NCBI RefSeq assembly: GCF_007954505.1
Contig: NZ_CP042412.1
Coordinates: 2,852,001 to 2,916,000 of the forward strand
Direction of reading: 5' to 3'
Source of the DNA: Microbacterium sp. CBA3102
GTDB taxonomy: Bacteria; Actinomycetota; Actinomycetes; Actinomycetales; Microbacteriaceae
Length of the DNA: 64,000 nt
A program made the translations under genes and the position numbers. Position 1 is the first letter of the stretch. The number at the start of each line of letters is the position of its first letter. The notes beneath the pieces are model-generated. The model saw only the letters and a program-made list of their open reading frames with translations, was not told where the DNA came from and did no database searches. Below, in pieces: positions 1 through 64,000 of this stretch.

Positions 1-37
1 ATTCCTCGATGTGCAGGATCTCGATGGTCATCTCCAT
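1..37 (-). CDS. 5' end of an unidentified gene downstream of istB (partial)
   Basis: An ATG at 37-35 on the minus strand is preceded by a good ribosome binding site (GGAG, about 6 bases upstream). It opens a frame of 12 codons (MEMTIEILHIEE) that runs off the window. It lies 52 bases downstream of the istB stop in the same orientation. I recall similar beginnings in small thioredoxin-like proteins found near mercury-resistance genes, but the cysteine motif that would show this would lie outside the window. It could be an IS passenger gene or an ICE gene beyond the IS. The evidence is the start site and the frame only. Confidence 0.35.
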   Translation of the reverse strand, partial: MEMTIEILHIEE

Positions 38-89
38 ATTCTCCTCTCGCGCCGACGCTGGAGCGCTGGTGGTGGGGCTGGTCGATCGA

Positions 90-908
90 TCACCTGTCGG
101 TGCTCGGAGATGCGGTGGCGCGGGTGTGGGCGAGCCGGTAGCTGGTGGTGCCGGTCTCGATGATGGTGCCGTTGAACGTGAGCCGGTCGATGATCGCGGC
201 GCAGAGGCGCGGGTCGGTGAACGTGTCCGTCCAGCCAGAGAAGGACTGGTTCGACGCGATCGCGACGGAGTTCTTCTCCTCCGGCTCGGTGAGGACCTGG
301 AAGAGGAGTTCGGCTCCGCGGCGGTCGAGTTCCATGTAGCCGAGTTCGTCGATGCAGAGCAGGTCGACGCGGCCGTAGCGGGCGATGGTGCGGGCAAGTT
401 GTTTCTCGTCGGCGGCTTCGACGAGCTCGTTGACGAGTTTCGTCGCGAGGGTGTATTTCACCCGGTAGCCTTTCTCAGCGGCGGCGGTGCCGAGCCCGAT
501 GAGGAGGTGGCTCTTCCCGGTGCCGGAGTCCCCGATGAGGCAGAGCGGGTCACCGCGGCGGACCCAGTCGCCGGTCGCGAGGGTGTGGATCGTGGCGGCG
601 TTGATGTTCGGGTTCGCGTCGTAGTCGAAGTCTCCGAGCCATTTCTGTCTGGGGAACCCGGCGGATGTGACGCGGCGAACGGTGGAGCGGCGGTCCCGGT
701 CATCGCATTCCGCAAGCAGCAGTTCGGCGAGGAATCCTTGGTAGGAGAGCTGCTCGTGCTCGGCGACGCGGATAGCTTCATCCATCACGGCCCGGATCGT
801 CGGCAGGCGGAGCCGCCGGCAGGCTTGGTCGACGGCGGCCGCGGCGGCTTCCTCGGTCATTCCGCGCTGGCGGCGCAGGGTCGTGGTCACGGCGGTTCGG
901 GTGCTCAT
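90..908 (-). CDS. istB: IS21-family transposition helper ATPase IstB
   Basis: This 272-residue AAA+ ATPase assists the IstA transposase by choosing the target and remodelling the transposition complex. The Walker A motif GDSGTGKS is at residues 126-133 (Lys132), and a Walker B motif with LLCIDELGYM follows about 55 residues later. The start ATG overlaps the istA stop by 4 bp (905-908), so the two are translationally coupled. Length and motifs are normal for the family, with an extra Ser/Thr-rich C-terminal tail of about 15 residues. It appears intact. Confidence 0.95.
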   Translation of the reverse strand: MSTRTAVTTTLRRQRGMTEEAAAAAVDQACRRLRLPTIRAVMDEAIRVAEHEQLSYQGFLAELLLAECDDRDRRSTVRRVTSAGFPRQKWLGDFDYDANPNINAATIHTLATGDWVRRGDPLCLIGDSGTGKSHLLIGLGTAAAEKGYRVKYTLATKLVNELVEAADEKQLARTIARYGRVDLLCIDELGYMELDRRGAELLFQVLTEPEEKNSVAIASNQSFSGWTDTFTDPRLCAAIIDRLTFNGTIIETGTTSYRLAHTRATASPSTDR

Positions 909-2560
909 GTGTTCGTGGTTCCTTCTCTTTCATCGGTGGCCTGGACGCGGCGTCGCAGCAGCTCGTCGTATTGCGTAACGGTCGGCAACGGACGCCGATC
1001 CGGCGGGAGGTCCGCGATTACCGCGGCCGGGTCACGGAGCCGGCGTTGGGTGAGGCTGACAACGCGTTGCTCGACGTCGTTGTCGTGAGCAACAGGATGT
1101 CGGTGCAACGTGGCCCCGCCCGCGTGCAGGCGGGCCTCGACCGCGACAACGTCCGCGGTGACCGCGCCAACCGAGAGCGCGGCCCTGATCCCCGCGATCA
1201 CATCCGCAGCGCGCATGCTCCGGTGCAGGAGCAACACCTCGATCAGCTCCCTCGTGCCCGCGGCGTCGCCGTTGACTTTCCGCGTCTCCTGCCAGAACGC
1301 CTCGTGCGCTGCGGTGAAGACCCCGGCCTGCCGGGCGGCGGCCAGAGCGGTGGATCCGGGCAGTGCGCCGGGCTTGTGGCGCAGGACCTCGAGATAGTGA
1401 TCCAACTGGATCGATTCCCCGCCGCGGGCGACGACCCGCTCATGCCGGGCCGCCTCCTCACGGCCCTCGAAGATGACGACCTCCGACGCGCGCAGCGAGA
1501 CTCTCACCTGGCGTCCGATCAGCCGGGCTGGGACGGAGTACTTCGCCATCCGAACAGTGACCAGGCTCGACCGGTCGACCCGCGGGTGCAGCACCAGTCC
1601 GGGATCGAACCGTTCGACCGGCAACGGTCGCAGCAGGGGCCTCTCGGCGGCGAAATCGTCGCCGACGGTCGTGCGTCGCTGGTTGATGCGACGATCCTCG
1701 TCGCGGGCATCCCAGCGGCGGATCATGTCGTTCAGCTCGGCGAGCGTGTCGACCTCGGGCATCGGGGACAGCCAGGTGCGGCGGAACCGGCCGACCTCAC
1801 CCTCGACACCGCCCTTCTCGTGCGCACCATCGATGCCGGGCTGGCAGTAGAACGCGTCGAACCCGTAGTGCGAGCGGAACAGCACCCACCGGTCGTTCTC
1901 CACCCGCGCCCGGTCACGACCGTGCAGGACGGCGGTGACCGCCGAGGTCAAGTTGTCGTATTTGATGTGCAGGGCCGGGACGCCGCCGATCTCATCGAAC
2001 GCGTCGATATGCCCCTCCAGGAACGCTTCCTGCGACTGCGTCGAATAGACCCGGTGGATTGCCTTCCCGGAATGAGAGAGACGGAACGTGAACATGTGGC
2101 ACTTCGTCTTCACCCCGGCCAGGATCACCCAGACCTCGCCGAAATCGACCTCGGCCTCCGCCCCGGGCGCGTGCAGCTGCGGGACGAACACCTCCGGAAC
2201 CCGGCCCGCCTCGACCAGGATCTCCCGCCGACGTTTCGCAACATAGTCACGGACCGCGGCATACGAGACATCCGCGTCGTGCTCGTCGAGCAGGCGGGCG
2301 TGCATCCTGGTCGCCGTCATCCGCTGCTTCTTCGGCGCGGTCAGGTTCTCCCGCAACCACCCATCCAGCAGCGGCTTGAACAACTCGAGCTTCGGCGCCC
2401 GCCGCTCCGGGACCTTCCGCTCCGGTGGAACCGGTGACGCCAACGCCTGACGGATCGTTCGACGATGTACCCGGAACCGTTTCGCCAACGCGTTTACCGA
2501 CAGGCCCTCGACTCGCGCCGCGCGCCGGATCTCCGCAAACAACTCCACCCTGGACCCCAA
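905..2560 (-). CDS. istA: IS21-family transposase IstA
   Basis: This 551-residue DDE transposase begins with a helix-turn-helix at about residues 20-40 (LSVNALAKRFRVHRRTIRQA). The RNase H-like core has Asp139 (AEVDFGE), Asp202 (HIKYDNLTS) and a glutamate in the HEKGGVEGE stretch at residues 247-255. A basic C-terminal region follows. It lies upstream of istB in one operon with a 4-bp overlap. The gene shows no frameshift or premature stop, so the element may still be mobile if its other tip exists. Its own terminal repeats lie 50-140 bp upstream of the start. Confidence 0.95.
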   Translation of the reverse strand: MGSRVELFAEIRRAARVEGLSVNALAKRFRVHRRTIRQALASPVPPERKVPERRAPKLELFKPLLDGWLRENLTAPKKQRMTATRMHARLLDEHDADVSYAAVRDYVAKRRREILVEAGRVPEVFVPQLHAPGAEAEVDFGEVWVILAGVKTKCHMFTFRLSHSGKAIHRVYSTQSQEAFLEGHIDAFDEIGGVPALHIKYDNLTSAVTAVLHGRDRARVENDRWVLFRSHYGFDAFYCQPGIDGAHEKGGVEGEVGRFRRTWLSPMPEVDTLAELNDMIRRWDARDEDRRINQRRTTVGDDFAAERPLLRPLPVERFDPGLVLHPRVDRSSLVTVRMAKYSVPARLIGRQVRVSLRASEVVIFEGREEAARHERVVARGGESIQLDHYLEVLRHKPGALPGSTALAAARQAGVFTAAHEAFWQETRKVNGDAAGTRELIEVLLLHRSMRAADVIAGIRAALSVGAVTADVVAVEARLHAGGATLHRHPVAHDNDVEQRVVSLTQRRLRDPAAVIADLPPDRRPLPTVTQYDELLRRRVQATDEREGTTNT

Positions 2561-2611
2561 CTGGCCCTCCTCACTCGCAATGACTACGACTGAGGACCAC
2601 GCTGACGGGGG

Positions 2612-2699
2612 TGGGCCAAATCAAACCGACATGAACACCCCGGCGCGTCGCAACATGGGCCAGATCAGACCGTCACCCCTGGGCCAAATCAGAGTGACA
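2612..2699 (+). repeat. Three terminal direct repeats of the IS21 element
   Basis: Three related copies of a roughly 20-bp unit occur at 2612-2630 (TGGGCCAAATCAAACCGAC), 2656-2675 (TGGGCCAGATCAGACCGTCA) and 2680-2699 (TGGGCCAAATCAGAGTGACA). The start-to-start spacing is 44 and 24 bp. IS21 elements typically carry such multiple sites at their ends for IstA binding. The outermost copy ends in CA, the expected terminal dinucleotide, and marks the IS boundary at 2699. Confidence 0.8.
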
Positions 2700-3272
2700 G
2701 AGTCACCAGCTGTCGCCGCCAGTCTGGAGCGGCACGGCGAGCTGGGTCAGTCGCTTGCGACCGCGGGACCTGTCGCAGTGAACGAGTCGTGGTCGGGGCT
2801 GCGCACTGACTCGGCACATCACGCGGTGCTGTGGATCAGCGAGTGGCCGCGCTCGATGGTCTACCCAGGATTCCTCGCACCGGTGTTGCTCTCGACAGGG
2901 ATCCAGCGCTCATTCTCGATGCTGTGCACACCGATGCGCTCGGACCAGGCCGCCCGCGACATCCGCAAGAAGAAGACCGAGTACATCTCGGATGCCGCGC
3001 AGCGTCAGCGGATCGGGCAGATCGAGGACGCCTCACAGACCGCCGAGTTCAATGACGTGCTCCAGCAAGAAGCTGACCTCACCGCTGGCCACGGAGTGCT
3101 TCGCTACACCGGACTGATCAGTGTCTCCGCGGCGAGCGCCGACGAACTCGACGCCGCGGTCGCTGCGATCGAACAGGCTGCGATCCAAGCCTCCTGTGAG
3201 ACGCGCCTGCTCGTCGGCCAGCAGGCTCAGGCGTTCACCGCCGCCGCGCTGCCGCTGTGCCGAACGATTTGA
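2700..3272 (+). pseudogene. SCO6880-family conjugation protein, 3' fragment truncated by IS21
   Basis: About 190 C-terminal residues remain of a protein I recognise as the SCO6880 family of actinobacterial conjugative elements, where intact members are roughly 490 residues. Recognisable stretches are WISEWPRSMVYPGFLAPVLL, RSDQAARDIRKKKTEYISDA and HGVLRYTGLISVSA. The frame stays open leftwards through the IS tip to 2580, but the residues before 2700 are translated IS terminal sequence, not gene. A GTG at 2694 inside the tip could start a short product. The family lies with VirB4 and VirD4 genes in type IV transfer operons, so this insertion should disable transfer. The 5' part would lie to the left of the IS. 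Confidence 0.85.
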
Positions 3273-3298
3273 GAGGCCATACGAAGACGGCCGAGATA

Positions 3299-4066
3299 CT
3301 ACGCGGCCTGGTCACCTGCTGGCTTTGACTTCAACTCATGCTTCATATGAGCCGTATTGCGGGCGAGAACACTTGCGAGTTCCGCAAGCGAGTCTTCCTC
3401 AAACATCGACGGACTCGTGACCATCCTCTTGACAAGTTCAGCAACGATTTCTGGTGGCATCTGAGCGATGGCTTCGCGCACGGACTCTATGTTGCCTTCG
3501 TCGACGATTTCGGCGTTATTGACCAGCCGCATCTGCTCGTCGCTGAAGGCTTGAGCGGCGATCGCTGCCAGCATTCGCGCTTGAGCTTCTGCGCTCGACA
3601 TCTTCTGTCGCACGAGATCGTCGTGAACCAAATCTGATGTGGCAGCCGCCTCGGGCTCTTCGATCACGTCTGGCGCGACGGTGTCGATCGCGCTCGCTGG
3701 CGGCTTGGCACGACGAACTTTTCTCCATTGTCTGCCAACAAAGGGGCGAAACGACTCTTGCCACCATTGCTCAACGTGTGGCTTGGCCTTCTCGATCCCT
3801 ACAAGGAGGAGCACTGTGAGTAGATCCGCGATTGCTTTTTCAAGCTCTTCCTGCTCTTTGCTCTTCCGACGTTCTTCGACGGGCACATAGACCTTCTCCG
3901 TAACCACCAGGGGCTCAGAAGGGTCTATGTCAGACGGGACGAAGCGCGCACTGCCTTTGAGTTTCCCCTCGTCATCGAAGAGGTTTTGGTGGAGGCCTCC
4001 CTCCTTCTTCCGGCCAGGCGTCAGATCGTCATCGTCCCACTCGTAGTGACCAGGAATACTTCCCAT
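3299..4066 (-). CDS. Hypothetical ICE cargo protein with one hydrophobic segment
   Basis: I do not recognise this 255-residue protein. It begins with an acidic, polar N-terminus. A charged helix (EERRKSKEQEELEKA, about residues 66-80) leads into one hydrophobic stretch (IADLLTVLLLVGI, about 81-93). A basic patch (GRQWRKVRRAK) follows, then an Asp/Glu-rich linker and a helical C-terminal half. It faces against the transfer operon and sits between the SCO6880-family remnant and the next transfer gene, a usual place for ICE cargo. Its start lies about 90 bp from that of the divergent gene at 4158. Its sequence looks less GC-rich than its neighbours, which suggests separate acquisition. No catalytic motif is evident. 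Confidence 0.75.
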   Translation of the reverse strand: MGSIPGHYEWDDDDLTPGRKKEGGLHQNLFDDEGKLKGSARFVPSDIDPSEPLVVTEKVYVPVEERRKSKEQEELEKAIADLLTVLLLVGIEKAKPHVEQWWQESFRPFVGRQWRKVRRAKPPASAIDTVAPDVIEEPEAAATSDLVHDDLVRQKMSSAEAQARMLAAIAAQAFSDEQMRLVNNAEIVDEGNIESVREAIAQMPPEIVAELVKRMVTSPSMFEEDSLAELASVLARNTAHMKHELKSKPAGDQAA

Positions 4067-4157
4067 GCGCTACATCGTATCGAGCGGCCACCCGACAGGG
4101 GAGGGCCGTGCGCACCTGAAGGATGTCAGAACCGCTGTCTCAACAAGGGAGGGCCTC

Positions 4158-4931
4158 ATGCCTACGTTCTACGATCCCGGCGCCGACGCCGGTGAAGCCT
4201 CCGAAGCGCTGCGCGGCCTCGCGCACGCGACCCGGGGGTTCGAGAATCCGCAGGACATGTACGGCGTGCTCGGAGATCTCCTATCCGTGATGCGGTCGCT
4301 GCACCAAGTCGTTGACCAGCTCGCCACCGCCCACGAGGTGAATCGGCCACGCGCGTTTGACGACGGCGGCGACCATGCGATCGGATCGGAAGCGGCGCTT
4401 GTTGCGGCCAACGAACTGCGACAAACGGCGAACCTGATCGACCAGGCAGAAGACCGGATGGATGCTGCGATGTCTGCAGCTGGGCGCATCGCCTGGCGAG
4501 CCCTGCCGGTCCAACGAACGGCAGCCGAACAGCGCTGGGTCAGCGTCTGCTTCCTGCAAGGCGAAGATGCCGACGAAGTGCTGAAGCTGATCGACGACGA
4601 AGGCGTCGATGCTGCGTTGGGATACCTGAAGAACTGGGATTTCGGAGACGAGACCACCCAGGCCGCGATGGAGAACGGGCACGTCTACGACGCGCCTCCC
4701 ACGGGTCCGCTGGAGCAGGAAGTTCGAAACGGCAACTACGACATGACCTACAGCCACTCCTTCGGTCACGTCGGTCTGTACCGACTTCGCGAGGTCAACC
4801 CTGTTGATGCCCTCGTAGACGAGGATCTGGGCAGCGCGTCTGTGCGCAAGTTGCAGCCAGCGTCGCGATCATCGTGGTTCGAGCATCCGGGCGTTGCCGC
4901 GGTGAAGCGAGCGAGAGGTATCGGGCTGTGA
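4158..4931 (+). CDS. Hypothetical ICE transfer-operon protein
   Basis: This 257-residue soluble protein is of unknown function. The ATG at 4158 is preferred because AAGGGAGGG lies just upstream and the sequence from MPTFYDPGADAGEASEA onward looks like coding sequence. An in-frame ATG at 4065 is less likely. The middle part is helical, with a coiled-coil-like segment around NELRQTANLIDQAEDRMDAA. It ends in a GTGA overlap with the VirB4-like ATPase gene, so the two are translated together and it probably serves the same transfer machine. There is no signal peptide or membrane segment. Confidence 0.8.
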   Translation: MPTFYDPGADAGEASEALRGLAHATRGFENPQDMYGVLGDLLSVMRSLHQVVDQLATAHEVNRPRAFDDGGDHAIGSEAALVAANELRQTANLIDQAEDRMDAAMSAAGRIAWRALPVQRTAAEQRWVSVCFLQGEDADEVLKLIDDEGVDAALGYLKNWDFGDETTQAAMENGHVYDAPPTGPLEQEVRNGNYDMTYSHSFGHVGLYRLREVNPVDALVDEDLGSASVRKLQPASRSSWFEHPGVAAVKRARGIGL

Positions 4932-6412
4932 AACGCGACGATGCAGAACGGCTCCACACCTCGGTGCTGGTTACGCCTGCTCACGAGAAGCGTCGGCTGA
5001 GCAAGCAACGCAGGGTCGCAGCGAAGCAGATTCAGCTCGAACAGCACCGGTCCGAACGGCTGGCGGCGCACGAGAAGTATGCGGCGGGTCAGGCTGAGCG
5101 CCGGGCCACGCGCTACCTTCCGACTGCCGGTGAGCCTGGCTCCGCGCAGCTGCGGTCCCCGGGACGGTTCAAGCTGCCGCGACATCAAGACACTTCGGCG
5201 GAGCTCGCGGGCGCCTACCCGTTCCTTGCCGAAGGTGGGCTTGGCGCTGACGGGGTCTTCGTCGGTCAAGACCTTTACTCCGGTGGATCCTTCGTTTACG
5301 ACCCGTGGGTGCTGTACTCACGAGGTCTCATCACCGCGCCCAACCTCGTGCTCGCGGGCATCGTCGGCTCCGGCAAATCATCCCTCGCGAAGAGCCTCTA
5401 CACGCGCTCGCTCCCGTTCGGACGCCGCGTATATGTGCCCGGCGATCCGAAGGGCGAGCACACTGCCGTCGCAGAAGCCGTCGGCGGGCGCGCGATCGTG
5501 CTCGGTCACGGGCTGTCGACCCGCCTGAATCCGCTCGACGAGGGTTACCGGCCATCGGGAATGAGCGACGCAACATGGGCCATCACCATTGCATCCCGCC
5601 GCCGGGACCTCATCGGTGCTCTTGCCGAGACGGTGCTCGAAAGGTCGCTGTCGCCGCTGGAGCACACGGCGATCGACAACGCGCTCACAGAGACCGTGCG
5701 TACGAACGCGGTGCCGATCCTGCCCATGATTGTCGACCACATCCTGAACCCGAGCAGCCCAGCCGATGCCGACGGCCGTCTCGCCGAAGACGGTCGACTG
5801 GTGGGGCACGCCCTCCGACGACTGGTCGCGGGAGACCTCGCCGGGCTCTTCGATGGACCATCAACGGTGGAGTTCGACCCGACGCTGCCGATGATCTCGC
5901 TCGACCTGTCGCGGGTCGCAGAGAACTCGACGCTGATCTCCGTGTTGATGACCTGCTCGTCGGCGTGGATGGAATCAGCACTGCTCGATCCGAACGGCGG
6001 GCAACGCTGGTGCATCTACGACGAAGCGTGGCGTCTCATGTCGCATCCCGCGCTTCTCAAGCGGATGGACGCGCACTGGCGACTCGCTCGCCACTACGGC
6101 ATCGCGAACATGCTGATCTTCCACAAACTCACCGACCTCGAAAACGTCGGCGATCAAGGATCTGCGATGCGGTCCCTCGCGAACAGTCTGCTCGCGAACG
6201 CGGAGACCAGGATCATCTACCGGCAAGAATCCGACCAACTCGGCGTCACCGCACACGCCCTCGGCCTCACCGGCACAGAGCAGAAGCTCCTCCCAGGTCT
6301 CGGGGTTGGCCAGGGACTCTGGCGAATCAAGGACCGCTCATTCGTTTGCCAACACCAGCTGCACCCAGCGGAGCTGGAGCTGTTCGACACGACGGGTCGG
6401 ATGACGGGTTGA
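4928..6412 (+). CDS. VirB4-like conjugation ATPase
   Basis: This 494-residue P-loop ATPase is of the VirB4/TraE type and would power assembly and substrate transfer of the type IV secretion system at the inner face of the membrane. The Walker A motif GIVGSGKSS is at residues 144-152 and Walker B (WCIYDEAW) is near residue 365. A conserved GDPKGEH and a RQESDQ stretch near the C-terminus are consistent with the family. It is shorter than classical VirB4 (about 800 residues), as expected for actinobacterial elements where the N-terminal part is a separate protein, the SCO6880 family being the likely partner. The GTG start overlaps the previous stop by 4 bp. Confidence 0.88.
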   Translation: MKRDDAERLHTSVLVTPAHEKRRLSKQRRVAAKQIQLEQHRSERLAAHEKYAAGQAERRATRYLPTAGEPGSAQLRSPGRFKLPRHQDTSAELAGAYPFLAEGGLGADGVFVGQDLYSGGSFVYDPWVLYSRGLITAPNLVLAGIVGSGKSSLAKSLYTRSLPFGRRVYVPGDPKGEHTAVAEAVGGRAIVLGHGLSTRLNPLDEGYRPSGMSDATWAITIASRRRDLIGALAETVLERSLSPLEHTAIDNALTETVRTNAVPILPMIVDHILNPSSPADADGRLAEDGRLVGHALRRLVAGDLAGLFDGPSTVEFDPTLPMISLDLSRVAENSTLISVLMTCSSAWMESALLDPNGGQRWCIYDEAWRLMSHPALLKRMDAHWRLARHYGIANMLIFHKLTDLENVGDQGSAMRSLANSLLANAETRIIYRQESDQLGVTAHALGLTGTEQKLLPGLGVGQGLWRIKDRSFVCQHQLHPAELELFDTTGRMTG

Positions 6413-6450
6413 ACTCCGGAGGGCGGGCGAAAGGTGCGCACCTCTCTGGC

Positions 6451-6996
6451 ATGAGTTCCCATCACGATCCCTCCGACAAGCCCGAGGCTTCTCCCGTCTC
6501 GATTCCCCTCGCGATCATCGCCGTCGGTGAGATTGGCGCGGTGATCGCAACGCTCGACGGGATTGAGTTCGCGCCGCCCGCCCCGGCCGAGAGCTGGTCG
6601 CGGGCGCAGTTCGGTGCGCTGCTCGATGCGCTCACTCTCGGGCGCAAGCGCACCGTTCGCATCGAAGTGCATGAGAGCGACGGGACCGTCTTCACCGACA
6701 TCATCCAAGCCAAGCGCCTGAAGCACGGCGAGCAGGAAGCCGAGCTGGTGCCGCCCGCAGGTACGCAGTCCCGGCGTGCGCGACGCCGTACGCCACCGCT
6801 GCTGCTGGAGATCAGCGGCAACGGCTTCATTCCTGGCGAAGACATCACGGTCGCGATCCCGGTGACTTCAGCAGAAGGGAACGCGACCGGGGAGGCACGA
6901 GCTGTGATTGACCTCAGCCAGTTACTGGATCATGCCACGGAGGTGATGCTCATCGGGCACATCTCGGGTCGCATCGTGACCGAGCGACTGCCATGA
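6451..6996 (+). CDS. Hypothetical ICE protein between VirB4-like and VirD4-like genes
   Basis: This 181-residue protein is of unknown function. The ATG at 6451 gives MSSHHDPSDKPEASP. A short hydrophobic stretch (IPLAIIAVGEIGAVIATL) follows at residues 18-35, too weak to call a membrane helix. A mid-region has alternating beta-like segments and a basic linker (RRARRRTPP). The last four bases overlap the start of the coupling-protein gene (ATGA at 6993), so it belongs to the transfer operon. It may be an accessory of the coupling protein. Confidence 0.75.
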   Translation: MSSHHDPSDKPEASPVSIPLAIIAVGEIGAVIATLDGIEFAPPAPAESWSRAQFGALLDALTLGRKRTVRIEVHESDGTVFTDIIQAKRLKHGEQEAELVPPAGTQSRRARRRTPPLLLEISGNGFIPGEDITVAIPVTSAEGNATGEARAVIDLSQLLDHATEVMLIGHISGRIVTERLP

Positions 6997-8777
6997 ACGC
7001 ACAAAGGCGACAGACCGGGTCGTTGGGCGACGAGCTGACCAACATCATGATGATCGCGCTCATTGGAGTCTTCGGCGTCGCACTTGTGCTCCGCGCTGCG
7101 GGGTCTGTCACCGCGTTCTTCAGCGGCCTCGACCAGCCAGGTGCAGGGATCACCGGTGGCGTCGGCGTGCTCTTCAACCTGGGTGATCCTGGTGCGACGC
7201 TCGGCATCAACGGGCTCAACTCGATCGCCTACTGGGTGGTCGCGGGCCTCATGCTCAGCGCACTTGTCGCCGTCACAATGTGGGCCTGGGTGCTGTGGAG
7301 GCATCACTCACGCAAGGTCGATACCGATCCACGCAAGCTTGCTGGCACGGCAACCTCGCACGAAGTTCAGACCACGGCATCGGCCCGTGCGCTGCTCCGC
7401 CGGGCTGGCACGCTCCGCCCGTCGCTCGAACGTCCAGCACCAGCCGACGTCGGTTACCGGGTCGGGCAGTCGCACGGCAAAGACGTGTGGGCAAGCGTCG
7501 AAGACTCGATCCTGCTCGTTGGCCCGCCGCGCTCGGGTAAGGGCTTGCACGTGGTGATCCCGGCAATCCTCGACGCGCCAGGCGCGGTCGTCACCACCTC
7601 AACCCGTCCTGACAACCTCACTGCAACTCTGCGCGCTCGAATGCGCCTCGGCCCAGTGATGGTGTTCGACCCGCAGCGCCTCGCCGAGGGCGTCCCGGTC
7701 GGCCTCCGGTGGTCTCCGATCCGCGGTTGCGATGATCCGCTCACCGCCATGATCCGTGCGGCGGGGCTTGCCGCAGCCACGGGGCTCGCCGACGGAGGCG
7801 TCGATGGTGGCGGATTCTGGGAAGGCAAGACCAGAGTCGCGCTCCAGGCAATGCTGCACGCCGCAGCCCTCGACCACCGCACACCTGCAGAGCTGTTCCG
7901 GTGGACCCTCGATCCCTCTGCCGCGGCTGATGCCGTCGCAATCCTGAACGCGTCAGAGTGCGCCGCAACGGGGTGGGCGGAGTCGCTGGAAGCGATGATC
8001 GACGCCGACCCGCGCACCCGCGACTCCATCTGGCAGGGCGTTTCGCTGGCGCTTGCGGCACTGGCTGATCCGCGCGTGCTCGACGCCGTGAGCCCTGGTG
8101 ACGACGAGTCGTTCGACCCCGAAGCGTTCATCCGCGACAAGGGCACCCTGTACCTGCTCGCCACAGGCGCCGGGGCAGGCAACAGCGCCGCCTTGGTGGC
8201 GGCGTTCGTGGAGGATCTCGTCGAGACCGCCCGACGCATGGCGGCACGGTCACCGGGCGCACGGCTCGACCCGCCGTTGCTGCTCGCGCTCGACGAGATC
8301 GGCAACCTCGCACCGCTCCCGTCCCTGCCGACGCTCATGGCCGAGGGCGGCGGTACTGGGATTACGACGATGTCCGTGTTGCAGTCTCTCGCGCAGGCGC
8401 GGGACAAGTGGAGCGAGGATCAAGCTGCCGCGATCTGGGACGCGAGCATCGCCAAGATCGTCCTCGGCGGAGCTTCCAACTCCCGCGATCTCCAAGACCT
8501 CTCCACCCTCATCGGCGAGCGAGACGAGTTCACCGACTCCGTGACCCTCGGCGACTACGGGTCACGCACGAACCAGCGATCGGTGCGGCGCGTAGCGATC
8601 ATGCCGCCCGACCGCATTCGCACCCTGCCCTTCGGTACCGGCGTCGTGCTGCTGCGTTCCGCACCGCCGATCGTGACCGATCTGCACCCGTGGCCGAAGA
8701 GGCCGGACGCCGCAGGGCTGCTGCGCGATCGCGCCGAGATCGAGGCGTTGCTGCAACGACGGCCGACCGCAGAGTAG
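6993..8777 (+). CDS. VirD4/TraG-family type IV coupling protein
   Basis: This 594-residue membrane ATPase would link the DNA-relaxase complex to the secretion channel. Two membrane segments lie near residues 19-39 and 79-103. The cytoplasmic motor domain has Walker A GPPRSGKG at 177-184 and Walker B LLLALDEIGNL at 429-439 (Asp434, Glu435). The C-terminal region with conserved IGERDE and PDRIRTLP is typical of TraM/VirD4-like proteins of actinobacterial ICEs. It overlaps the preceding gene by 4 bp. It is a full-length gene without frameshift. Confidence 0.92.
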   Translation: MNAQRRQTGSLGDELTNIMMIALIGVFGVALVLRAAGSVTAFFSGLDQPGAGITGGVGVLFNLGDPGATLGINGLNSIAYWVVAGLMLSALVAVTMWAWVLWRHHSRKVDTDPRKLAGTATSHEVQTTASARALLRRAGTLRPSLERPAPADVGYRVGQSHGKDVWASVEDSILLVGPPRSGKGLHVVIPAILDAPGAVVTTSTRPDNLTATLRARMRLGPVMVFDPQRLAEGVPVGLRWSPIRGCDDPLTAMIRAAGLAAATGLADGGVDGGGFWEGKTRVALQAMLHAAALDHRTPAELFRWTLDPSAAADAVAILNASECAATGWAESLEAMIDADPRTRDSIWQGVSLALAALADPRVLDAVSPGDDESFDPEAFIRDKGTLYLLATGAGAGNSAALVAAFVEDLVETARRMAARSPGARLDPPLLLALDEIGNLAPLPSLPTLMAEGGGTGITTMSVLQSLAQARDKWSEDQAAAIWDASIAKIVLGGASNSRDLQDLSTLIGERDEFTDSVTLGDYGSRTNQRSVRRVAIMPPDRIRTLPFGTGVVLLRSAPPIVTDLHPWPKRPDAAGLLRDRAEIEALLQRRPTAE

Positions 8778-8863
8778 AGCGCCGTCAACGCGGGTGCTCC
8801 AGTGCACCTGTTTGGTACGAGTAGCTGAGTCGGCTGCTCCTCATCAGACAGGAGAACGGTCCC

Positions 8864-9319
8864 ATGACTATCCGAACGCAGCAGTCGATCTCCGGCTTCA
8901 TCGCCAGCGACCCGCAGCTCACCGAAACCGATCGAGGCGAAGCACGCTTCTACGCCCGCTTCGGTCAAGAGAACTTCCGCCGAGAAGACGACGGCACGTT
9001 CACCAAGCTCGAACCGAGCTTCCACAACCTCGTCATGTATCGCGCCACCGCCGAACGAGCGTACGAGCGTTTCGCGAAGGGCGACAGCTTCGTCGCTGAG
9101 GGCTACTCCCACGAGTACGCCTACGAGCGCGACGGCCAGAACGTCGAAGGCGAAGAGTTCGTCGCCAAGAAGATCGGCCACGATACGGCCCGCACGCAGT
9201 ACAGCGTCGACCGCAGCTCCCGCGCCGCGGCACACGAAGCGCCGTCCAGGGAGCAGAGCCGAGCGTTCGACGCCCCTCGACAGCGGCCGAGCACTGAAGC
9301 TCCGACCCTCGGCCGCTGA
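8864..9319 (+). CDS. ssb: ICE-encoded single-stranded DNA-binding protein
   Basis: This 151-residue SSB has an N-terminal OB fold (about residues 1-110) in which I recognise GFIASDPQLTETDRGEARFY and VMYRATAERAYERFAKGD. A polar, disordered tail ends in PTLGR and lacks the acidic tip of chromosomal SSBs. AGGAG lies about 9 bases before the ATG. It is the first of three small genes following the coupling protein. It probably protects transferred single strands or blocks host responses in the recipient. It differs clearly from the chromosomal-type SSB at 13396. Confidence 0.85.
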   Translation: MTIRTQQSISGFIASDPQLTETDRGEARFYARFGQENFRREDDGTFTKLEPSFHNLVMYRATAERAYERFAKGDSFVAEGYSHEYAYERDGQNVEGEEFVAKKIGHDTARTQYSVDRSSRAAAHEAPSREQSRAFDAPRQRPSTEAPTLGR

Positions 9320-9339
9320 GACACCGCAGGAGCGAGATC

Positions 9340-9906
9340 ATGAATGACCGCGACGTACCGGGCGACGCCTTCGACGACGTCCCCGAGACCACCTTCGAGC
9401 CAGAACCCGCGGCCGTGCCACCGCACCCAGTGAACTGGAACCTTCTCACCGCCCATGACCTTGAGCAGGAACTCCTCGAACTCAACCGCTGGGTGAACTG
9501 GCTGCGCCTGGAGTACGGGCTTCCCGCCTCAGAGGTTCCGCCACTGTGGCACCGCCACCCCGAACTCCTGTGGGAACTGTCGGCGCTCCACCTGCACTGG
9601 CTCTGCGCCTACGACCCCGACCAAGACGGCTCCGCCCCACTCGGATGGCACCGCGACTTCGCCGACGCACGCGGCAGGCTCCGCGACTGGGTCGCAGCCT
9701 GTGGAACACGTCGAGATCGGGATCGACCGACACGACGTGTCCCGTGGCCGGGCGAGAAGCGCGAGCAAGAGATCGTCGAGCAGGTCATCACCGAGCGTGA
9801 CGCCGACTTCGTGCAGTTCGTGCTCGACCAGGTTGCAGCACGCCAGGCCGCCGAGGACGCGTTCTTCGCGAGCATCGACCCCGATACGGGCGAGGTGAGG
9901 GAATGA
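9340..9906 (+). CDS. DUF4913-type ICE protein
   Basis: This 188-residue soluble acidic protein resembles the DUF4913 proteins of actinobacterial plasmids and ICEs. The core (about residues 45-125) is rich in Trp and His, with WVNWLRLEYGLP, VPPLWHRHPELLWELSALH and GWHRDFADARGRLRDWV. The function is unknown. It lies 20 bp after the SSB gene and overlaps the next small gene by 4 bp (ATGA). The family name is from memory of the motif pattern. Confidence 0.75.
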   Translation: MNDRDVPGDAFDDVPETTFEPEPAAVPPHPVNWNLLTAHDLEQELLELNRWVNWLRLEYGLPASEVPPLWHRHPELLWELSALHLHWLCAYDPDQDGSAPLGWHRDFADARGRLRDWVAACGTRRDRDRPTRRVPWPGEKREQEIVEQVITERDADFVQFVLDQVAARQAAEDAFFASIDPDTGEVRE

Positions 9907-10109
9907 TGGCTCGCTCGTACGAGAAGAAGACCGAACGTCGTAGCCGCGTGGAGCGGAGTCTGTCGGTGCGCGGTGAGCATCGGCCGCAGCCCGACGCTCA
10001 GATGCTCACGCAGTTGCTCATTCGCTTCGCCCTCCAAGACGCGGGGGAGGCCCGCGCGGCGAGCACCGGCAGACGAACTTCCCTGGCGAGTGCCAGTACC
10101 TCGTCGTAG
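9903..10109 (+). CDS. Small basic ICE protein
   Basis: This 68-residue Arg-rich protein is of unknown function. Two ATGs in tandem (9903 and 9906) could serve as start, the first overlapping the DUF4913-type stop. The N-terminus (RSYEKKTERRSRVERSLSVRGE) is strongly basic. It is followed by a short helix (QMLTQLLIRFALQDAGEARAA) and a Ser/Thr-rich end that looks like read-through of a weaker sequence. Comparable small proteins often follow DUF4913 genes in such elements. It may be a DNA-binding accessory protein. Confidence 0.6.
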   Translation: MMARSYEKKTERRSRVERSLSVRGEHRPQPDAQMLTQLLIRFALQDAGEARAASTGRRTSLASASTSS

Positions 10110-10140
10110 AATATGGGTGTCCGCCGTTGAGGTGGATGTT

Positions 10141-10289
10141 GTGGTCCCAAACCTCTGTACCTCGGTGCGGAGCACTTATAACGTTGCCGTCTGGCCTAGT
10201 CCTACAGCCTTCGGGCTCTTCTCACGATCAACATTCGCAGTTGACAACTCCGCGGTGGACGTTCTGGACCACTAACGCGGAGAAGAGCC
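10141..10289. promoter_or_regulatory. Dyad-rich region upstream of the integrase
   Basis: This non-coding stretch contains several inverted repeats: GGCTCTTCTC at 10214-10223 pairs exactly with GAGAAGAGCC at 10280-10289, and GTGGTCC at 10141-10147 pairs with GGACCAC at 10266-10272. A TTGACA at 10241-10246 and a TTATAA at 10176-10181 are possible promoter parts, but they do not form a well-spaced pair. The last dyad arm ends at the base before the integrase ATG, so it could mask translation or bind a regulator. Confidence 0.35.
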
Positions 10290-11984
10290 ATGACGACCTC
10301 TACGATCGATCGGCAAGCGGTCGATGATCTCGTGCATCCCTCGATGCCTTCTGGCGGCGCGGTTGCCGTCACCTACCTGCGCGTCTCGACCAAGGAACAG
10401 GCCGAGAAGGGCGGCACTGACGAGGGGTACTCGATCCCCGCGCAGCGGCAAGCCAATCGTCGCAAGGCTGAGCAACTCGGTGCAACCGTGATCGAAGAGT
10501 TCGTCGACGCCGGTGAGTCGGCGCGTAAAGCCGACCGGCCGGAGCTGATGCGGATGATCAAGTACGTCGCCGAGCATCAGGTGAACTACTGCATCGTGCA
10601 CAAGGTCGACCGCCTCGCACGCAACCGAGCCGACGACGTCACCATCCACCTCGCGCTCCGTGATGCCGGGGTGATGCTGGTGTCGGCGAGTGAGAACATT
10701 GATGAGACCCCGTCGGGGATGCTGCTGCACGGCATCATGTCGTCGATCGCGGAGTTCTACTCTCGCAACCTCGCCACCGAAACCGTGAAGGGCCTCTCGC
10801 AGAAGGCTGCGCAGGGCGGCACCCCGAACCGTGCCCCGATCGGGTACACGAACGTGGGCATCCGTGACGAGCGGGGGCGAGAGATCCGCACGGTTGTCGT
10901 CGATACGGAACGGGCTGACCTCGTGACGTGGGCGTTCCAGGTGTACGCGTCGGGGCAGTGGACGACGACGCAGTTGCATCGCGAACTCGTCGCGCGGGGA
11001 CTGACGAGTCCGCCGACGCCGAAGCGGCCGTCGAAACCGATCGCGTTGTCGACGATGCATCGCATTCTGACGAACCCGTACTACAAGGGCGACGTGCGCT
11101 ACGGAGGTGCCACGTACCAGGGAACGCACACCCCGATTGTGGCGAAAGAGGTCTGGTATCAGGTGCAGACGGTGCTGGATGCGCACAAGTCCGCAGCCGA
11201 CGCGACCCAGGTGCACGACCACTATTTGAAGGGGACGGTGTATTGCGGGCAGTGCGGTGAGCGGCTCATCATCACGAACGCGCGCAACCGGCACGGCAAG
11301 GTCTATCCGTACTTCGTCTGCTCGGGCAGACACTCCGGCAAGAATGCCTGCACGAGGCAGGCCATGCTGATCGAGGATGTCGAGCATCTCATTGAGCGTT
11401 ACTACGAGACGATCCAAGTCACTGGCGAGATGCGGCAGAGCCTTGCGGGCATGCTGCATGCCGAGTTCGACCAGCTCATGGCGTCCGAATCGAAGGAACT
11501 CAATCGGCTTGCGACCGAGAGGGATCGCTTGGAAGACGAACGAGTGAAGGTGTTGCAGGCGCACTATGCGGGGGCGGTGCCGCTCGATCTGTTGAAGATC
11601 GAGCAGGATCGCATCAGCGCGAGCCTGGAGAACATCGAGAACCGGATCGCCGCGCACCACGAGGAGTATGCGTCGGCGCGCGCGAACGTCGACGACTCGC
11701 TGGGGCTGCTCGCGAACGTGGCTGGCATCTACCAGCGTTGCGATGACGCGAACCGCAGGCTCTGCAACCAGGCGTTCTTCACGAGGATCTTCATCGATGA
11801 GGATCGTGAGACTCGGGTTGAGTACGAGCGGCCGTTCGGGTCGCTGTGCAACGCAGAGGAGCAGGCGAACGCGCTGAACTGGGCAGCCGCGGCGTGCTCT
11901 GGGAAAAAGAAAAGTGGTGAGGTTCAGACCTTCGCGAGAGTGGAGACTCTCGTCGAGGGTTTGAACCTCACCACATCAGGGTGA
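10290..11984 (+). CDS. Large serine recombinase (ICE integrase)
   Basis: This 564-residue serine integrase would insert and excise the element. An N-terminal resolvase domain has catalytic Ser33 (YLRVSTKEQ) and the VHKVDRLARNRAD stretch. The recombinase domain follows (about residues 180-290). A zinc ribbon starts near residue 317 (CGQCGERL with two later cysteines). A coiled coil lies at about 395-455 (SKELNRLATERDRLEDE). The last codons run through a hairpin that looks like the tRNA-His terminator, and the TGA at 11982-11984 lies inside the tRNA 3' end. The C-terminal tail of about 25 residues may therefore be encoded by chromosomal sequence captured on integration. Confidence 0.93.
   Translation: MTTSTIDRQAVDDLVHPSMPSGGAVAVTYLRVSTKEQAEKGGTDEGYSIPAQRQANRRKAEQLGATVIEEFVDAGESARKADRPELMRMIKYVAEHQVNYCIVHKVDRLARNRADDVTIHLALRDAGVMLVSASENIDETPSGMLLHGIMSSIAEFYSRNLATETVKGLSQKAAQGGTPNRAPIGYTNVGIRDERGREIRTVVVDTERADLVTWAFQVYASGQWTTTQLHRELVARGLTSPPTPKRPSKPIALSTMHRILTNPYYKGDVRYGGATYQGTHTPIVAKEVWYQVQTVLDAHKSAADATQVHDHYLKGTVYCGQCGERLIITNARNRHGKVYPYFVCSGRHSGKNACTRQAMLIEDVEHLIERYYETIQVTGEMRQSLAGMLHAEFDQLMASESKELNRLATERDRLEDERVKVLQAHYAGAVPLDLLKIEQDRISASLENIENRIAAHHEEYASARANVDDSLGLLANVAGIYQRCDDANRRLCNQAFFTRIFIDEDRETRVEYERPFGSLCNAEEQANALNWAAAACSGKKKSGEVQTFARVETLVEGLNLTTSG
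11901..11974 (-). terminator. Hairpin with T-run: terminator of tRNA-His, inside the integrase 3' end
   Basis: The arms at 11914-11930 and 11958-11974 form a 17-bp stem with one mismatch. An inner hairpin (CGAGAGT 11935-11941 with ACTCTCG 11946-11952) sits in the loop. Read on the minus strand, the stem is followed by TTTTCTTTTT (complement of 11904-11913), a classical rho-independent terminator. It begins 5 bases after the tRNA-His 3' end, the same spacing as the hairpin behind tRNA-Leu at 52342. It also lies within the last coding bases of the integrase. Confidence 0.8.
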
Positions 11985-12053
11985 GTAACGGGACTCGAAC
12001 CCGCGACATCCGGCACCACAAGCCAGCGCTCTACCAGCTGAGCTATACCCACC
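11980..12053 (-). tRNA. tRNA-His (GTG)
   Basis: This is a complete cloverleaf on the minus strand. The acceptor stem is GTGGGTA/TACTCAC, preceded by the extra 5' G (position -1) opposite the discriminator C that marks tRNA-His. The anticodon loop TTGTGGT carries anticodon GTG, and the T-loop is TTCGAGT. The 3' CCA is not encoded. Candidate -10 boxes TATGGT (12080-12075) and TAGACT (12088-12083) lie upstream. The serine integrase ends within its first bases on the 3' side, so this is the likely ICE attachment locus. Confidence 0.95.
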
Positions 12054-12088
12054 ATGCGCCCACCGGAGCGGGCAACCATACGAGTCTA

Positions 12089-12715
12089 TTACATGTTCGG
12101 AGTGAACTCTGACACCGTGCGGGTCGAGATCTCTCGTGCTTCGTCGCTGGACGGCCCCGGCTCATCGACGAAGACCGCTTCGCGGTAGTAACGGAGCTCT
12201 CGGATCGACTCCAGGATGTCAGCGAGCGCACGGTGCCCGCCGTCTTTCGTCGGCGCTTGGAAGAACACACGCGGGTACCAGCGTCGCGAGAGCTCTTTGA
12301 CGCTGGACACGTCGACGTTCCGGTAGTGCAACCACTGGTCGACCTGTGGCATGTACTTGGCGAGGAACATCCGGTCTGTCCCGATCGTGTTGCCGGCGAG
12401 CGGCGCTTTGCGCTCCAGCGGCACGAAGCGCTTGATGTAGGCGAGGGTCTGCGATTCGGCCTCCTCCACGGAGACACCGCCGGCGATCTCATTGATCAGG
12501 CCCGAGGTCTCGTGCATCTTCGTGACGAAGTCGTTCATGTGCGCGAGAGCGTCCGCGCTGGGGCGAATCACCACCTGGAAGCCGGGATCGACAGGGTTGA
12601 GCTCGAAGTCGGTGATGACGACGGCTATCTCGACGAGCTCATCGACCGCCAGATCGAGTCCCGTCATCTCGCAGTCGATCCATACGAGACGGTCGTTCTC
12701 GGACGCAGTTACCAT
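12089..12715 (-). CDS. orn: Oligoribonuclease
   Basis: This 208-residue DEDD 3'-5' exoribonuclease degrades 2-5 nt RNAs (and pGpG where made) in the cytoplasm, the final step of mRNA decay. Exonuclease motif I is WIDCEMTGLD (Asp14, Glu16), motif II lies around AGNTIGTDRMFLAKYMP and motif III is HRALADILESI. Length and order are normal. The ATG is leaderless: a TAGGAT box (12727-12722) ends 6 bases before it. Its position next to tRNA-His is a common actinobacterial arrangement, which supports calling this side chromosomal. Confidence 0.97.
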   Translation of the reverse strand: MVTASENDRLVWIDCEMTGLDLAVDELVEIAVVITDFELNPVDPGFQVVIRPSADALAHMNDFVTKMHETSGLINEIAGGVSVEEAESQTLAYIKRFVPLERKAPLAGNTIGTDRMFLAKYMPQVDQWLHYRNVDVSSVKELSRRWYPRVFFQAPTKDGGHRALADILESIRELRYYREAVFVDEPGPSSDEAREISTRTVSEFTPNM

Positions 12716-12800
12716 GCGGCCATCCTATCGACGGGCCCGACATCGCTGACGTGGCGGGCTTCGTGCAAGGCCGCACGACCGCGGTACTCTATACGCGTGC

Positions 12801-12873
12801 GCCTCCGTAGCTCAGGGGATAGAGCAGGAGCCTTCTAATCTCTTGGTCGCAGGTTCGAATCCTGCCGGGGGCA
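12801..12873 (+). tRNA. tRNA-Arg (TCT)
   Basis: This 73-nt cloverleaf has acceptor GCCTCCG/CGGGGGC with discriminator A, D-stem GCTC/GAGC, anticodon loop CTTCTAA with anticodon TCT, and T-arm GCAGG TTCGAAT CCTGC. The last anticodon-stem pair is a C-T mismatch. A TACTCT box at 12785-12790 lies about 10 bases upstream and fits a promoter -10. CCA is not encoded. Confidence 0.95.
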
Positions 12874-12918
12874 CTTCGACTGCGTCAGCCTGAGCTGTCG
12901 GCAGGTGTGGTCCGTGTC

Positions 12919-13188
12919 TCACGAGTGGCGCAGCGCAGCAACGGCGTCGTCCACGTTCCAGAACTCGCCGACGACGCGAAAAGAGCCCGTGGCCAGGTGC
13001 AGGCGCTCGGCGCGATACCGGAGCCCGAGCGGATCGGCCGTGAGCCTGAGATGCCCGAGGACGTGCTCCCTCCGATCCTGCACGCGCCAGAGGTGATCTG
13101 CGGCACGCACGAGGTGCTCACGGCTGGAAGAGAGCCGAGGCGTTGCGTACGGAACGTCGGGGAGGGCAGTGATCAGGTTGTCGGACAT
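12919..13188 (-). CDS. Small conserved-looking hypothetical protein
   Basis: This 89-residue protein is not assigned to a family. The ATG at 13188 is chosen because AAGGAG lies about 6 bases upstream; the frame stays open further up but without a signal. The sequence has no membrane segment. It contains the basic helical stretch SSSREHLVRAADHLWRVQDRREHV and ends with an amphipathic helix FWNVDDAVAALRHS. It lies divergent to the ssb gene, with about 200 bp between them. Confidence 0.65.
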   Translation of the reverse strand: MSDNLITALPDVPYATPRLSSSREHLVRAADHLWRVQDRREHVLGHLRLTADPLGLRYRAERLHLATGSFRVVGEFWNVDDAVAALRHS

Positions 13189-13395
13189 CGGAACTCCTTT
13201 CGCTCCTTCGAAGATATGACCGACCTCCGACATTCGGTCTCCGCTCCGACACGCGGCCTGATCGGCCCTTTCTGCACTGACAGGCCCGGGACGCGATCGG
13301 TGCACGTTTCGCGTGATTCCGAGCTATCGAGTCGTGGTCGCGGATGCAGGCTGGAGACCCGGACGACACGCGTCCGGTCACCGGAAGGACAGGAC

Positions 13396-13908
13396 ATGAT
13401 CGACACGCTGACCATCGTGGGAAGAGTCGCCACAGATCCGACGCAGGGGCAGACGGGCGGCGGTATACCCGTGACGAACTTCCGTCTCGCGAGCACCCAC
13501 CGGCGGTTCGACCCGGCGACGCAGGAGTGGACGGATTCCGGGACGAACTGGTTCTCCGTCGCGGCGTTCCGGCAGCTCGGTGAGAACGTGAGGGCCTCAC
13601 TGCGCACCGGTGACAGCGTGATCGTCACCGGACGATTGAAGATCCGCGAGTGGGAGAGCAACGGCAAGCATGGCACGAGTGTCGATATCGAGGCCGATGC
13701 GATCGGACACGATCTGCGTTGGGGGACGACGGCGTATCGACCGCGCGCCCGCCCGACTGCGGAGCCGGGCCTGCACGCTGTCCACAGCGACCGGTCCATG
13801 TCGCCGGCCGAAGACCTTCGAGACGACGAGTCCGTCCGCGGCGAGGAGACGACTCCGCTCGGTCTCTCCTGGACGGAGTCGAGCGCCACGATGGAAGCGG
13901 TGCGGTGA
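13396..13908 (+). CDS. ssb: Single-stranded DNA-binding protein (chromosomal paralog)
   Basis: This 170-residue SSB has the OB fold at about residues 1-105, with MIDTLTIVGRVATDPTQGQT, TNFRLASTHRRFD and NWFSVAAFRQLGENV. The tail after residue 115 is polar and does not end in the usual acidic DDDIPF-like tip, so this is probably the accessory SSB type of actinobacteria rather than the replication SSB. GGAAGGACAGG precedes the ATG. The 13-bp palindrome TCCGGTCACCGGA lies just upstream (near 13375-13387) and may be a control site. Confidence 0.85.
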   Translation: MIDTLTIVGRVATDPTQGQTGGGIPVTNFRLASTHRRFDPATQEWTDSGTNWFSVAAFRQLGENVRASLRTGDSVIVTGRLKIREWESNGKHGTSVDIEADAIGHDLRWGTTAYRPRARPTAEPGLHAVHSDRSMSPAEDLRDDESVRGEETTPLGLSWTESSATMEAVR

Positions 13909-13987
13909 GCTCGCACGCGATTCCCACGGCGACGCGGGATCTCCGTGACGTACCGAGGCGCTTCGACAGGAGCCGTAGACTCGGCAC

Positions 13988-14476
13988 GTGATTCGTCGAA
14001 CGGTCTTCTCCCCGGCGCGCACGGCCGGCGTGGTGGCTTCGGTCGCTGCCGTCCTCCTGTTCGCCGGTTGCGCGCCGACACCTGAGCCTTCCGCCTCTCC
14101 GACGGCTCAGGTGTCGGCGGGCCCCACGCCCGTTCCCGAACCGGCACTGGTTCCCGATGGCACGGCAGAAGAGAACCTTCCTGTCTTCACGGCGGTCGCT
14201 GAGCGCGTATGGGCGACCGATCAGCGTGGTTCCGGCCGCGCATACGTGGATGCCCTGGTCGAGGCCGGCTTCGATCGCGACGCCATGCAGGTGACTCAGG
14301 ACCAGACGACGGTAGGCAATCCGGCGGAGAGCCTTCAGTTCTCCGTGCGGTGGGGTGATGAAGCCTGCCTGGTCGGACAGGTCGGACCGTCCACGGGTCA
14401 GGTCGTCGCGACCGTGATGCCGCAACTCGCCGAGGGGCGGTGTCTCGTAGGCACCACGCGCCCGATCGACTGGTGA
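13988..14476 (+). CDS. Secreted lipoprotein, DUF6993-like
   Basis: This 162-residue lipoprotein has a signal peptide with basic start, hydrophobic core VVASVAAVLLFAG and lipobox LFAGC (Cys about 28). A Pro/Ser/Thr-rich linker follows. The globular domain of about 110 residues has two Cys (DEACLVG and GRCLVG) that may pair. I recall similar proteins in Microbacteriaceae under DUF6993, which is not verified here. The GTG start is 6 bases after a TAGACT box (13976-13981), so the transcript is probably leaderless. Function unknown. Confidence 0.75.
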   Translation: MIRRTVFSPARTAGVVASVAAVLLFAGCAPTPEPSASPTAQVSAGPTPVPEPALVPDGTAEENLPVFTAVAERVWATDQRGSGRAYVDALVEAGFDRDAMQVTQDQTTVGNPAESLQFSVRWGDEACLVGQVGPSTGQVVATVMPQLAEGRCLVGTTRPIDW

Positions 14477-14539
14477 CGGGCCGAGGGGCCGGTAGGCTGG
14501 GGTGTCGATCTTCGACGCCAACAGAAGGAGCGGTTTTCG

Positions 14540-16219
14540 GTGGCTGAGTACATCTACTCGATGGTGCGTGCGCGCAAGGCGGTGGGCGAGAAGCTCATCC
14601 TCGACGACGTGACCATGGCGTTCCTGCCCGGAGCAAAGATCGGCATGGTGGGTCCGAACGGCGCCGGAAAGTCCACGATCCTCAAGATCATGGCCGGTCT
14701 CGACACCCCCTCGAACGGTGAGGCGAAGCTCTCCCCGGGTTATTCGGTGGGCATTCTGATGCAGGAGCCGGAACTCGACGAGTCGAAGACGGTGATCGAG
14801 AACATCCAGGACGGGATCGCCATCAAGGCGAAGCTCGACCGGTTCAACGAGATCTCCGCGCTGATGGCCGAGCCCGACGCCGACTTCGATGCCCTCCTCG
14901 CCGAGATGGGCACCTTGCAGGAAGAGATCGATGCCGCCGACGGGTGGGACCTCGACTCCCAGCTCGATCAGGCTATGGATGCGCTGCGCACTCCTCCCGC
15001 CGACGCCGCGATCGCCCCGCTCTCCGGTGGTGAGAAGCGCCGTGTCGCGCTGGCGAAGCTGCTCCTGCAGAAGCCCGACCTCCTGCTCCTCGACGAGCCC
15101 ACGAACCACCTCGATGCCGAGAGCGTGCTCTGGCTCGAGCAGCACCTGCAGGCGTACAAGGGCGCGGTGATCGCGATCACCCACGACCGGTACTTCCTGG
15201 ACCACGTCGCCGAGTGGATCGCCGAGGTCGACCGCGGTCGTCTCATCGGCTACGAGGGAAACTACTCGACTTACCTGGAGAAGAAGGGCGAGCGCCTCGA
15301 GATCCAGGGCAAGAAGGACGCGAAGCTCGCCAAGCGCCTCAAGGAGGAGCTGGAGTGGGTGCGGTCCAGCGCCAAGGGCCGTCAGACCAAGTCGAAGGCT
15401 CGCCTGGCTCGCTACGAGGAGATGGCCTCGGAGGCGGAGCGCACCAGAAAGCTCGACTTCGAGGAGATCCAGATCCCGGCGGGTCCGCGTCTCGGCACGG
15501 TCGTCATCGAGGCGAAGAACCTCAAGAAGGGATTCGACGGGCGTTCACTCATCGACGGGCTGAGCTTCAGCCTTCCGCCGAACGGCATCGTCGGCGTGAT
15601 CGGACCGAACGGTGTGGGAAAGACCACGCTCTTCAAGACGATCGTGGGACTCGAGCCGCTCGACGGTGGTGACCTGAAGATCGGTGAGACGGTCAAGATC
15701 AGCTACGTCGACCAGTCTCGCGCCAACATCGATCCGAACAAGACGCTGTGGGAGGTCGTTTCCGACGGCCTGGACTTCATCACCGTCGGCAAGACGGAGA
15801 TCCCTTCGCGTGCCTACGTCTCGAAGTTCGGCTTCAAGGGGCCCGATCAGCAGAAGAAGGCCGGCGTTCTCTCCGGCGGTGAGCGCAACCGTCTGAACCT
15901 CGCTCTGACGCTCAAGGAGGGTGGCAACCTGCTGCTGCTCGACGAGCCGACCAACGACCTCGACGTCGAGACGCTGAGCTCGCTCGAGAACGCTCTGCTC
16001 GAGTTCCCCGGATGCGCCGTGGTGATCACTCACGACCGGTGGTTCCTCGACCGCATCGCGACGCACATCCTGGCGTACGAGGGCACCGACGAGAAGCCCG
16101 ACCAGTGGTACTGGTTCGAGGGCAACTTCGAGGCCTACGAGGAGAACAAGATCGAGCGCCTCGGACCGGACGCCGCGAAGCCGCACCGGTCGACGCACCG
16201 CAAGCTGACGCGCGACTGA
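14540..16219 (+). CDS. ettA: Energy-dependent translational throttle EttA (ABC-F protein)
   Basis: This 559-residue soluble ABC-F ATPase binds the ribosomal E site and gates entry to elongation according to ATP level. Two nucleotide-binding domains are complete. The first has Walker A GPNGAGKST (38-46), signature LSGGEKRRVAL and Walker B LLLLDEPTNHLD. The second has GPNGVGKTT, LSGGERNRLNL and LLLLDEPTNDLD. The linker is charged (about 245-310), and the arm insertion expected in EttA is present after the first Walker A. The GTG start follows an AAGGAG site. A TAGGCT box at about 14490 is a likely promoter. The thioesterase gene follows after 7 bp. Confidence 0.96.
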   Translation: MAEYIYSMVRARKAVGEKLILDDVTMAFLPGAKIGMVGPNGAGKSTILKIMAGLDTPSNGEAKLSPGYSVGILMQEPELDESKTVIENIQDGIAIKAKLDRFNEISALMAEPDADFDALLAEMGTLQEEIDAADGWDLDSQLDQAMDALRTPPADAAIAPLSGGEKRRVALAKLLLQKPDLLLLDEPTNHLDAESVLWLEQHLQAYKGAVIAITHDRYFLDHVAEWIAEVDRGRLIGYEGNYSTYLEKKGERLEIQGKKDAKLAKRLKEELEWVRSSAKGRQTKSKARLARYEEMASEAERTRKLDFEEIQIPAGPRLGTVVIEAKNLKKGFDGRSLIDGLSFSLPPNGIVGVIGPNGVGKTTLFKTIVGLEPLDGGDLKIGETVKISYVDQSRANIDPNKTLWEVVSDGLDFITVGKTEIPSRAYVSKFGFKGPDQQKKAGVLSGGERNRLNLALTLKEGGNLLLLDEPTNDLDVETLSSLENALLEFPGCAVVITHDRWFLDRIATHILAYEGTDEKPDQWYWFEGNFEAYEENKIERLGPDAAKPHRSTHRKLTRD

Positions 16220-16226
16220 GACCGCG

Positions 16227-16712
16227 ATGTCTACGTCGCCGGGGACCCGCCTGCACATTCCGATCCACCTTCGCTGGGGGGATCTGGACGCCTTCAACCA
16301 CGTGAACAACACCTCGATGCTGAAGCTGCTCGAGGAGGCTCGCGTGCGGGCATTCTGGCGGGCGGGTCCCGGCGAAGAGGCGCCGTCCACCGCGGTGCTC
16401 GATTCCGGCATTGAAGAGGGCATCCTGACCCTCATCGCCCGCCAGGAGATCGAGTATCTCGCACCGGTGCCGTATCAGCGCCGACCTCTCGAAGTCCAGA
16501 TGTGGTTCGGCAAGCTCGGCGGCTCCAGCGTCGAAGTCTGCTACGAAGTGCACAACGACCCCACCGCCGCGCCCCGACAGATCTACGCGCGGTCGACCGC
16601 GATCATCGTGCTCGTCGATGCGCAGACCGGGCGCCCGACCCGGCTCACCCCGGAGATGCGTGACGCCTGGGAGCCCTACGTGGGTGCACCTATCGAGTAC
16701 TCCCACCGCTGA
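16227..16712 (+). CDS. Acyl-CoA thioesterase, hotdog fold (4HBT family)
   Basis: This 161-residue single-hotdog thioesterase probably hydrolyses acyl-CoA. The family motif LRWGDLDAFNHVNNTSMLKLLEEAR (shown here in part: GDLDAFNHVNN) lies near residues 18-40, with the catalytic Asp in that stretch. A later conserved region is RQEIEYLAPVPYQRRPLEV. It starts 7 bp after ettA, so the two are likely cotranscribed, and it converges with tesB. The substrate cannot be told from sequence. Confidence 0.88.
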   Translation: MSTSPGTRLHIPIHLRWGDLDAFNHVNNTSMLKLLEEARVRAFWRAGPGEEAPSTAVLDSGIEEGILTLIARQEIEYLAPVPYQRRPLEVQMWFGKLGGSSVEVCYEVHNDPTAAPRQIYARSTAIIVLVDAQTGRPTRLTPEMRDAWEPYVGAPIEYSHR

Positions 16713-16743
16713 GGCTGCGGAACGGCGCGAGACCGGCGCGGCG

Positions 16744-17634
16744 TCAGGAGGCGTCTTCAGGGACGCGAATCATGATCTCCTGCGCGACGCTCGCCGCAAG
16801 AGAACCATCGCGTGTGTAGATCCGTCCGGTGGCGAGCCCGCGGCCACCGCGGGCGTTCGGGGACTCCTGGACATACAGCAGCCACTCATCCACACGGGCG
16901 GGACGGTGCCACCACATCGCGTGGTCCAGGCTCGCGACCTTCAACCCGGGCAACGCCCAGTACACGCCGTGTGCGCGGAGGATCGACTCCTGGATCGTCA
17001 TGTCGCTGAGGTAGGCGAGCGCGGCACGGTGCAGGCGCTGATCGTCGGGGAGTGGTGCACGCAGACGCATCCACACCTCCTGGCGCGCGACACGCTGGTC
17101 ATCACTCGGCAGATACAGGGGAGAGTCGACGTGCCGGATGTCGGCAGCGCGTTCGCTCAACATGCGCGTGGTGCCCTCGGGAAGGCCGTGAACGCGCTCC
17201 TCGTCCGGCGTGAGCTCCTCCGGGGAAGGGATGCCCTCCGGCATCGGCTGGGCGTGCTCCACACCGGGATCACCGTCTTGGAACGACGCGATCATCGAGA
17301 AGATCGGCACACCGTTCTGATAGGCCTGCGCCCTCCGGGTCGAGAAGGAACGGCCGTCGTGGATCCGATCGACGGCGATCGTGATTCCCTGACTCGCGTC
17401 GCCGGGGCGCAGGAAATAGCCGTGCATCGAGTGCACAGCCCGGTCTTCGGGAAGTGTGCGTTCGGCGGCGAGGAGCGCTTGCGCGAGGACTTGACCGCCG
17501 TAGATGCGTCCGCTCGGCATGGGATGCGACGAACCCGTGAAGATGTCCTCCGTGGTCCGTGCCTGCGTCGCATCGAGATCGAGGATCTCACGCAGCCGCT
17601 CGACGGTCCGGACGGCATGGTCCTCCGCGCTCAT
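16744..17634 (-). CDS. tesB: Acyl-CoA thioesterase II (TesB)
   Basis: This 296-residue double-hotdog thioesterase hydrolyses medium- and long-chain acyl-CoA. The N-terminal hotdog has GRIYGGQVLAQALLAAERT and SMHGYFLRPGD. The C-terminal hotdog has YLSDMTIQES (Asp of the catalytic set), SLDHAMWWHRP and QESPNARGGRGL (Gln/Ser). Length matches the family. GGAAGG lies before the ATG, and a TAAACT box (17680-17675) overlaps the -10 of the divergent gene. It ends opposite the 4HBT thioesterase, so two thioesterases meet tail to tail. Confidence 0.95.
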   Translation of the reverse strand: MSAEDHAVRTVERLREILDLDATQARTTEDIFTGSSHPMPSGRIYGGQVLAQALLAAERTLPEDRAVHSMHGYFLRPGDASQGITIAVDRIHDGRSFSTRRAQAYQNGVPIFSMIASFQDGDPGVEHAQPMPEGIPSPEELTPDEERVHGLPEGTTRMLSERAADIRHVDSPLYLPSDDQRVARQEVWMRLRAPLPDDQRLHRAALAYLSDMTIQESILRAHGVYWALPGLKVASLDHAMWWHRPARVDEWLLYVQESPNARGGRGLATGRIYTRDGSLAASVAQEIMIRVPEDAS

Positions 17635-17672
17635 ATGTTCCTTCCCCGCGACCGCACACGCCGCTCCGTTGG

Positions 17673-17680
17673 TAGTTTAG
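17673..17680. promoter_or_regulatory. Overlapping divergent -10 boxes of tesB and the neighbouring gene
   Basis: The eight bases TAGTTTAG read as TAGTTT on the plus strand (17673-17678, 7 bases before the GTG at 17686). On the minus strand they read as TAAACT (17680-17675, upstream of tesB). If both are used, the two polymerases compete for the same DNA. This is inferred from the TANNNT consensus only. Confidence 0.45.
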
Positions 17681-17685
17681 AACGC

Positions 17686-18351
17686 GTGCCGCATCACCTC
17701 CTCCTCGCCGACCCGGACACCGCGAAGGATGTCCTCACTTTCGTCGGTCGAGCGACCCGGATCACGGACGACGGGGTGCGGCTGCAGGCAGCGAACGGCG
17801 TCCTCGCTCTGACCACCGCGGCGCTGGCGCCGCACGGTCTCTTCGACCAGACTCCGACGATCCTCGCCATGCGTATCGTGCATGCTGACCCTGAACTCCG
17901 CTGCGATGTCGTCGTGGATCAGCTCACCACGACGGACGAGCAGGCCCAGCTCGCGTTCCCGGACACGGGACTATCGCCCGCGTGGGCCGGCGTCGCACCG
18001 CCCCGCTCCGGATGGGAGCAGGCCTCCGCGCTCCCGGCCTCGACGATTGCGCAGCGCGCGCAGTGGGGGATCTCCGCGGTGGCTCGGGGCGCGGGTGCAG
18101 GATCGGGCGAGGAAGCCGTCCGGGCGCTTCGCGCAGCGATCTGGGGGGAACCGGATGAGGAGCTGGGCGGACTGCCGCGTGGCATCGCCTTCGCCGCCGA
18201 CGCCATGGGTTTCATCTCCGGGGACGAACAGGTGCCCGTCACCCGGTCCGGTCGGTGGACCCGGCTGTCCTTCCGCCGCGGTCATGTCCTGGTGCGAGGG
18301 CCGATCGCCTCCGGACTCACGGGCGTCCGCGACACGGGCTCCGCAGGCTGA
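17686..18351 (+). CDS. Conserved-looking hypothetical protein
   Basis: This 221-residue soluble protein is of unknown family. The GTG start (MPHHLLLADPDTAKDVLTFV) is placed 7 bases after the TAGTTT box, a leaderless arrangement. It is rich in Ala/Gly/Asp, with no membrane helix. Stretches such as VRALRAAIWGEPDEELGGLPRG and GIAFAADAMGFISGDEQVPV might be useful for searching. Hydrophobic beta-like segments suggest a compact alpha/beta fold. It converges with the FAD-dehydrogenase operon. Confidence 0.75.
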   Translation: MPHHLLLADPDTAKDVLTFVGRATRITDDGVRLQAANGVLALTTAALAPHGLFDQTPTILAMRIVHADPELRCDVVVDQLTTTDEQAQLAFPDTGLSPAWAGVAPPRSGWEQASALPASTIAQRAQWGISAVARGAGAGSGEEAVRALRAAIWGEPDEELGGLPRGIAFAADAMGFISGDEQVPVTRSGRWTRLSFRRGHVLVRGPIASGLTGVRDTGSAG

Positions 18352-18386
18352 GACGTCGACGGCGACACGCGCGGCAGACCCGAGGA

Positions 18387-20051
18387 TCAGCTCCCGGCTG
18401 CGGCCGCACGTCCGGCTGCACGACCGCTGAAGAGACAGCCGCCCAGGAACGTGCCTTCGAGTGCACGATAGCCATGGACCCCGCCTCCGCCGAAGCCACT
18501 CGCCTCGCCTGCGGCGAACAACCCGGGGATCGGTGCGCCCTGAGCGTTCAATGCGCGACCGTCGAGATCGGTGTTGATGCCGCCGAGCGACTTCCGCGTG
18601 AGGACGTGCAGCTTCACCGCGATGAGCGGGCCGGCGCTGCGCTCTTGCAGTCGATGAGGTGCGGCGGTGCGGATGAGCTTGTCGCCGCGATAGTTCCGCA
18701 TGGACCGCAGCATCGCGATCTGCGCGTCCTTGGTGAAGTCGTTCTCCACCTCACGATCCCGGGCGACCACCTCCGTGCGCACGGCGTCGATGTCGAGCAG
18801 CTCTCCGCCGGGATGGCGCTGCATCTGCTCCAGGAGTGATTCGAGATCGTTCTCGACGATGAAGTCCTCGCCCTCGTCGAGGAACGACTGCACGGGACCT
18901 GACGGACCCTTCGCGAGCCGTGAACGGAGCAGCAGCCCGACATCCTTGCCTGTCAGGTCGGGGTTCTGCTCGCTCCCGGACAGCGCGAACTCCTTCTCGA
19001 CGATCTGCCGCGACGTGACGAACCAGGAGTGGTCGTGCCCTGTCGAGCGCAGATGCTCGAGGGTGCCCAAGGTGTCGAAACCCGGGTACAGCGGAACCGG
19101 CAGACGTCGTCCGGTGGCATCCAACCAGAGCGACGAGGGCCCCGGGAGGATGCGGATGCCGTGAGAGGGCCACACCGGGTCCCAGTTCGTGATGCCTTCG
19201 ACGTAGTGCCACATCCGGTCACCGTTGATCAGCCGCGCGCCCGCCGCTTCGCTCACGCCGTGCATCGATCCATCGACGTAGGCCGGCACGCCGGAGAGCA
19301 TGTGCGCGGGCGGCGCGCCGAGCCTCGACGGCCACGCGGCGCGGACGAGGTCGTGGTTGCCACCGATGCCGCCCGAGGAGACGATCGTGGCACCCGCTGA
19401 GATCTCGAACTCCCTGATGACCTCGCGGGTGGTCGGCTCACCCCGCTCCGCACCGCTCGATGCGAGGATGCTGCCGCGCGCACCCGTCACCGTGCCGTCC
19501 GTCACGATCAGTTCCGACACGCGGTGTCGAGGAAGCACGGTCAGGCGCCCCTCACGTTCGCCCTGCTCCACGGCAGCGGCGAACGGTGCCACGATTCCGG
19601 GTCCGGTTCCCCACGTGATGTGGAACCGTGGCACGGAGTTGCCCGGGCCGATCGCGCCGTATCCGCCCCGTTCCGCCCACCCCACGACCGGGAAGAAGCC
19701 GACGCCGCGTTCACGCAGCCAGGAGCGCTTCTCACCGGCCGCGAACTGCAGGTATGCCTCGGCCCAGCGCCGTGGCCATTCATCCTCCGGGCGGTCGAAG
19801 GCCGCATTGCCGAACCAGTCCTGCGTCGCGAGCTCGAGCGAGTCCTTGATACCGAGACGCCTCTGCTCGGGGGAGTCGATGAAGAACAGGCCGCCGAAAG
19901 ACCACCAGGCCTGACCGCCCAGATTGGTGCGCGGCTCCTGATCGATCAGGATGACACGCCGCCCCGCATCCAGCGCCTCTGCGGCGGCGACGAGGCCGGA
20001 CAACCCCCATCCGATCACCAGGACATCCGTGGACAGGGGCGTTGTCGTCAT
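18387..20051 (-). CDS. FAD-dependent dehydrogenase of the fumarate reductase/3-ketosteroid dehydrogenase type
   Basis: This 554-residue flavoprotein has the N-terminal Rossmann motif [21 protein letters not shown] (written here as GWGLSG, about residues 14-19) and an Asp/Glu ending the second strand (LIDQEP). The C-terminal FAD loop is [18 protein letters not shown]. The family moves hydrogens between an organic substrate and a carrier; the substrate is unknown. Its ATG overlaps the globin stop by 4 bp (20048-20051), making it the last gene of the mscS-globin-dehydrogenase operon. No Tat or Sec signal is seen, so it should be cytoplasmic. Confidence 0.85.
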
Positions 20052-20497
20052 GAGTTCTCCGTTGATTCCTGACGTGAGCGGGTCTCGAGCGTGGGACGGT
20101 CGCCAGCTGCGGCGCCGATGCCCGACGGCTCGAATGTGTTCACCATGGCATAGGCGGCGCGCTCCAGGTAGTCCCACAGCGTCGATTCGTGCAGGGGGGA
20201 CAACTGCGCCTCGTCGACGGCGGTCCTCATATGACGAAGCCAACGATCCCGGGCGTCCGGGTCGATGTGGAACGGCATGTGGCGCATCCGGAGCCGGGGA
20301 TGCCCGCGGGTCTCCCCATAGGTCGTCGGTCCGCCCCAGTACTGCTCGAGGAAGAGGCGGAGCCGATCCTCTGCGGGCCCCAGATCCTCCTCGGGGTACA
20401 TCGGCTTCAGCACGGGATCGAGTGCGACCTCGCGGTAGAACACGGAGACGATCCTGCGGAAGGTCTCGTGACCGCCGACCTCGTCGTAGAACGTCAC
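20048..20497 (-). CDS. Truncated haemoglobin (group II, GlbO-like)
   Basis: This 149-residue 2-on-2 globin begins at a GTG that overlaps the mscS stop by 4 bp (GTGA). It has [19 protein letters not shown] at the B helix and [15 protein letters not shown] at the CD/E region. [20 protein letters not shown] contains the likely proximal His, and RDRWLRHM has the Trp at G8 typical of group II. It binds haem and oxygen and may supply or sense O2 or NO near the flavoenzyme encoded just downstream. The C-terminal 25 residues are a polar extension. Length is normal for GlbO (about 130) plus this tail. Confidence 0.9.
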
Positions 20498-21567
20498 TTC
20501 GGGGTACTCCCGTCGTCGGTGGGCTTCTTGCGCCGCCAGATCCCGCGATCGGGGATGACGGGAACGCCGGTGACGGCGTTCGGGCGCGTCTTGGGCGGAT
20601 TCGCGCCTCGCACCCGGCGTGCGCCGTCGAGGCCGGTGGGGACGACGTCGGCCATCCGCGGGACGCTGATCTCCTTCTCGAGGAGGGCCGCGCGCAGGCG
20701 GCGGCGCAGTTCTTGCGCCACATCGTCCTTCGCATTGGCTCGGGCCTTGATCACGATGCGGACGACGAGCGCGTCGCCGTCGATGGATTCGAGGCCCCAG
20801 AGCTCCGGCTTCTCGATGATGCGGGTGCGCCACTTCGGGTCTTTCGCGAGCCCCTGTGCCGTCTCCAACATGGTGTGTTCGACCAGGTCGAGGTCGGAGT
20901 CTGCAGGAACACCGATGTCGATGATCGATCGCGCCCAGCCCTGAGACATGTTCCCGATGCGGGTGACCTCTCCGTTTCGCACGTACCAGAGGGTGCCGTT
21001 GACGTCGCGCACTTGGGTGATGCGCACGCTGACGTACTCCACGACCCCGCTCGCCAGGCCGAGGTCGACCACGTCACCGATGCCGATCTGGTCTTCGGCC
21101 ACGATGAACATGCCGTTGAGCACGTCTTTCACGATGTTCTGGGCGCCGAAGCCCAATCCGGCACCGACGGCGGCCGTGAGGAGCGTCAGGGAGCCGAGGA
21201 GCGACGAGTTCAGTGCATTGACGATGAGCACGATCGCGATGACGACCAGCATCACGTTGACGATGTTCTGCAGGATCGTGCCGAGTGTCCTGGTGCGCTG
21301 CACCAGCCGCATGTCTGCGAGCGGCGAGCGCTCGAGTGCTTGCGTGTCGTCGACCGAGGCCTTGTTCTTGGCGCTGTCGACGATGCGACGCACGACCCGT
21401 CGGATGATGAGACGGAGCACCAGGCCGATCACGATGCAGCTGCCGATGATGAGTGCGACGGTGAGCGCGTTCTTGCCGACCTGCGTCAGCCAGGCGAGCA
21501 ACGCTTCCACTCCATCGGGGAGGGGCGTCTCCGCGGGTGAGTCGGTGTCGGCGAAGGGGAGGATCAT
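20494..21567 (-). CDS. Mechanosensitive channel of the MscS family
   Basis: This 357-residue inner-membrane channel has a first membrane helix near residues 34-54 ([20 protein letters not shown]), a second near 100-120 and a third pore-lining helix rich in Gly/Ala ([20 protein letters not shown]). The beta domain ([20 protein letters not shown]) and a C-terminal alpha/beta domain follow. The basic tail is 50 residues long. It releases solutes on hypo-osmotic shock. It is the first gene of an overlapping operon with a globin and a flavoprotein. A TAGGAT box (21581-21576) ends 8 bases before the ATG, so it is leaderless. Confidence 0.93.
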
Positions 21568-21623
21568 CAGTCACGATCCTAGCGATCGGGTCTCTGCGCG
21601 GGCTGGGTGCGGGCGCCAGACGA

Positions 21624-21698
21624 AAACGGAGACCATCCGTCCCCCTGTCGCCGTGTCGGTGAGGGACACGCCGAGTGCAGGACGGATGGTCTCCGTTT
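21624..21698. terminator. Long nested hairpin between pepN and mscS
   Basis: AAACGGAGACCATCCGTCC at 21624-21642 is perfectly complementary to 21680-21698 (19 bp). A second hairpin (CGTGTC 21652-21657 with GACACG 21665-21670) sits inside the loop. Read on the minus strand it begins 15 bases after the pepN stop and its base is followed by TTTTCGTCT, so it probably terminates pepN transcription. It lies upstream of the mscS promoter. Confidence 0.75.
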
Positions 21699-21713
21699 CA
21701 GATGCGTCGGGGA

Positions 21714-24266
21714 TCAGTCCTCGGCGTCGCGCGCCTGCGCGGCCAGCGCGCGCTCCACATCCGCCAGGTTCTCGAGCACGAGTCGGCGGAGCGCCGGCGC
21801 CGCGTCCTGGTGGGCGGACAGCCAGGCGCGGGTCGCGTCGCGTAGCGCGATATCGGCCAGCGCCGTCGGGAAGAGTCCGACGATCAGGTACTGCGCGATC
21901 TGATAGCTGCGCGACTCCCACACCGGAAGCAGCATGTCGAAGTACGCGGGGACGAACTCGGCGAGCACCGCCGTACCTGCCGGATGCGTGAACCCGAGCG
22001 CCGCAGAGCGGACGATCGTGTTCGGAGCGTCGTCACGCTCGATCAGCGATGCCCACGCCGCCTTCTTGGACGCCGAGTCGGGAAGGGAAGCGCGTGCCTG
22101 CGCGGCGAACTCTCCGCCCTTGGCCGTGTTGTCCGAAGCGAGGGCGGCATCGATCGTCGCGGCATCCGTGGCACCGATCGTGGCGAGGCCGACGAGGAGC
22201 TGCCAGTTCAGGTCGGCGTCGACCTCCAATCCGGGCAGGGTGTCCTCTCCGGATCGCAGTCGTCCGACGATGCCTGCGTGCTCCGGGGTGACCAGGGCGT
22301 TCGCGAACGCGGTGACGAACTGCAGCTGACTGTCGCTGCCGGGCTCCGCTGCCTCTGCGAGGCTCCACAGGCCGTCGGCGACCTTGAGGCGGGCAGCCTC
22401 GCGATCAGCGGGCGCGACGTACAGCGTCGCGGCGGAGCGGAGCTGAGCGAGCGTGGTGCGCACGGTGGTCGACTCGGTCTCGCGGCCGATGTTGCCGAGC
22501 ACGAGGTCGATGTACTCCGATGCACCGGTCTCGGCGTCGCGGGTCTGGTCCCAGGCGGCACCCCACACGAGCGAACGTGCGAGGGGGTCGTGGATGTCCG
22601 CCAGGTGCGCGATCGCCGTCGCGAGCGACTTCTCGTCGAGACGGATCTTCGCGTAAGCGAGGTCGTTGTCGTTCAGGAGGACGAGGTCCGGTCGGGCGAG
22701 GCCGTGCAACTCGGGCACTTCGGTGCGGTCCCCGTCGACATCGACCTCGAGGTGATGCGTGCGGGTGAGCGAGCCGTCGGTCAGCGTGTAGAAGCCGATA
22801 CCGAGGCGGTGAGGACGGATCGTCGGGTAGTCCGCGGGCGCGGTCTGGGTGATGGCGAAGCGCGAGATCGTGCCGTCGTCACCCTCGGCGATGACCGGCT
22901 CGAGCGTGTTGACGCCGGCGGTCTCGAGCCACTTCTTCGACCACGTGCTCAGGTCGCGGCCGCTCGTGGCTTCGAGCTCCGATAGCAGGTCGCTCAGCTC
23001 GGTGTTGCCCCAGGAGTGCTTCTGGAAGTACTGGGATACCCCGGCAAAGAAGGCCTCGATGCCCACCCAGGCGGCGAGCTGCTTGAGGACGGAGCCGCCC
23101 TTGGCGTAGGTGATGCCGTCGAAGTTGACCTGCACGTCTTCCAGGTCGTTGATCTCGGCGACGATCGGGTGCGTCGAAGGAAGCTGGTCCTGGCGGTACG
23201 CCCAGGTCTTCTCCATGGCGTTGAATGTCGTCCATGCCTCGGTCCACTCGGTGGCCTCGGCCGTCGCGATGGTCGAGGCCCATTCGGCGAAGGACTCGTT
23301 GAGCCAGAGGTCGTTCCACCACTTCATGGTGACGAGGTCCCCGAACCACATGTGCGCGAGTTCGTGGAGGATCGTGACGACCCGGCGCTCCTTGACGGCG
23401 TCGGTCACCTTGCTGCGGAACACGTAGGTCTCGGTGAACGTGACCGCTCCCGCGTTCTCCATCGCGCCGGCGTTGAACTCCGGCACGAACAGCTGGTCGT
23501 ACTTGGCGAACGGGTACGGGACGCCGAACTTCGATTCGAAGTAGGCGAAGCCCTCGCGGGTCTTGTCGAAGATGTAGTCGGCGTCGAGATGCTGCCACAG
23601 GCTCTTGCGGCCGTACACGCCCAGCGGGATGACGCGGCCGGACGCACTCGTGAGCTCCGAGAAGGTCGACTCGTACGGCCCGGCGACGAGGGCGGTGATG
23701 TAGGACGAGATCCGGGGGGTCGGCTCGAAGCCCCAGGTCGCGGTGACGTCGTCGTCGTGCACGATGGCTTCCGGCGTGGGGGAGTTGGAGATGACCTTCC
23801 ACGCCGCCGGAGCGGTGACGGTGAACTGGAAGGTCGCCTTGAGGTCGGGCTGCTCGAAGACCGCGAACACACGACGTGAATCGGGGACCTCGAACTGCGA
23901 GTAGAGGTAGACCTCGCCGTCGACGGGATCGACGAAGCGGTGCAGACCCTCCCCGGTGTTCGTGTAGAGGCAATCGGCATCGACCACGAGGACGTTCTCC
24001 GCCTGGAGCCCCGTGAGCGTGATGCGGGAGTCGGCGAAGACCTCGCTCGGGTCGAGCTGCTCGCCGTTGAGGGAGATCTCGCGCACATCCCGGGCGATGA
24101 GATCGATGAAGGTGAAGCTCTCGGGCGTCGCGGTGAAGCGCACGACACTGCGAGAGCCGAAGACCTCGGCGCCCTTTGTCAGATCGAGGGCGACTTCATA
24201 GGACTGCGTGTCGATGACGTCGCGGCGCTCCTGCGCTTCGATACGGGTGAGGTTCTCTCCAGGCAC
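21714..24266 (-). CDS. pepN: Aminopeptidase N (M1 family)
   Basis: This 850-residue zinc metallopeptidase removes N-terminal residues from peptides in the cytoplasm. Substrate motif GAMEN is at 267-271, zinc motif HELAH at 301-305 and the third ligand Glu324 in WLNESFAEW. The ERAP1-like C-terminal domain is present, and the length is as in other actinobacterial PepN. The GTG start has GGGAG 8 bases upstream. It stands alone, with a long hairpin behind it. Confidence 0.97.
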   Translation of the reverse strand: MPGENLTRIEAQERRDVIDTQSYEVALDLTKGAEVFGSRSVVRFTATPESFTFIDLIARDVREISLNGEQLDPSEVFADSRITLTGLQAENVLVVDADCLYTNTGEGLHRFVDPVDGEVYLYSQFEVPDSRRVFAVFEQPDLKATFQFTVTAPAAWKVISNSPTPEAIVHDDDVTATWGFEPTPRISSYITALVAGPYESTFSELTSASGRVIPLGVYGRKSLWQHLDADYIFDKTREGFAYFESKFGVPYPFAKYDQLFVPEFNAGAMENAGAVTFTETYVFRSKVTDAVKERRVVTILHELAHMWFGDLVTMKWWNDLWLNESFAEWASTIATAEATEWTEAWTTFNAMEKTWAYRQDQLPSTHPIVAEINDLEDVQVNFDGITYAKGGSVLKQLAAWVGIEAFFAGVSQYFQKHSWGNTELSDLLSELEATSGRDLSTWSKKWLETAGVNTLEPVIAEGDDGTISRFAITQTAPADYPTIRPHRLGIGFYTLTDGSLTRTHHLEVDVDGDRTEVPELHGLARPDLVLLNDNDLAYAKIRLDEKSLATAIAHLADIHDPLARSLVWGAAWDQTRDAETGASEYIDLVLGNIGRETESTTVRTTLAQLRSAATLYVAPADREAARLKVADGLWSLAEAAEPGSDSQLQFVTAFANALVTPEHAGIVGRLRSGEDTLPGLEVDADLNWQLLVGLATIGATDAATIDAALASDNTAKGGEFAAQARASLPDSASKKAAWASLIERDDAPNTIVRSAALGFTHPAGTAVLAEFVPAYFDMLLPVWESRSYQIAQYLIVGLFPTALADIALRDATRAWLSAHQDAAPALRRLVLENLADVERALAAQARDAED

Positions 24267-24412
24267 AGCTGTACTCCCAGGGGTGAGGGGATGTCACCGG
24301 GGCTTGGCGCAGTTGGCGCCGACGGCAACCATGACAGCCTACGCCAGAGCGGCGAATGTCCACCCGCATCGAGGTGGACGCTCCTACGCGGCGGAGGTGA
24401 AAGGATGGAGTC

Positions 24413-25597
24413 GTGACTGCGATCGAGCCGAATGCTGTTCCCTTTGCCTCGCCCGGTGCCGCCGGTGGTGCACCGTACGTGACCACGCCCGTGGCCTATG
24501 ACGCGATCCTCCTCGCGGGGTTCGGGGGGCCCGAAGGGCAGGAGGACGTGATCCCGTTCCTGCGGAATGTGACCCGGGGAAGGGGCATCCCCGACGAGCG
24601 GCTCGAAGAGGTCGCGCACCACTACCGTCATTTCGGTGGAGTGAGCCCGATCAACGGGCAGAACCGCGTGCTCAAGGAGGCTCTCCAGAAGGCCCTCGTC
24701 GAGCGCGGCATCGATCTCCCGGTCTACTGGGGCAACCGGAACTGGGCTCCGTATCTCGAGGAGGTTGTGAGCGAAGCCTCCGTCAACGGACACAACTCCC
24801 TGCTCGCCTTCGCGACGAGCGCCTACAGCTCCTTCTCCAGCTGCCGCCAGTACCGCGAGGACTTCGCCCGCGTGCTGGAGGAGACGGGTCTGGGAGAGAC
24901 GGTCACGATCGACAAGATCCGTCCGTTCTACGATCACCCGGGCTTCGTCGAGGCCTTCGAGACCGGAGTGCGCGATGCGGTCGAGGGTTTCCTCGCCGAG
25001 GGCGTCGCGGCCACCGACATCCAGATCCTGTTCTCGACCCACAGCATCCCGACGGCCGACGCGGAACGCTCCGGAGCCCGCGACATCGAGTGGGGTGAGG
25101 GCGGCGCCTACGCCGCGCAGCACCTCGCCGTGGCCGCCTGGGTGATGGACCGCGTCCGCCGGACCGTACCCGGTGCGGAGGACGTGTCGTGGGAGCTCGT
25201 GTACCAGTCGCGGTCCGGGCCCGCCTCGCAGCCGTGGCTCGAGCCCGATGTGTGCGACGTCATCGCCGAGCTGCCGAGCCGCGGGCGCAAAGCCGTCGCG
25301 GTGGTCCCCGTCGGCTTCATGAGCGATCACATGGAGGTCCTCTGGGACCTCGACACCGAGGCGGCCGAAGCCGCGGAGGAAGCGGGTCTGTCGTTCACCC
25401 GCACTCCCACCCCGGGTGTGTCACCTGCCTTCGTCGCGGGCATCGTCGACCTGATCGAGGAGCGTCTTCAGGGCCGTCCCAACGAGGACCGACCCCACGT
25501 GACGTCGCTTCCCGGAGCGTTCGACGTGTGCCGTCCCGGCTGCTGCGAGAACGTGCGCGCGGGCTTCAAGCCGGCAGCCGCAGGCCTCGTTCCCTGA
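24413..25597 (+). CDS. hemH: Ferrochelatase (coproporphyrin-type expected), haem synthesis
   Basis: This 394-residue enzyme inserts Fe2+ into the porphyrin; in actinobacteria the substrate is coproporphyrin III. Motifs are LLAGFGGPEGQEDVIPFL, HYRHFGGVSPING, the metal-site His in FSTHSIPTADAE and Glu in EDVSWELVYQSRSGP. Cys144 (FSSCRQY) and a C-terminal CRPGCC are in places where actinobacterial ferrochelatases bind a [2Fe-2S] cluster. The protein has a Pro/Ala-rich 25-residue N-terminal extension. The GTG start lies after an AAGGATGGAG site. Confidence 0.95.
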   Translation: MTAIEPNAVPFASPGAAGGAPYVTTPVAYDAILLAGFGGPEGQEDVIPFLRNVTRGRGIPDERLEEVAHHYRHFGGVSPINGQNRVLKEALQKALVERGIDLPVYWGNRNWAPYLEEVVSEASVNGHNSLLAFATSAYSSFSSCRQYREDFARVLEETGLGETVTIDKIRPFYDHPGFVEAFETGVRDAVEGFLAEGVAATDIQILFSTHSIPTADAERSGARDIEWGEGGAYAAQHLAVAAWVMDRVRRTVPGAEDVSWELVYQSRSGPASQPWLEPDVCDVIAELPSRGRKAVAVVPVGFMSDHMEVLWDLDTEAAEAAEEAGLSFTRTPTPGVSPAFVAGIVDLIEERLQGRPNEDRPHVTSLPGAFDVCRPGCCENVRAGFKPAAAGLVP

Positions 25598-25635
25598 CAT
25601 CCCGATCGCGATCCGGCACTTCTAGGATGGGAGCC

Positions 25636-26121
25636 ATGCGCATCCACATCGCCACCGACCACGCGGGCCTCGACTTCTCCACCCAGCTCCAGGATCATCT
25701 GCGCGCTGCGGGCCATGAGGTCGTCGATCACGGGCCGATCGAGTACGACGCCGTCGACGACTACCCGGCATTCTGCATCCGCGCCGCGCAGGCGGTCGTC
25801 GCCGATCAGCGTGCGGGTGTCGAGGCGCTCGGCGTGGTGTTCGGCGGCTCCGGGAACGGGGAGCAGATCGCTGCGAACAAGGTCGGTGGAATCCGCGCGG
25901 CCCTCGTGTGGAATCTGTCGACCGCGGAGCTCGCCCGGGAGCACAACGACGCCAACGTGATCTCGATCGGTGCGCGGCAGCACTCCTACGAGGAGGTCAC
26001 GTCGTTCATCGACCGGTTCATCGAGACGCCGTTCTCCGGTGACGAGCGCCATGTCCGTCGCATCGGTCAGATCGCGGACTTCGAGCGCGACGGCTCGCTT
26101 CTCCCGGACCCCCGGGCCTGA
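25636..26121 (+). CDS. rpiB: Ribose-5-phosphate isomerase B
   Basis: This 161-residue LacAB/RpiB isomerase interconverts ribulose-5-P and ribose-5-P in the pentose phosphate pathway. The start MRIHIATDHAGLDF contains the Asp-His of the active site. The conserved GGSGNGEQIAANKVGGIRAAL holds the phosphate-binding loop. The catalytic base in actinobacterial RpiB is Glu, fitting GNGEQ. The ATG lies 7 bases after a TAGGAT box, so it is leaderless. The glycosylase gene follows after 1 bp. Confidence 0.95.
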   Translation: MRIHIATDHAGLDFSTQLQDHLRAAGHEVVDHGPIEYDAVDDYPAFCIRAAQAVVADQRAGVEALGVVFGGSGNGEQIAANKVGGIRAALVWNLSTAELAREHNDANVISIGARQHSYEEVTSFIDRFIETPFSGDERHVRRIGQIADFERDGSLLPDPRA

Positions 26122-26122
26122 C

Positions 26123-27121
26123 ATGCCCGAGGGGCATTCCGTCCACCGGATCGCGCGGCAGTTCGATCGGAATTTCGTCGGCAAGACGCTGAGTGCATCG
26201 AGCCCGCAGGGACGATTCGCCGAAGGAGCCGCGGTCCTCGACGGGCGGGCGGCGGTGAGCGTGCAGGCCGTCGGGAAGCAGATGTTCCTGGAGGCGGAGG
26301 GGGACATCTGGCTACGGGTGCACCTCGGTCTCTACGGGGCCTGGGACTTCGCGGGCGAGATCCTCGTCGACCCGACCATCGCGTCGGCGAACGGTCGGAT
26401 GGGGCAGACGAACCAGCGGGGAACCGTCCTGGATGAACCGATCCTGGACGACGCGGGGGAGAACTCGCTGGCGTCGATCGGAGCACCTCGTCGCACGCGG
26501 GTCCACGTGCGCATGTCGGAGCAGACCAAGGGGCTCGCGGACGAGGGGCTGGAATGGCCGCCTCCGGTCGTCGGGCAGGTGCGTCTGCGCCTCATGACGG
26601 ACATCACCGCCGCGGACCTGCGCGGACCGACCGCCTGCGTGCTGCAGTCGCCCGAAGAGATGCTCGCCACGATCGCGAAGCTCGGTCCCGACCCGCTGGT
26701 CGGCGATCCGGTGGAGAACGAGGAGCGTTTCGTTCGTGCCGTGCGGAAGAAGTCGACGGTCATCGCGCTGCTGCTGATGGACCAGTCGGTCGTGAGCGGT
26801 ATCGGCAACGTCTACCGTGCCGAGATGCTCTATCGTCAGCGGTTGAATCCGCACACGCCGGGGCGAGACGTTCCGGAGGAGATCGTCCGGGCGCTCTGGC
26901 ACGACTGGGTGCGTCTGCTCGCCATCGGCGTCGAGACCGGGCAGATGATGACCATGGACGGTCTCACCGGCGAGGACTACCGGGCGGCGATGGCCAACCG
27001 CGACGATCGGCACTGGGTGTACCACCGGGCGGGGCTTCCCTGCCGGATCTGCGGTACCGAGATCGCTCTCGAGGAGATCGGCGCGCGCAAGCTCTTCTGG
27101 TGCCCGCGCTGCCAGGCGTGA
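26123..27121 (+). CDS. Fpg/Nei-family DNA glycosylase
   Basis: This 332-residue bifunctional base-excision glycosylase/AP lyase removes oxidised bases. The N-terminus MPEGHSVHRIARQFD has the catalytic Pro2 and Glu3. The helix-two-turn-helix region includes QSVVSGIGNVYRAEML. The C-terminal zinc finger has CRICGT and CPRCQ. The MPEGH start and length fit the Nei group of actinobacteria rather than Fpg (MPELPEVE). The gene begins 1 bp after the rpiB stop, a pairing I recall in other actinobacteria. Confidence 0.93.
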   Translation: MPEGHSVHRIARQFDRNFVGKTLSASSPQGRFAEGAAVLDGRAAVSVQAVGKQMFLEAEGDIWLRVHLGLYGAWDFAGEILVDPTIASANGRMGQTNQRGTVLDEPILDDAGENSLASIGAPRRTRVHVRMSEQTKGLADEGLEWPPPVVGQVRLRLMTDITAADLRGPTACVLQSPEEMLATIAKLGPDPLVGDPVENEERFVRAVRKKSTVIALLLMDQSVVSGIGNVYRAEMLYRQRLNPHTPGRDVPEEIVRALWHDWVRLLAIGVETGQMMTMDGLTGEDYRAAMANRDDRHWVYHRAGLPCRICGTEIALEEIGARKLFWCPRCQA

Positions 27122-27218
27122 GGTCGGTTCCCCGGACACGCGGGTGGGGGTCCGCTCCGGTCTGCTTCCTGTGAATATGGTGACAGCGTCGAATACGCCG
27201 ACACCGACAGGAGCCGAC

Positions 27219-28703
27219 ATGGATCTCACCAACCTCCAGACAGTTCTCGAGACCGTGAGCGGATTCATCTGGGGACCGTTCTTCCTCATCCCGTTGCTGC
27301 TGGGCACGGGTCTGTATCTCACCATCCGATTGGGAGGCCTGCAGTTCGTCCGGCTCGGCTCGGCGCTGCGACTCGGACTCTTCACGCGCAACGACCCCGG
27401 CGCCGATGGGGACATCTCCCAGTTCCAGGCCCTCACGACCGCCCTCGCCGCCACGGTCGGCACGGGGAACATCGTCGGCGTCGCGACGGCGATCGGCATC
27501 GGCGGTCCTGGCGCTCTCTTCTGGATGTGGATCACCGGGCTGCTCGGCATGGCGTCGAAGTACTCCGAGGCGTTCCTCGGCGTGCGCTTCCGCAAGACCG
27601 ACGACGCGGGGGAGAAGTCCGGTGGGCCCCAGTACTACCTCGAGCGCGGCATCCGGGGTCCCTTCGGCAAGGTCCTGGCGCTCTCCTTCGCCGTGTTCGC
27701 GGTGATCGCCTGCTTCGGCATCGGCAACATGACGCAGGGCAACTCGATCGCGCAGAACCTCCAGGCGAGTTTCGACGTGCCGACCTGGGTGACGGGCATC
27801 GTCCTCACCGCGTTCGCCCTGGTGGTCCTGGTGGGCGGTATCAAGTCCATCGGGCGTGTGACGGCAGGCCTGGTGCCGATCATGATCATCTTCTACGTGC
27901 TCGGCGCCCTCTACATCCTCATCGCGAACGTGGGGGCGATCCCTGCCGCGTTCGCCCAGATCTTCTCCGAGGCGTTCACCGGCACCAGCGCTGTGGGCGG
28001 CTTCGCGGGGTCCGCGATCATCATCGCCGTACAGTTCGGTGTCGCACGCGGCATCTTCTCGAACGAGTCCGGAATGGGATCCGCGGCGATCGCCGCGGCG
28101 GCCGCGAAGACCAGCCACCCGGTGCGGCAGGGTCTCGTGTCGATGACGCAGACGTTCATCGACACGATCATCGTCGTCACGTGCACCGGTCTGGTCATCA
28201 TCTCGACCGGCACGTGGAAGGAGATCGACCCTGAGACGGGCGAGCAGCTGAGTCCCGCTCTCATGACCGGGGCGGCGTTCTCCCACGGACTCCCCGGGGA
28301 CTGGGGACACATCATCGTGACGCTGGGGCTGGTGATGTTCGCCGGCTCGACCATCCTGGGATGGTCCTATTACGGAGAGCGCAACGTCGAGCGACTCATC
28401 GGCCGACGTGCCGTCATGCCCTTCCGGATCATCTTCTCGCTCGTCGTGTTCATCGGGTGCACCGTGCAGCTCGGCGTCGTGTGGGCCTTCTCGGACGCGA
28501 TGAACGGCCTGATGGCGCTGCCCAACCTGATCGGTCTCCTGCTCCTCTCCGGCCTGGTGGCGAGGGAGACCAAGAAGTACCTCGACAACGATCCGAAGCT
28601 GCGCGCGGATCGCGCGCAGATCGATGCCTTCATGGCCGGTACTCCGGGGTGGGAGGAGTGGAAGACGCAGGCGATCCCTGTGGTCGGGCGCCGTCGACGC
28701 TGA
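27219..28703 (+). CDS. Sodium:alanine/glycine symporter (AGCS family)
   Basis: This 494-residue inner-membrane carrier has about 10-11 hydrophobic segments. Family signatures are FQALTTALAATVGTGNIVGV (sodium-binding region) and GGPGALFWMWITGLLGMASKY. The ATG at 27219 is chosen because AGGAG lies about 8 bases upstream and the sequence from MDLTNLQTVLE fits the family start. A GTG 48 bases upstream is in frame but lacks a signal. It imports alanine or glycine with Na+. It is monocistronic. Confidence 0.93.
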   Translation: MDLTNLQTVLETVSGFIWGPFFLIPLLLGTGLYLTIRLGGLQFVRLGSALRLGLFTRNDPGADGDISQFQALTTALAATVGTGNIVGVATAIGIGGPGALFWMWITGLLGMASKYSEAFLGVRFRKTDDAGEKSGGPQYYLERGIRGPFGKVLALSFAVFAVIACFGIGNMTQGNSIAQNLQASFDVPTWVTGIVLTAFALVVLVGGIKSIGRVTAGLVPIMIIFYVLGALYILIANVGAIPAAFAQIFSEAFTGTSAVGGFAGSAIIIAVQFGVARGIFSNESGMGSAAIAAAAAKTSHPVRQGLVSMTQTFIDTIIVVTCTGLVIISTGTWKEIDPETGEQLSPALMTGAAFSHGLPGDWGHIIVTLGLVMFAGSTILGWSYYGERNVERLIGRRAVMPFRIIFSLVVFIGCTVQLGVVWAFSDAMNGLMALPNLIGLLLLSGLVARETKKYLDNDPKLRADRAQIDAFMAGTPGWEEWKTQAIPVVGRRRR

Positions 28704-28743
28704 CGCGGCGAGTGGCTCGATGTCGCGGCTCTAGGCTATTGGC

Positions 28744-29385
28744 ATGCGACAGAACCCCAGCTTCACCCTGGCGGATGTCGACGAGATCCGCCGTGTGATC
28801 GACGCCCATCCGTGGGCCACGATCATGAGCGCGGGTGAGGGCGGACTCGTCGCTTCCCACTATGCGGTGCTCCTCGACGAGGGGCGCGATGACTTGACGA
28901 TCGTCGGGCATGTCGGACGGCCGGACGATCTCATCCACGGCATGGGGGAGCGTGAGCTGCTCGTCGTCTTCCAAGGGCCGCACGGATACGTGTCACCGGG
29001 GTGGTACGGCGATGTGCCGGCGGTTCCCACGTGGAACTACACGGCCGTCCACCTCGAAGGCGTTCCCGAGATCCTCGATGCCGAGGAGAATCTCAGGGTG
29101 CTCGATCGCCTGGTCGCTCGATTCGAGTCACGCATGCCGGACCCGAGGCTGATGTGGGAGCGGCCGAACGACGCCGCTTTCGTGGAACGTCTCGCCGCGG
29201 GAACGGTGGGCTTCCGGCTCGTGCCGACACGCGTCGTCGCGAAGCGGAAGCTCAGCCAGAACAAGCCTCCGGAGACCATCGAGACGGTGATCGCCGCGCT
29301 CGACGCGGAGGGGCCCTACTCGAACCCGGCTCTGGCCGCGGAGATGCGGCGCGCGCAGGACGCACGCCGCGGAGGAGCGCAGTGA
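28744..29385 (+). CDS. PaiB-like FMN-binding protein
   Basis: This 213-residue protein is of the PaiB/FMN-binding split-barrel family, named after a Bacillus regulator of sporulation and degradative genes. Here it is probably a flavin- or haem-binding protein. Conserved stretches are HPWATIMSAGEGGLVASHYA, VFQGPHGYVSPGWY and PTWNYTAVHLEG. C-terminal basic segment KRKLSQNKPPET is also typical. The ATG lies 6 bases after TAGGCT (28732-28737), leaderless. The stop overlaps the amidohydrolase start (GTGA), so the two are coupled. Confidence 0.88.
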   Translation: MRQNPSFTLADVDEIRRVIDAHPWATIMSAGEGGLVASHYAVLLDEGRDDLTIVGHVGRPDDLIHGMGERELLVVFQGPHGYVSPGWYGDVPAVPTWNYTAVHLEGVPEILDAEENLRVLDRLVARFESRMPDPRLMWERPNDAAFVERLAAGTVGFRLVPTRVVAKRKLSQNKPPETIETVIAALDAEGPYSNPALAAEMRRAQDARRGGAQ

Positions 29386-30878
29386 CCGAACGTGGAACCG
29401 CGATCAGCACCGTCCGAGCCGCGCGGATCGCGGGTCCGGGGCGCGAGTTCCTGATCGACGATGAACCGGTCGACATCCACATCGCCGACGGGCGCATCGT
29501 CGACATCGCGCCGACCGGAGCCTTGCGTGCGGGGGGAACGGTCATCGATGTCGAAGGCGCATGGACGTTGCCGGGTCTGTGGGACAACCACGTCCACACC
29601 GTTCAATGGGCGTTGACGTCGGAGCGGGAACCGCTCGGACACGCCCGGTCGGCTGTCGAGGCGGCGCGGGCGATGCGCGATGTCGTACCGCTGGCGGACG
29701 GCCGCCGTGTGGGGACCGGCTTCCGTGATGCCCTGTGGCCCGATCGGCCGACGCAGGAAGTCCTCGATGCCGAGACCGGCGCGGTGCCGACATATCTCAT
29801 CAATGCCGACGTCCACAGCGTGTGGCTGAACAGCGCGGCCTTGGCCCGGGAGGGCTTCCGGAGTGCCGATGGGATGCTCCGGGAGACGGAGGCGTTCGAG
29901 ATCTCCCGACGCCTCAACGCCGTTGAGGCCGAGCACGGCGATCAGGCGATGGAGCGTGCGGGACGGCAGGCGGCCTCTCGGGGCGTCACCGGACTCGTCG
30001 ACTTCGACATGGCGTGGGGCGCGGAGGCGTGGCCTCGCCGAGTTCGGAACGGATTCGCCTCCCATCGCGTCGAGTTCGCCGTCTATCCCTTCGACCTCGA
30101 TCGGGCCATCGAGGCCGGCCTCCGTACCGGTGACGTCCGTGAGGATGTCAACGTCCCCGAACGCGGGCGTGGGCTCGTGCATGTCGGATCTTTGAAGATG
30201 ATCACCGACGGCTCGCTGGGTACGCGCACAGCTGCGTGCTCGCACCCCTATCCCGGTGATCCCGACAACTTCGGGATGCTGACCGTGCCGGCCGAGCAGC
30301 TGGTCTCCCTGCTGACACGTGCGACGGGGGCGGGATTGGCTGTCGCCGTGCACGCCATCGGCGATCGTGCCATCACCAACGCCCTGGATGCCTTCACGAC
30401 GACCGGGGCTGTCGGTTCCATCGAACACGTGCAGTTGGTCCGTCACGCGGACCTGGCGCGGTTCGCGCGCCTCGGCGTGATCGCCAGCCTCCAGCCGCAG
30501 CATGCGGTCGATGACCGGGATCTGGTGGAGCGGCATTGGGCTGAGCAGACGGCGATCGGATATCCGCTCGCCTCGCTGCACGCGGCCGGGGCGGAGCTGC
30601 GGTTCGGCTCGGACGCGCCGGTAGCGGCTCTCGATCCCTGGCATGCGATCTCCGCGGCCGTCTCCCGCACGGACGATGACCGCGCGCCCTGGCACCCCGA
30701 GGAGCGGCTCGGTGTCGAGCAGGCCATCGATGCGAGTGTTCGGACCGCGCTGCGCCCCGGCGAGCCGGCGGACATCGTCGTGTGCGGTGCGGATCCGCTC
30801 ACGGCGAGCGGCGACATGCTGCGGCGGATGCCGATCAGCGCGACCCTGCTGGCGGGAAACGTCACCCATTTCGGATAG
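29382..30878 (+). CDS. Amidohydrolase of the YtcJ type
   Basis: This 498-residue metal-dependent hydrolase has an outer beta-sandwich at the N-terminus. The metal motif LWDNHVHT has the His-x-His pair near residue 70. Another His lies in VAVHAIGDRAI and the catalytic Asp in RFGSDAPVAALDP. YtcJ-type members act on exocyclic amide or formamide-like bonds; the substrate is unknown. The GTG overlaps the PaiB-like stop by 4 bp. It is followed by a strong bidirectional terminator. Confidence 0.9.
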   Translation: MTERGTAISTVRAARIAGPGREFLIDDEPVDIHIADGRIVDIAPTGALRAGGTVIDVEGAWTLPGLWDNHVHTVQWALTSEREPLGHARSAVEAARAMRDVVPLADGRRVGTGFRDALWPDRPTQEVLDAETGAVPTYLINADVHSVWLNSAALAREGFRSADGMLRETEAFEISRRLNAVEAEHGDQAMERAGRQAASRGVTGLVDFDMAWGAEAWPRRVRNGFASHRVEFAVYPFDLDRAIEAGLRTGDVREDVNVPERGRGLVHVGSLKMITDGSLGTRTAACSHPYPGDPDNFGMLTVPAEQLVSLLTRATGAGLAVAVHAIGDRAITNALDAFTTTGAVGSIEHVQLVRHADLARFARLGVIASLQPQHAVDDRDLVERHWAEQTAIGYPLASLHAAGAELRFGSDAPVAALDPWHAISAAVSRTDDDRAPWHPEERLGVEQAIDASVRTALRPGEPADIVVCGADPLTASGDMLRRMPISATLLAGNVTHFG

Positions 30879-30896
30879 TCCGAAGTCGAACGCCGA

Positions 30897-30932
30897 AAGG
30901 GCCGGCCCTCCGATGACGGAGGACCGGCCCTT
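30897..30932. terminator. Bidirectional hairpin terminator
   Basis: AAGGGCCGG (30897-30905) pairs with CCGGCCCTT (30924-30932), and CCTCCG pairs with CGGAGG inside, with a 4-base loop and one bulge. It lies 18 bp after the amidohydrolase stop and 12 bp before the dps stop on the other strand, so it can end both convergent transcripts. Confidence 0.85.
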
Positions 30933-30944
30933 CGGGATGACGGG

Positions 30945-31430
30945 TCAGGCGGCGATGTGCGAGAGAAGGAACCAGCGGTCCTTCTCGAGGCCGCGCTGGA
31001 TCTCGATCGCGACGTCCTGGCTCGTGAGGTCGACCTCGTCGAGGCCTTCGACGGCGGCCTTGACATCGACGAGGATCGCATCGATGTCGGAGATGACCGC
31101 ACGGATCAGCTCGTCGGACTGCGTGAAGCCCGCCGGAACCGAGGTGGCTCCCGCCTTGTCGGCGACGGCGCTCACACGGGCGTCGATCGGAAGACCCAGG
31201 GCCACGATCCGCTCGGCGGCGGTGTCGGCGAAGTCACCGGCGTGGGCGACGATGGTGTCCAGCAGCTCGTGGACGCCGACGAAGTTCGCGCCGCGGACGT
31301 GCCAGTGGGCCTGCTTGCCGTTGACGGTCAGGGCCTGGAGGCCGAGGACGACGGGGGAGAGGAACTGGGCCGCCCCCGCAGCCACGGTCGGGTCGATGGC
31401 GGTGGTGGAAACGGTCTGTGCCTTGCTCAT
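30945..31430 (-). CDS. dps: Dps ferritin-like DNA-protecting protein
   Basis: This 161-residue Dps would form 12-mers that oxidise and store iron and protect DNA. The ferroxidase residues lie in NGKQAHWHVRGANFVGVHEL and HAGDFADTAAERI. The N-terminus is short and not lysine-rich, so DNA binding may be weak. AGGAGGAGC precedes the ATG. A possible promoter (TTGCGG, 16 bp, TAGCGT) lies about 40-60 bp upstream on the minus strand. No clear iron-regulator box was found. Confidence 0.95.
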   Translation of the reverse strand: MSKAQTVSTTAIDPTVAAGAAQFLSPVVLGLQALTVNGKQAHWHVRGANFVGVHELLDTIVAHAGDFADTAAERIVALGLPIDARVSAVADKAGATSVPAGFTQSDELIRAVISDIDAILVDVKAAVEGLDEVDLTSQDVAIEIQRGLEKDRWFLLSHIAA

Positions 31431-31560
31431 CCTGTGCTCCTCCTGGAACGGTTCTCTTACCTGATGAAGACAACGCTACTCAGGCTCAGACATTCCGCAA
31501 GCAAGCTGAGGCTCGGCTCACTTCCCTGTCATTCCGCGGATCTGAGGGTAGTCTCGCCTC

Positions 31561-32097
31561 ATGACCATCGCCGTGGAAGCCTCCCTCCTCGCCCTGCCGA
31601 ACAGCGCGCCGTCGGTCGATTCCACGGCATTCGTCGCCGCGGGGGCGCGCATCATCGGAGACGTCTCGCTCGCTGCAGGATCCAGCGTCTGGTACAACGC
31701 CGTGCTCCGTGGCGATTCGGCGGAGATCGTCATCGGCCCGGGGTCGAACGTGCAGGACAACGTCTCCGTCCATGTGGACGGAGGACACCCGGTCATCGTC
31801 GGTACGAAGGTGTCGATCGGACACAATGCCGTGGTGCACGGCTGCACGATCGGCGATGGATCGCTCGTCGGCATGGGGGCGGTGATCCTCAGTGGTGCGG
31901 TGATCGGTGAGGGGTGCTTGATCGCCGGCGGCGCGGTCGTCCTGGGTGGGACGGAGGTCCCCGCGGGCTCACTGGTGGCCGGTGTGCCTGCGAAGGTCCG
32001 CCGTGCGCTCAGCGAGGAGGAGCGTGCAGGCCTGATCAGCAATGCCGACGTCTATCTGGGGCACTCGCAGACGCACTCCGCAGCGACCTCTGTGTGA
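31561..32097 (+). CDS. Gamma-carbonic-anhydrase-like hexapeptide protein
   Basis: This 178-residue left-handed beta-helix protein has repeated hexapeptides (IIGDVSLAAGSSVW, VIGEGCLIAGGAVV). The three metal-binding histidines are likely in NVSVHVDGG and GHNAVVHGC, as in gamma carbonic anhydrases. Actual hydratase activity is uncertain because many relatives are inactive. The ATG lies 6 bases after a TAGTCT box (31549-31554), leaderless. It is divergent to dps. Confidence 0.9.
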   Translation: MTIAVEASLLALPNSAPSVDSTAFVAAGARIIGDVSLAAGSSVWYNAVLRGDSAEIVIGPGSNVQDNVSVHVDGGHPVIVGTKVSIGHNAVVHGCTIGDGSLVGMGAVILSGAVIGEGCLIAGGAVVLGGTEVPAGSLVAGVPAKVRRALSEEERAGLISNADVYLGHSQTHSAATSV

Positions 32098-32138
32098 CCT
32101 CTGCGTGACCTCGCCGAACGATAGGCTGAGGTGCGTAA

Positions 32139-32212
32139 GGGGCGGTGGCCAAGCTGGTTAAGGCAGTGGGCTCATAACCCAACGATCGCGGGTTCAAGTC
32201 CCGCCCGCCCTA
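32139..32212 (+). tRNA. tRNA-Met (CAT)
   Basis: This 74-nt cloverleaf has acceptor GGGGCGG/CCGCCCT with discriminator A, anticodon loop CTCATAA with anticodon CAT, and T-arm GCGGG TTCAAGT CCCGC. The first acceptor pair is G-U, not the unpaired C-A of initiators, so it is an elongator. A tRNA-Ile read through lysidine cannot be excluded from the CAT anticodon alone. A TAGGCT box (32122-32127) lies about 11 bases upstream. Confidence 0.93.
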
Positions 32213-32360
32213 CTCTTCGCTCCCGAGGCGAGCTACCTGCGTTCGTGAGACGAACACGGGCGCGCCCGGGCCGATCCGCCGCTGTCAAGCCCCTCCCGCG
32301 CGTGACTCTGCCACGCCATTCTTCGACGGAGCGGCATCGCGTCGCAGAACGGGAGAAACC

Positions 32361-32621
32361 ATGAGCATCGGCAGCGGAATCGCGCTCTTCGTGATCGGAG
32401 CAATCCTCGTCTTCGCGGTGAACGTCGACATCCAATGGGTCGACCTCGACATGGTCGGATACATCCTCATGGGCGCCGGAGTCGTCATATTCCTGATCGG
32501 AATCATCCTCCTCGCCCGTCGTCGTCGGACCGAGACCGTCTCACGCACGTTCGTCGACCCTGCGACCGGGGAACCGACCACTCGCCGCTCCGTCAGTTCG
32601 AGTGGCGACGAGGCGGTCTGA
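32361..32621 (+). CDS. Small membrane protein, DUF6458-like
   Basis: This 86-residue protein has two membrane helices (about residues 5-22, IALFVIGAILVFAVNV, and 30-52, MVGYILMGAGVVIFLIGIILL) joined by the conserved WVDLD. A basic turn (RRRR) and a polar tail follow. I recognise this as the actinobacterial DUF6458 family. Function unknown. GGGAG lies before the ATG. It lies downstream of tRNA-Met. Confidence 0.88.
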   Translation: MSIGSGIALFVIGAILVFAVNVDIQWVDLDMVGYILMGAGVVIFLIGIILLARRRRTETVSRTFVDPATGEPTTRRSVSSSGDEAV

Positions 32622-32663
32622 GGGTGGACTGGCGGTTCCGGGTGGTCGAGCCATCCGGGACCG

Positions 32664-32981
32664 TCAGTCGGCAGAGCCGCTCTCGAGGTGCTCCTCCACG
32701 AGGAGGATCCCTCCACTGGAGCTGGCGGAGTGAGCGAGGTCTTCGATCCACTTCCGGCTCAGTTCCGGGGACTCGGGCTCCTGGAACACGAACCGGAGCG
32801 GGATCGAGGGGTGCAGCCACAGGGTCGAGCGTCCGGGTGCATCCCCTTCCGGGTGTCGCCACGAGAGGGTGAAGCTCTCGTTGCGGCGGAGTTTGGTCGC
32901 GATGACGACCTTCAGGTGCGCGAGCGCGCGGTCGTCGATCTGGATCGGAGTCTGGGCGTCGCCGTAGTAGAGACTGCCCAT
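32664..32981 (-). CDS. Small conserved protein, DUF7882-like
   Basis: This 105-residue protein resembles a family common in Microbacteriaceae that is sometimes misnamed as ATP-dependent DNA ligase. Typical features are the start MGSLYYGDAQTPIQIDDRAL, the middle AHLKVVIATKLRRNESFTLSW, and TLWLHPSIPLRFVF. It contains no ligase motif. A TAGCCT box (32997-32992) ends 10 bases before the ATG, so the leader is very short. It converges with the DUF6458-like gene. Confidence 0.8.
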   Translation of the reverse strand: MGSLYYGDAQTPIQIDDRALAHLKVVIATKLRRNESFTLSWRHPEGDAPGRSTLWLHPSIPLRFVFQEPESPELSRKWIEDLAHSASSSGGILLVEEHLESGSAD

Positions 32982-33155
32982 CAGCGGGCGGAGGCTACGA
33001 CGTCAGAGCGGATCTGGATCATGGGGACTCCTCGACGGTGTGCGCGACAGACCGGGAGGGTGCTCCGGGTACTTGAACTCTAACCACACGGCGGCGAAGC
33101 GACGGGGGCGGGAGATCGACTCGCCGTCGGATACGAAAAGATTGTTCGCCCCGTG

Positions 33156-34070
33156 TCACGGTCCCGTGAGCGACGGTGTGTTGCCGTACACCTCTCGGTA
33201 GGCGGCACTGAACCGCGAGGAGTTGCTGAAGCCCCAGCGACGGGAGATCTCCGTGACGGAGCGACCGTTGCCCGCGTGGAGATCACGCCGGGCGCCGTCG
33301 AGGCGTGCGCGACGCAGCGCTTCCGCAGGAGTGATGTCGAGAGCCCGACGGAATGCGTACTGCAGGCCCCTCGTCGAGATGAACGACGCCGCGGCGACAT
33401 CGTCGATGGTGATCGCACGATGCGCGTTCTCGTCGATGTACGCGAGCGCCCTCCGGACGGCTGCCGGTGCCGCGGCGCGCTGGGCCGGGCGATCGAGATA
33501 CTCGGAGAACGTCGTCGGGAAGGTGGCGAGGGTCATCATCAGGACGTGTCGTTCGAGCTCGGCGATCAGGAGCGGCTCTGCGGCGTCGTCGTCGAGGACT
33601 CCCTCGACATAGGAGAAAGCCCTCTCCCAGCGCTGCGCGGCGACGGCGGAGGGGGGAGCGAATCCCGTGGTGCGCAGCTTTCGTCCGTCGACCCCCGTGA
33701 TCTGCGCAGCGCGGGTCTCCGCGGCGGCGCGATCGACGACGAACGCGCGGACTCGTGCAGCGCGATCCCATCTCGCCTCGACGCGGGTGCCGTCCGAGAT
33801 CCACGGTCGCCCCGGGTCGAGCGAGTGGCGAGCGGACCAGACTCTGGCGTCGGGTGCGTCGACACGGCACACCAGCAACTGGTCCTGCGGTTCGGCGAGG
33901 GAGTGGATCTGTGCGGCGAGTCGGTAGTTCACGACGGCGACGCTGTCGAGGGTTTCGGAATGCCAGTCGAAGCGGAAGTGGCGAGGGTCGGCGTTCTGCA
34001 GCGACGACGAGGGGACGAACTGGTGCCACGTGGACTCCACCTGTGCGATGTCGGTGGATGTGAACTGCAT
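33156..34070 (-). CDS. AraC-family transcription regulator
   Basis: This 304-residue regulator has an N-terminal sensor-like domain (about 1-190) of the AraC-binding-like type, with the conserved LLVCRVDAPDARVW. Two C-terminal helix-turn-helices are at about 225-300 (ITIDDVAAASFISTRGLQYAF and VTEISRRWGFSNSSRFSAAY). The ATG at 34070 follows GGAGCA; the open frame extends further up without a signal. The ligand and targets are unknown. It is divergent to the alpha/beta hydrolase, the nearest candidate target. Confidence 0.9.
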   Translation of the reverse strand: MQFTSTDIAQVESTWHQFVPSSSLQNADPRHFRFDWHSETLDSVAVVNYRLAAQIHSLAEPQDQLLVCRVDAPDARVWSARHSLDPGRPWISDGTRVEARWDRAARVRAFVVDRAAAETRAAQITGVDGRKLRTTGFAPPSAVAAQRWERAFSYVEGVLDDDAAEPLLIAELERHVLMMTLATFPTTFSEYLDRPAQRAAAPAAVRRALAYIDENAHRAITIDDVAAASFISTRGLQYAFRRALDITPAEALRRARLDGARRDLHAGNGRSVTEISRRWGFSNSSRFSAAYREVYGNTPSLTGP

Positions 34071-34191
34071 GGCCGTGCTCCTTGTTCCTCGCGCTGCGAT
34101 CCCACTCGGCAGCACATCACCAGGAGCGTATAGCACCGTGTCTGATCGTTTCCGGGTCGGGCAGACGCATGTCGGCTCGTAGACTCGGATC

Positions 34192-35091
34192 ATGACCGTG
34201 CCTTCCCCGTATGCAGACCGCCTGCGTCGCCTCCCCGTGCAGCGACACGAGGTCGAGGTGCGGGGTGCGATGACCGCGTACTGGGTGTACGGGCCCGAGG
34301 ATGCTGAGACCACCGTCATCGCCGTGCACGGCTTCCGCGGCGAGCACCACGGCCTCGAACCGGTGTTGGCCTACCTTCCCGAAGTGCGTGTGATCGCCCC
34401 TGACCTCCCCGGTTTCGGCGAGTCGGCACCGTTGCCCGGGCGGCGGCACGACCTGGACGAGTACGCCGGTTGGCTCACGGACTTCGCGTCCGCGGTGGCG
34501 CCGGGTGCCGTGATCCTCGGGCACTCGTTCGGTTCGATCGTGACGGCAGCGGCCGTCGCGCGAGGTCTGGGCACCCCACGGCTGATCCTGCTGAACCCGA
34601 TCGGTGCTCCGGCGCTGGAAGGCCCCAAAGGTCTGATGACGCGCCTTGCCGTGCTCTACTACGCGCTCGGTGCCCGTCTTCCGGAGCGGCTCGGAACCGC
34701 GCTGCTGCGCAACCGCGTCATCGTCCGGGTGATGAGCATCACGATGGCGAAGACGAAGGATCCCGCGCTGCGCCGGTTCATCCACGACCAGCACGACACC
34801 TACTTCTCGCGCTTCTCAGACCGCGACGTGCTGCGCGACGCCTTCGTCGCGAGCGTCTCGCACGACGTCCGGGAGTTCGCGCCCGAGATCGATGTCCCGA
34901 CCCTGCTCGTGGCTGCGGAGCGCGACGACATCACCCCGATCGAGGCCGAGCGGAAGCTGGCGAAGACCTTCCGGGATGCCGAATTGGTCGAGATCGCTCA
35001 CGTCGGCCATCTCATCCACTACGAGACGCCTGCCGAAGCGGCGGGTGCGGTGCGTCGCTTCCTCAGGATTCCCGTCGTGCGAGGCCGATGA
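34192..35091 (+). CDS. Alpha/beta hydrolase
   Basis: This 299-residue alpha/beta-fold hydrolase has the oxyanion region AVHGFRGEHHGLEP and the nucleophile elbow LGHSFGS (Ser112). The acid is probably in LVAAERDDITP and the catalytic His in IAHVGHLIHYETP. The substrate is unknown. The ATG is 6 bases after a TAGACT box (34180-34185), leaderless. Its last 29 bases overlap the end of the opposing Lrp/AsnC regulator gene. Confidence 0.93.
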   Translation: MTVPSPYADRLRRLPVQRHEVEVRGAMTAYWVYGPEDAETTVIAVHGFRGEHHGLEPVLAYLPEVRVIAPDLPGFGESAPLPGRRHDLDEYAGWLTDFASAVAPGAVILGHSFGSIVTAAAVARGLGTPRLILLNPIGAPALEGPKGLMTRLAVLYYALGARLPERLGTALLRNRVIVRVMSITMAKTKDPALRRFIHDQHDTYFSRFSDRDVLRDAFVASVSHDVREFAPEIDVPTLLVAAERDDITPIEAERKLAKTFRDAELVEIAHVGHLIHYETPAEAAGAVRRFLRIPVVRGR

Positions 35092-35536
35092 GGCCCGCGA
35101 CGCGGAACGGGATGACCTCGCCCATCGCGAGCGACGTCTCGGTGCGTTCCACCCCCTCGATCGACAGGATGCGGGCGTCGGTGTCGAAGAGATGGCGTGC
35201 ATCGCGGCATGCGACCCGCGCGAGCAGATCGATCGACCCGCTCAGTCCGTGCGCCTGGACGACCTCGGGGATCCGGGCCAGTTCGTTGATGATGCGGGGG
35301 AGTTCCGTTTGTCGCACGCCGATGCTGACGAACGCCTGAAGCGGGAAGCCCAGGACGTCGGGGGAGAAGGACCGCTCGTAGGAGAGGAAGATCCCGCTCT
35401 GCTCCAACCGCGCCATCCGCGCCTGGATCGTGTTGCGTGACAGCCCCAGATTCTCCGCCAACGCCACGATCGTCGTCCTCGGGTCGTCGGCGAGAGCAGC
35501 GAGGAGTTCGAGATCGATACGGTCCAGTCCTGGCAT
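35063..35536 (-). CDS. Lrp/AsnC-family regulator, likely of the bkd genes
   Basis: This 157-residue regulator has an N-terminal winged helix (MPGLDRIDLELLAALADD, with the recognition region ALAENLGLSRNTIQARMARL) and a C-terminal RAM ligand-binding domain. It is divergent from the E1 alpha gene of a branched-chain 2-oxoacid dehydrogenase, as BkdR is elsewhere, so its ligand is probably a branched-chain amino or keto acid. The ATG at 35536 is favoured by a TAAGGT box 8 bases upstream (35550-35545). The 3' end overlaps the alpha/beta hydrolase by 29 bp. Confidence 0.92.
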   Translation of the reverse strand: MPGLDRIDLELLAALADDPRTTIVALAENLGLSRNTIQARMARLEQSGIFLSYERSFSPDVLGFPLQAFVSIGVRQTELPRIINELARIPEVVQAHGLSGSIDLLARVACRDARHLFDTDARILSIEGVERTETSLAMGEVIPFRVAGLIGLARRES

Positions 35537-35571
35537 AGTGCCAAACCTTAGCAGCACAGCCCCGACGCAAA

Positions 35572-35609
35572 TTGAGCAACATGCTCAAGCGGGGTTCGAA
35601 TGCTTGAGC
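35572..35609. promoter_or_regulatory. TTGAGC operator cluster for the Lrp/AsnC regulator
   Basis: The perfect inverted repeat TTGAGCA-ACA-TGCTCAA occupies 35572-35588. It overlaps a second one, GCTCAAGC (35583-35590) with GCTTGAGC (35602-35609). So three TTGAGC half-sites lie in 38 bp between the regulator and the E1 alpha gene. This is the size and symmetry expected for Lrp-type binding. The TACTCT box at 35627-35632 lies just downstream. Confidence 0.65.
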
Positions 35610-35707
35610 GAGGTGTTCAGCAGACGTACTCTCGGACCATGCCGGTGATGACGCCGGCATCACCGCGCGGAGCCTCACGAGGGCCGCCGAGGACGAGGAG
35701 GACGATG

Positions 35708-36823
35708 ATGTCACCGCAGATCACCCCCATCGCAGACACCGCCCAGGACCTGGAGCTCTCCGAGCGCATCTTGGCCCCGGACGGAAGCCGTGTCTCGAAC
35801 CCTCGGTTGGACCCGTTCGTCTCGGACGTCGATGCCGAACAGCTGCGCTCCCTGCTCCGCGACATGGTCATCCTCCGCCGGATCGATGCCGAAGGCGTGG
35901 CGCTCCAGCGGCAGGGGCAGCTCGGTCTCTGGGCTCCCTGCCAAGGCCAGGAGGCCACGCAGATCGGTACTGCCCGGGCGATCGCGAAGGACGACTTCGT
36001 GTTCCCCAGCTACCGGGAGACCGGCGTCATCTACGCGCGCGGCGCAGAGCCCGGCGACTACGTGCGCATGTGGCGCGGTGAAGAGGGGGCAGCCTACGAC
36101 CCCGCTGCACTCGGCGTTGCTCCGTTGCAGATCATCATCGGCGCGCAGACGCTTCACGCGGTCGGTTACGCCCTGGGCATTCAGCACGACGGTGCCGACG
36201 AAGTCGCGGTGACGTACTTCGGAGACGGCGCGACCAGCCAGGGCGATGTGAACGAGGCGATGATCTTCGCCGCGTCCTACCAGGCACCGGTCGTCTTCGT
36301 CTGCCAGAACAACCACTGGGCCATCTCGGAGCCGGTTGCGGTGCAGTCCCAATATCCGATCGCCGGGCGGGCGCCGGGGTTCGGCATCCCCAGCGTCCGC
36401 GTCGACGGAAACGATGTCCTCGCCTGCATGGCGGCCATGCGCTGGGCGCTCGATCACGCGCGCTCCGGCAAGGGGCCGGCCTACATCGAGGCGGTCACGT
36501 ACCGCATGGGTCCGCACACGACGGCCGACGATCCGACGCGTTACCGCGACCAGGACGAACTCGAGTCGTGGCGCCGCCGCGATCCGATCGCGCGGCTGGA
36601 GGCACACCTGCGCGCCACCGGAGACCTGACGGACGAGGATCTCGCCGAGACTCAGGCGGCCGCCGACGTCATCGCGTCGGAGATGCGGGCGGCGTGCCTG
36701 AACATGGTGACGCGCCCGCCGCTGGCCGTGTTCGATGGGGTCTACGCCGATCCGCACACCGGGCTCGAGCGCCAGCGCGACGAGTACGCGGCGTACCTCG
36801 CGACCTTCGAAGGCGAGGTCTGA
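35708..36823 (+). CDS. bkdA: Branched-chain 2-oxoacid dehydrogenase E1, alpha subunit
   Basis: This 371-residue thiamine-diphosphate enzyme decarboxylates branched-chain 2-oxoacids together with E1 beta. The thiamine-binding motif is GDGATSQGDVNEAMIFAASY ending in the NNHWAIS region. The phosphorylation-loop-like segment YRMGPHTTADDPTRYRD is also present. AGGAGG lies 6 bases before the second of two tandem ATGs (35705, 35708). An alternative leaderless ATG at 35639, 6 bases after a TACTCT box, would add 23 Arg/Pro-rich residues. Assignment to branched-chain rather than pyruvate rests on the neighbouring leucine genes and regulator. Confidence 0.9.
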   Translation: MSPQITPIADTAQDLELSERILAPDGSRVSNPRLDPFVSDVDAEQLRSLLRDMVILRRIDAEGVALQRQGQLGLWAPCQGQEATQIGTARAIAKDDFVFPSYRETGVIYARGAEPGDYVRMWRGEEGAAYDPAALGVAPLQIIIGAQTLHAVGYALGIQHDGADEVAVTYFGDGATSQGDVNEAMIFAASYQAPVVFVCQNNHWAISEPVAVQSQYPIAGRAPGFGIPSVRVDGNDVLACMAAMRWALDHARSGKGPAYIEAVTYRMGPHTTADDPTRYRDQDELESWRRRDPIARLEAHLRATGDLTDEDLAETQAAADVIASEMRAACLNMVTRPPLAVFDGVYADPHTGLERQRDEYAAYLATFEGEV

Positions 36824-36825
36824 GC

Positions 36826-37836
36826 ATGACCGAACTCACGCTCGGAAAGGCCCTCGGCGCAGGACTCCGCCAGGCGATGCGCGACGACGACAAGGTCGTT
36901 CTCCTCGGCGAGGACATCGGCAAGCTCGGTGGGGTGTTCCGCATCACCGATGGGCTCCTGGACGAGTTCGGCGCCGCGCGCGTGATCGACACCCCGCTGG
37001 CGGAGTCCGGCATCGTCGGTACAGCGGTCGGGCTCGCATTCCGCGGCTACCGACCGGTGGTCGAGATCCAGTTCGACGGCTTCGTCTATCCGGCCTTCGA
37101 TCAGATCGTGGCGCAGGTCGCGAAGCTGCACTACCGCACGCAAGGGCGCGTCAAGATGCCCATCACCATCCGGATCCCGTGGGCTGGAGGCATCGGTGCG
37201 GCGGAGCATCACTCCGAGTCTCCGGAAGCGTACTTCGTCCACACCGCCGGATTGCGCGTGATCGCGGTCTCGAATCCCGAGGACGCGTACCGCAGCCTGC
37301 GGCAGGCGATCGCCTCGGATGATCCCGTGATCTTCTTCGAGCCGAAGCGGCTCTACCACCACAAGGGAGAGGTCGACCTCGACGCACCCCTCGCCGACGC
37401 ACCTCCGATGGGATTGGCGCGTGTCGTCCGCGCCGGCACGGACGCAACGCTCATCACGTACGGAGCCATGGTGTCGACCGCGCTCCAGGCTGCCGAGGCT
37501 GCGGAAGACGAGGGCATCTCCCTGGAAGTCATCGACCTGCGCTCGCTCTCGCCGGTCGATTACGACTCGGTCGCCGCCTCCGTACGGAAGACCGGACGAG
37601 TCGTCGTTGCACACGAGGCCTCCCGCGAGGCCGGCGTCGCGGCCGAGGTGATCGCCAGCATCACCGAGCGCTGCTTCGAATACCTCGAGTCGGCGCCGCT
37701 GCGCGTCACCGGACACGACATCCCGTATCCGCCGGCGAAGCTCGAGAAATACCACCTGCCCGACCTCGATCGCCTGCTCGACGCGGTCGATCGCGTGCTG
37801 GATCGGCCGAACAGCTTGACGGGAGCAGACGCATGA
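36826..37836 (+). CDS. bkdB: Branched-chain 2-oxoacid dehydrogenase E1, beta subunit
   Basis: This 336-residue transketolase-type subunit pairs with E1 alpha to form the active heterotetramer. Conserved stretches are VVLLGEDIGKLGGVFRITDG (with the catalytic-region Glu), EIQFDGFVYPAFDQIVAQVA and GAAEHHSESPEAYFVH. It starts 2 bp after the E1 alpha stop and overlaps the E2 gene by 4 bp, so the three are one operon. No E3 gene follows. Confidence 0.93.
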   Translation: MTELTLGKALGAGLRQAMRDDDKVVLLGEDIGKLGGVFRITDGLLDEFGAARVIDTPLAESGIVGTAVGLAFRGYRPVVEIQFDGFVYPAFDQIVAQVAKLHYRTQGRVKMPITIRIPWAGGIGAAEHHSESPEAYFVHTAGLRVIAVSNPEDAYRSLRQAIASDDPVIFFEPKRLYHHKGEVDLDAPLADAPPMGLARVVRAGTDATLITYGAMVSTALQAAEAAEDEGISLEVIDLRSLSPVDYDSVAASVRKTGRVVVAHEASREAGVAAEVIASITERCFEYLESAPLRVTGHDIPYPPAKLEKYHLPDLDRLLDAVDRVLDRPNSLTGADA

Positions 37837-39191
37837 ACGCCGAGTTCCGCCTTCCCGATCTCGGGGAAGGGCTCACCGAGGCCGAAGTGGTGTCCTGGCT
37901 GGTCTCTCCCGGCGACACGGTCACGCTCAACCAGACGCTTGCCGAGGTCGAGACCGCGAAAGCGATCGTGGAACTTCCCTCTCCCTATGCCGGAACGGTG
38001 GCGACGCTCCACGCCGAGGCCGGCGAGACCGTCGCCGTCGGAGCACCCCTGATCGACTTCGACGTGGTCGGCGACGAGAGCGGGCCGACTCCGGCCGCCG
38101 CATCGGGGGAGAAGGCCCAGCCCAACCTCGTCGGTTATGGAGCGGCACCCACGTCTGCGGGACGTCCAGCGCGACGTGCTCGGCGAGTCGGCGTCACCGC
38201 GACTGCGGTCGACACGGCGGTCCTCGAGGCGGCGCCGCATGATGCCACCTCGTCCGCCGCCGTCGAGGCCCCGATCGAGCGGCCGCGATCGACACCACCG
38301 GTGCGCGCCCATGCGAAACGTCTCGGGATCGATCTGGTGCTCGTCGCCGCCGAGGTGGGCGACCGCGTCGTCACCCGCGCGGACGTCGACGCCTATGCGG
38401 AGCGGGTCGGCGCCGTGGGGACAGGGGGCGAGGAAGACGCGGTGAGCGGATCGACCGTGCCGTCCAGTGCCGCAGCTCTCGGCGACGAACAGCGCGAGAC
38501 GCGCATCCCGATCCGCGGTGTGCGCAGACACACGGCTGCGGCGATGGTGCAGAGCGCGTTCACGGCGCCGCACGTCACCGTCTTCCACACGGTCGACGTG
38601 ACCGGGACGATGGAACTCCTCGCCCGTCTCCGCGAAGACCGTTCGCTCGCCGAGCACCGCATCGGCCCGCTGACCGTCGTGGCGAAGGCGGTCTGCCTCG
38701 CGCTGGGGCGCACTCCTGGTCTGAACTCCCGGTGGGATGAGGCTGCCGGCGAGATCGTCCAGCACAACTACGTGGACCTCGGGATCGCCGCCGCGACGGA
38801 TCGAGGCCTCATCGTCCCGATGATCAGGGACGCGGAACAGCTCACGCTGCTCGGCCTGGCGGATGCGGTGAAGTCGCTGGCCGAGGTCGCGCGCGCGGGA
38901 AAGACATCGCCCGCCGAGCTCGCGGGCGGCACGTTCTCGATCTCGAACATCGGCGTCTTCGGAGTCGATGCAGGCACTCCCATCCTTCCGCCGGGGCAGT
39001 CCGGGATCCTGGCGATCGGTGCTGTTCGGCGACAGCCATGGGAGCACCGCGGCGAGATCGCGCTTCGTGACCTCATGACGCTCAGCCTCTCGTTCGACCA
39101 CCGCTTGGTGGACGGCGCGGAAGGAGCGCGGTTCCTCAAGGACGTCGCCGACATCCTCGAGGAACCGGGAAGAGCGATGCTCCTCAGGTAG
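37833..39191 (+). CDS. bkdC: Branched-chain 2-oxoacid dehydrogenase E2, dihydrolipoamide acyltransferase
   Basis: This 452-residue E2 core has one lipoyl domain at 1-80 with lipoylated Lys43 (VETAKAIV). A linker and a peripheral-subunit-binding domain (about 150-190, VRAHAKRLGIDL) follow. The C-terminal catalytic acyltransferase domain has SFDHRLVDGAEGARFL (His and Asp of the active site). It moves the acyl group from E1 to CoA. The ATGA overlap couples it to E1 beta. Its 3' end overlaps the opposing tetR gene by 8 bp. Confidence 0.93.
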   Translation: MNAEFRLPDLGEGLTEAEVVSWLVSPGDTVTLNQTLAEVETAKAIVELPSPYAGTVATLHAEAGETVAVGAPLIDFDVVGDESGPTPAAASGEKAQPNLVGYGAAPTSAGRPARRARRVGVTATAVDTAVLEAAPHDATSSAAVEAPIERPRSTPPVRAHAKRLGIDLVLVAAEVGDRVVTRADVDAYAERVGAVGTGGEEDAVSGSTVPSSAAALGDEQRETRIPIRGVRRHTAAAMVQSAFTAPHVTVFHTVDVTGTMELLARLREDRSLAEHRIGPLTVVAKAVCLALGRTPGLNSRWDEAAGEIVQHNYVDLGIAAATDRGLIVPMIRDAEQLTLLGLADAVKSLAEVARAGKTSPAELAGGTFSISNIGVFGVDAGTPILPPGQSGILAIGAVRRQPWEHRGEIALRDLMTLSLSFDHRLVDGAEGARFLKDVADILEEPGRAMLLR

Positions 39192-39792
39192 TCGCGCGCA
39201 GAGCGGCCTCCGCCATCGCGACCAGCACGGTCGCGGTGGCGGAGCGCTGCCTGGCAGCGGCGCGCGTGCTGTGAGGGGTGGAGTTGATGAGTCCGAAACA
39301 CGCCTGGACACGGAGGCGCAGTTCGTCTTGGTCGACCCCGCCCTCGGCAGCCGCGTGCAACGGCGACAGCGCCGACATCCAGAGCTCGATGTAGGAGCGC
39401 TGCAATCGGCGGACATCGGCGCGGTCGGAGTCGCTCAGATAGGCCAGGTCACGATCCTGCACCTGGATGACCTCGGCGTTGCCCAGAGCGAAGTCGACGT
39501 GGAAGCGGATCAACGCGCGCATCCGCTCATCGGCGGTCGGAGCTTCCTCGGCGACGCGCTGACCCCCTCGGATGAGGTCTTCGCTGACCTTGACGAGCAC
39601 AGCGCCCAGCAGGGCTTGCTTCCCCGCGAAGTGGCGGTAGACGGCGGGACCGGAGACGCCGACGGCTGCGCCGATGTCCTCCAGGCTCACGCCGCTGTAC
39701 CCGCGCGCGGCGAAGAGTCGTGCGGCGGCGTGCAGGATCGCATCGGACCGTTCGGCCTTGGCGCGGTCTCGGGCGGTGACCGGGCTTGTCAT
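39184..39792 (-). CDS. TetR-family regulator of the acyl-CoA degradation genes
   Basis: This 202-residue repressor has an N-terminal helix-turn-helix at about 30-55 (SLEDIGAAVGVSGPAVYRHFA). The C-terminal ligand domain is larger than usual in length of helix 6 but of normal total size. It is divergent from the carboxylase/dehydrogenase operon and has a perfect half-site palindrome between them, so it likely represses that operon and responds to an acyl-CoA. LiuR/AtuR-like roles are an inference. Confidence 0.88.
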   Translation of the reverse strand: MTSPVTARDRAKAERSDAILHAAARLFAARGYSGVSLEDIGAAVGVSGPAVYRHFAGKQALLGAVLVKVSEDLIRGGQRVAEEAPTADERMRALIRFHVDFALGNAEVIQVQDRDLAYLSDSDRADVRRLQRSYIELWMSALSPLHAAAEGGVDQDELRLRVQACFGLINSTPHSTRAAARQRSATATVLVAMAEAALRATT

Positions 39793-39823
39793 CTCAGTTA
39801 ATCCTCGCTAACCTGAAGCAACG

Positions 39824-39841
39824 GGTTAGTGAACACTAACC
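39824..39841. promoter_or_regulatory. Palindromic operator for the TetR regulator
   Basis: GGTTAGTG-AA-CACTAACC is an 8-bp inverted repeat with a 2-bp spacer, located 32 bp from the tetR start and 63 bp before the carboxylase start. A weaker related dyad, GTTA (39797-39800) with TAAC (39809-39812), lies next to tetR. The placement suits control of both divergent transcripts. Confidence 0.7.
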
Positions 39842-39904
39842 GAAAGTGCATGCACCGCGCCAGGGCTCTCGCCCGCGCGGACGTGGGTCGAGGAGGACAT
39901 CACG

Positions 39905-41458
39905 ATGCCCGCAACTCAGGAGTCACTCGCGCGGGAGCTGCGAGAACGCCTCGCGACGGCCGCGCTCGGGGGACCGGAGGCGTCCCGAGAACGCCATGTC
40001 TCCCGGGGGAAGCTCCTCCCGCGCGACCGTGTCGCACGGGTCCTCGACGAAGGCAGCCCGTTCCTGGAGGTGGCCCCGCTCGCGGCCGACGGTCTGTACG
40101 GGGGAGAGGCCCCGGGAGCAGGTGTGATCGCCGGCATCGGTCTCGTCCACGGCCGTCACGTGATGGTCGTCTGCAACGACGCGACGGTGAAGGGAGGCAC
40201 CTACTTCCCCCTCACCGTCAAGAAGCACCTGCGGGCGCAGGAGATCGCGCTCGAGAACCGTCTGCCGTGCCTCTACCTGGTCGACTCGGGAGGGGCATTC
40301 CTGCCGAAGCAGGACGAGGTGTTCCCGGACCGGGAGCATTTCGGCCGGATCTTCTTCAACCAGGCGCGCATGTCCGCGGAAGGTATCCCGCAGCTCGCCG
40401 CCGTGCTCGGCTCCTGCACGGCGGGTGGCGCGTACGTGCCCGCGATGAGTGACGAGACGGTGATCGTGAAGGGGCAGGGCACCATCTTCCTCGGCGGGCC
40501 ACCGCTCGTGAAGGCCGCGATCGGCGAGGTCGTGACCGCGGAGGAGCTCGGCGGCGGTGAGTTGCACGCACGACGCAGCGGCGTGGTCGACCATCTCGCC
40601 GAAGACGATGAGCACGCACTCGAGATCCTTCGTGACATCGTCGCCACGCTTCCCCCGCCCGCAGCACCCGCGTGGGAAGTCGCCACCAGCCGCCCGCCGT
40701 CGGATCCATCCAGTCTCTACGACGCGGTTCCGGTCGATGTGAATGCCGCCTACGACGTGCACGAGGTCATCGCGCGGCTGGTCGACGGCGACACCTTCCT
40801 CGAGTTCAAGCCCGAGTACGGCACGACTCTGATCACCGGCTTCGCCCGACTCCACGGACATCCCGTCGGTGTCGTCGCGAACAACGGGGTGCTGTTCAGC
40901 GAGTCCGCGCTCAAGGGAGCGCACTTCATCGAGCTGTGCGACCAGCGCGGCATCCCTCTGCTCTTCCTGCAGAACATCACGGGATTCATGGTCGGTTCCG
41001 ATGCCGAGGCCGGTGGTATCGCCAAGGACGGCGCGAAGATGGTGACAGCTGTCGCGAGCACGAGGGTGCCGAAGCTCACGGTCATCATCGGCGGATCCTT
41101 CGGGGCAGGCAACTACTCGATGTGCGGACGGGCGTACTCACCCCGCTTCCTCTGGACCTGGCCGGCCAGCCGCATCTCCGTGATGGGCGGGACGCAAGCG
41201 GCTTCGGTTCTCGCCACCGTCAAGGAAGACCAGCTCTCTGCGCGCGGCGAGAGCTGGAGCAGTGCCGAGCGCGCCGCCTTCGAGTCGCCGATCCGCGAAC
41301 AGTATGAGCATCAGGGAGAGCCGTACTACGCGACTGCTCGACTGTGGGACGACGGCATCGTCGATCCCGCTCAGACCCGCGACCTTCTGGGCCTCGCCCT
41401 CGATGTCGTCGCCCGTAGTCCGCTGCCCGAACCGCGCTTCGGCGTCTTCCGGATGTGA
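39905..41458 (+). CDS. Acyl-CoA carboxylase beta subunit (methylcrotonyl-CoA type)
   Basis: This 517-residue carboxyltransferase has two crotonase-like halves with [19 protein letters not shown] and [19 protein letters not shown], the acyl-CoA and biotin sites. The first half also has [20 protein letters not shown]. Together with the alpha subunit it carboxylates the acyl-CoA; 3-methylcrotonyl-CoA is favoured by the leucine-gene context. GAGGAGG lies about 8 bases before the ATG. The stop overlaps the alpha subunit gene (GTGA). Confidence 0.92.
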
Positions 41459-43386
41459 GTGCCATGTCGTCGTCACCCGAGATCTCCTTCCACACCGTCC
41501 TCGTCGCCAACCGCGGCGAGATCGCCAGGCGCGTGATCCGCACCCTCCGCGCCCTCGGCATCCGCAGCGTCGCGGTGTACAGCGACGCCGATGCCTCGGC
41601 ACCGCACGTGCGCGAGGCGGACGTTGCCGTGCGGATCGGTCCTGCACCGGCGGCGGAGTCGTACCTCGACATCGATGCCGTGATCGCAGCCGCCCGCAGC
41701 ACCGGCGCCCAGGCCATCCACCCCGGCTACGGGTTCCTCTCCGAGAGCGTCGGACTCGCGGAGGCCTGCGCGGAGAGCGGCATCGTCTTCATCGGCCCCT
41801 CGGTGAAGGCTCTGCAGATCATGGGGGACAAAGCGCGCGCTCGTGACCATGTCCTGCGCCACGGCGTTCCCGTGGTCCCCGGCTTCGATGCCAAGGGCCT
41901 GTCCGATCTCGAGATCGCCGAGGAGGCGGAGCGCGTCGGGTACCCGCTGCTGGTGAAGCCCAGCGCCGGCGGCGGCGGCAAAGGTATGGAGGTCGTCGCC
42001 GACGCGAAGGGGCTTCCAGGCGCGCTCGCCTCCGCACGACGTGTGGCGGCCGCGGCGTTCGGGGACGATGCTCTGATCCTCGAACGCCTGATCAGGCGCC
42101 CTCGGCACATCGAGGTTCAGGTCTTCGGAGATGCGCACGGGACGGTCGTCGCGCTAGGCGAACGGGAATGCACGCTGCAGCGACGGCACCAGAAGGTCAT
42201 CGAGGAGGCACCGTCCGCCGGGCTCCCCGCACATACCCGGGAACAGCTGCTCGCGGCGGCCGTCCTCGCGGCTGAGAGTGTCGAGTACGTCGGCGCGGGC
42301 ACCGTCGAGTTCCTCATCGACGCCGATGCTCCCGATGAGGTGTTCTTCATCGAGATGAACACCCGGCTGCAGGTGGAGCACCCGGTGACCGAGGAGGTCA
42401 CCGGGCTCGATCTCGTCGCTCTTCAACTCCGTGCCGCGGATGGGCTTCCGCTCGCGATCGCACCGCGCCTGCGTGGTCACGCCGTGGAGGCCCGCGTGTA
42501 CGCGGAGTCGCCGGAGCGCGGATTCCTCCCCTCGACCGGGACGGTTCTGCTCTTCGAGCCCCCCATCGGCGTCCGCGTCGACGCGGCGATCGAGACAGGA
42601 AGCGCGGTGACGGGCTTCTACGACCCGATGATCGCGAAGGTGATCGCGTTCGCAGATGACCGTGCCACTGCACTTGCTCGTCTCGACGAGGCGCTCGCAC
42701 GCACGGTCGTGCTGGGCGTCGAGACGAACATCGCGTTCCTCCGGGCCCTCTGTCAGGACGAGCGTGTCCTCGCCGGCGACCTCGACACGGGTCTCATCGA
42801 CACCCTGCTTCCGTTCGACGCGGAGAGGCCTTCGTCGGCGCAGCTCGCCGCGGCGCAGGAGGCGGTAGCCGGGCACTCCGAGCCGGTGCGGACGAGCCCC
42901 CTGTGGCGTGAGCTTCCGGGGTGGCGCTTGGGGGCCGCAGAGGTGGCAGGCGCACCGTTCGTCGCACTCACGGACGCCGACGACGAGATCGCGCTCACGG
43001 AGACGTCTCCCACCGGGTCGCGCGAAGCGATCCGTGCCGCCGTGGATGGCGATGGAGCCGTGTGGGTCGCCGCGGGCGGCCGCACCGTGCGCCTCCGGCC
43101 CCTCGACCGGAAGCAGCGGATGCTGCGACGACTGTCCGCGCGTGACGCGGGGGTTGCGGCGACGGAACCGGAAGGACGCGCCCCGATGCCGGGCAGCGTC
43201 GTCGCGGTGCACGTCGCGGACGGGGATCCGGTGTCCGCCGGTGATGCACTCGTCTCGATCGAGGCGATGAAGATGGAACATTCTGTGCTCGCACCCCACG
43301 ACGGGGTGGTGCATCTGCTGGTCGCGGTCGGCGACCAGGTACGGCGCGACCAACCGGTCGCCCGTGTGACGACGGAGGAGAGCTGA
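41455..43386 (+). CDS. Acyl-CoA carboxylase alpha subunit (biotin carboxylase and carrier)
   Basis: This 643-residue protein has three parts. The biotin-carboxylase domain (about 10-455) has [17 protein letters not shown] and the ATP-grasp loop [13 protein letters not shown] linker follows. The C-terminal biotinyl domain has EAMKMEH with Lys606 as the biotin site. It supplies carboxybiotin to the beta subunit. A GTG start overlaps the previous stop by 4 bp, with a second possible ATG 9 bases later. Length is typical for methylcrotonyl-CoA carboxylase alpha. Confidence 0.93.
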
Positions 43387-43388
43387 AC

Positions 43389-44537
43389 ATGGAAGATCTG
43401 TCCGAGGAGGAGCGCGAGCTCGCTGCCATGGTGCGGGAGTTCGCCGACACCGTCGTCGCGCCGCAGGCCTACGAGGCCGACCGCTCGCACACGCTGTCGA
43501 TGGATGTCGTGGCGCAGATGGGCGATCTCGGATTGTTCGGACTGCCGTTCCCGGAGGAGTACGGCGGCCAGGGCGGCGACTACATGGCGCTCGGCATCGC
43601 GATCGAGGCACTCGGTCGCGTGGATCAGTCGATCGCGATCACGCTCGAGGCAGGTGTCAGCCTGGGCGCGATGCCGATCTTCCGCTTCGGCACCGAGGAG
43701 CAGCGCCGCGAGCTGCTGCCGGATCTTCTCGCAGGACGAGCGTTGGCGGGTTTCGGTCTCACCGAGCCGGAAGCGGGAAGCGATGCCGGTGCCACCAGGA
43801 CCACGGCCCGACTCGACGGTGACGAATGGGTCATCGACGGCTCGAAGCAGTTCATCACCAACTCGGGCACGCCCATCACGCGCTTCGTGACCGTCACCGC
43901 CGTCACGGGGAACGAGAGCGGTCGCAAGGAGATCTCCACGATCATCGTCCCCAACGGCACGCCGGGGTTCACGGTCGAGGCACCGTACGACAAGGTGGGC
44001 TGGAACGCGTCCGATACGCATCCACTGACCTTCGACGGTGTCCGGGTGCCCGCATCGAACCTGCTGGGTGAGCGGGGAACGGGCTTCCGCAGCTTCCTCA
44101 GCATCCTCGACGAAGGGCGCATCGCGATCGCTGCGCTGTCGACCGGTGCAGCCGAGGGGTGTCTGGAGGCCGCTGTCGAGTACGCCCAGAGCCGCACCAT
44201 CTTCGGCGCCGCGCTGAGTACTCGGCAGAACGCGCAGTTCACACTGGCACGGATGCGTGCGCGGGTGCATACCGCCCGACTCGCCTGGCACCACGCCGCC
44301 AGGCTGCGGGATGCGGGCAAACCCTTTGCCGAAGCGGCGGCGATCGCCAAGCTCGTCGGCGGCGAAGCTGCGATGGACAATGCCAGGGATGCGACCCAGA
44401 TCTTCGGAGGGAACGGGTTCATGAACGAGTTCCCCGTGGCGCGTCACTACCGCGACTCGAAGATCCTCGAGATCGGTGAGGGCACCACCGAAGTACAGCT
44501 CCTCGTGATCGCACGGGGTCTCGGGCTCGCCGGGTAG
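43389..44537 (+). CDS. Acyl-CoA dehydrogenase of the leucine locus (isovaleryl-CoA type by context)
   Basis: This 382-residue flavoprotein has FAD-binding stretches GFGLTEPEAGSDAG and FITNSGTPITRFVTV, and the C-terminal FGGNGFMNEFPVARHYRDSK. The catalytic Glu is in EIGEGTTEV, the position used by short- and medium-chain dehydrogenases. Isovaleryl-CoA dehydrogenases usually carry Ala or Gly there and place the base elsewhere. Synteny says isovaleryl-CoA, but the residue suggests a broader substrate. It begins 2 bp after the alpha subunit stop. Confidence 0.9.
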   Translation: MEDLSEEERELAAMVREFADTVVAPQAYEADRSHTLSMDVVAQMGDLGLFGLPFPEEYGGQGGDYMALGIAIEALGRVDQSIAITLEAGVSLGAMPIFRFGTEEQRRELLPDLLAGRALAGFGLTEPEAGSDAGATRTTARLDGDEWVIDGSKQFITNSGTPITRFVTVTAVTGNESGRKEISTIIVPNGTPGFTVEAPYDKVGWNASDTHPLTFDGVRVPASNLLGERGTGFRSFLSILDEGRIAIAALSTGAAEGCLEAAVEYAQSRTIFGAALSTRQNAQFTLARMRARVHTARLAWHHAARLRDAGKPFAEAAAIAKLVGGEAAMDNARDATQIFGGNGFMNEFPVARHYRDSKILEIGEGTTEVQLLVIARGLGLAG

Positions 44538-44547
44538 CGTGGCCGGT

Positions 44548-45036
44548 ATGACCACGCACGACATCCTCCAGCGGGGGCTGTACTACGAGGAGTTCGAGAT
44601 CGACGCCCGTTACCTGCACCGTCCGGGGCGCACGGCGACCGAGGCCGACAACGTTCTCTTCACGACACTGACCATGAACACGCAGGCGCTCCATCTCGAC
44701 GCGGCGTTCGCCGATGCGCAGGATCCGTTCCACGCGCGGCTGATGAACTCGATGTGGACCCTGTCGACGATGGTGGGCTCGTCGGTCGCCCAGTTGACGC
44801 AGGGGACCCTCGTGGCACAACTCGGCTTCGGTGACGTGGCATTCCCGCATCCGCTGTTCGCCGGCGACACGCTCTATACCGAGAGCGTCATCGTGGAGAA
44901 GCGGCTGTCCTCATCGCGACCGGGGCAGGGCATCGTGAAGATCGCGCACACCGGACGCAACCAGGATGGGACGGTCGTCGCCACCGCCGTGCGCTCTGTG
45001 CTCGTGCACTGCCTTCCGGAAGGAGCCACGGCGTGA
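44548..45036 (+). CDS. MaoC-like enoyl-CoA hydratase
   Basis: This 162-residue single-hotdog (R)-specific hydratase has the family motif in EADNVLFTTLTMNTQALHLD (Asp and His of the active site) and the later FGDVAFPHPLFAGDTLYTES. It is the counterpart of mycobacterial Rv2499c by position, acting on unsaturated acyl-CoAs such as itaconyl-CoA or methylglutaconyl-CoA, by inference. The ATG at 44548 lies 7 bases after TAGCGT (44535-44540), which overlaps the upstream TAG stop; a GTG at 44539 is an alternative. The stop overlaps the next gene (GTGA). Confidence 0.88.
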   Translation: MTTHDILQRGLYYEEFEIDARYLHRPGRTATEADNVLFTTLTMNTQALHLDAAFADAQDPFHARLMNSMWTLSTMVGSSVAQLTQGTLVAQLGFGDVAFPHPLFAGDTLYTESVIVEKRLSSSRPGQGIVKIAHTGRNQDGTVVATAVRSVLVHCLPEGATA

Positions 45037-45839
45037 ATTTCGACCTCGGGCCCGCTTTGCTGTTCTGCCCCGCCGATCGCCCTGAGCGCTTCCAGAAGGC
45101 CTCTGAGCGAGCCGATGCCGTCATCCTCGACCTCGAGGATGCCGTGCTCCCGGATGCGAAGGATGCCGCGCGCCGGAACGTGATCGCCGCCGACATCGAT
45201 CCTCACCGCGTGATCGTGCGGGTCAACGCCCCGGACACTGATGCCTTCATGGCCGACCTCTCGGCGCTGGCGCAGACCGACTTCCGCACCGTGATGGTCG
45301 CGAAGACGGAGAGCGCGGAGAGCCTGGCGGCATTCGATGAGCGCTACTCGCTGATCGCCCTCTGCGAGACCGCCCGTGGCGTCCACGCGGCGGACCGCAT
45401 CGCCGCGCACCCGACGGTGTCCGCGATGATGTGGGGCGCCGAGGACCTCGTCGCCTCGCTCGGAGGGACCTCGTCACGGAACGCCGACGGAGGCTATCGC
45501 GACATCGCCCGGTACGCTCGCGCGCGTGTTCTCCTCGAGGCGGGCGCACACGGCAAGGCGGCCATCGACGCCGTGCACATCGATCTCGACGATTCGGACG
45601 GCCTTCAGCGGGAGGCGCGGGATGCCGCCGCCTCCGGTTTCCGCGCGACCGCCTGCATCCACCCGAGTCAGGTCGAGCTCATCCGTGCCGCCTACCGGCC
45701 CGATGACACGAGCATCGACTGGGCGCGTGCGGTGCTCGCAGCCGCCGAGAGCGAACGCGGTGTGTTCCGATTCGAAGGACGCATGATCGACGAACCCGTG
45801 CTTCGCCACGCGCGCTCCGTCGTCTCCCGCGCACGCTGA
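45033..45839 (+). CDS. CitE-like CoA ester lyase (HpcH/HpaI family)
   Basis: This 268-residue aldolase-type lyase has the metal-binding ILDLEDAVLPDAKDAARRN, the conserved VRVNAPDTDAFMADL and MMWGAEDLVASLGG. It is similar in size and neighbourhood to Rv2498c of M. tuberculosis, reported as a bifunctional beta-hydroxyacyl-CoA lyase used for leucine and itaconate breakdown. It would split the last intermediate into acetyl-CoA and a keto acid. A GTGA overlap couples it to the hydratase, and it is the last gene of the operon. Confidence 0.9.
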   Translation: MNFDLGPALLFCPADRPERFQKASERADAVILDLEDAVLPDAKDAARRNVIAADIDPHRVIVRVNAPDTDAFMADLSALAQTDFRTVMVAKTESAESLAAFDERYSLIALCETARGVHAADRIAAHPTVSAMMWGAEDLVASLGGTSSRNADGGYRDIARYARARVLLEAGAHGKAAIDAVHIDLDDSDGLQREARDAAASGFRATACIHPSQVELIRAAYRPDDTSIDWARAVLAAAESERGVFRFEGRMIDEPVLRHARSVVSRAR

Positions 45840-45859
45840 CAGCGCGCGCGAGGATCAGC

Positions 45860-46447
45860 TCAGAGGACCGGTGACTCCTCCAGCAGGCGCAGGTACCCGG
45901 GGGCCGCGACGAAGCGGTGTACGGAGCCGTTGCGCAGGACATCGCCCTCACGGGGGAGCGTGCCACCGGAGACGTGGTCGATCACCGCGCGGATCACGCC
46001 GCCGTGCGCGACGACCAGAACGGACTCCGCCTGCGGAGCCGAACGGCGCCGCGCTTCGCGGTCGATCGCGTGGAGCGCGGCGATGGCGCGCACACCCACC
46101 TCGTGCAGCGTCTCCGCACCCGGCACCTCGGCGTGCCAGTCTCCGTAGGTGCGGATGTAGTCCTCGACGAGCAGCCCTTCGCCGTCGCCGAATTCACGCT
46201 CACGGATGTCCGGGACGACGGCGGCGAGCTCCAGTCCGAGCCTGTCCGCGATGATCTCCGCCGTCTCCCTGGCCCGAAGCAGCGGACTCGAGTACACGGC
46301 GTGATGGGTCGTCCCCGCGAGCTTCTCCGCAGCCCAACGTGCGTCTTCCCGACCGGTCTCGTTCAGCGGGATGTCGGTCGATCCCTGGATGCGCCGTGCG
46401 AGGTTCCAGTCGGTCTGGCCATGGCGGACGAGCGTGAGGTAGGTCAC
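45860..46447 (-). CDS. Histidine phosphatase family protein
   Basis: This 195-residue phosphoglycerate-mutase-like phosphatase has the phospho-His motif LVRHGQTDWN with His9, and the second His and acid in VVAHGGVIRAVIDH and REREFGDGEG. The substrate is not evident. The GTG start overlaps the sirtuin stop by 4 bp, so the two are an operon. It converges with the leucine operon with only 20 bp between stops. Confidence 0.92.
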   Translation of the reverse strand: MTYLTLVRHGQTDWNLARRIQGSTDIPLNETGREDARWAAEKLAGTTHHAVYSSPLLRARETAEIIADRLGLELAAVVPDIREREFGDGEGLLVEDYIRTYGDWHAEVPGAETLHEVGVRAIAALHAIDREARRRSAPQAESVLVVAHGGVIRAVIDHVSGGTLPREGDVLRNGSVHRFVAAPGYLRLLEESPVL

Positions 46448-47283
46448 GTGAGGAGCTCCTGGAGTGCGGGGAGCACGTCGCTGGTACCTGCGGCGATGGT
46501 GAGATCGGCCCAGGTGTCCGCACGCGTCGGCTCCCGGTTGACGATGATGAGGGGGATGCTGCGGCGGCGGGCGCGTTCGACGAGGCGCACCCCTGAGTTG
46601 ACCACGAGCGACGAGCCGGCGACGATCAGGGCGGAGCTGGAGCGGAGCAGCGACTCGGCCGCGCGGAAGCGGTCCTGCGGCACGTACTCGCCGAAGAAGA
46701 CCACATCCGGCTTCAGCATCCCGTCGCACACCGTGCACACCGGGACGATGAAGCCGTCCGTGCTCTCGGGGAGCACGTCGCCGTCGGGCGCGAGAGCGAT
46801 GTTCTCGGGGACGGTGATCCAGGGATTGCGTTCCTCGATCTGCACGGCGATGTCGCGGCGATCGAAGACCTGGCCGCAGTGCAGGCAGAGCACCCGGCGC
46901 ATCGTGCCGTGCACCTCGATCACGTGGGAGCTTCCGGCACGCAGATGCAGTCCGTCGACGTTCTGGGTGATGACCCCGGACACTTTGCCGGCGGCTTCGA
47001 GTCGAGCAAGAGCTGTGTGCCCGGGGTTGGGGGCGGCACTGGCGAAGGCACGCCAGCCCAGATGCCCGCCCACCCAGTAGCGTCGCCGCGCCGCTTCGTC
47101 GCCGAGATAGGTCTGGATCGTCATCGGGTCGCTACGCGTTCGGGCTCCCTCGCCGCGGTAGGCGGGGATGCCCGAGTCGGTGGAGATGCCTGCTCCGGTC
47201 AAGAGGGCGATGCGCTTGCCGTGCAGCAGCTCTGCGGCGTAGGCGACGGTGGCCGACAGCTCGGCGGTGTTCGACACGCTCAC
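46444..47283 (-). CDS. NAD-dependent protein deacylase (sirtuin)
   Basis: This 279-residue Sir2 has the NAD-binding LLTGAGISTDSGIPAYRG, the ribose-binding TQNVDGLH, the catalytic His in VIEVHGT and the zinc site CLHC plus CTVC. The start is a GTG at 47283 preceded by GAGGAGG at a normal distance. Longer frames upstream lack signals. It removes acyl groups from lysine, for example on acyl-CoA synthetases. It is cotranscribed with the histidine phosphatase. Confidence 0.93.
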   Translation of the reverse strand: MSVSNTAELSATVAYAAELLHGKRIALLTGAGISTDSGIPAYRGEGARTRSDPMTIQTYLGDEAARRRYWVGGHLGWRAFASAAPNPGHTALARLEAAGKVSGVITQNVDGLHLRAGSSHVIEVHGTMRRVLCLHCGQVFDRRDIAVQIEERNPWITVPENIALAPDGDVLPESTDGFIVPVCTVCDGMLKPDVVFFGEYVPQDRFRAAESLLRSSSALIVAGSSLVVNSGVRLVERARRRSIPLIIVNREPTRADTWADLTIAAGTSDVLPALQELLT

Positions 47284-47372
47284 GGGGACCTCCTCGAGCG
47301 AGTCTACGGTGTGGCGTCGACGGGGGATCGCGCGAGACGCCCCTTGCGCGCGTCGAGCGCGGCGGTGGCAGA

Positions 47373-48182
47373 GTGGGAGTCGTGCAACTGTTCCCGGTGA
47401 CCGACGTCCACGATCCACGCCTCGACGACTACCGCGGGCTCACGGACACGGCTCTCAGAGCACTGAATGAACCGGCGGGCGGGCTGTACATCGCGGAATC
47501 GACGAAGGTCATCGCCCGGGCGATCGCCGCCGGACACCTTCCGCGCTCCGTCCTGGTGCAGGAGCGCCGGGTGGAGGACATCCGTGCGATCGTCGGTGCC
47601 TTCGACGTGCCGGTGTACGTCGTCCCCGACGAGGTCGCCGAGGCCGTCACCGGCTTCGCCGTGCATCGCGGGACGATCGCGTCGATGCACCGCCCGGAGC
47701 TGCCGTCCGTTCGCACGGTGCTGGAAGGGGCGACGCTCGTCCTCATCCTGGAGAACATCGGCGATCACACGAACGTGGGGGCGGCCTTCCGGGCGGCGGC
47801 CGGACTGGGCGCCGATGCCGTCCTGGTGTCGCCGGGTGGCGCGGATCCGCTGTACCGGCGGAGCGTCCGAGTCAGCATGGGAACGGTGTTCCAGGTGCCG
47901 TGGACACGCATCGTCGACTGGGGCTCCGCGGTCGAGGACCTCCACGCCGCCGGGTTCGACATCGCCGCGCTCGCCTTGCGCGATGATGCCGTGTCGCTCG
48001 ATGCGTACGCAGCCGCACGGCCGGAGCGCGTCGCACTCGTGATGGGCTCCGAGGGGGACGGTCTCTCCCGGACGGCGCTCGACGCGGCCGATCACATCGT
48101 CACGATCCCGATGAGCGGGGGAGTGGACTCGCTGAACGTGGCATCGGCGGCCGCGGTCGCGCTCTGGGCGATGCAGCGCTGA
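47373..48182 (+). CDS. SpoU/TrmH-family RNA 2'-O-methyltransferase
   Basis: This 269-residue SPOUT-fold methyltransferase has motif 1 LILENIGDHTNVGAAFRAA, motif 2 LVMGSEGDGLS and motif 3 IPMSGGVDSLNVASAAAVAL. An N-terminal L30e-like substrate-binding domain (about 1-110) precedes it. The target RNA is not defined by sequence. A GTG at 47373 is taken as start; a second GTG 9 bases later is also possible. It converges with the SGNH gene with 3 bp between stops. Confidence 0.9.
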   Translation: MGVVQLFPVTDVHDPRLDDYRGLTDTALRALNEPAGGLYIAESTKVIARAIAAGHLPRSVLVQERRVEDIRAIVGAFDVPVYVVPDEVAEAVTGFAVHRGTIASMHRPELPSVRTVLEGATLVLILENIGDHTNVGAAFRAAAGLGADAVLVSPGGADPLYRRSVRVSMGTVFQVPWTRIVDWGSAVEDLHAAGFDIAALALRDDAVSLDAYAAARPERVALVMGSEGDGLSRTALDAADHIVTIPMSGGVDSLNVASAAAVALWAMQR

Positions 48183-48185
48183 AGC

Positions 48186-49013
48186 TCAGTCCCTTTCGGG
48201 CAGCACGACCGGCGAGGGCTCGGGCCGCTTGGCGGCGATGTTGTCGCCGGATGACTGGTGCCGCAGCCGACGGAGCACCCACGGGACCAGATGCTCCCGT
48301 GCCCAGCCGAGGTCTTCCGACCGCGCCTCCCGCCAGGTCCGCAGCGGGAAGGGCTCGGGCTGCATGGACTCGAGATCGTTCGGGACGTTGAGGGCGCGCA
48401 GCACCATCCGGGCGACTTCGTGGTGGCCGAGTGCGTTGTAGTGGAGGCGGTCGTCGTCGAAGAAGCGCATGTCCTGCACGACCTTGAGCGCCCACTGGTC
48501 GGCGACGATGCAGTCGTGGCGCTCGGCGATCGCACGGACGTTCTCGTTGTAGATCGCGACCTTCCCTCGGAAGGCGCGGAAGACCGGCGTGAAGCCGGTG
48601 TCGATTCCGGTGAAGAGCAGCACTGCCGCCCCCGTCGAAGCGAGGCGGGCGACGGCGTCGTCGAGTTGGCTGGCGATCGCATCCGGATCGGTGCCCGGGC
48701 GGATCACGTCGTTGCCGCCGGCGCAGATGGACACGAGGTCCGGGCGCAGCGCCACCGCGGGCTCGACCTGGTCGGCGACGATCTGCGCGATCAGCTTGCC
48801 GCGCACCGCGAGGTTCGCATAGGCGAAGTCGTCCACCTGCGCGGCGAGGACTTCGGCGACGCGGTCAGCCCAGCCGCGGTGGCTTCCCGGATGTGCCGGA
48901 TCGGGGTCGCCGATCCCCTCGGTGAACGAGTCGCCGAGTGCCACGAACCGGCGCCACGGATGCGCCGTCTCGTTGGGTACATAGGGGGTCCGAGTCGAAT
49001 CCTGGTCGGTCAT
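48186..49013 (-). CDS. SGNH/GDSL-type hydrolase
   Basis: This 275-residue esterase-like hydrolase has block I FVALGDSFTEGIGDP (nucleophile Ser), block II at VRGKLI, block III CAGGNDV and block V DDDRLHYNALGHHEVA (Asp and His). There is no signal peptide, so it is probably cytoplasmic, which is unusual for secreted esterases of this fold. GGAG lies before the ATG at 49013. A TAGGAT box (49077-49072) lies about 60 bp upstream on the minus strand. Confidence 0.9.
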   Translation of the reverse strand: MTDQDSTRTPYVPNETAHPWRRFVALGDSFTEGIGDPDPAHPGSHRGWADRVAEVLAAQVDDFAYANLAVRGKLIAQIVADQVEPAVALRPDLVSICAGGNDVIRPGTDPDAIASQLDDAVARLASTGAAVLLFTGIDTGFTPVFRAFRGKVAIYNENVRAIAERHDCIVADQWALKVVQDMRFFDDDRLHYNALGHHEVARMVLRALNVPNDLESMQPEPFPLRTWREARSEDLGWAREHLVPWVLRRLRHQSSGDNIAAKRPEPSPVVLPERD

Positions 49014-49162
49014 CCAGCTCTCCTTCGCGAACGTTCCGCGGAGCGGCGGTGGCCGCAGCGCAGTGACAGATCCTACCCCGAGGGACCGACCGATGGGCGG
49101 GGCGCGCGCGGGGGAGTGCGGCGGGTGACGCAGTGTCGTCGGCAACGATTATCGTGGAGTCG

Positions 49163-50905
49163 ATGCTCTCTCCGTCCTTTCCTCAGCGTGCCCCATGGGG
49201 AACCGCGAGCAAGCTGCGTGCCTGGCAGCAGGAAGCGCTGGACCAGTACTTCCGCGACGACCAACGGGACTTCCTCGTCGCGGCCACACCCGGTGCCGGC
49301 AAGACCACCTTCGCCTTGACTCTCGCGGTCGAGCTGATGCGCATGGGCGAGGTCAATCGGATCATCGTCGTCGCGCCGACGGAACACCTCAAGACGCAGT
49401 GGGCGGATGCCGCGTCGCGGGTGCACATCCGCCTCGATCCTCGGTTCCGCAACAGCGACTGGGCACCGGCGCGGCACTATCACGGTGCCGTCGTGACCTA
49501 CGCGCAGGTCGCGGCGAAGTCCTCCGTGCATCGGCATCTGACGGAAGACGCGAAGACCCTCGTGATCCTCGACGAGGTGCATCACGGCGGGGATGCGTTG
49601 AGCTGGGGAGACGCCATCCGCGATGCGTACGGCCCCGCGAAGCGGCGTCTGCTGTTGTCGGGGACCCCGTTCCGAAGCGATACGGCACCGATCCCGTTCG
49701 TCGAGTACCACCCCGACGAGTCCGGTGCGCGCGTCTCACGCACCGACTACAACTACGGCTACGGGCGGGCGTTGGCGGACGGCGTCGTGCGGCCGGTGCT
49801 GTTCCACATGTATGCCGGAAAGATGCGCTGGCGCACGACCACGGGCGACGAGCTCGAGACGCACCTCGGTCAGGACAACACGAAGGACGTGACGTCGCAG
49901 GCCTGGCGCACGGCACTCGATCCCGAGGGCGACTGGATGCCCGCGGTGCTGTCCGCAGCGGACCGACGCCTCACCGAGATCCGCCACCACGTTCCCGATG
50001 CCGGCGGGCTCGTCCTCGCCACGGATCAGACGGTCGCGCGCGCCTACGCGAAGATCCTCCACAGCATCACACGTCAACAGCCGACGATCGTGCTCTCCGA
50101 CGACGCCACGGCCTCCGAACGCATCGAGAAGTTCAGCGCGAGCACGGACCGGTGGATGGTCGCCGTGCGCATGGTCTCGGAAGGCGTCGATGTGCCGCGG
50201 CTCGCTGTCGGCGTGTACGCCACCTCCTCCTCGACGCCTCTGTTCTTCGCGCAGGCCATCGGTCGGTTCGTGCGAGCCCGCCGTCGCGGTGAGGCCGCCA
50301 GTGTGTTCCTGCCGCAGGTGCCTGTGCTCATGGGCCTGGCGAACGAGATGGACAAACAGCGCGATCACGCGCTCGACCGTCAGTCGAAAGAGGAAGACGG
50401 TCTCGATGATTCGTTGCTCGAGAGTGCGAACCGGGAAGAGGAGACGTCTGACGCGCTGACACAGGAGTTCAGCTATCAGGCGCTCTCCTCGGTCGCCCAC
50501 TTCGATCGGGTCGTGTTCGAGGGCCAGGAGTTCGGTCAGCTGGCCGAGCCGGGTACGCCGGAGGAAGAGGAGTTCATCGGATTCCCCGGGCTCCTCGAAC
50601 CCGAGCACGTGCATGAGCTGCTCATGCAGCGACAATCGCGGCAATCCCGGTTGCGGGAGGCTCGGGAGGCCTCCGCGGGCCCCGCCGAGACGACGACGCT
50701 GCCCCCGCCGCTTCACCGCACGCTGAAGGAGCAGCGACAGCTGTTGAACAGCCTCGTCGGCCTGTACGCCCGGCAGAAGGGCGAACCGCACGGCGCGGTC
50801 CATGCCGAACTTCGGCGGATCTGCGGCGGCCCCGCGGTCGCACAAGCCACGGTGACGCAACTGCAGTCGCGCATCGAGGTCCTGCGCAAGCGCGTGCGCT
50901 CCTGA
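49163..50905 (+). CDS. DEAD/DEAH-box helicase (superfamily 2)
   Basis: This 580-residue SF2 helicase has Walker A ATPGAGKTT, the DEVH motif ILDEVHHGGD, motif III SGTPFRSD and motif VI QAIGRFVRARRRG. The C-terminal 180 residues carry acidic and basic stretches without a known domain. The ATG at 49163 is preferred because a TATCGT box (49150-49155) ends 7 bases before it; an in-frame GTG 30 bases upstream lacks support. The target nucleic acid is unknown. It is a stand-alone transcript. Confidence 0.9.
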   Translation: MLSPSFPQRAPWGTASKLRAWQQEALDQYFRDDQRDFLVAATPGAGKTTFALTLAVELMRMGEVNRIIVVAPTEHLKTQWADAASRVHIRLDPRFRNSDWAPARHYHGAVVTYAQVAAKSSVHRHLTEDAKTLVILDEVHHGGDALSWGDAIRDAYGPAKRRLLLSGTPFRSDTAPIPFVEYHPDESGARVSRTDYNYGYGRALADGVVRPVLFHMYAGKMRWRTTTGDELETHLGQDNTKDVTSQAWRTALDPEGDWMPAVLSAADRRLTEIRHHVPDAGGLVLATDQTVARAYAKILHSITRQQPTIVLSDDATASERIEKFSASTDRWMVAVRMVSEGVDVPRLAVGVYATSSSTPLFFAQAIGRFVRARRRGEAASVFLPQVPVLMGLANEMDKQRDHALDRQSKEEDGLDDSLLESANREEETSDALTQEFSYQALSSVAHFDRVVFEGQEFGQLAEPGTPEEEEFIGFPGLLEPEHVHELLMQRQSRQSRLREAREASAGPAETTTLPPPLHRTLKEQRQLLNSLVGLYARQKGEPHGAVHAELRRICGGPAVAQATVTQLQSRIEVLRKRVRS

Positions 50906-51060
50906 GCTGAGCGATCGGTGCGTGTCGGACGCGACCTCGTGCCGCCCGATTCGGATCCCCGAAATGCTGTCAATCCGCGTCTGAGCGAGGTGTCGGCGGG
51001 GCGGTCCGGATAGCGTGGAACGGTTGCCCGCGCCCGGGCATTGCCCGTTCTGGAGGATCC

Positions 51061-52158
51061 ATGACAGCGCCCGCTGCCGACACCCCGACCCCCGCCGACC
51101 GTCGGCGCTGGGCCCGCTATCTCGTCGAGGAGCGCGCTGAGGGCTCCGTCTACCAGAAGCTCGCAGCCCGACGCACGGGGGAGGAGCGGGAGATCCTGCT
51201 CAGCCTCGCTGATGCGGAACGTCGACACGAGCAGCACTGGCTCGATCTGCTCGGAGCGGAGCCCGAGAAGCTCCCCCGGGCGGGTGTCCGGTCGAGGATG
51301 CTCGGCTGGATGGCCGGTCGGTTCGGATCGATCTTCGTGCTGGCCCTCGCGCAGAACGCCGAAGCGCGTTCGCCGTATGACTCCGAGCAGTATGCGACCC
51401 CGGCGATGCGTGCCGACGAGAAGGTCCACTATGAGGTCGTCCGTGGACTCGCGGCTCGAGGTCGACGGCGCCTCTCCGGCTCGTTCCGCGCTGCCGTCTT
51501 CGGTGCCAACGACGGCCTCGTGAGCAATCTCGCTCTCGTGCTCGGTATCGGCGCGACCGGGGTCAGCTCGGGATTCGTCCTGTTCAGCGGCATCGCCGGC
51601 CTCCTCGCCGGTGCCCTGTCGATGGGCGCGGGAGAGTTCGTGTCCGTGCGGTCGCAGCGCGAGTTGCTCGCAGCCACCGCCGCCAACGACGATGCCACGG
51701 CGTCCGCGGGAGACCTCGACATCGACGAGAACGAACTGGCGCTCGTCTATCGCGCGCGCGGCATGGAACAGGAGGAGTCGCTGGCTCGCGCTCGGCGTAT
51801 CGTCACCGCCGCGCAGGCCGGGGTACGCGGAGCCGCGACCGGCCCGATCAACGCCCAGCGCGCGGACGACCATGAGATCGTCGGCAGCGATTGGACTGCG
51901 GCGGTCTCGAGCTTCCTGCTGTTCGCCTCCGGCGCGATCATCCCCGTGCTGCCGTGGATCTTCGGGCTGGAGGGGACGAACGCGATCGTCGTCGCACTGG
52001 TGCTGGTCGGCATCGCGCTGCTGAGCACCGGCGCCATGGTCGGGGTGCTCTCGGGCGGACCGCCCTTGCGGCGCGCACTCCGTCAGCTCGCGATCGGCTT
52101 CGGAGCGGCAGCGATCACCTATGTGCTCGGCGTGCTCTTCGGCGTCGGGGCAGTCTGA
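51061..52158 (+). CDS. Ferritin-like/VIT1-CCC1 fusion iron transporter
   Basis: This 365-residue protein combines an N-terminal ferritin-like (erythrin) domain (about residues 15-130, with RRWARYLVEERAEGSVYQ and DAERRHEQHWLDLL carrying Glu and His metal ligands) with a C-terminal VIT1/CCC1 membrane domain of five helices (GANDGLVSNLALVLGIGATG onward). The combination is that of MbfA-type iron exporters, where the ferritin part senses or loads Fe2+ and the membrane part moves it out. GGAGG precedes the ATG. A TAGCGT box lies at 51011-51016, leaving a leader of about 40 bases. Confidence 0.92.
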   Translation: MTAPAADTPTPADRRRWARYLVEERAEGSVYQKLAARRTGEEREILLSLADAERRHEQHWLDLLGAEPEKLPRAGVRSRMLGWMAGRFGSIFVLALAQNAEARSPYDSEQYATPAMRADEKVHYEVVRGLAARGRRRLSGSFRAAVFGANDGLVSNLALVLGIGATGVSSGFVLFSGIAGLLAGALSMGAGEFVSVRSQRELLAATAANDDATASAGDLDIDENELALVYRARGMEQEESLARARRIVTAAQAGVRGAATGPINAQRADDHEIVGSDWTAAVSSFLLFASGAIIPVLPWIFGLEGTNAIVVALVLVGIALLSTGAMVGVLSGGPPLRRALRQLAIGFGAAAITYVLGVLFGVGAV

Positions 52159-52300
52159 CCGATCCAGGCGAGGAGATCGTGATCGTCAGAGCGCCGTCCT
52201 CGTCACGGATGATGCCCGGGGTGCGGTCTCCGATCGAGTATCCCGCGATCGGATCGCCGACCAGGTAGCGACCACGATCGAACCGGAACGGGAACGAAGA

Positions 52301-52342
52301 AGCCCCGGAGCATTCCTGGCGAACCAGTCATGCTCCGGGGCT
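52301..52342. terminator. Hairpin terminator behind tRNA-Leu
   Basis: AGCCCCGGAGCAT (52301-52313) pairs exactly with ATGCTCCGGGGCT (52330-52342), a 13-bp stem with a 16-base loop. On the minus strand it starts 5 bases after the tRNA-Leu 3' end and is followed by TTCTTCGTTCC. It can also stop transcription arriving from the iron transporter on the other side. Confidence 0.8.
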
Positions 52343-52347
52343 GTCTG

Positions 52348-52430
52348 TGCGCGGAGGGGGACTTGAACCCCCACGCCCTTACGGGCACTACGACCTCAAC
52401 GTAGCGCGTCTACCATTCCGCCACCCGCGC
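52348..52430 (-). tRNA. tRNA-Leu (GAG)
   Basis: This 83-nt class II tRNA has acceptor GCGCGGG/TCCGCGC with discriminator A. The anticodon stem-loop CTACG TTGAGGT CGTAG carries anticodon GAG. The long variable arm is GTGCCCGTAAGGGCGT and the T-arm is GGGGG TTCAAGT CCCCC. CCA is not encoded. Confidence 0.95.
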
Positions 52431-52541
52431 AGGTGTTGGATGATCGTTGCCGACCGAAGAATGACATTACCACGTCCTCAGCGGGCACTCGAACCGAACC
52501 ATACGCCCGGGCGTGGCGCGTGGTTTCGATAGCCTGGAGCC

Positions 52542-53837
52542 ATGACCGATCCGTCTCTTCCGGAGGTCGCGCGCGTCGCGAGCGACCTGATCCGCTTCGA
52601 CACATCCAACTTCGGCGGAGGGAACGCGAAGGGCGAACGCGAGGCCGCGGAGTACGTCGGGTCCTACCTGGAAGCGTTGGGGCTCGAGGTCGAGTACTAC
52701 GAACCCGTTGCGCGGCGCACCAACGTGATGGCGCGGGTGCCCGGGCGCGACCGCGACAAGCCTGCACTGGTCGTCCATGGGCACCTCGACGTCGTGCCGG
52801 CAATGGCCGAGGACTGGAGTGTCGACCCCTTCGCCGGCATCGTGCAGGACGGCATGCTGTGGGGGCGCGGCGCCGTCGACATGAAGAACATGAACGCGAT
52901 GATCCTCACCGCAGTCGCCGACATCCTCCGCGCCGGAGAGCGCCCGGAGCGCGATCTGGTGCTGGCTTTCTTCGCTGACGAAGAGAACGGCGGTGTCGAA
53001 GGGTCGGCGCTCGTCGTGCAGAACCGACCCGAGTGGTTCGCCGGGGCGACGGCGGCGATCAGCGAAGTCGGTGGCTACTCGATCACGGTGGACGACCGTC
53101 GGGCGTACCTGCTGCAAGTCGGCGAGAAGGCCCTGATCTGGATCCGTCTGGTCGCGAAGGGTCGCGCGGGACACGGGAGTCGCCTGCACGACGACAACGC
53201 GGTCACGAAGCTCGCCGAGGCGGTGGCGGCGATCGGTCGCACCCGGTGGCCGATCCGCCTGACGCCGACCACGACGGCGCTGCTCGAAGGGCTCAGCGCG
53301 CTGAGCGGACGCAGCGTGGACGACCCCGACGCCCTCGCGGAAGCCGCGGGACCTGCCGAGGCGTTCCTGCGTTCCTCGTTCCGGACCACCACGAACCCCA
53401 CGGTCCTCAGCGCGGGATACAAGCACAACGTGATTCCCGAGCGCGCGGAGGCGCTCATCGATGTCCGCGTGATCCCCGGGACCGAGGACGACGTGCTCGC
53501 CGAGCTTCAGAGCATCGTGGGGGACGACATCGAGATCGAGACGGTCGTGCGAGACATCGGCATGGAGACCCCGTTCGAAGGCGAACTGGTCGAGGCGATG
53601 GTCGCGAGCATCGGGCGTCACGACCCGGGCATCCCGGTGATCCCGTACCTCCTGGGTGCGGGCACCGACAACAAGGCACTGGCCTACCTCGGGATCACGG
53701 GGTACGGATTCGCACCGCTGAAGCTCCCCACCGATCTCGACTTCACAGGGATGTTCCACGGAGTCGATGAACGAGTGCCCGTAGAATCGCTTGTCTTCGG
53801 CCAGCGTGTGCTGGCCGATCTGCTGCGCACGTACTGA
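52542..53837 (+). CDS. M20-family metallopeptidase
   Basis: This 431-residue zinc peptidase or amidohydrolase has metal ligands in VVHGHLDVVPA (His and Asp), GRGAVDMKNM (Asp), FADEENGG (Glu pair) and HGVDERVPVE (His). The dimerisation domain lies at about 190-310. Its relatives include DapE and carboxypeptidase G2, and M. tuberculosis Rv2141c has the same neighbourhood by memory. The substrate is unknown. The ATG is 6 bases after TAGCCT (52530-52535), leaderless. Confidence 0.93.
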   Translation: MTDPSLPEVARVASDLIRFDTSNFGGGNAKGEREAAEYVGSYLEALGLEVEYYEPVARRTNVMARVPGRDRDKPALVVHGHLDVVPAMAEDWSVDPFAGIVQDGMLWGRGAVDMKNMNAMILTAVADILRAGERPERDLVLAFFADEENGGVEGSALVVQNRPEWFAGATAAISEVGGYSITVDDRRAYLLQVGEKALIWIRLVAKGRAGHGSRLHDDNAVTKLAEAVAAIGRTRWPIRLTPTTTALLEGLSALSGRSVDDPDALAEAAGPAEAFLRSSFRTTTNPTVLSAGYKHNVIPERAEALIDVRVIPGTEDDVLAELQSIVGDDIEIETVVRDIGMETPFEGELVEAMVASIGRHDPGIPVIPYLLGAGTDNKALAYLGITGYGFAPLKLPTDLDFTGMFHGVDERVPVESLVFGQRVLADLLRTY

Positions 53838-53879
53838 GCGCCGGCCGCTCCGTGCCGCGATGACACCGAAAGCCCCTCC

Positions 53880-54704
53880 ATGCACCTGTTCGAAGCACTG
53901 ATCCTGGGCATCGTCCAGGGACTCACCGAGTTCCTCCCGATCTCCTCCAGCGCCCACCTCCGTATCCTCGGAACCTTCCTTCCGTCAGGGGAGGACCCGG
54001 GCGCGGCCTTCACCGCCATCACCCAGATCGGCACCGAGGCGGCTGTCGTCGTGTTCTTCTGGCGCGATATCGTCCGCATCATCACGCAGTGGTTCCGATC
54101 CCTCGTCGGCAAGGCCCCGCGCAACGATCCGGATGCCCGCATGGGGTGGATGATCATCATCGGCAGCATCCCGATCGTCGTCCTGGGTCTGCTCTTCCAG
54201 GACCAGATCGAAACCGTCCTGCGGTCGATGTGGATCGTCGCGATCATGCTCATCGTTTTCGGAATCCTGCTCGGCGTCGCCGACCACATCGGTGCGAAGC
54301 GTCGCAAGCTCAACGATCTGACCTACCCCCACGGCGTCGCCTTCGGATTCGCTCAGGCATTGGCGCTGATCCCCGGGGTCTCTCGCTCGGGTGGCACCAT
54401 CACCATGGGGCTGTTCCTGGGCTACGAGCGCGCTGCTGCCGCGCGCTATGCCTTCCTCCTGGCGATTCCCGCCGTCTTCGGCAGCGGTTTCTACCAGGTC
54501 TTCAAGAGCTGGGACGAGCCGTCGTTCTTCTCGTTCGGGGACACTCTCGCGGCCACCGGCATCGCCTTCGTGGTCGCGCTCGGGGTGATCGCGTTCTTCA
54601 TGAGCTGGATCTCGAAGCGCAGCTTCCTGCCGTTCGTGATCTACCGGATCCTGCTGGGCACGGTATTGCTCGTGCTGCTCGGGACCGGGGTGATCGCGGC
54701 CTGA
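53880..54704 (+). CDS. uppP: Undecaprenyl-diphosphatase UppP
   Basis: This 274-residue membrane phosphatase regenerates undecaprenyl phosphate for cell wall synthesis. Signature motifs are [20 protein letters not shown] near the N-terminus (with the conserved Glu and Ser) and [12 protein letters not shown] in the middle. It has seven to eight membrane helices. It gives basal bacitracin resistance in other species. It follows the M20 peptidase by 42 bp and may share its transcript. Confidence 0.96.
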
Positions 54705-54711
54705 TCCGGCG

Positions 54712-55560
54712 TCAGCGCTTGCGGTCGCCCGGTCCGTCGTCGCGGCGACGGAGGTAGCGCTCGAAAGCCTGCGCGATCGCGTCGCCGGAGGCTTCGGGGG
54801 AGTCCCAGGTGTCTCGGGTGCGCTCGAGCTGGCGGATGTACTCGGCCATGTCCTCGTCATCGGCCGCTGCCGCATCGATCGAGGCTTCCCAGGCGGCGGC
54901 CTCGGTGCGGAGCGCCTGGCGGTCGACGTCGACGCCCGTGAGCTCCTCCAGCCGATCCAGGAGAGCGAGCGTCACCTTCGGTGAAGGCGTCGCCGAGGCA
55001 ACGTAGTGGGGGACGCTGGCCCAGAGGCTTGCCGTGGGGATTCCCGCGTTCTCGGCGAAGTGCTCGAACACGGTGAGGATCCCGACCGGTCCCTCATAGA
55101 GCGAGCGATCGAGTCCGTGCGCCTCACGGACCTGCTCGTTCTGACTGGACGCGAAGATCGAGATCGGCCGGGTATGCGGAACATCCGAGAGCATCGCACC
55201 GAGGGTGACGAATCCCGTGATGTCGTCGCGCAGAGCGACGTCGATGAACTCCGAGGCGAACGCCTGCCAGGTACGTGCCGGTTCGGCTCCCGTGAGCAGC
55301 CAGAATTCCGGGCCGGGCGCGGGGTTCCGTGGGCGCCAGAGTCCGGCTTCCGGCCAGGTGAGCTGGCGGCGGCCCTCGGCATCCATGCGAGTCGACGGTC
55401 GCGTGTACTGGTAGTCGAAGTAGAGCTCGGGGTCGACCGAGTGCACGAGGTCGTACTCCGTCGATGTGCGCAGTGCCTCTATCGCAGCGCTGGCGGCTTC
55501 ACCCGCATCGTTCCAGCCGTCGAAGGCGGCGATGACGATGCGCGGACCGAGAACATCCAT
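54712..55560 (-). CDS. PAC2-family protein
   Basis: This 282-residue protein has the proteasome-assembly-chaperone 2 fold. Conserved regions are VIAAFDGWNDAGEAASAAIEAL, the middle FVTLGAMLSDVPHTRP and the later LWASVPHYVASATPSPK. Its actinobacterial function is not settled. A TAGCCT box (55603-55598) lies about 38 bases before the start, and GAAGGGAG is the ribosome binding site. PAC2 genes near trmI also occur in mycobacteria (Rv2125). Confidence 0.9.
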   Translation of the reverse strand: MDVLGPRIVIAAFDGWNDAGEAASAAIEALRTSTEYDLVHSVDPELYFDYQYTRPSTRMDAEGRRQLTWPEAGLWRPRNPAPGPEFWLLTGAEPARTWQAFASEFIDVALRDDITGFVTLGAMLSDVPHTRPISIFASSQNEQVREAHGLDRSLYEGPVGILTVFEHFAENAGIPTASLWASVPHYVASATPSPKVTLALLDRLEELTGVDVDRQALRTEAAAWEASIDAAAADDEDMAEYIRQLERTRDTWDSPEASGDAIAQAFERYLRRRDDGPGDRKR

Positions 55561-55650
55561 CGAGGGCTCCCTTCGAGTTCGCAGATGTGATCCTTCCAGG
55601 CTAGTCCGCGACGGCGGGATGCGGGTGGCACCCCGGCTAGCATGGGTTCG

Positions 55651-56334
55651 GTGAGCAGAAAGCCCAGCGCAGTCCTGTGGGACATGGACGGAACACTCGT
55701 CGACACCGAACCGTATTGGATGGCCGCCGAGACGGCGCTGGTCGAGTCCTTCGGCGGATCATGGAGCCACGAAGACGCATTGCGACTCGTCGGCAGCGGT
55801 CTGATCGACAGCGCCGTGATCCTGCAGAACGCGGGTGTGGCGATGGAAGCCGAGGCGATCGTCTCGCACCTGACCGACGTCGTGCAGCAGTCGCTTCGCA
55901 CTCAGGGTGTCCCGTTCCGGCCTGGCGCGCGCGAACTGCTCCGTGATCTCCGGGACGCGGGAATCCCCACCGGTCTGGTGACCATGTCACTGCGCCGGAT
56001 GGCACTGGACGTCGTGGAATTGATCGACTTCGAGGCGTTCGACATCGTCGTCGCCGGTGATGACGTGGAGAACCCGAAACCGCATCCGGAGCCGTATCTG
56101 CAGGGGGCGGCACTCCTGGACGTCGACATCGCCGAGGCCATCGTCATCGAAGACTCGCCCACCGGGGTGCGAGCGGGGCTTGCCTCGGGCGCAGTGACGC
56201 TGGCGGTGCCGCACATCGTGCCGCTGGACGGACTCGGTGCGCACGATCTGTGGGCGACACTCGCCGGACGTGGCGCCGACGATCTCACCGACCTGTTCGA
56301 CAGCCACAGCGCCGCGACGGGAGCGATCCGATGA
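55651..56334 (+). CDS. HAD-superfamily hydrolase
   Basis: This 227-residue phosphatase of the beta-phosphoglucomutase-like subfamily has motif I LWDMDGTLVDTEP (nucleophile Asp), motif II in TGLVTMSLRR, and motif IV VIEDSPTGVRAGLASG. The helical cap lies at about 15-85. The substrate is unknown. The GTG at 55651 is chosen because TAGCAT (55638-55643) ends 7 bases before it; the ATG at 55642 lies inside that box. The stop overlaps the trmI start (ATGA). Confidence 0.92.
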   Translation: MSRKPSAVLWDMDGTLVDTEPYWMAAETALVESFGGSWSHEDALRLVGSGLIDSAVILQNAGVAMEAEAIVSHLTDVVQQSLRTQGVPFRPGARELLRDLRDAGIPTGLVTMSLRRMALDVVELIDFEAFDIVVAGDDVENPKPHPEPYLQGAALLDVDIAEAIVIEDSPTGVRAGLASGAVTLAVPHIVPLDGLGAHDLWATLAGRGADDLTDLFDSHSAATGAIR

Positions 56335-57350
56335 CCGATACCGCCGCGCCGCGGCCGAGCGGCCCGTTCCGCGCGGGCGATCGTGTCCAGCTCACGGGAC
56401 CCAAGGGACGCCTGCACACCGTGACGCTCCGCGAGGACGGAGAGCTCCACACGCATCAGGGTGTTCTGCGCCACCGTGACCTGATCGGGCTTCCGGACGG
56501 TTCCGTCGTGGCGAACAGCTCCGGGCACGACTATCTGGCGCTCCGGCCTCTGCTGCGTGACTTCGCGATGTCGATGCCGCGCGGCGCGGCGATCGTGTAC
56601 CCGAAGGACGCCGCCCAGATCGTCATGCAAGCGGACATCTTCCCTGGGGCGACCGTGGTCGAAGCAGGTGTCGGTTCCGGTGCGCTGTCGTTGTCGCTGC
56701 TGCGCGCGGTGGGTCCGGCAGGGAAACTGATCTCGTTCGAGCGCCGCGAGGACTTCGCCGATGTCGCGCGCGCGAACGTCGAGACCTTCTTCGGTGAGAA
56801 CCCGGACACCTGGCGTGTCGTCGTGGGAGACCTCGTCGAAGCCCTGCCGACCGAGGTGCCGGCGGCATCCGTCGACCGCGTCGTGCTCGACATGCTCGCG
56901 CCGTGGGAGTGCATGGACGCCGTCGCCGACGCGCTCACCCCGGGTGGAGTGGTCCTCTGCTACGTGGCGACGGCGACGCAGCTCTCGCGAGTCGCGGAGT
57001 ACATCAGGGGCACCGGGCTCTTCACCGACCCGGACGCGTCGGAGACGATGGTCCGCGGATGGCACGTCGAGGGACTCGCGGTGCGCCCCGACCACCGGAT
57101 GGTCGCCCACACCGGCTTCCTCCTCACCGCGCGCCGACTCGCCCCGGGAGCGATCGCTCCTTCGGTCAAGCGCCGTGCGTCCAAGAGCAGCTACGGCGAC
57201 GAGGACGTGGAGGCCTGGACACCGGGAGCCGTCGGCGACCGCGAGATCAGCGACAAGAATCTGCGCAAGCGCGCGCGGGAGGCCGAGAAGGCGGCAGAGG
57301 GGGCGCGCCTGGCGGCCGCTTCGCGCGATTCCTCGCACCCGACGGAATAG
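56331..57350 (+). CDS. trmI: tRNA (adenine-58-N1)-methyltransferase TrmI
   Basis: This 339-residue class I methyltransferase forms m1A58 in the T-loop of tRNA. An N-terminal beta domain (FRAGDRVQLTGPKGRLHTV) precedes the SAM-binding VVEAGVGSGALSLSLLRAVG. Later motifs are DRVVLDMLAPWE and VALCYVATATQ-like (here VVLCYVATATQ). The C-terminal 60 residues form a basic tail. In mycobacteria trmI (Rv2118c) lies near the proteasome genes. Here an FKBP-like lipoprotein follows after 10 bp. Confidence 0.95.
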   Translation: MTDTAAPRPSGPFRAGDRVQLTGPKGRLHTVTLREDGELHTHQGVLRHRDLIGLPDGSVVANSSGHDYLALRPLLRDFAMSMPRGAAIVYPKDAAQIVMQADIFPGATVVEAGVGSGALSLSLLRAVGPAGKLISFERREDFADVARANVETFFGENPDTWRVVVGDLVEALPTEVPAASVDRVVLDMLAPWECMDAVADALTPGGVVLCYVATATQLSRVAEYIRGTGLFTDPDASETMVRGWHVEGLAVRPDHRMVAHTGFLLTARRLAPGAIAPSVKRRASKSSYGDEDVEAWTPGAVGDREISDKNLRKRAREAEKAAEGARLAAASRDSSHPTE

Positions 57351-57360
57351 ACTGGAGCGC

Positions 57361-58272
57361 GTGCGTAAAACGTCCGCCGTTCTGGCCTCCCTCAGCCTTG
57401 CCGTCCTCGCCCTGACCGGCTGCACCGTCGCGTCGCCCGACAGTGCTGCCGCCTGTGATCGTGGCACCGACGACAAGGTCTTGAACATCGCCGACGTGAG
57501 CGGTGACCTCGGCTCGGTTCCCGACGTCGACGTCTTCGGCCCGGTCAAGACGGACGAGACCTCGTTCGCCGACGTCACCGTCGGGGACGGTCTGGCACTC
57601 GGATCGGACTTCCAGCCCGTGGTGCTCGATATCGCCTTCTTCGGCGGAGACAGCGGCAAGGCTCTGTACAAGTCCGAGTTCAACGGCGACCCGAGCCGCG
57701 TGCACAGCATCGACTACTGGGCTCAGCGTTCCGCGGGTCTTGCAGACGTGCTGGAGTGCGCCACCGGTGGTAGCCGTGTCCTCGCCGTCCTGACTCCGGA
57801 GGACTTCGGGGCCCAGAACGTCCAGGCGTTCGGACTCGACGAAGGGGAGAACATCGTCGCGGTCATCGATGTGCTCGATGTCATGCCGTCGAAGGCGTCC
57901 GGTGCGTTGCAGTTCAATGACGCGCGCGGCCTTCCCAGCGTCGTGCGGGCTCCCGACGGCACACCCGGCATCATCGTCCCCGACGTTCCGGCGCCGACCG
58001 AGATCGTCACGCAGACGCTGATCAAGGGCGATGGTCCGAAGGTCGAGGAGGGCGACATCGTGGTCTCCAACGTCATGGGCGTCGACTGGGATGAGAAGAC
58101 CGTGACCACGTCCTCGTGGGGCAAGGACGCGAGCGTGAGCGTCGCCGCCGAGCAGATGGTGGGCGCCACCGTCGGTTCGCAGCTCCTCGTCGTGTTCCCC
58201 GCAACAGAGAGCGCTCCCGCCACCGCGATCGTCGTCGACATCCTGGGCGCAGTGGCGGCGCCGACGCAGTGA
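57361..58272 (+). CDS. FKBP-like lipoprotein (degenerate peptidyl-prolyl isomerase)
   Basis: This 303-residue lipoprotein has a signal peptide SVLASLSLAVLALTGC-like (here VLASLSLAVLALTGC) with lipobox LTGC near Cys21. Two FKBP-type domains of about 110 residues each follow, in which the aromatic residues of the active site are mostly replaced. The second domain contains ITLIKGDGPKVEEGD-like text (here TLIKGDGPKVEEGD) and WGKDASVSV. The role is probably outside-membrane chaperoning, not certain. A TAGACT box (57348-57353) ends 7 bases before the GTG, leaderless. Confidence 0.8.
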   Translation: MRKTSAVLASLSLAVLALTGCTVASPDSAAACDRGTDDKVLNIADVSGDLGSVPDVDVFGPVKTDETSFADVTVGDGLALGSDFQPVVLDIAFFGGDSGKALYKSEFNGDPSRVHSIDYWAQRSAGLADVLECATGGSRVLAVLTPEDFGAQNVQAFGLDEGENIVAVIDVLDVMPSKASGALQFNDARGLPSVVRAPDGTPGIIVPDVPAPTEIVTQTLIKGDGPKVEEGDIVVSNVMGVDWDEKTVTTSSWGKDASVSVAAEQMVGATVGSQLLVVFPATESAPATAIVVDILGAVAAPTQ

Positions 58273-59264
58273 TGGCCGCCCGTATCCCCGCGGAGGAGCG
58301 CCTGACGAATCTCGTCGTGGCGCTGATGGCCACGGAGATCGGGCTGACGAAGCAGCAGATCCTCGACAACGTCTCCGGCTACCGCCAACGAGCGGAAGCG
58401 GGCACGCGTTCCGATGCGCTCGAGAAGATGTTCGAACGCGACAAGGACGAGTTGCGGACGCTCGGCGTGCCGATCGAGACGATCGGTGACGCCGCTGATC
58501 CGAACGATCTCCGTGAGGCCCGCTACCGTATTCCGCAGGCAGAATACGACCTTCCGAGTGACATCGTGTTCTCTCCGGCGGAACTGGCAGTGCTGCGTCT
58601 CGCCGGCAGCGTCTGGAGCGCGGAGTCCGTTTCCGGGGATGCACAGTCCGGCGTGCGCAAGATCCGCGCTCTCGGGATCGACGGTGACGAGCCGATCATC
58701 GGCTTCGCCCCACGCATCACGGCGCGTGACGCGGCGTTCGCTCCTCTCCAGGATGCGATCGAGCGCTGTCGTGTCGTCACATTCGACTACCTGAAGCCCG
58801 GCGAGGAGGCGCCGCGGCGACGACGCATTCGTCCGCTCGCCCTCGTCGACTACGAGGCTCGGTGGCATGTGTTCGGGATCGATGTCGATGTCGATGAAGA
58901 CCGGACGTTCCTGCTGGGCCGGATCGTCGGAGACGTCAAGGTGAGTTCGACGGGCTTCGAGGCGAATCTGCGCGACGGCGCGGGGGAGAGGGCTCTCGCC
59001 GGGCTCGAACGCGTCGCGTCGGAGAACTCGGCATTGCTCGAGGTCACGCCCGGCACCGAAGCCGCGCTCCGCCTCGGACGACGCGCGGTTCCGGCGACGC
59101 AGGGGATCCATGTTCCCTTCGTCGATCTGCACATCCTCGCGGATGAGCTGGCGTCCTACGGCCCAGAGGTCCGCGTGGTCGAGCCCGCCCCGCTCCGCGA
59201 TGCGGTGATCTCCCGGCTCGAAGCAGTCGTCGATGCGCATGCTGATGCGGAGGACGCAGGATGA
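58272..59264 (+). CDS. pafB: WYL-domain DNA-damage regulator PafB
   Basis: This 330-residue protein has an N-terminal winged helix (LTNLVVALMATEIGLTKQQI, about residues 10-75) followed by a WYL domain (about 150-230, VVTFDYLKPGEEAPRRRRI) and a C-terminal WCX region. PafB and PafC act as a heterodimer that switches on DNA-repair genes in mycobacteria, independently of the proteasome. The ATG shares its first base with the preceding stop (TGATG). It overlaps pafC by 4 bp. Confidence 0.93.
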   Translation: MAARIPAEERLTNLVVALMATEIGLTKQQILDNVSGYRQRAEAGTRSDALEKMFERDKDELRTLGVPIETIGDAADPNDLREARYRIPQAEYDLPSDIVFSPAELAVLRLAGSVWSAESVSGDAQSGVRKIRALGIDGDEPIIGFAPRITARDAAFAPLQDAIERCRVVTFDYLKPGEEAPRRRRIRPLALVDYEARWHVFGIDVDVDEDRTFLLGRIVGDVKVSSTGFEANLRDGAGERALAGLERVASENSALLEVTPGTEAALRLGRRAVPATQGIHVPFVDLHILADELASYGPEVRVVEPAPLRDAVISRLEAVVDAHADAEDAG

Positions 59265-60244
59265 ATCCGAAGCCCAAGCCGCTTCTCGCCGCCGAACGGG
59301 TGCGGCTCTATCTGACGCTCGTCCCCTATCTCCTCGAACACGGCCAGGTCTCGCTCGCGGAAGCAGCGGAGGAGTTCGGCGTCACGCCGCAGGAGATGCG
59401 CGGGATGGTAGAGAAGCTCACCGTCATCGGGCTTCCCGGGGAGTCCGGGTACTGGCAGCAGCCGCAGGAGATGTTCGACATCAACTGGGACCTGCTCGAT
59501 CTCGAGGACGTGATCGAGATCACGAACGACGTCGCGCTGCGGCGAGTGCCTCGGTTCACCGCTCGTGAAGCCGCGGCCCTGCTCGCAGGCCTCCAGATGG
59601 TCGCGGCCGTGCCCGCGGTGTCGGATTCCGGACTCGTCGCGGGTCTCATCTCGAAGTTGTCCCGTGGCGCCGCCGATGCGCCCGCAGATGTCGTCGTCGC
59701 GCCGAGCGCGGTCGACGAGGTCCGCGAAGCGGTCGCGCGTGGTCTTCACGACGGTGTCGCGATCTCCTTCACCTACCAGGCCCCTGACGCCGCCCCGACC
59801 ACACGCACGGTCGACCCGATGCAGATCCTGATCACCAACGGGCAGTGGTACCTGCAGGGGTGGTGCCACCTGCGTCAGGCGATGCGCACGTTCCATCTCG
59901 ATCGTGTGAGCGCGCCCCAGCTGACGCAGATCCCGATCACCCACGGCGGGGATCACGTACCTGAGGCGTTCGCCGGTCTCGACGACGAGCGCGAGGTCAC
60001 GGTGCGCGTGCCGGAACGCCTCGCCCCGCTGCTGGCCGGATTCGTCCCCACGGGGGAGCTCGAGGTGGTAGACGGTTTCGTGGCCACGCAACTGCACCTC
60101 GCCGACCCGCGCGGGATCAAGCGGCTCGCGGCGCGCTTCGGCGGGGCGATGGAGGTCATCGATCCCGGTGTCGCACGCACGGCCACCAGGGAGTGGGCCG
60201 CCTCGGGACTCGCGCTGTATCACCAGCCCGATGCGAAGAATTGA
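59261..60244 (+). CDS. pafC: WYL-domain DNA-damage regulator PafC
   Basis: This 327-residue partner of PafB has the same architecture. The N-terminal winged helix is LYLTLVPYLLEHGQVSLAEAA and the WYL domain has VAISFTYQAPDAAPTTRTV and WYLQGWCHLRQAMRTFHLDR, with the WYL-type residues visible. The WCX domain follows at the end. It is coupled to pafB by an ATGA overlap and precedes tatA. Confidence 0.94.
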   Translation: MNPKPKPLLAAERVRLYLTLVPYLLEHGQVSLAEAAEEFGVTPQEMRGMVEKLTVIGLPGESGYWQQPQEMFDINWDLLDLEDVIEITNDVALRRVPRFTAREAAALLAGLQMVAAVPAVSDSGLVAGLISKLSRGAADAPADVVVAPSAVDEVREAVARGLHDGVAISFTYQAPDAAPTTRTVDPMQILITNGQWYLQGWCHLRQAMRTFHLDRVSAPQLTQIPITHGGDHVPEAFAGLDDEREVTVRVPERLAPLLAGFVPTGELEVVDGFVATQLHLADPRGIKRLAARFGGAMEVIDPGVARTATREWAASGLALYHQPDAKN

Positions 60245-60288
60245 TCTGTAGACTGAATCGAACGCTCACCGACGACGGGAATCCTGAC

Positions 60289-60525
60289 ATGTTCGCTGGA
60301 ATGCAAGGCTGGCACCTGCTTATCGTGCTCGCCGTGATCCTCCTTCTGTTCGGTGCCGCCAAGCTGCCGGCGCTCGCGAAGAGCATGGGCCAGTCCGCTC
60401 GCGTGTTCAAGGGCGAGATGAAGGCGATGAAGGAAGAAGACGCGACCCGCGCAGATTCGACCGTCGCCGACCCCACCTCGGCCAAGGACTCGGGCGCTGA
60501 CCCTGAGACTCCGCCTCGCGCCTGA
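60289..60525 (+). CDS. tatA: Twin-arginine translocase subunit TatA
   Basis: This 78-residue protein has one membrane helix (HLLIVLAVILLLFGAAKLPA), the conserved FG hinge, an amphipathic helix (LAKSMGQSARVFKGEMKAMK) and an acidic tail. It forms the protein-conducting pore of the Tat export system for folded proteins. A TAGACT box at 60249-60254 suggests its own promoter with a leader of about 28 bases. tatC follows after 6 bp. Confidence 0.95.
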   Translation: MFAGMQGWHLLIVLAVILLLFGAAKLPALAKSMGQSARVFKGEMKAMKEEDATRADSTVADPTSAKDSGADPETPPRA

Positions 60526-60531
60526 CCGGCC

Positions 60532-61341
60532 GTGGCAGCCATCGAACCGTCCGTGATGCGGAAGGCGGATCGGGATCGACGGATGTCGCTCGGCGCGCAT
60601 CTCGTCGAACTGCGCAAGCGTCTGATGTACGCGGCGCTGGCACTCGTGGTCGGGATGGTCATCGCGTTCATCGTGGCGGACCCCGTGATCCACTTCATTA
60701 CGGAACCGATCCGTATCATCACGGAGAAGCGCGGCGATAATTTCAGCGCGTTGAACTTCGGTACGGTCACGTCGGCGTTCGACATGCGCATGCGTATCGC
60801 CTTCTCCATCGGTCTGTTCATCTCGGCGCCTGTGTGGCTCTGGCAGATCTGGGCGTTCATCATGCCCGGACTGACCCGCAAGGAGATCAAGTACACCGTC
60901 GGGTTCGTCGTCGCGGCGGTTCCGCTGTTCTTCGCCGGCTGCTATCTCGGCGTGATGATCATGCCGCACGTGATCGAGCTCATGTGGAGCTTCACCCCGG
61001 ACGGCGCAACCAACTTCTACTACGCGCAGGAGTACTACGACTTCGTCTTCAAGCTGATGATCGTGATCGGCGTCTCCTTCGTGCTCCCCGTGTTCCTGGT
61101 GGCGCTGAATCTGTCCGGGGTCATGTCGGGCCGGGCGATCCTGAAGGGATGGCGTGTGGCCATCCTCATCGCGACCGTGTTCGCGGCCCTGGCGACGCCG
61201 GCAGCCGACGTGGTCAGCATGCTGATGCTCGCCGGAATCCTGATCGTCCTGTTCTTCGCCGCCGCCGGACTGTCCCTCATCTTCGATCGGCGAAAGCGGA
61301 AGCGCGACGATGCGTCAGGGCTCCTGCCGGACGCGGTATGA
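60532..61341 (+). CDS. tatC: Twin-arginine translocase subunit TatC
   Basis: This 269-residue six-helix membrane protein recognises twin-arginine signal peptides. It has the conserved SLGAHLVELRKRLMYAALAL start, the periplasmic and helix-2 region SIGLFISAPVWLWQIWAFIM, and AVPLFFAGCYLGVMIMPHV. The GTG start lies 6 bp after tatA. The stop overlaps helY (ATGA). Confidence 0.96.
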   Translation: MAAIEPSVMRKADRDRRMSLGAHLVELRKRLMYAALALVVGMVIAFIVADPVIHFITEPIRIITEKRGDNFSALNFGTVTSAFDMRMRIAFSIGLFISAPVWLWQIWAFIMPGLTRKEIKYTVGFVVAAVPLFFAGCYLGVMIMPHVIELMWSFTPDGATNFYYAQEYYDFVFKLMIVIGVSFVLPVFLVALNLSGVMSGRAILKGWRVAILIATVFAALATPAADVVSMLMLAGILIVLFFAAAGLSLIFDRRKRKRDDASGLLPDAV

Positions 61342-63812
61342 GTTCACCTTCCGAGAAGTACGCCCGGGCGCGCCAGGCGGCCGAGCACCCGGAGTCGTCC
61401 GCGTTCGCGGCGTTGCAGAAGTTCCAGCTGGATCCCTTCCAGGTGGCGGGGTGCCACGCGCTCGAGAACGGACGCAGCGTGCTCGTCGCCGCACCGACCG
61501 GAGCAGGAAAGACGATCGTCGGCGAGTTCGCGATTCACCTCGCGATGCAGACGCCGACCGACAAGGCGTTCTACACGACACCCATGAAGGCCTTGTCGAA
61601 TCAGAAGTTCCGGGAGCTGGTCGACGTCTACGGCGCCGATCAGGTGGGACTGCTCACCGGCGACACCAACATCAACGGCAATGCGCGCATCGTGGTGATG
61701 ACGACCGAAGTCCTGCGCAACATGATCTACGCCGACTCCACGGCGCTCCGGGATCTCCGTTACGTGATCATGGACGAGGTCCACTACCTCGCTGACCGTT
61801 TCCGCGGCGCTGTCTGGGAAGAGGTCATCATCCACCTGCCTGCGCAGGTGCGGCTGGTCTCCCTGAGCGCCACGGTCTCGAACGCCGAGGAGTTCGGGGA
61901 CTGGCTCGACACGGTGCGCGGCGACACCGAAGTGATCGTCTCCGAGATCAGGCCGGTGCCGTTGGAGCAGCACGTGCTCGTGCGGGACGACCTGCTTCCC
62001 CTGTTCGATGACCGCGCCGGCCTCGCCACGGCCCAGGTGAACCAGGAGTTGATGCGCATCCGCTCATCGACCGCGTCGACGTATGACAACAACCGACAGG
62101 CGCAGGCGTATCGGAGCAACCGGCATGCGGGCCGACAGGCGCAGCGCCCTTCCCGAGGAGGCCGCCGTCCCGTCCGTGCCGCGAATGCGCGCCGGATCGA
62201 ACGGATGGATCGTCCGGATGTCGTGCGCCTTCTGGAGCGCTCGAACCTCCTCCCGGCGATCTTCTTCATCTTCAGTCGCGTGGGGTGCGACGCGGCCGTG
62301 CAGCAGGTGCGTCGCTCCGGCGTCCGTCTGACGTCGACGGAGGAGAGAGCTGAGATCCGGGCCATCGTCGAGGACCGCACCCGCACCCTCCAGGACGAAG
62401 ACCTCGACGTCCTGGGCTACTGGGAGTGGCTGGACAACCTCGAACGCGGTGTCGCCTCTCATCACGCCGGTCTTCTGCCCGCCTTCAAGGAGGTCGTGGA
62501 AGAGCTGTATCAGCGCAAGCTCGTCAAGGTGGTGTTCGCGACCGAGACCCTGGCTCTCGGCATCAACATGCCGGCGCGTACGGTCGTGCTCGAGAAGATG
62601 GAGAAATTCAACGGCGAGGCACGCGTCGCGATCACGTCGGGGGAGTACACACAGCTCACCGGTCGCGCCGGACGCCGTGGCATCGACGTCGAGGGCCACG
62701 CCGTCGTGCAGTGGACCGAGGGGATGGATCCCCAGGCTGTCGCTGCCCTCGCGTCCCGACGCACATACCCCCTGAACTCGAGCTTCCGTCCGACGTACAA
62801 CATGGCCGTGAATCTGATCGACATGTTCGGCAAACCCCGAGCGCGGCAGATCCTCGAGTCGTCCTTCGCGCAGTTCCAGGCGGATCGTGCGGTCGTCGGC
62901 CTCGCTCGGCAGGTGCGCGAAGCCGAGGAGTCGCTCGCCGGTTATCAGAGTGCGATGGCCTGTGAGCACGGGAGCTTCCCGGAGTACGCCGCGATCCGCC
63001 GCGAACTGAGCGATCTCGAGAAGAAGAACCGCCAGGACTCCCAGGCGCCACGGGCGTCACGGGACAAGCGGATGAAGCGCATCCAGACCCTGCGTACGCA
63101 GATGCAGCGCCACCCGTGCCACCGTTGTCCCGACCGCGAGGCTCATGCCCGCTGGGCGGAGCGCTATTGGAAGCTCAAGCGCCAGACAGACCGGATCCGG
63201 CGCCAGATCGAGACACGCACCGGAACGGTCGCGCGGGTGTTCGACCGCGTCGTCGAGGTCTTGGAGACACTCGACTACGTGACGCATGATGGTGCGGACA
63301 CGACGCTGACGGATGCCGGACGCACGATGCGCCGCATCTACGGCGAGCGGGATCTGCTGGTGGCCGAGTCCCTGAGACAGGGTCTCTGGGCGGGCTTGGA
63401 TGCTCCTTCGCTGGCAGCCATGGCCTGCTGCCTCGTGTACGAACCGCGACGCGATGAAGCCAATTCGGGGGAGCGCGGCCTGCCGCGTGGCGCATTCCGC
63501 ACCGCCTACGAAAAGACCACCACACTCTGGGCGGAGCTGGACGACCTGGAACAGGACCACCATCTTCCCGGCAGTGAGCCTCTCGCCGCCGGTCTGGCGG
63601 GTGCCATGCATGCCTGGGCGCGCGGGGGAGCGCTGGACCGCGTCCTGATCGACGCCGACATGGCAGCGGGAGACTTCGTGCGCTGGGCCAAGCAGACCAT
63701 CGATCTGCTGGATCAACTCTCGATCGTCGCGGAGGATGCCGCGCTGGCGCGTACCGCGCGGAGCGCTCTCGACGGAGTCCGCCGCGGCATCGTGGCCTAC
63801 TCGTCGATGTGA
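61338..63812 (+). CDS. helY: Ski2/Mtr4-like RNA helicase HelY
   Basis: This 824-residue SF2 helicase has Walker A AAPTGAGKTIV, DEVH box MDEVHYLADRFRG, motif III SLSATVSNAEEF, GINMPARTVVLE and motif VI QLTGRAGRRGIDVEG. The C-terminal arch/ratchet region extends over 300 residues. The insert around residue 240-290 is Arg-rich and variable. It probably unwinds RNA during decay or repair. It lies in the pafBC-tatAC-helY-lnt order seen across actinobacteria, overlapping its neighbours by 4 bp on both sides. Confidence 0.94.
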   Translation: MSSPSEKYARARQAAEHPESSAFAALQKFQLDPFQVAGCHALENGRSVLVAAPTGAGKTIVGEFAIHLAMQTPTDKAFYTTPMKALSNQKFRELVDVYGADQVGLLTGDTNINGNARIVVMTTEVLRNMIYADSTALRDLRYVIMDEVHYLADRFRGAVWEEVIIHLPAQVRLVSLSATVSNAEEFGDWLDTVRGDTEVIVSEIRPVPLEQHVLVRDDLLPLFDDRAGLATAQVNQELMRIRSSTASTYDNNRQAQAYRSNRHAGRQAQRPSRGGRRPVRAANARRIERMDRPDVVRLLERSNLLPAIFFIFSRVGCDAAVQQVRRSGVRLTSTEERAEIRAIVEDRTRTLQDEDLDVLGYWEWLDNLERGVASHHAGLLPAFKEVVEELYQRKLVKVVFATETLALGINMPARTVVLEKMEKFNGEARVAITSGEYTQLTGRAGRRGIDVEGHAVVQWTEGMDPQAVAALASRRTYPLNSSFRPTYNMAVNLIDMFGKPRARQILESSFAQFQADRAVVGLARQVREAEESLAGYQSAMACEHGSFPEYAAIRRELSDLEKKNRQDSQAPRASRDKRMKRIQTLRTQMQRHPCHRCPDREAHARWAERYWKLKRQTDRIRRQIETRTGTVARVFDRVVEVLETLDYVTHDGADTTLTDAGRTMRRIYGERDLLVAESLRQGLWAGLDAPSLAAMACCLVYEPRRDEANSGERGLPRGAFRTAYEKTTTLWAELDDLEQDHHLPGSEPLAAGLAGAMHAWARGGALDRVLIDADMAAGDFVRWAKQTIDLLDQLSIVAEDAALARTARSALDGVRRGIVAYSSM

Positions 63813-64000
63813 GGGTGGACACGATGCCCGAACGCCCCGCTCCGCAGCGCGCCCTTCTCCCGCTCTGGGCGGCCGTCCTCACCGCGGGGGTCGCCGCCGT
63901 CCTCATGGACCTGGCGTATCCGGAGGGGGCCGTCTGGGTTCTCGCTTTCCCCGCCGTGGGGCTTCTGCTCGTCGCGCTGATCGGCCGTCGCTTCGGTGGC
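63809..64000 (+). CDS. lnt: Apolipoprotein N-acyltransferase, N-terminal part (cut by window end)
   Basis: The frame opens at a GTG that overlaps the helY stop (GTGA); an ATG at 63824 is also possible. The 64 visible residues hold two hydrophobic helices (LLPLWAAVLTAGVAAVLMDLA and VLAFPAVGLLLVALI) with AYPEG between them, which resembles the first helices of Lnt. Lnt adds the third acyl chain to lipoproteins. The catalytic nitrilase-like domain lies outside the window, so the call rests on these helices and the conserved gene order. Confidence 0.7.
   Translation, partial: MRVDTMPERPAPQRALLPLWAAVLTAGVAAVLMDLAYPEGAVWVLAFPAVGLLLVALIGRRFGG

Follow-up and report, generated by a model that had tools for sequence, protein, structure and literature searches.

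The reductases named as partners of globins are FNR-like, according to a review passage (PMC3820574). For the group II truncated haemoglobins themselves, an excerpt of PMC4720485 labels the pocket residues Tyr B10, Tyr CD1 and Trp G8 and places trHbO-type proteins in a catalase-peroxidase functional type. Bacillus subtilis YjbI clears protein hydroperoxides, with its own haem-side tyrosines as a possible electron source (excerpt of PMC9536834). Taken together, the assignment of trHbO to a peroxidase type and the possible supply of electrons from YjbI's own tyrosines mean that a globin of this kind does not require a dedicated reductase. On the channel side, PMC4440785 reports that Escherichia coli MscS has cytoplasmic partners, FtsZ among them. 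In the open-access literature searched, we found no description of an mscS–globin pairing, and a passage of PMC4255298 makes no link between globin and channel. What group II truncated globins do in Actinobacteria is still under debate, and few of their partners are known; the pairing with a channel gene described here offers a concrete lead.

The window is a 64,000-nt stretch of the genome of Microbacterium sp. CBA3102 (contig NZ_CP042412.1, family Microbacteriaceae), and the features that matter here are as follows.

21714..24266, minus strand: aminopeptidase N gene (pepN; TIGR02412), the upstream neighbour, used as a control

21624..21698, no strand assigned: inverted repeat with 34-nt arms, 85% complementary, in the pepN/mscS interval; probable pepN terminator

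20494..21567, minus strand: MscS-type mechanosensitive channel gene, 357 aa, ATG start, first of the unit (Pfam MS_channel_2nd and MS_channel_3rd; solved relatives 3t9n and 3udc)

20494..20497, minus strand: 4-bp stop/start overlap of mscS and the globin gene, GTGA, the TGA of MscS lying over the GTG of the globin (from the sequence)

20048..20497, minus strand: group II truncated haemoglobin gene (trHbO type by 2bmm, 1ngk, Bac_globin and pocket residues), 149 aa, GTG start within the end of mscS

20048..20051, minus strand: 4-bp stop/start overlap of the globin and FAD-enzyme genes, ATGA, the globin TGA lying over the FAD-enzyme ATG (from the sequence)

18387..20051, minus strand: FAD-binding dehydrogenase gene (NF009472/PRK12834), 554 aa, a third gene specific to the lineage (NCBIfam match above cut-off; AlphaFold model; Foldseek and VIA matches)

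16744..17634, minus strand: acyl-CoA thioesterase II-like gene (tesB-like), the downstream neighbour, used as a control (TIGR00189 at 258.4 bits, below the cut-off of 292.85; Pfam Acyl_CoA_thio)

Read along the minus strand, the order is pepN, mscS, globin, FAD enzyme, a gene without assigned function that is encoded opposite to the trio (17686-18351, between the FAD enzyme and tesB), and tesB. Before pepN lie hemH, rpiB and a gene for a Fpg/Nei-type glycosylase; beyond tesB come a 4HBT thioesterase gene and ettA. The surroundings of glbO in Mycobacterium tuberculosis presumably follow a similar gene order. The sequence-only reading had described three genes with 4-bp overlaps, GTGA and ATGA, exactly as they are, and a GGAG core precedes both internal starts, the globin GTG and the FAD-enzyme ATG. 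The exact mscS–globin overlap belongs to a Microbacterium subgroup (11 of 80 named loci: L031-L039, L044 and L046), most of the other Microbacterium loci in that set having gaps of +8 to +17 nt between the two genes. A simple promoter and terminator scan returned no sigma-70-like site and three terminator-like sites, against 2.1 in shuffles. That the globin block came from a phage or another virus was likewise considered and rejected: the scan of viral contigs gave 11 pattern stretches, none of them a relative.

On sequence grounds, the globin is classed as a group II truncated haemoglobin of trHbO kinship. It matches Bac_globin (PF01152) with E 2.7e-34 and 118.4 bits (cut-off 21), and its best solved relatives are Thermobifida fusca 2bmm (E 3.1e-52), 4uzv and M. 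tuberculosis HbO 1ngk (E 3.3e-42); named relatives reach up to 92% identity, and the genome contains one match. The haem-pocket residues Y21, Y34, H73 and W86 align with 2bmm, and we take the position of H73 to be that of the proximal His F8. This quartet is kept in all 80 named, all 13 class-level and all 35 phylum-level loci. Among 92 loci of the order, both tyrosines are present in 92 and the histidine and tryptophan in 91, the exception being a 52-residue fragment at a contig end. The channel protein is an equally clear family member, with matches to MS_channel_2nd (E 5.5e-12) and MS_channel_3rd (E 4.3e-05) that exceed the gathering thresholds for both the beta domain (PF00924, 46.1 vs 20.2) and the C-terminal domain (PF21082, 24.3 vs 21). 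Its solved relatives 3t9n and 3udc are found with E 7e-29 and 8.3e-29, and it is the single MscS match in the genome at E up to 1e-12.

The coupling of a globin to a tension-gated channel had been called odd from the sequence; it is the part of the trio that proves to be conserved. In a family survey of 120 genomes drawn evenly and covering 78 genera, the globin was found in 119 and MscS in 117, and wherever both were present (117 of 117) the MscS gene immediately preceded that of the globin, on one contig and in the same orientation, with a hit-to-hit gap of at most 581 nt. Two family genomes (G334 and G339) have the globin and no MscS match. The 117 include 16 of 16 small genomes that have both genes, from a hand-picked list of 17. 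As controls, PepN and MscS were less than 600 nt apart in 72 of 117 family genomes, and the globin and TesB within 600 nt in 0 of 115; TesB is the weaker control because another gene separates it from the globin. These family counts use the best match per genome with coordinates entered by hand. Second rows were left out for the globin where weak or split, for MscS in G366 and G422, and for TesB, as were an additional FAD copy in G320 and the distant paralogues of PepN; the globin row of G315 is a 61-residue fragment (E 1.2e-5), and G384 and G416 have partial FAD rows.

Beyond the family, a draw of 119 genomes from the order gave a globin match in 92. A same-strand upstream MscS lies within the fetched stretch in 77 of these 92 loci: within 600 nt in 54 (54/92, or 54/77), spread over 12 of 17 families, and farther away in 23 more. 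The remaining 15 of 92 have no same-strand upstream MscS in the stretch fetched, and some fetched loci stop at contig ends. The corresponding PepN–MscS figure is 22 of 55, counted over those of the 92 loci whose fetched stretch has both genes in the same orientation. By presence alone, MscS occurs in 82 of 92 globin-bearing genomes of the order vs 10 of 27 globin-less ones (Fisher 1.6e-7, a value that ignores kinship). The globin therefore occurs without this MscS in 10 of 92 genomes, including one of the same genus (G069, which also lacks the FAD enzyme), and MscS occurs without the globin in 10 of 27; of the globin-less genomes in the order and phylum draws, the first 20 are known by name. 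Among the 80 named loci, eight have no same-strand MscS, and five of these (L072, L076, L084, L088 and L090) have an MscS match on the opposite strand. Loci from outside the order hardly ever show the pairing: this MscS is upstream of the globin in 1 of 13 class-level and 1 of 35 phylum-level loci. The adjacency beyond the genus is thus strong, not obligate, and the gene neighbourhoods show the channel–globin pair to be conserved within the order.

How these distances were obtained bears on their reading. The gene caller was crude and merged the globin and FAD-enzyme genes of the window, and its all-against-all tables were therefore not used; it was retained for gaps and contexts alone, and overlooked the FAD gene in one of the 20 loci read. 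In several named loci the walk to the MscS stop codon overran, producing large negative gaps; the order figures are hit-to-hit gaps.

A conserved neighbourhood may also reflect gene-order inertia, in which an old actinobacterial block, nei-rpiB-pepN-mscS-globin-tesB-4HBT-ettA, has simply stayed unbroken and nothing functional links its members, except possibly a common promoter. This is the main rival to the reading that we prefer, and a possibility to be taken seriously, if one we hold tentatively. The neighbours do recur over the order. The class-level loci from outside the order number 13; all 13 have 4HBT and EttA matches near the globin and 5 have PepN, and in most of those without this MscS the 4HBT and EttA matches still follow the globin downstream. 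That MscS and the globin each occur without the other, in 10 and 10 of the 119 order genomes, fits inertia as well, and the age of the whole block, with other neighbours staying near too, counts against a pair joined by co-expression. Against inertia stands the fact that MscS and the globin are held more tightly than PepN and MscS, both in the family (117/117 vs 72/117) and in the order (54/77 vs 22/55). The second argument against it comes from the interval between pepN and mscS, where a hairpin separates pepN, and not the globin, from mscS.

This hairpin is a single-copy element of the genome: its 15-nt core is found nowhere else, only as its own two arms, and for this reason a repeated hairpin family was rejected. 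In relatives, by comparison, hairpins recur at the same place with different sequences. The PepN-before-MscS arrangement, with 20-320 nt between the two genes, was required for this test and left 31 of the 80 named loci; perfect inverted repeats with arms of at least 8 nt occupy the interval in 27 of the 31 (4.19 in shuffles), and with arms of at least 10 nt in 25 (0.32 in shuffles). Conserved hairpins at this position fit a pepN terminator and thus a separate mscS–globin transcript. We infer that mscS and the globin gene probably form a transcription unit of their own behind that terminator.

The third gene behaves differently. The sequence-only reading had treated the three genes as one system, and had proposed that the globin and the FAD dehydrogenase form an oxygen- or NO-linked redox pair in which the flavoenzyme would reduce the globin haem. 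Some observations do point that way. The two genes overlap by 4 bp in the window; 38 of the 68 carriers of the FAD enzyme among the 120 family genomes have it directly behind the globin; and a Legionella operon of a globin and a ferredoxin reductase is known (passages of PMC3820574). In the order draw the FAD enzyme occurs just in globin-bearing genomes (52 of 92 vs 0 of 27; Fisher 1.3e-8, ignoring kinship and genome size), a co-occurrence that could hint at a real link. However, of the other family carriers, 17 have the gene within 10 kb downstream and 13 elsewhere, and 51 of 119 family globins sit in genomes without it. The three-gene order mscS–globin–FAD enzyme is present in 38 of 120 family genomes and in none of 84 loci from the other families of the order. 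Across the order draw, the enzyme is carried by 52 of 119 genomes and stands beside the globin in seven loci, all from the window's family; in the 45 carrier genomes of other families it does so in none, and the 20 of those 45 contexts that were read contain no FAD-enzyme neighbour recurring in more than five loci. Of 28 FAD-enzyme carriers in the draw across the phylum, 8 gave no match to the window globin. Finally, the pocket residues of the globin are equally conserved where the enzyme is absent.

A tree of the FAD enzyme places 19 globin-adjacent rows in one supported fork, with a single outsider (L252), requiring two label changes; the gene is therefore likely to have reached the globin by one placement event. 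By these distributions the FAD enzyme is a lineage add-on and not a fixed partner of the globin, and we rejected the fixed partnership given the 0/45 adjacency outside the family, the lack of neighbours recurring in more than five of the contexts read and the 8/28 globin-less carriers. A fixed three-gene operon was rejected too, the third gene not being kept with mscS and the globin in relatives. The neighbourhood survey in Microbacteriaceae that the sequence-only reading had suggested hence gave a divided answer: it upheld mscS–globin (117/117) and did not uphold the FAD enzyme behind the globin (38/68 carriers). Likewise, scattering of the three genes among relatives, which had been named as the observation that would speak against a joint system, is found for the FAD enzyme (45 of 45 carrier genomes of other families), whereas mscS and the globin stay paired in the family.

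The identity of the enzyme is also at odds with a role as globin reductase. Its sequence consists of one FAD_binding_2 domain (E 6.1e-79) and scores 914.5 bits against NCBIfam NF009472, 'FAD-binding dehydrogenase' (cut-off 476). A Pfam scan at E up to 0.001 gave no FNR-type domain, the matches being to FAD_binding_2 and Rossmann-type families only, and a weak NAD_binding_8 match (E 0.0004) spans just the FAD Rossmann motif at residues 12-48. The AlphaFold model (pLDDT 84.9) folds like urocanate reductase, flavocytochrome c3 and the ketosteroid dehydrogenases in Foldseek and VIA comparisons, and the predicted fold is accordingly of the fumarate-reductase/ketosteroid-dehydrogenase type. Such a fold, together with the missing FNR-type domain, leaves the redox pair without support, and we consider it very improbable that the enzyme reduces the globin haem. 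A reading that was tempting but wrong is thereby removed.

Within its fold class, the enzyme departs from the characterized reductases. It is close to urocanate reductase (6t85, Foldseek E 1.5e-29; 6t86, VIA Z 37.3, rmsd 2.5, 444 residues aligned) and to flavocytochrome c3 fumarate reductase (1qo8, VIA Z 39.0, rmsd 3.8, 441 aligned), and has no haem c domain. The NCBIfam flavo_cyto_c profile gives 84.4 bits vs 285.45. His504, His505 and Arg544 of 1q9i, which we take to be catalytic, correspond to Arg486, Lys487 and Ala530, and R486 and K487 are invariant in 38 rows. With the active-site histidine pair and arginine replaced, a typical fumarate or urocanate reductase was rejected. The enzyme resembles 3-ketosteroid delta1-dehydrogenase 4c3x in fold (Z 33.1, rmsd 3.4, 459 aligned) at about 20% identity, and the ketosteroid-dehydrogenase profile matches only a short segment, 467-518; 3-ketosteroid dehydrogenases carry tyrosines at the substrate site. 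Our guess, from the fold, is that the enzyme may dehydrogenate a carbonyl compound that is cyclic or alpha,beta-unsaturated.

We therefore return to the channel and the globin, whose pairing looks real and is undescribed in the open-access literature searched. The most likely reading, to which we assign a probability of roughly 0.45, is that mscS and the globin gene are a co-expressed envelope-stress pair of a tension valve and a peroxidase-type or O2-binding globin of the trHbO kind. The two genes would be transcribed apart from pepN, behind the terminator hairpin, and may be translationally coupled in the window's lineage. The channel would be an ordinary tension-gated MscS valve that releases solutes at rising turgor. 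The globin, with its Tyr/Trp-lined haem pocket, would act as a peroxidase or an O2-binding protein, with its own aromatic residues or general cell donors as the source of electrons. Co-expression would then give the cell a set ratio of valve to haem scavenger under envelope stress, for example on re-wetting or during an oxidative burst, and a joint role in osmotic and respiratory stress is possible. The FAD dehydrogenase placed behind the globin in Microbacteriaceae would be a passenger with its own substrate.

A closer tie between the two proteins can also be imagined. In this case the globin would dock on MscS, and the state of its haem would tune gating or inactivation. The invariant neighbour relation in the family and the overlap-coupled translation expected in the window's lineage are in its favour, as is the precedent of a cytoplasmic partner, FtsZ, for E. 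coli MscS (PMC4440785). On the other hand, in eight small-genome members of the family (one of them a contig-end fragment) and likewise in six genomes of another family (f6), the MscS match breaks off near residue 210 and lacks the cytoplasmic C-terminal domain, yet in all of these MscS still adjoins the globin. Any protein interface would therefore have to form without that domain. The tail motif conserved in MscS of Microbacteriaceae, moreover, was not found in the further families that were aligned. We thus regard a physical complex as unlikely.

The boldest version of this idea makes the channel and the trHbO globin one device, a haem-tuned mechanosensitive channel, with no part for the FAD enzyme. 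Synthesized at the membrane next to the channel, the globin would bind through the channel's membrane or beta-domain side, and ligation or oxidation of the haem by O2, NO or peroxide would shift gating; alternatively, the channel might keep the globin where oxidants enter. We know of no haem-linked member of the MscS family, and the device, if true, would be the first. We hold it to be improbable, to about the same degree as the complex on which it depends, and keep the co-expressed pair as our preferred reading.

Over residues 88-304, which cover the pore helix and the beta domain, the channel is like the known MscS structures 3t9n, 3udc and E. coli 2oau; it differs from them in its gene partner, in the proline-rich cytoplasmic tail found in Microbacteriaceae and in the absence of the C-terminal domain from some relatives. 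The globin aligns over residues 1-121 or 2-121 with the whole fold of T. fusca trHb 2bmm and M. tuberculosis HbO 1ngk, and its pocket Tyr, Tyr, His and Trp fall at matching places; what sets it apart is a C-terminal tail of about 27 residues and its place behind an MscS gene. B. subtilis YjbI (1ux8), a group II trHb acting like a peroxidase on protein hydroperoxides, belongs to the same family at a greater distance (E 9e-22), and is reported at the surface or in biofilm. The Legionella glbN/ferredoxin-reductase operon, as described in PMC3820574, has a truncated globin beside a flavoprotein gene just as the window does; its partner, however, is an FNR-type reductase, whereas the partner in the window is a FAD_binding_2 enzyme that is not kept with the globin.

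The C-terminal tail of the window's MscS carries a sequence motif:

about 20494–20650, minus strand, MscS C-terminal tail with the motif

Among the MscS proteins aligned, this motif, G-A/S-x-x-V-x-G-A-x-P-P-x-T, is common to most of those from Microbacteriaceae and was seen in none from the other families. An MscS that lacks the C-terminal domain and ends after the beta domain occurs in family f6 loci around globin relatives (L126, L127 and L131) and in small Microbacteriaceae genomes of the survey (e.g., G319, G352, G365, G414 and G425); in both groups the shortened MscS still adjoins the globin. In the Cellulomonas-like loci L133 and L074, PTS genes separate the pair, with EIIA and PtsI in the L133 interval and a similar, EIIA-like start in that of L074.

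Further features lie around the block:

10290–11984, plus strand, large serine recombinase gene
11980–12052, minus strand, tRNA gene
17686–18351, plus strand, 221-residue gene between globin and TesB, opposite in strand to both
21624–21698, hairpin, pepN–mscS intergenic

The hairpin is conserved in position among relatives and differs in sequence. The 3′ end of the recombinase gene meets the tRNA gene, and this contact suggests that an integrated mobile element possibly adjoins the mscS–globin block.

The opposite-strand 221-residue gene is retained in the globin/TesB interval in families f1, f6 and f7. Its product has no match in Pfam or NCBIfam, and sequence-level comparison with DNA sliding clamps gave none either. 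In Foldseek, all 50 matches listed for its structure model (pLDDT 83.3, built from 8 sequences) are such clamps (best E 1.4e-5, query TM 0.40–0.51), and VIA comparison gave a top Z of 9.8 (rmsd 5.4, 174 residues aligned). Judged from this model, the product might conceivably be a stand-alone clamp-like protein.
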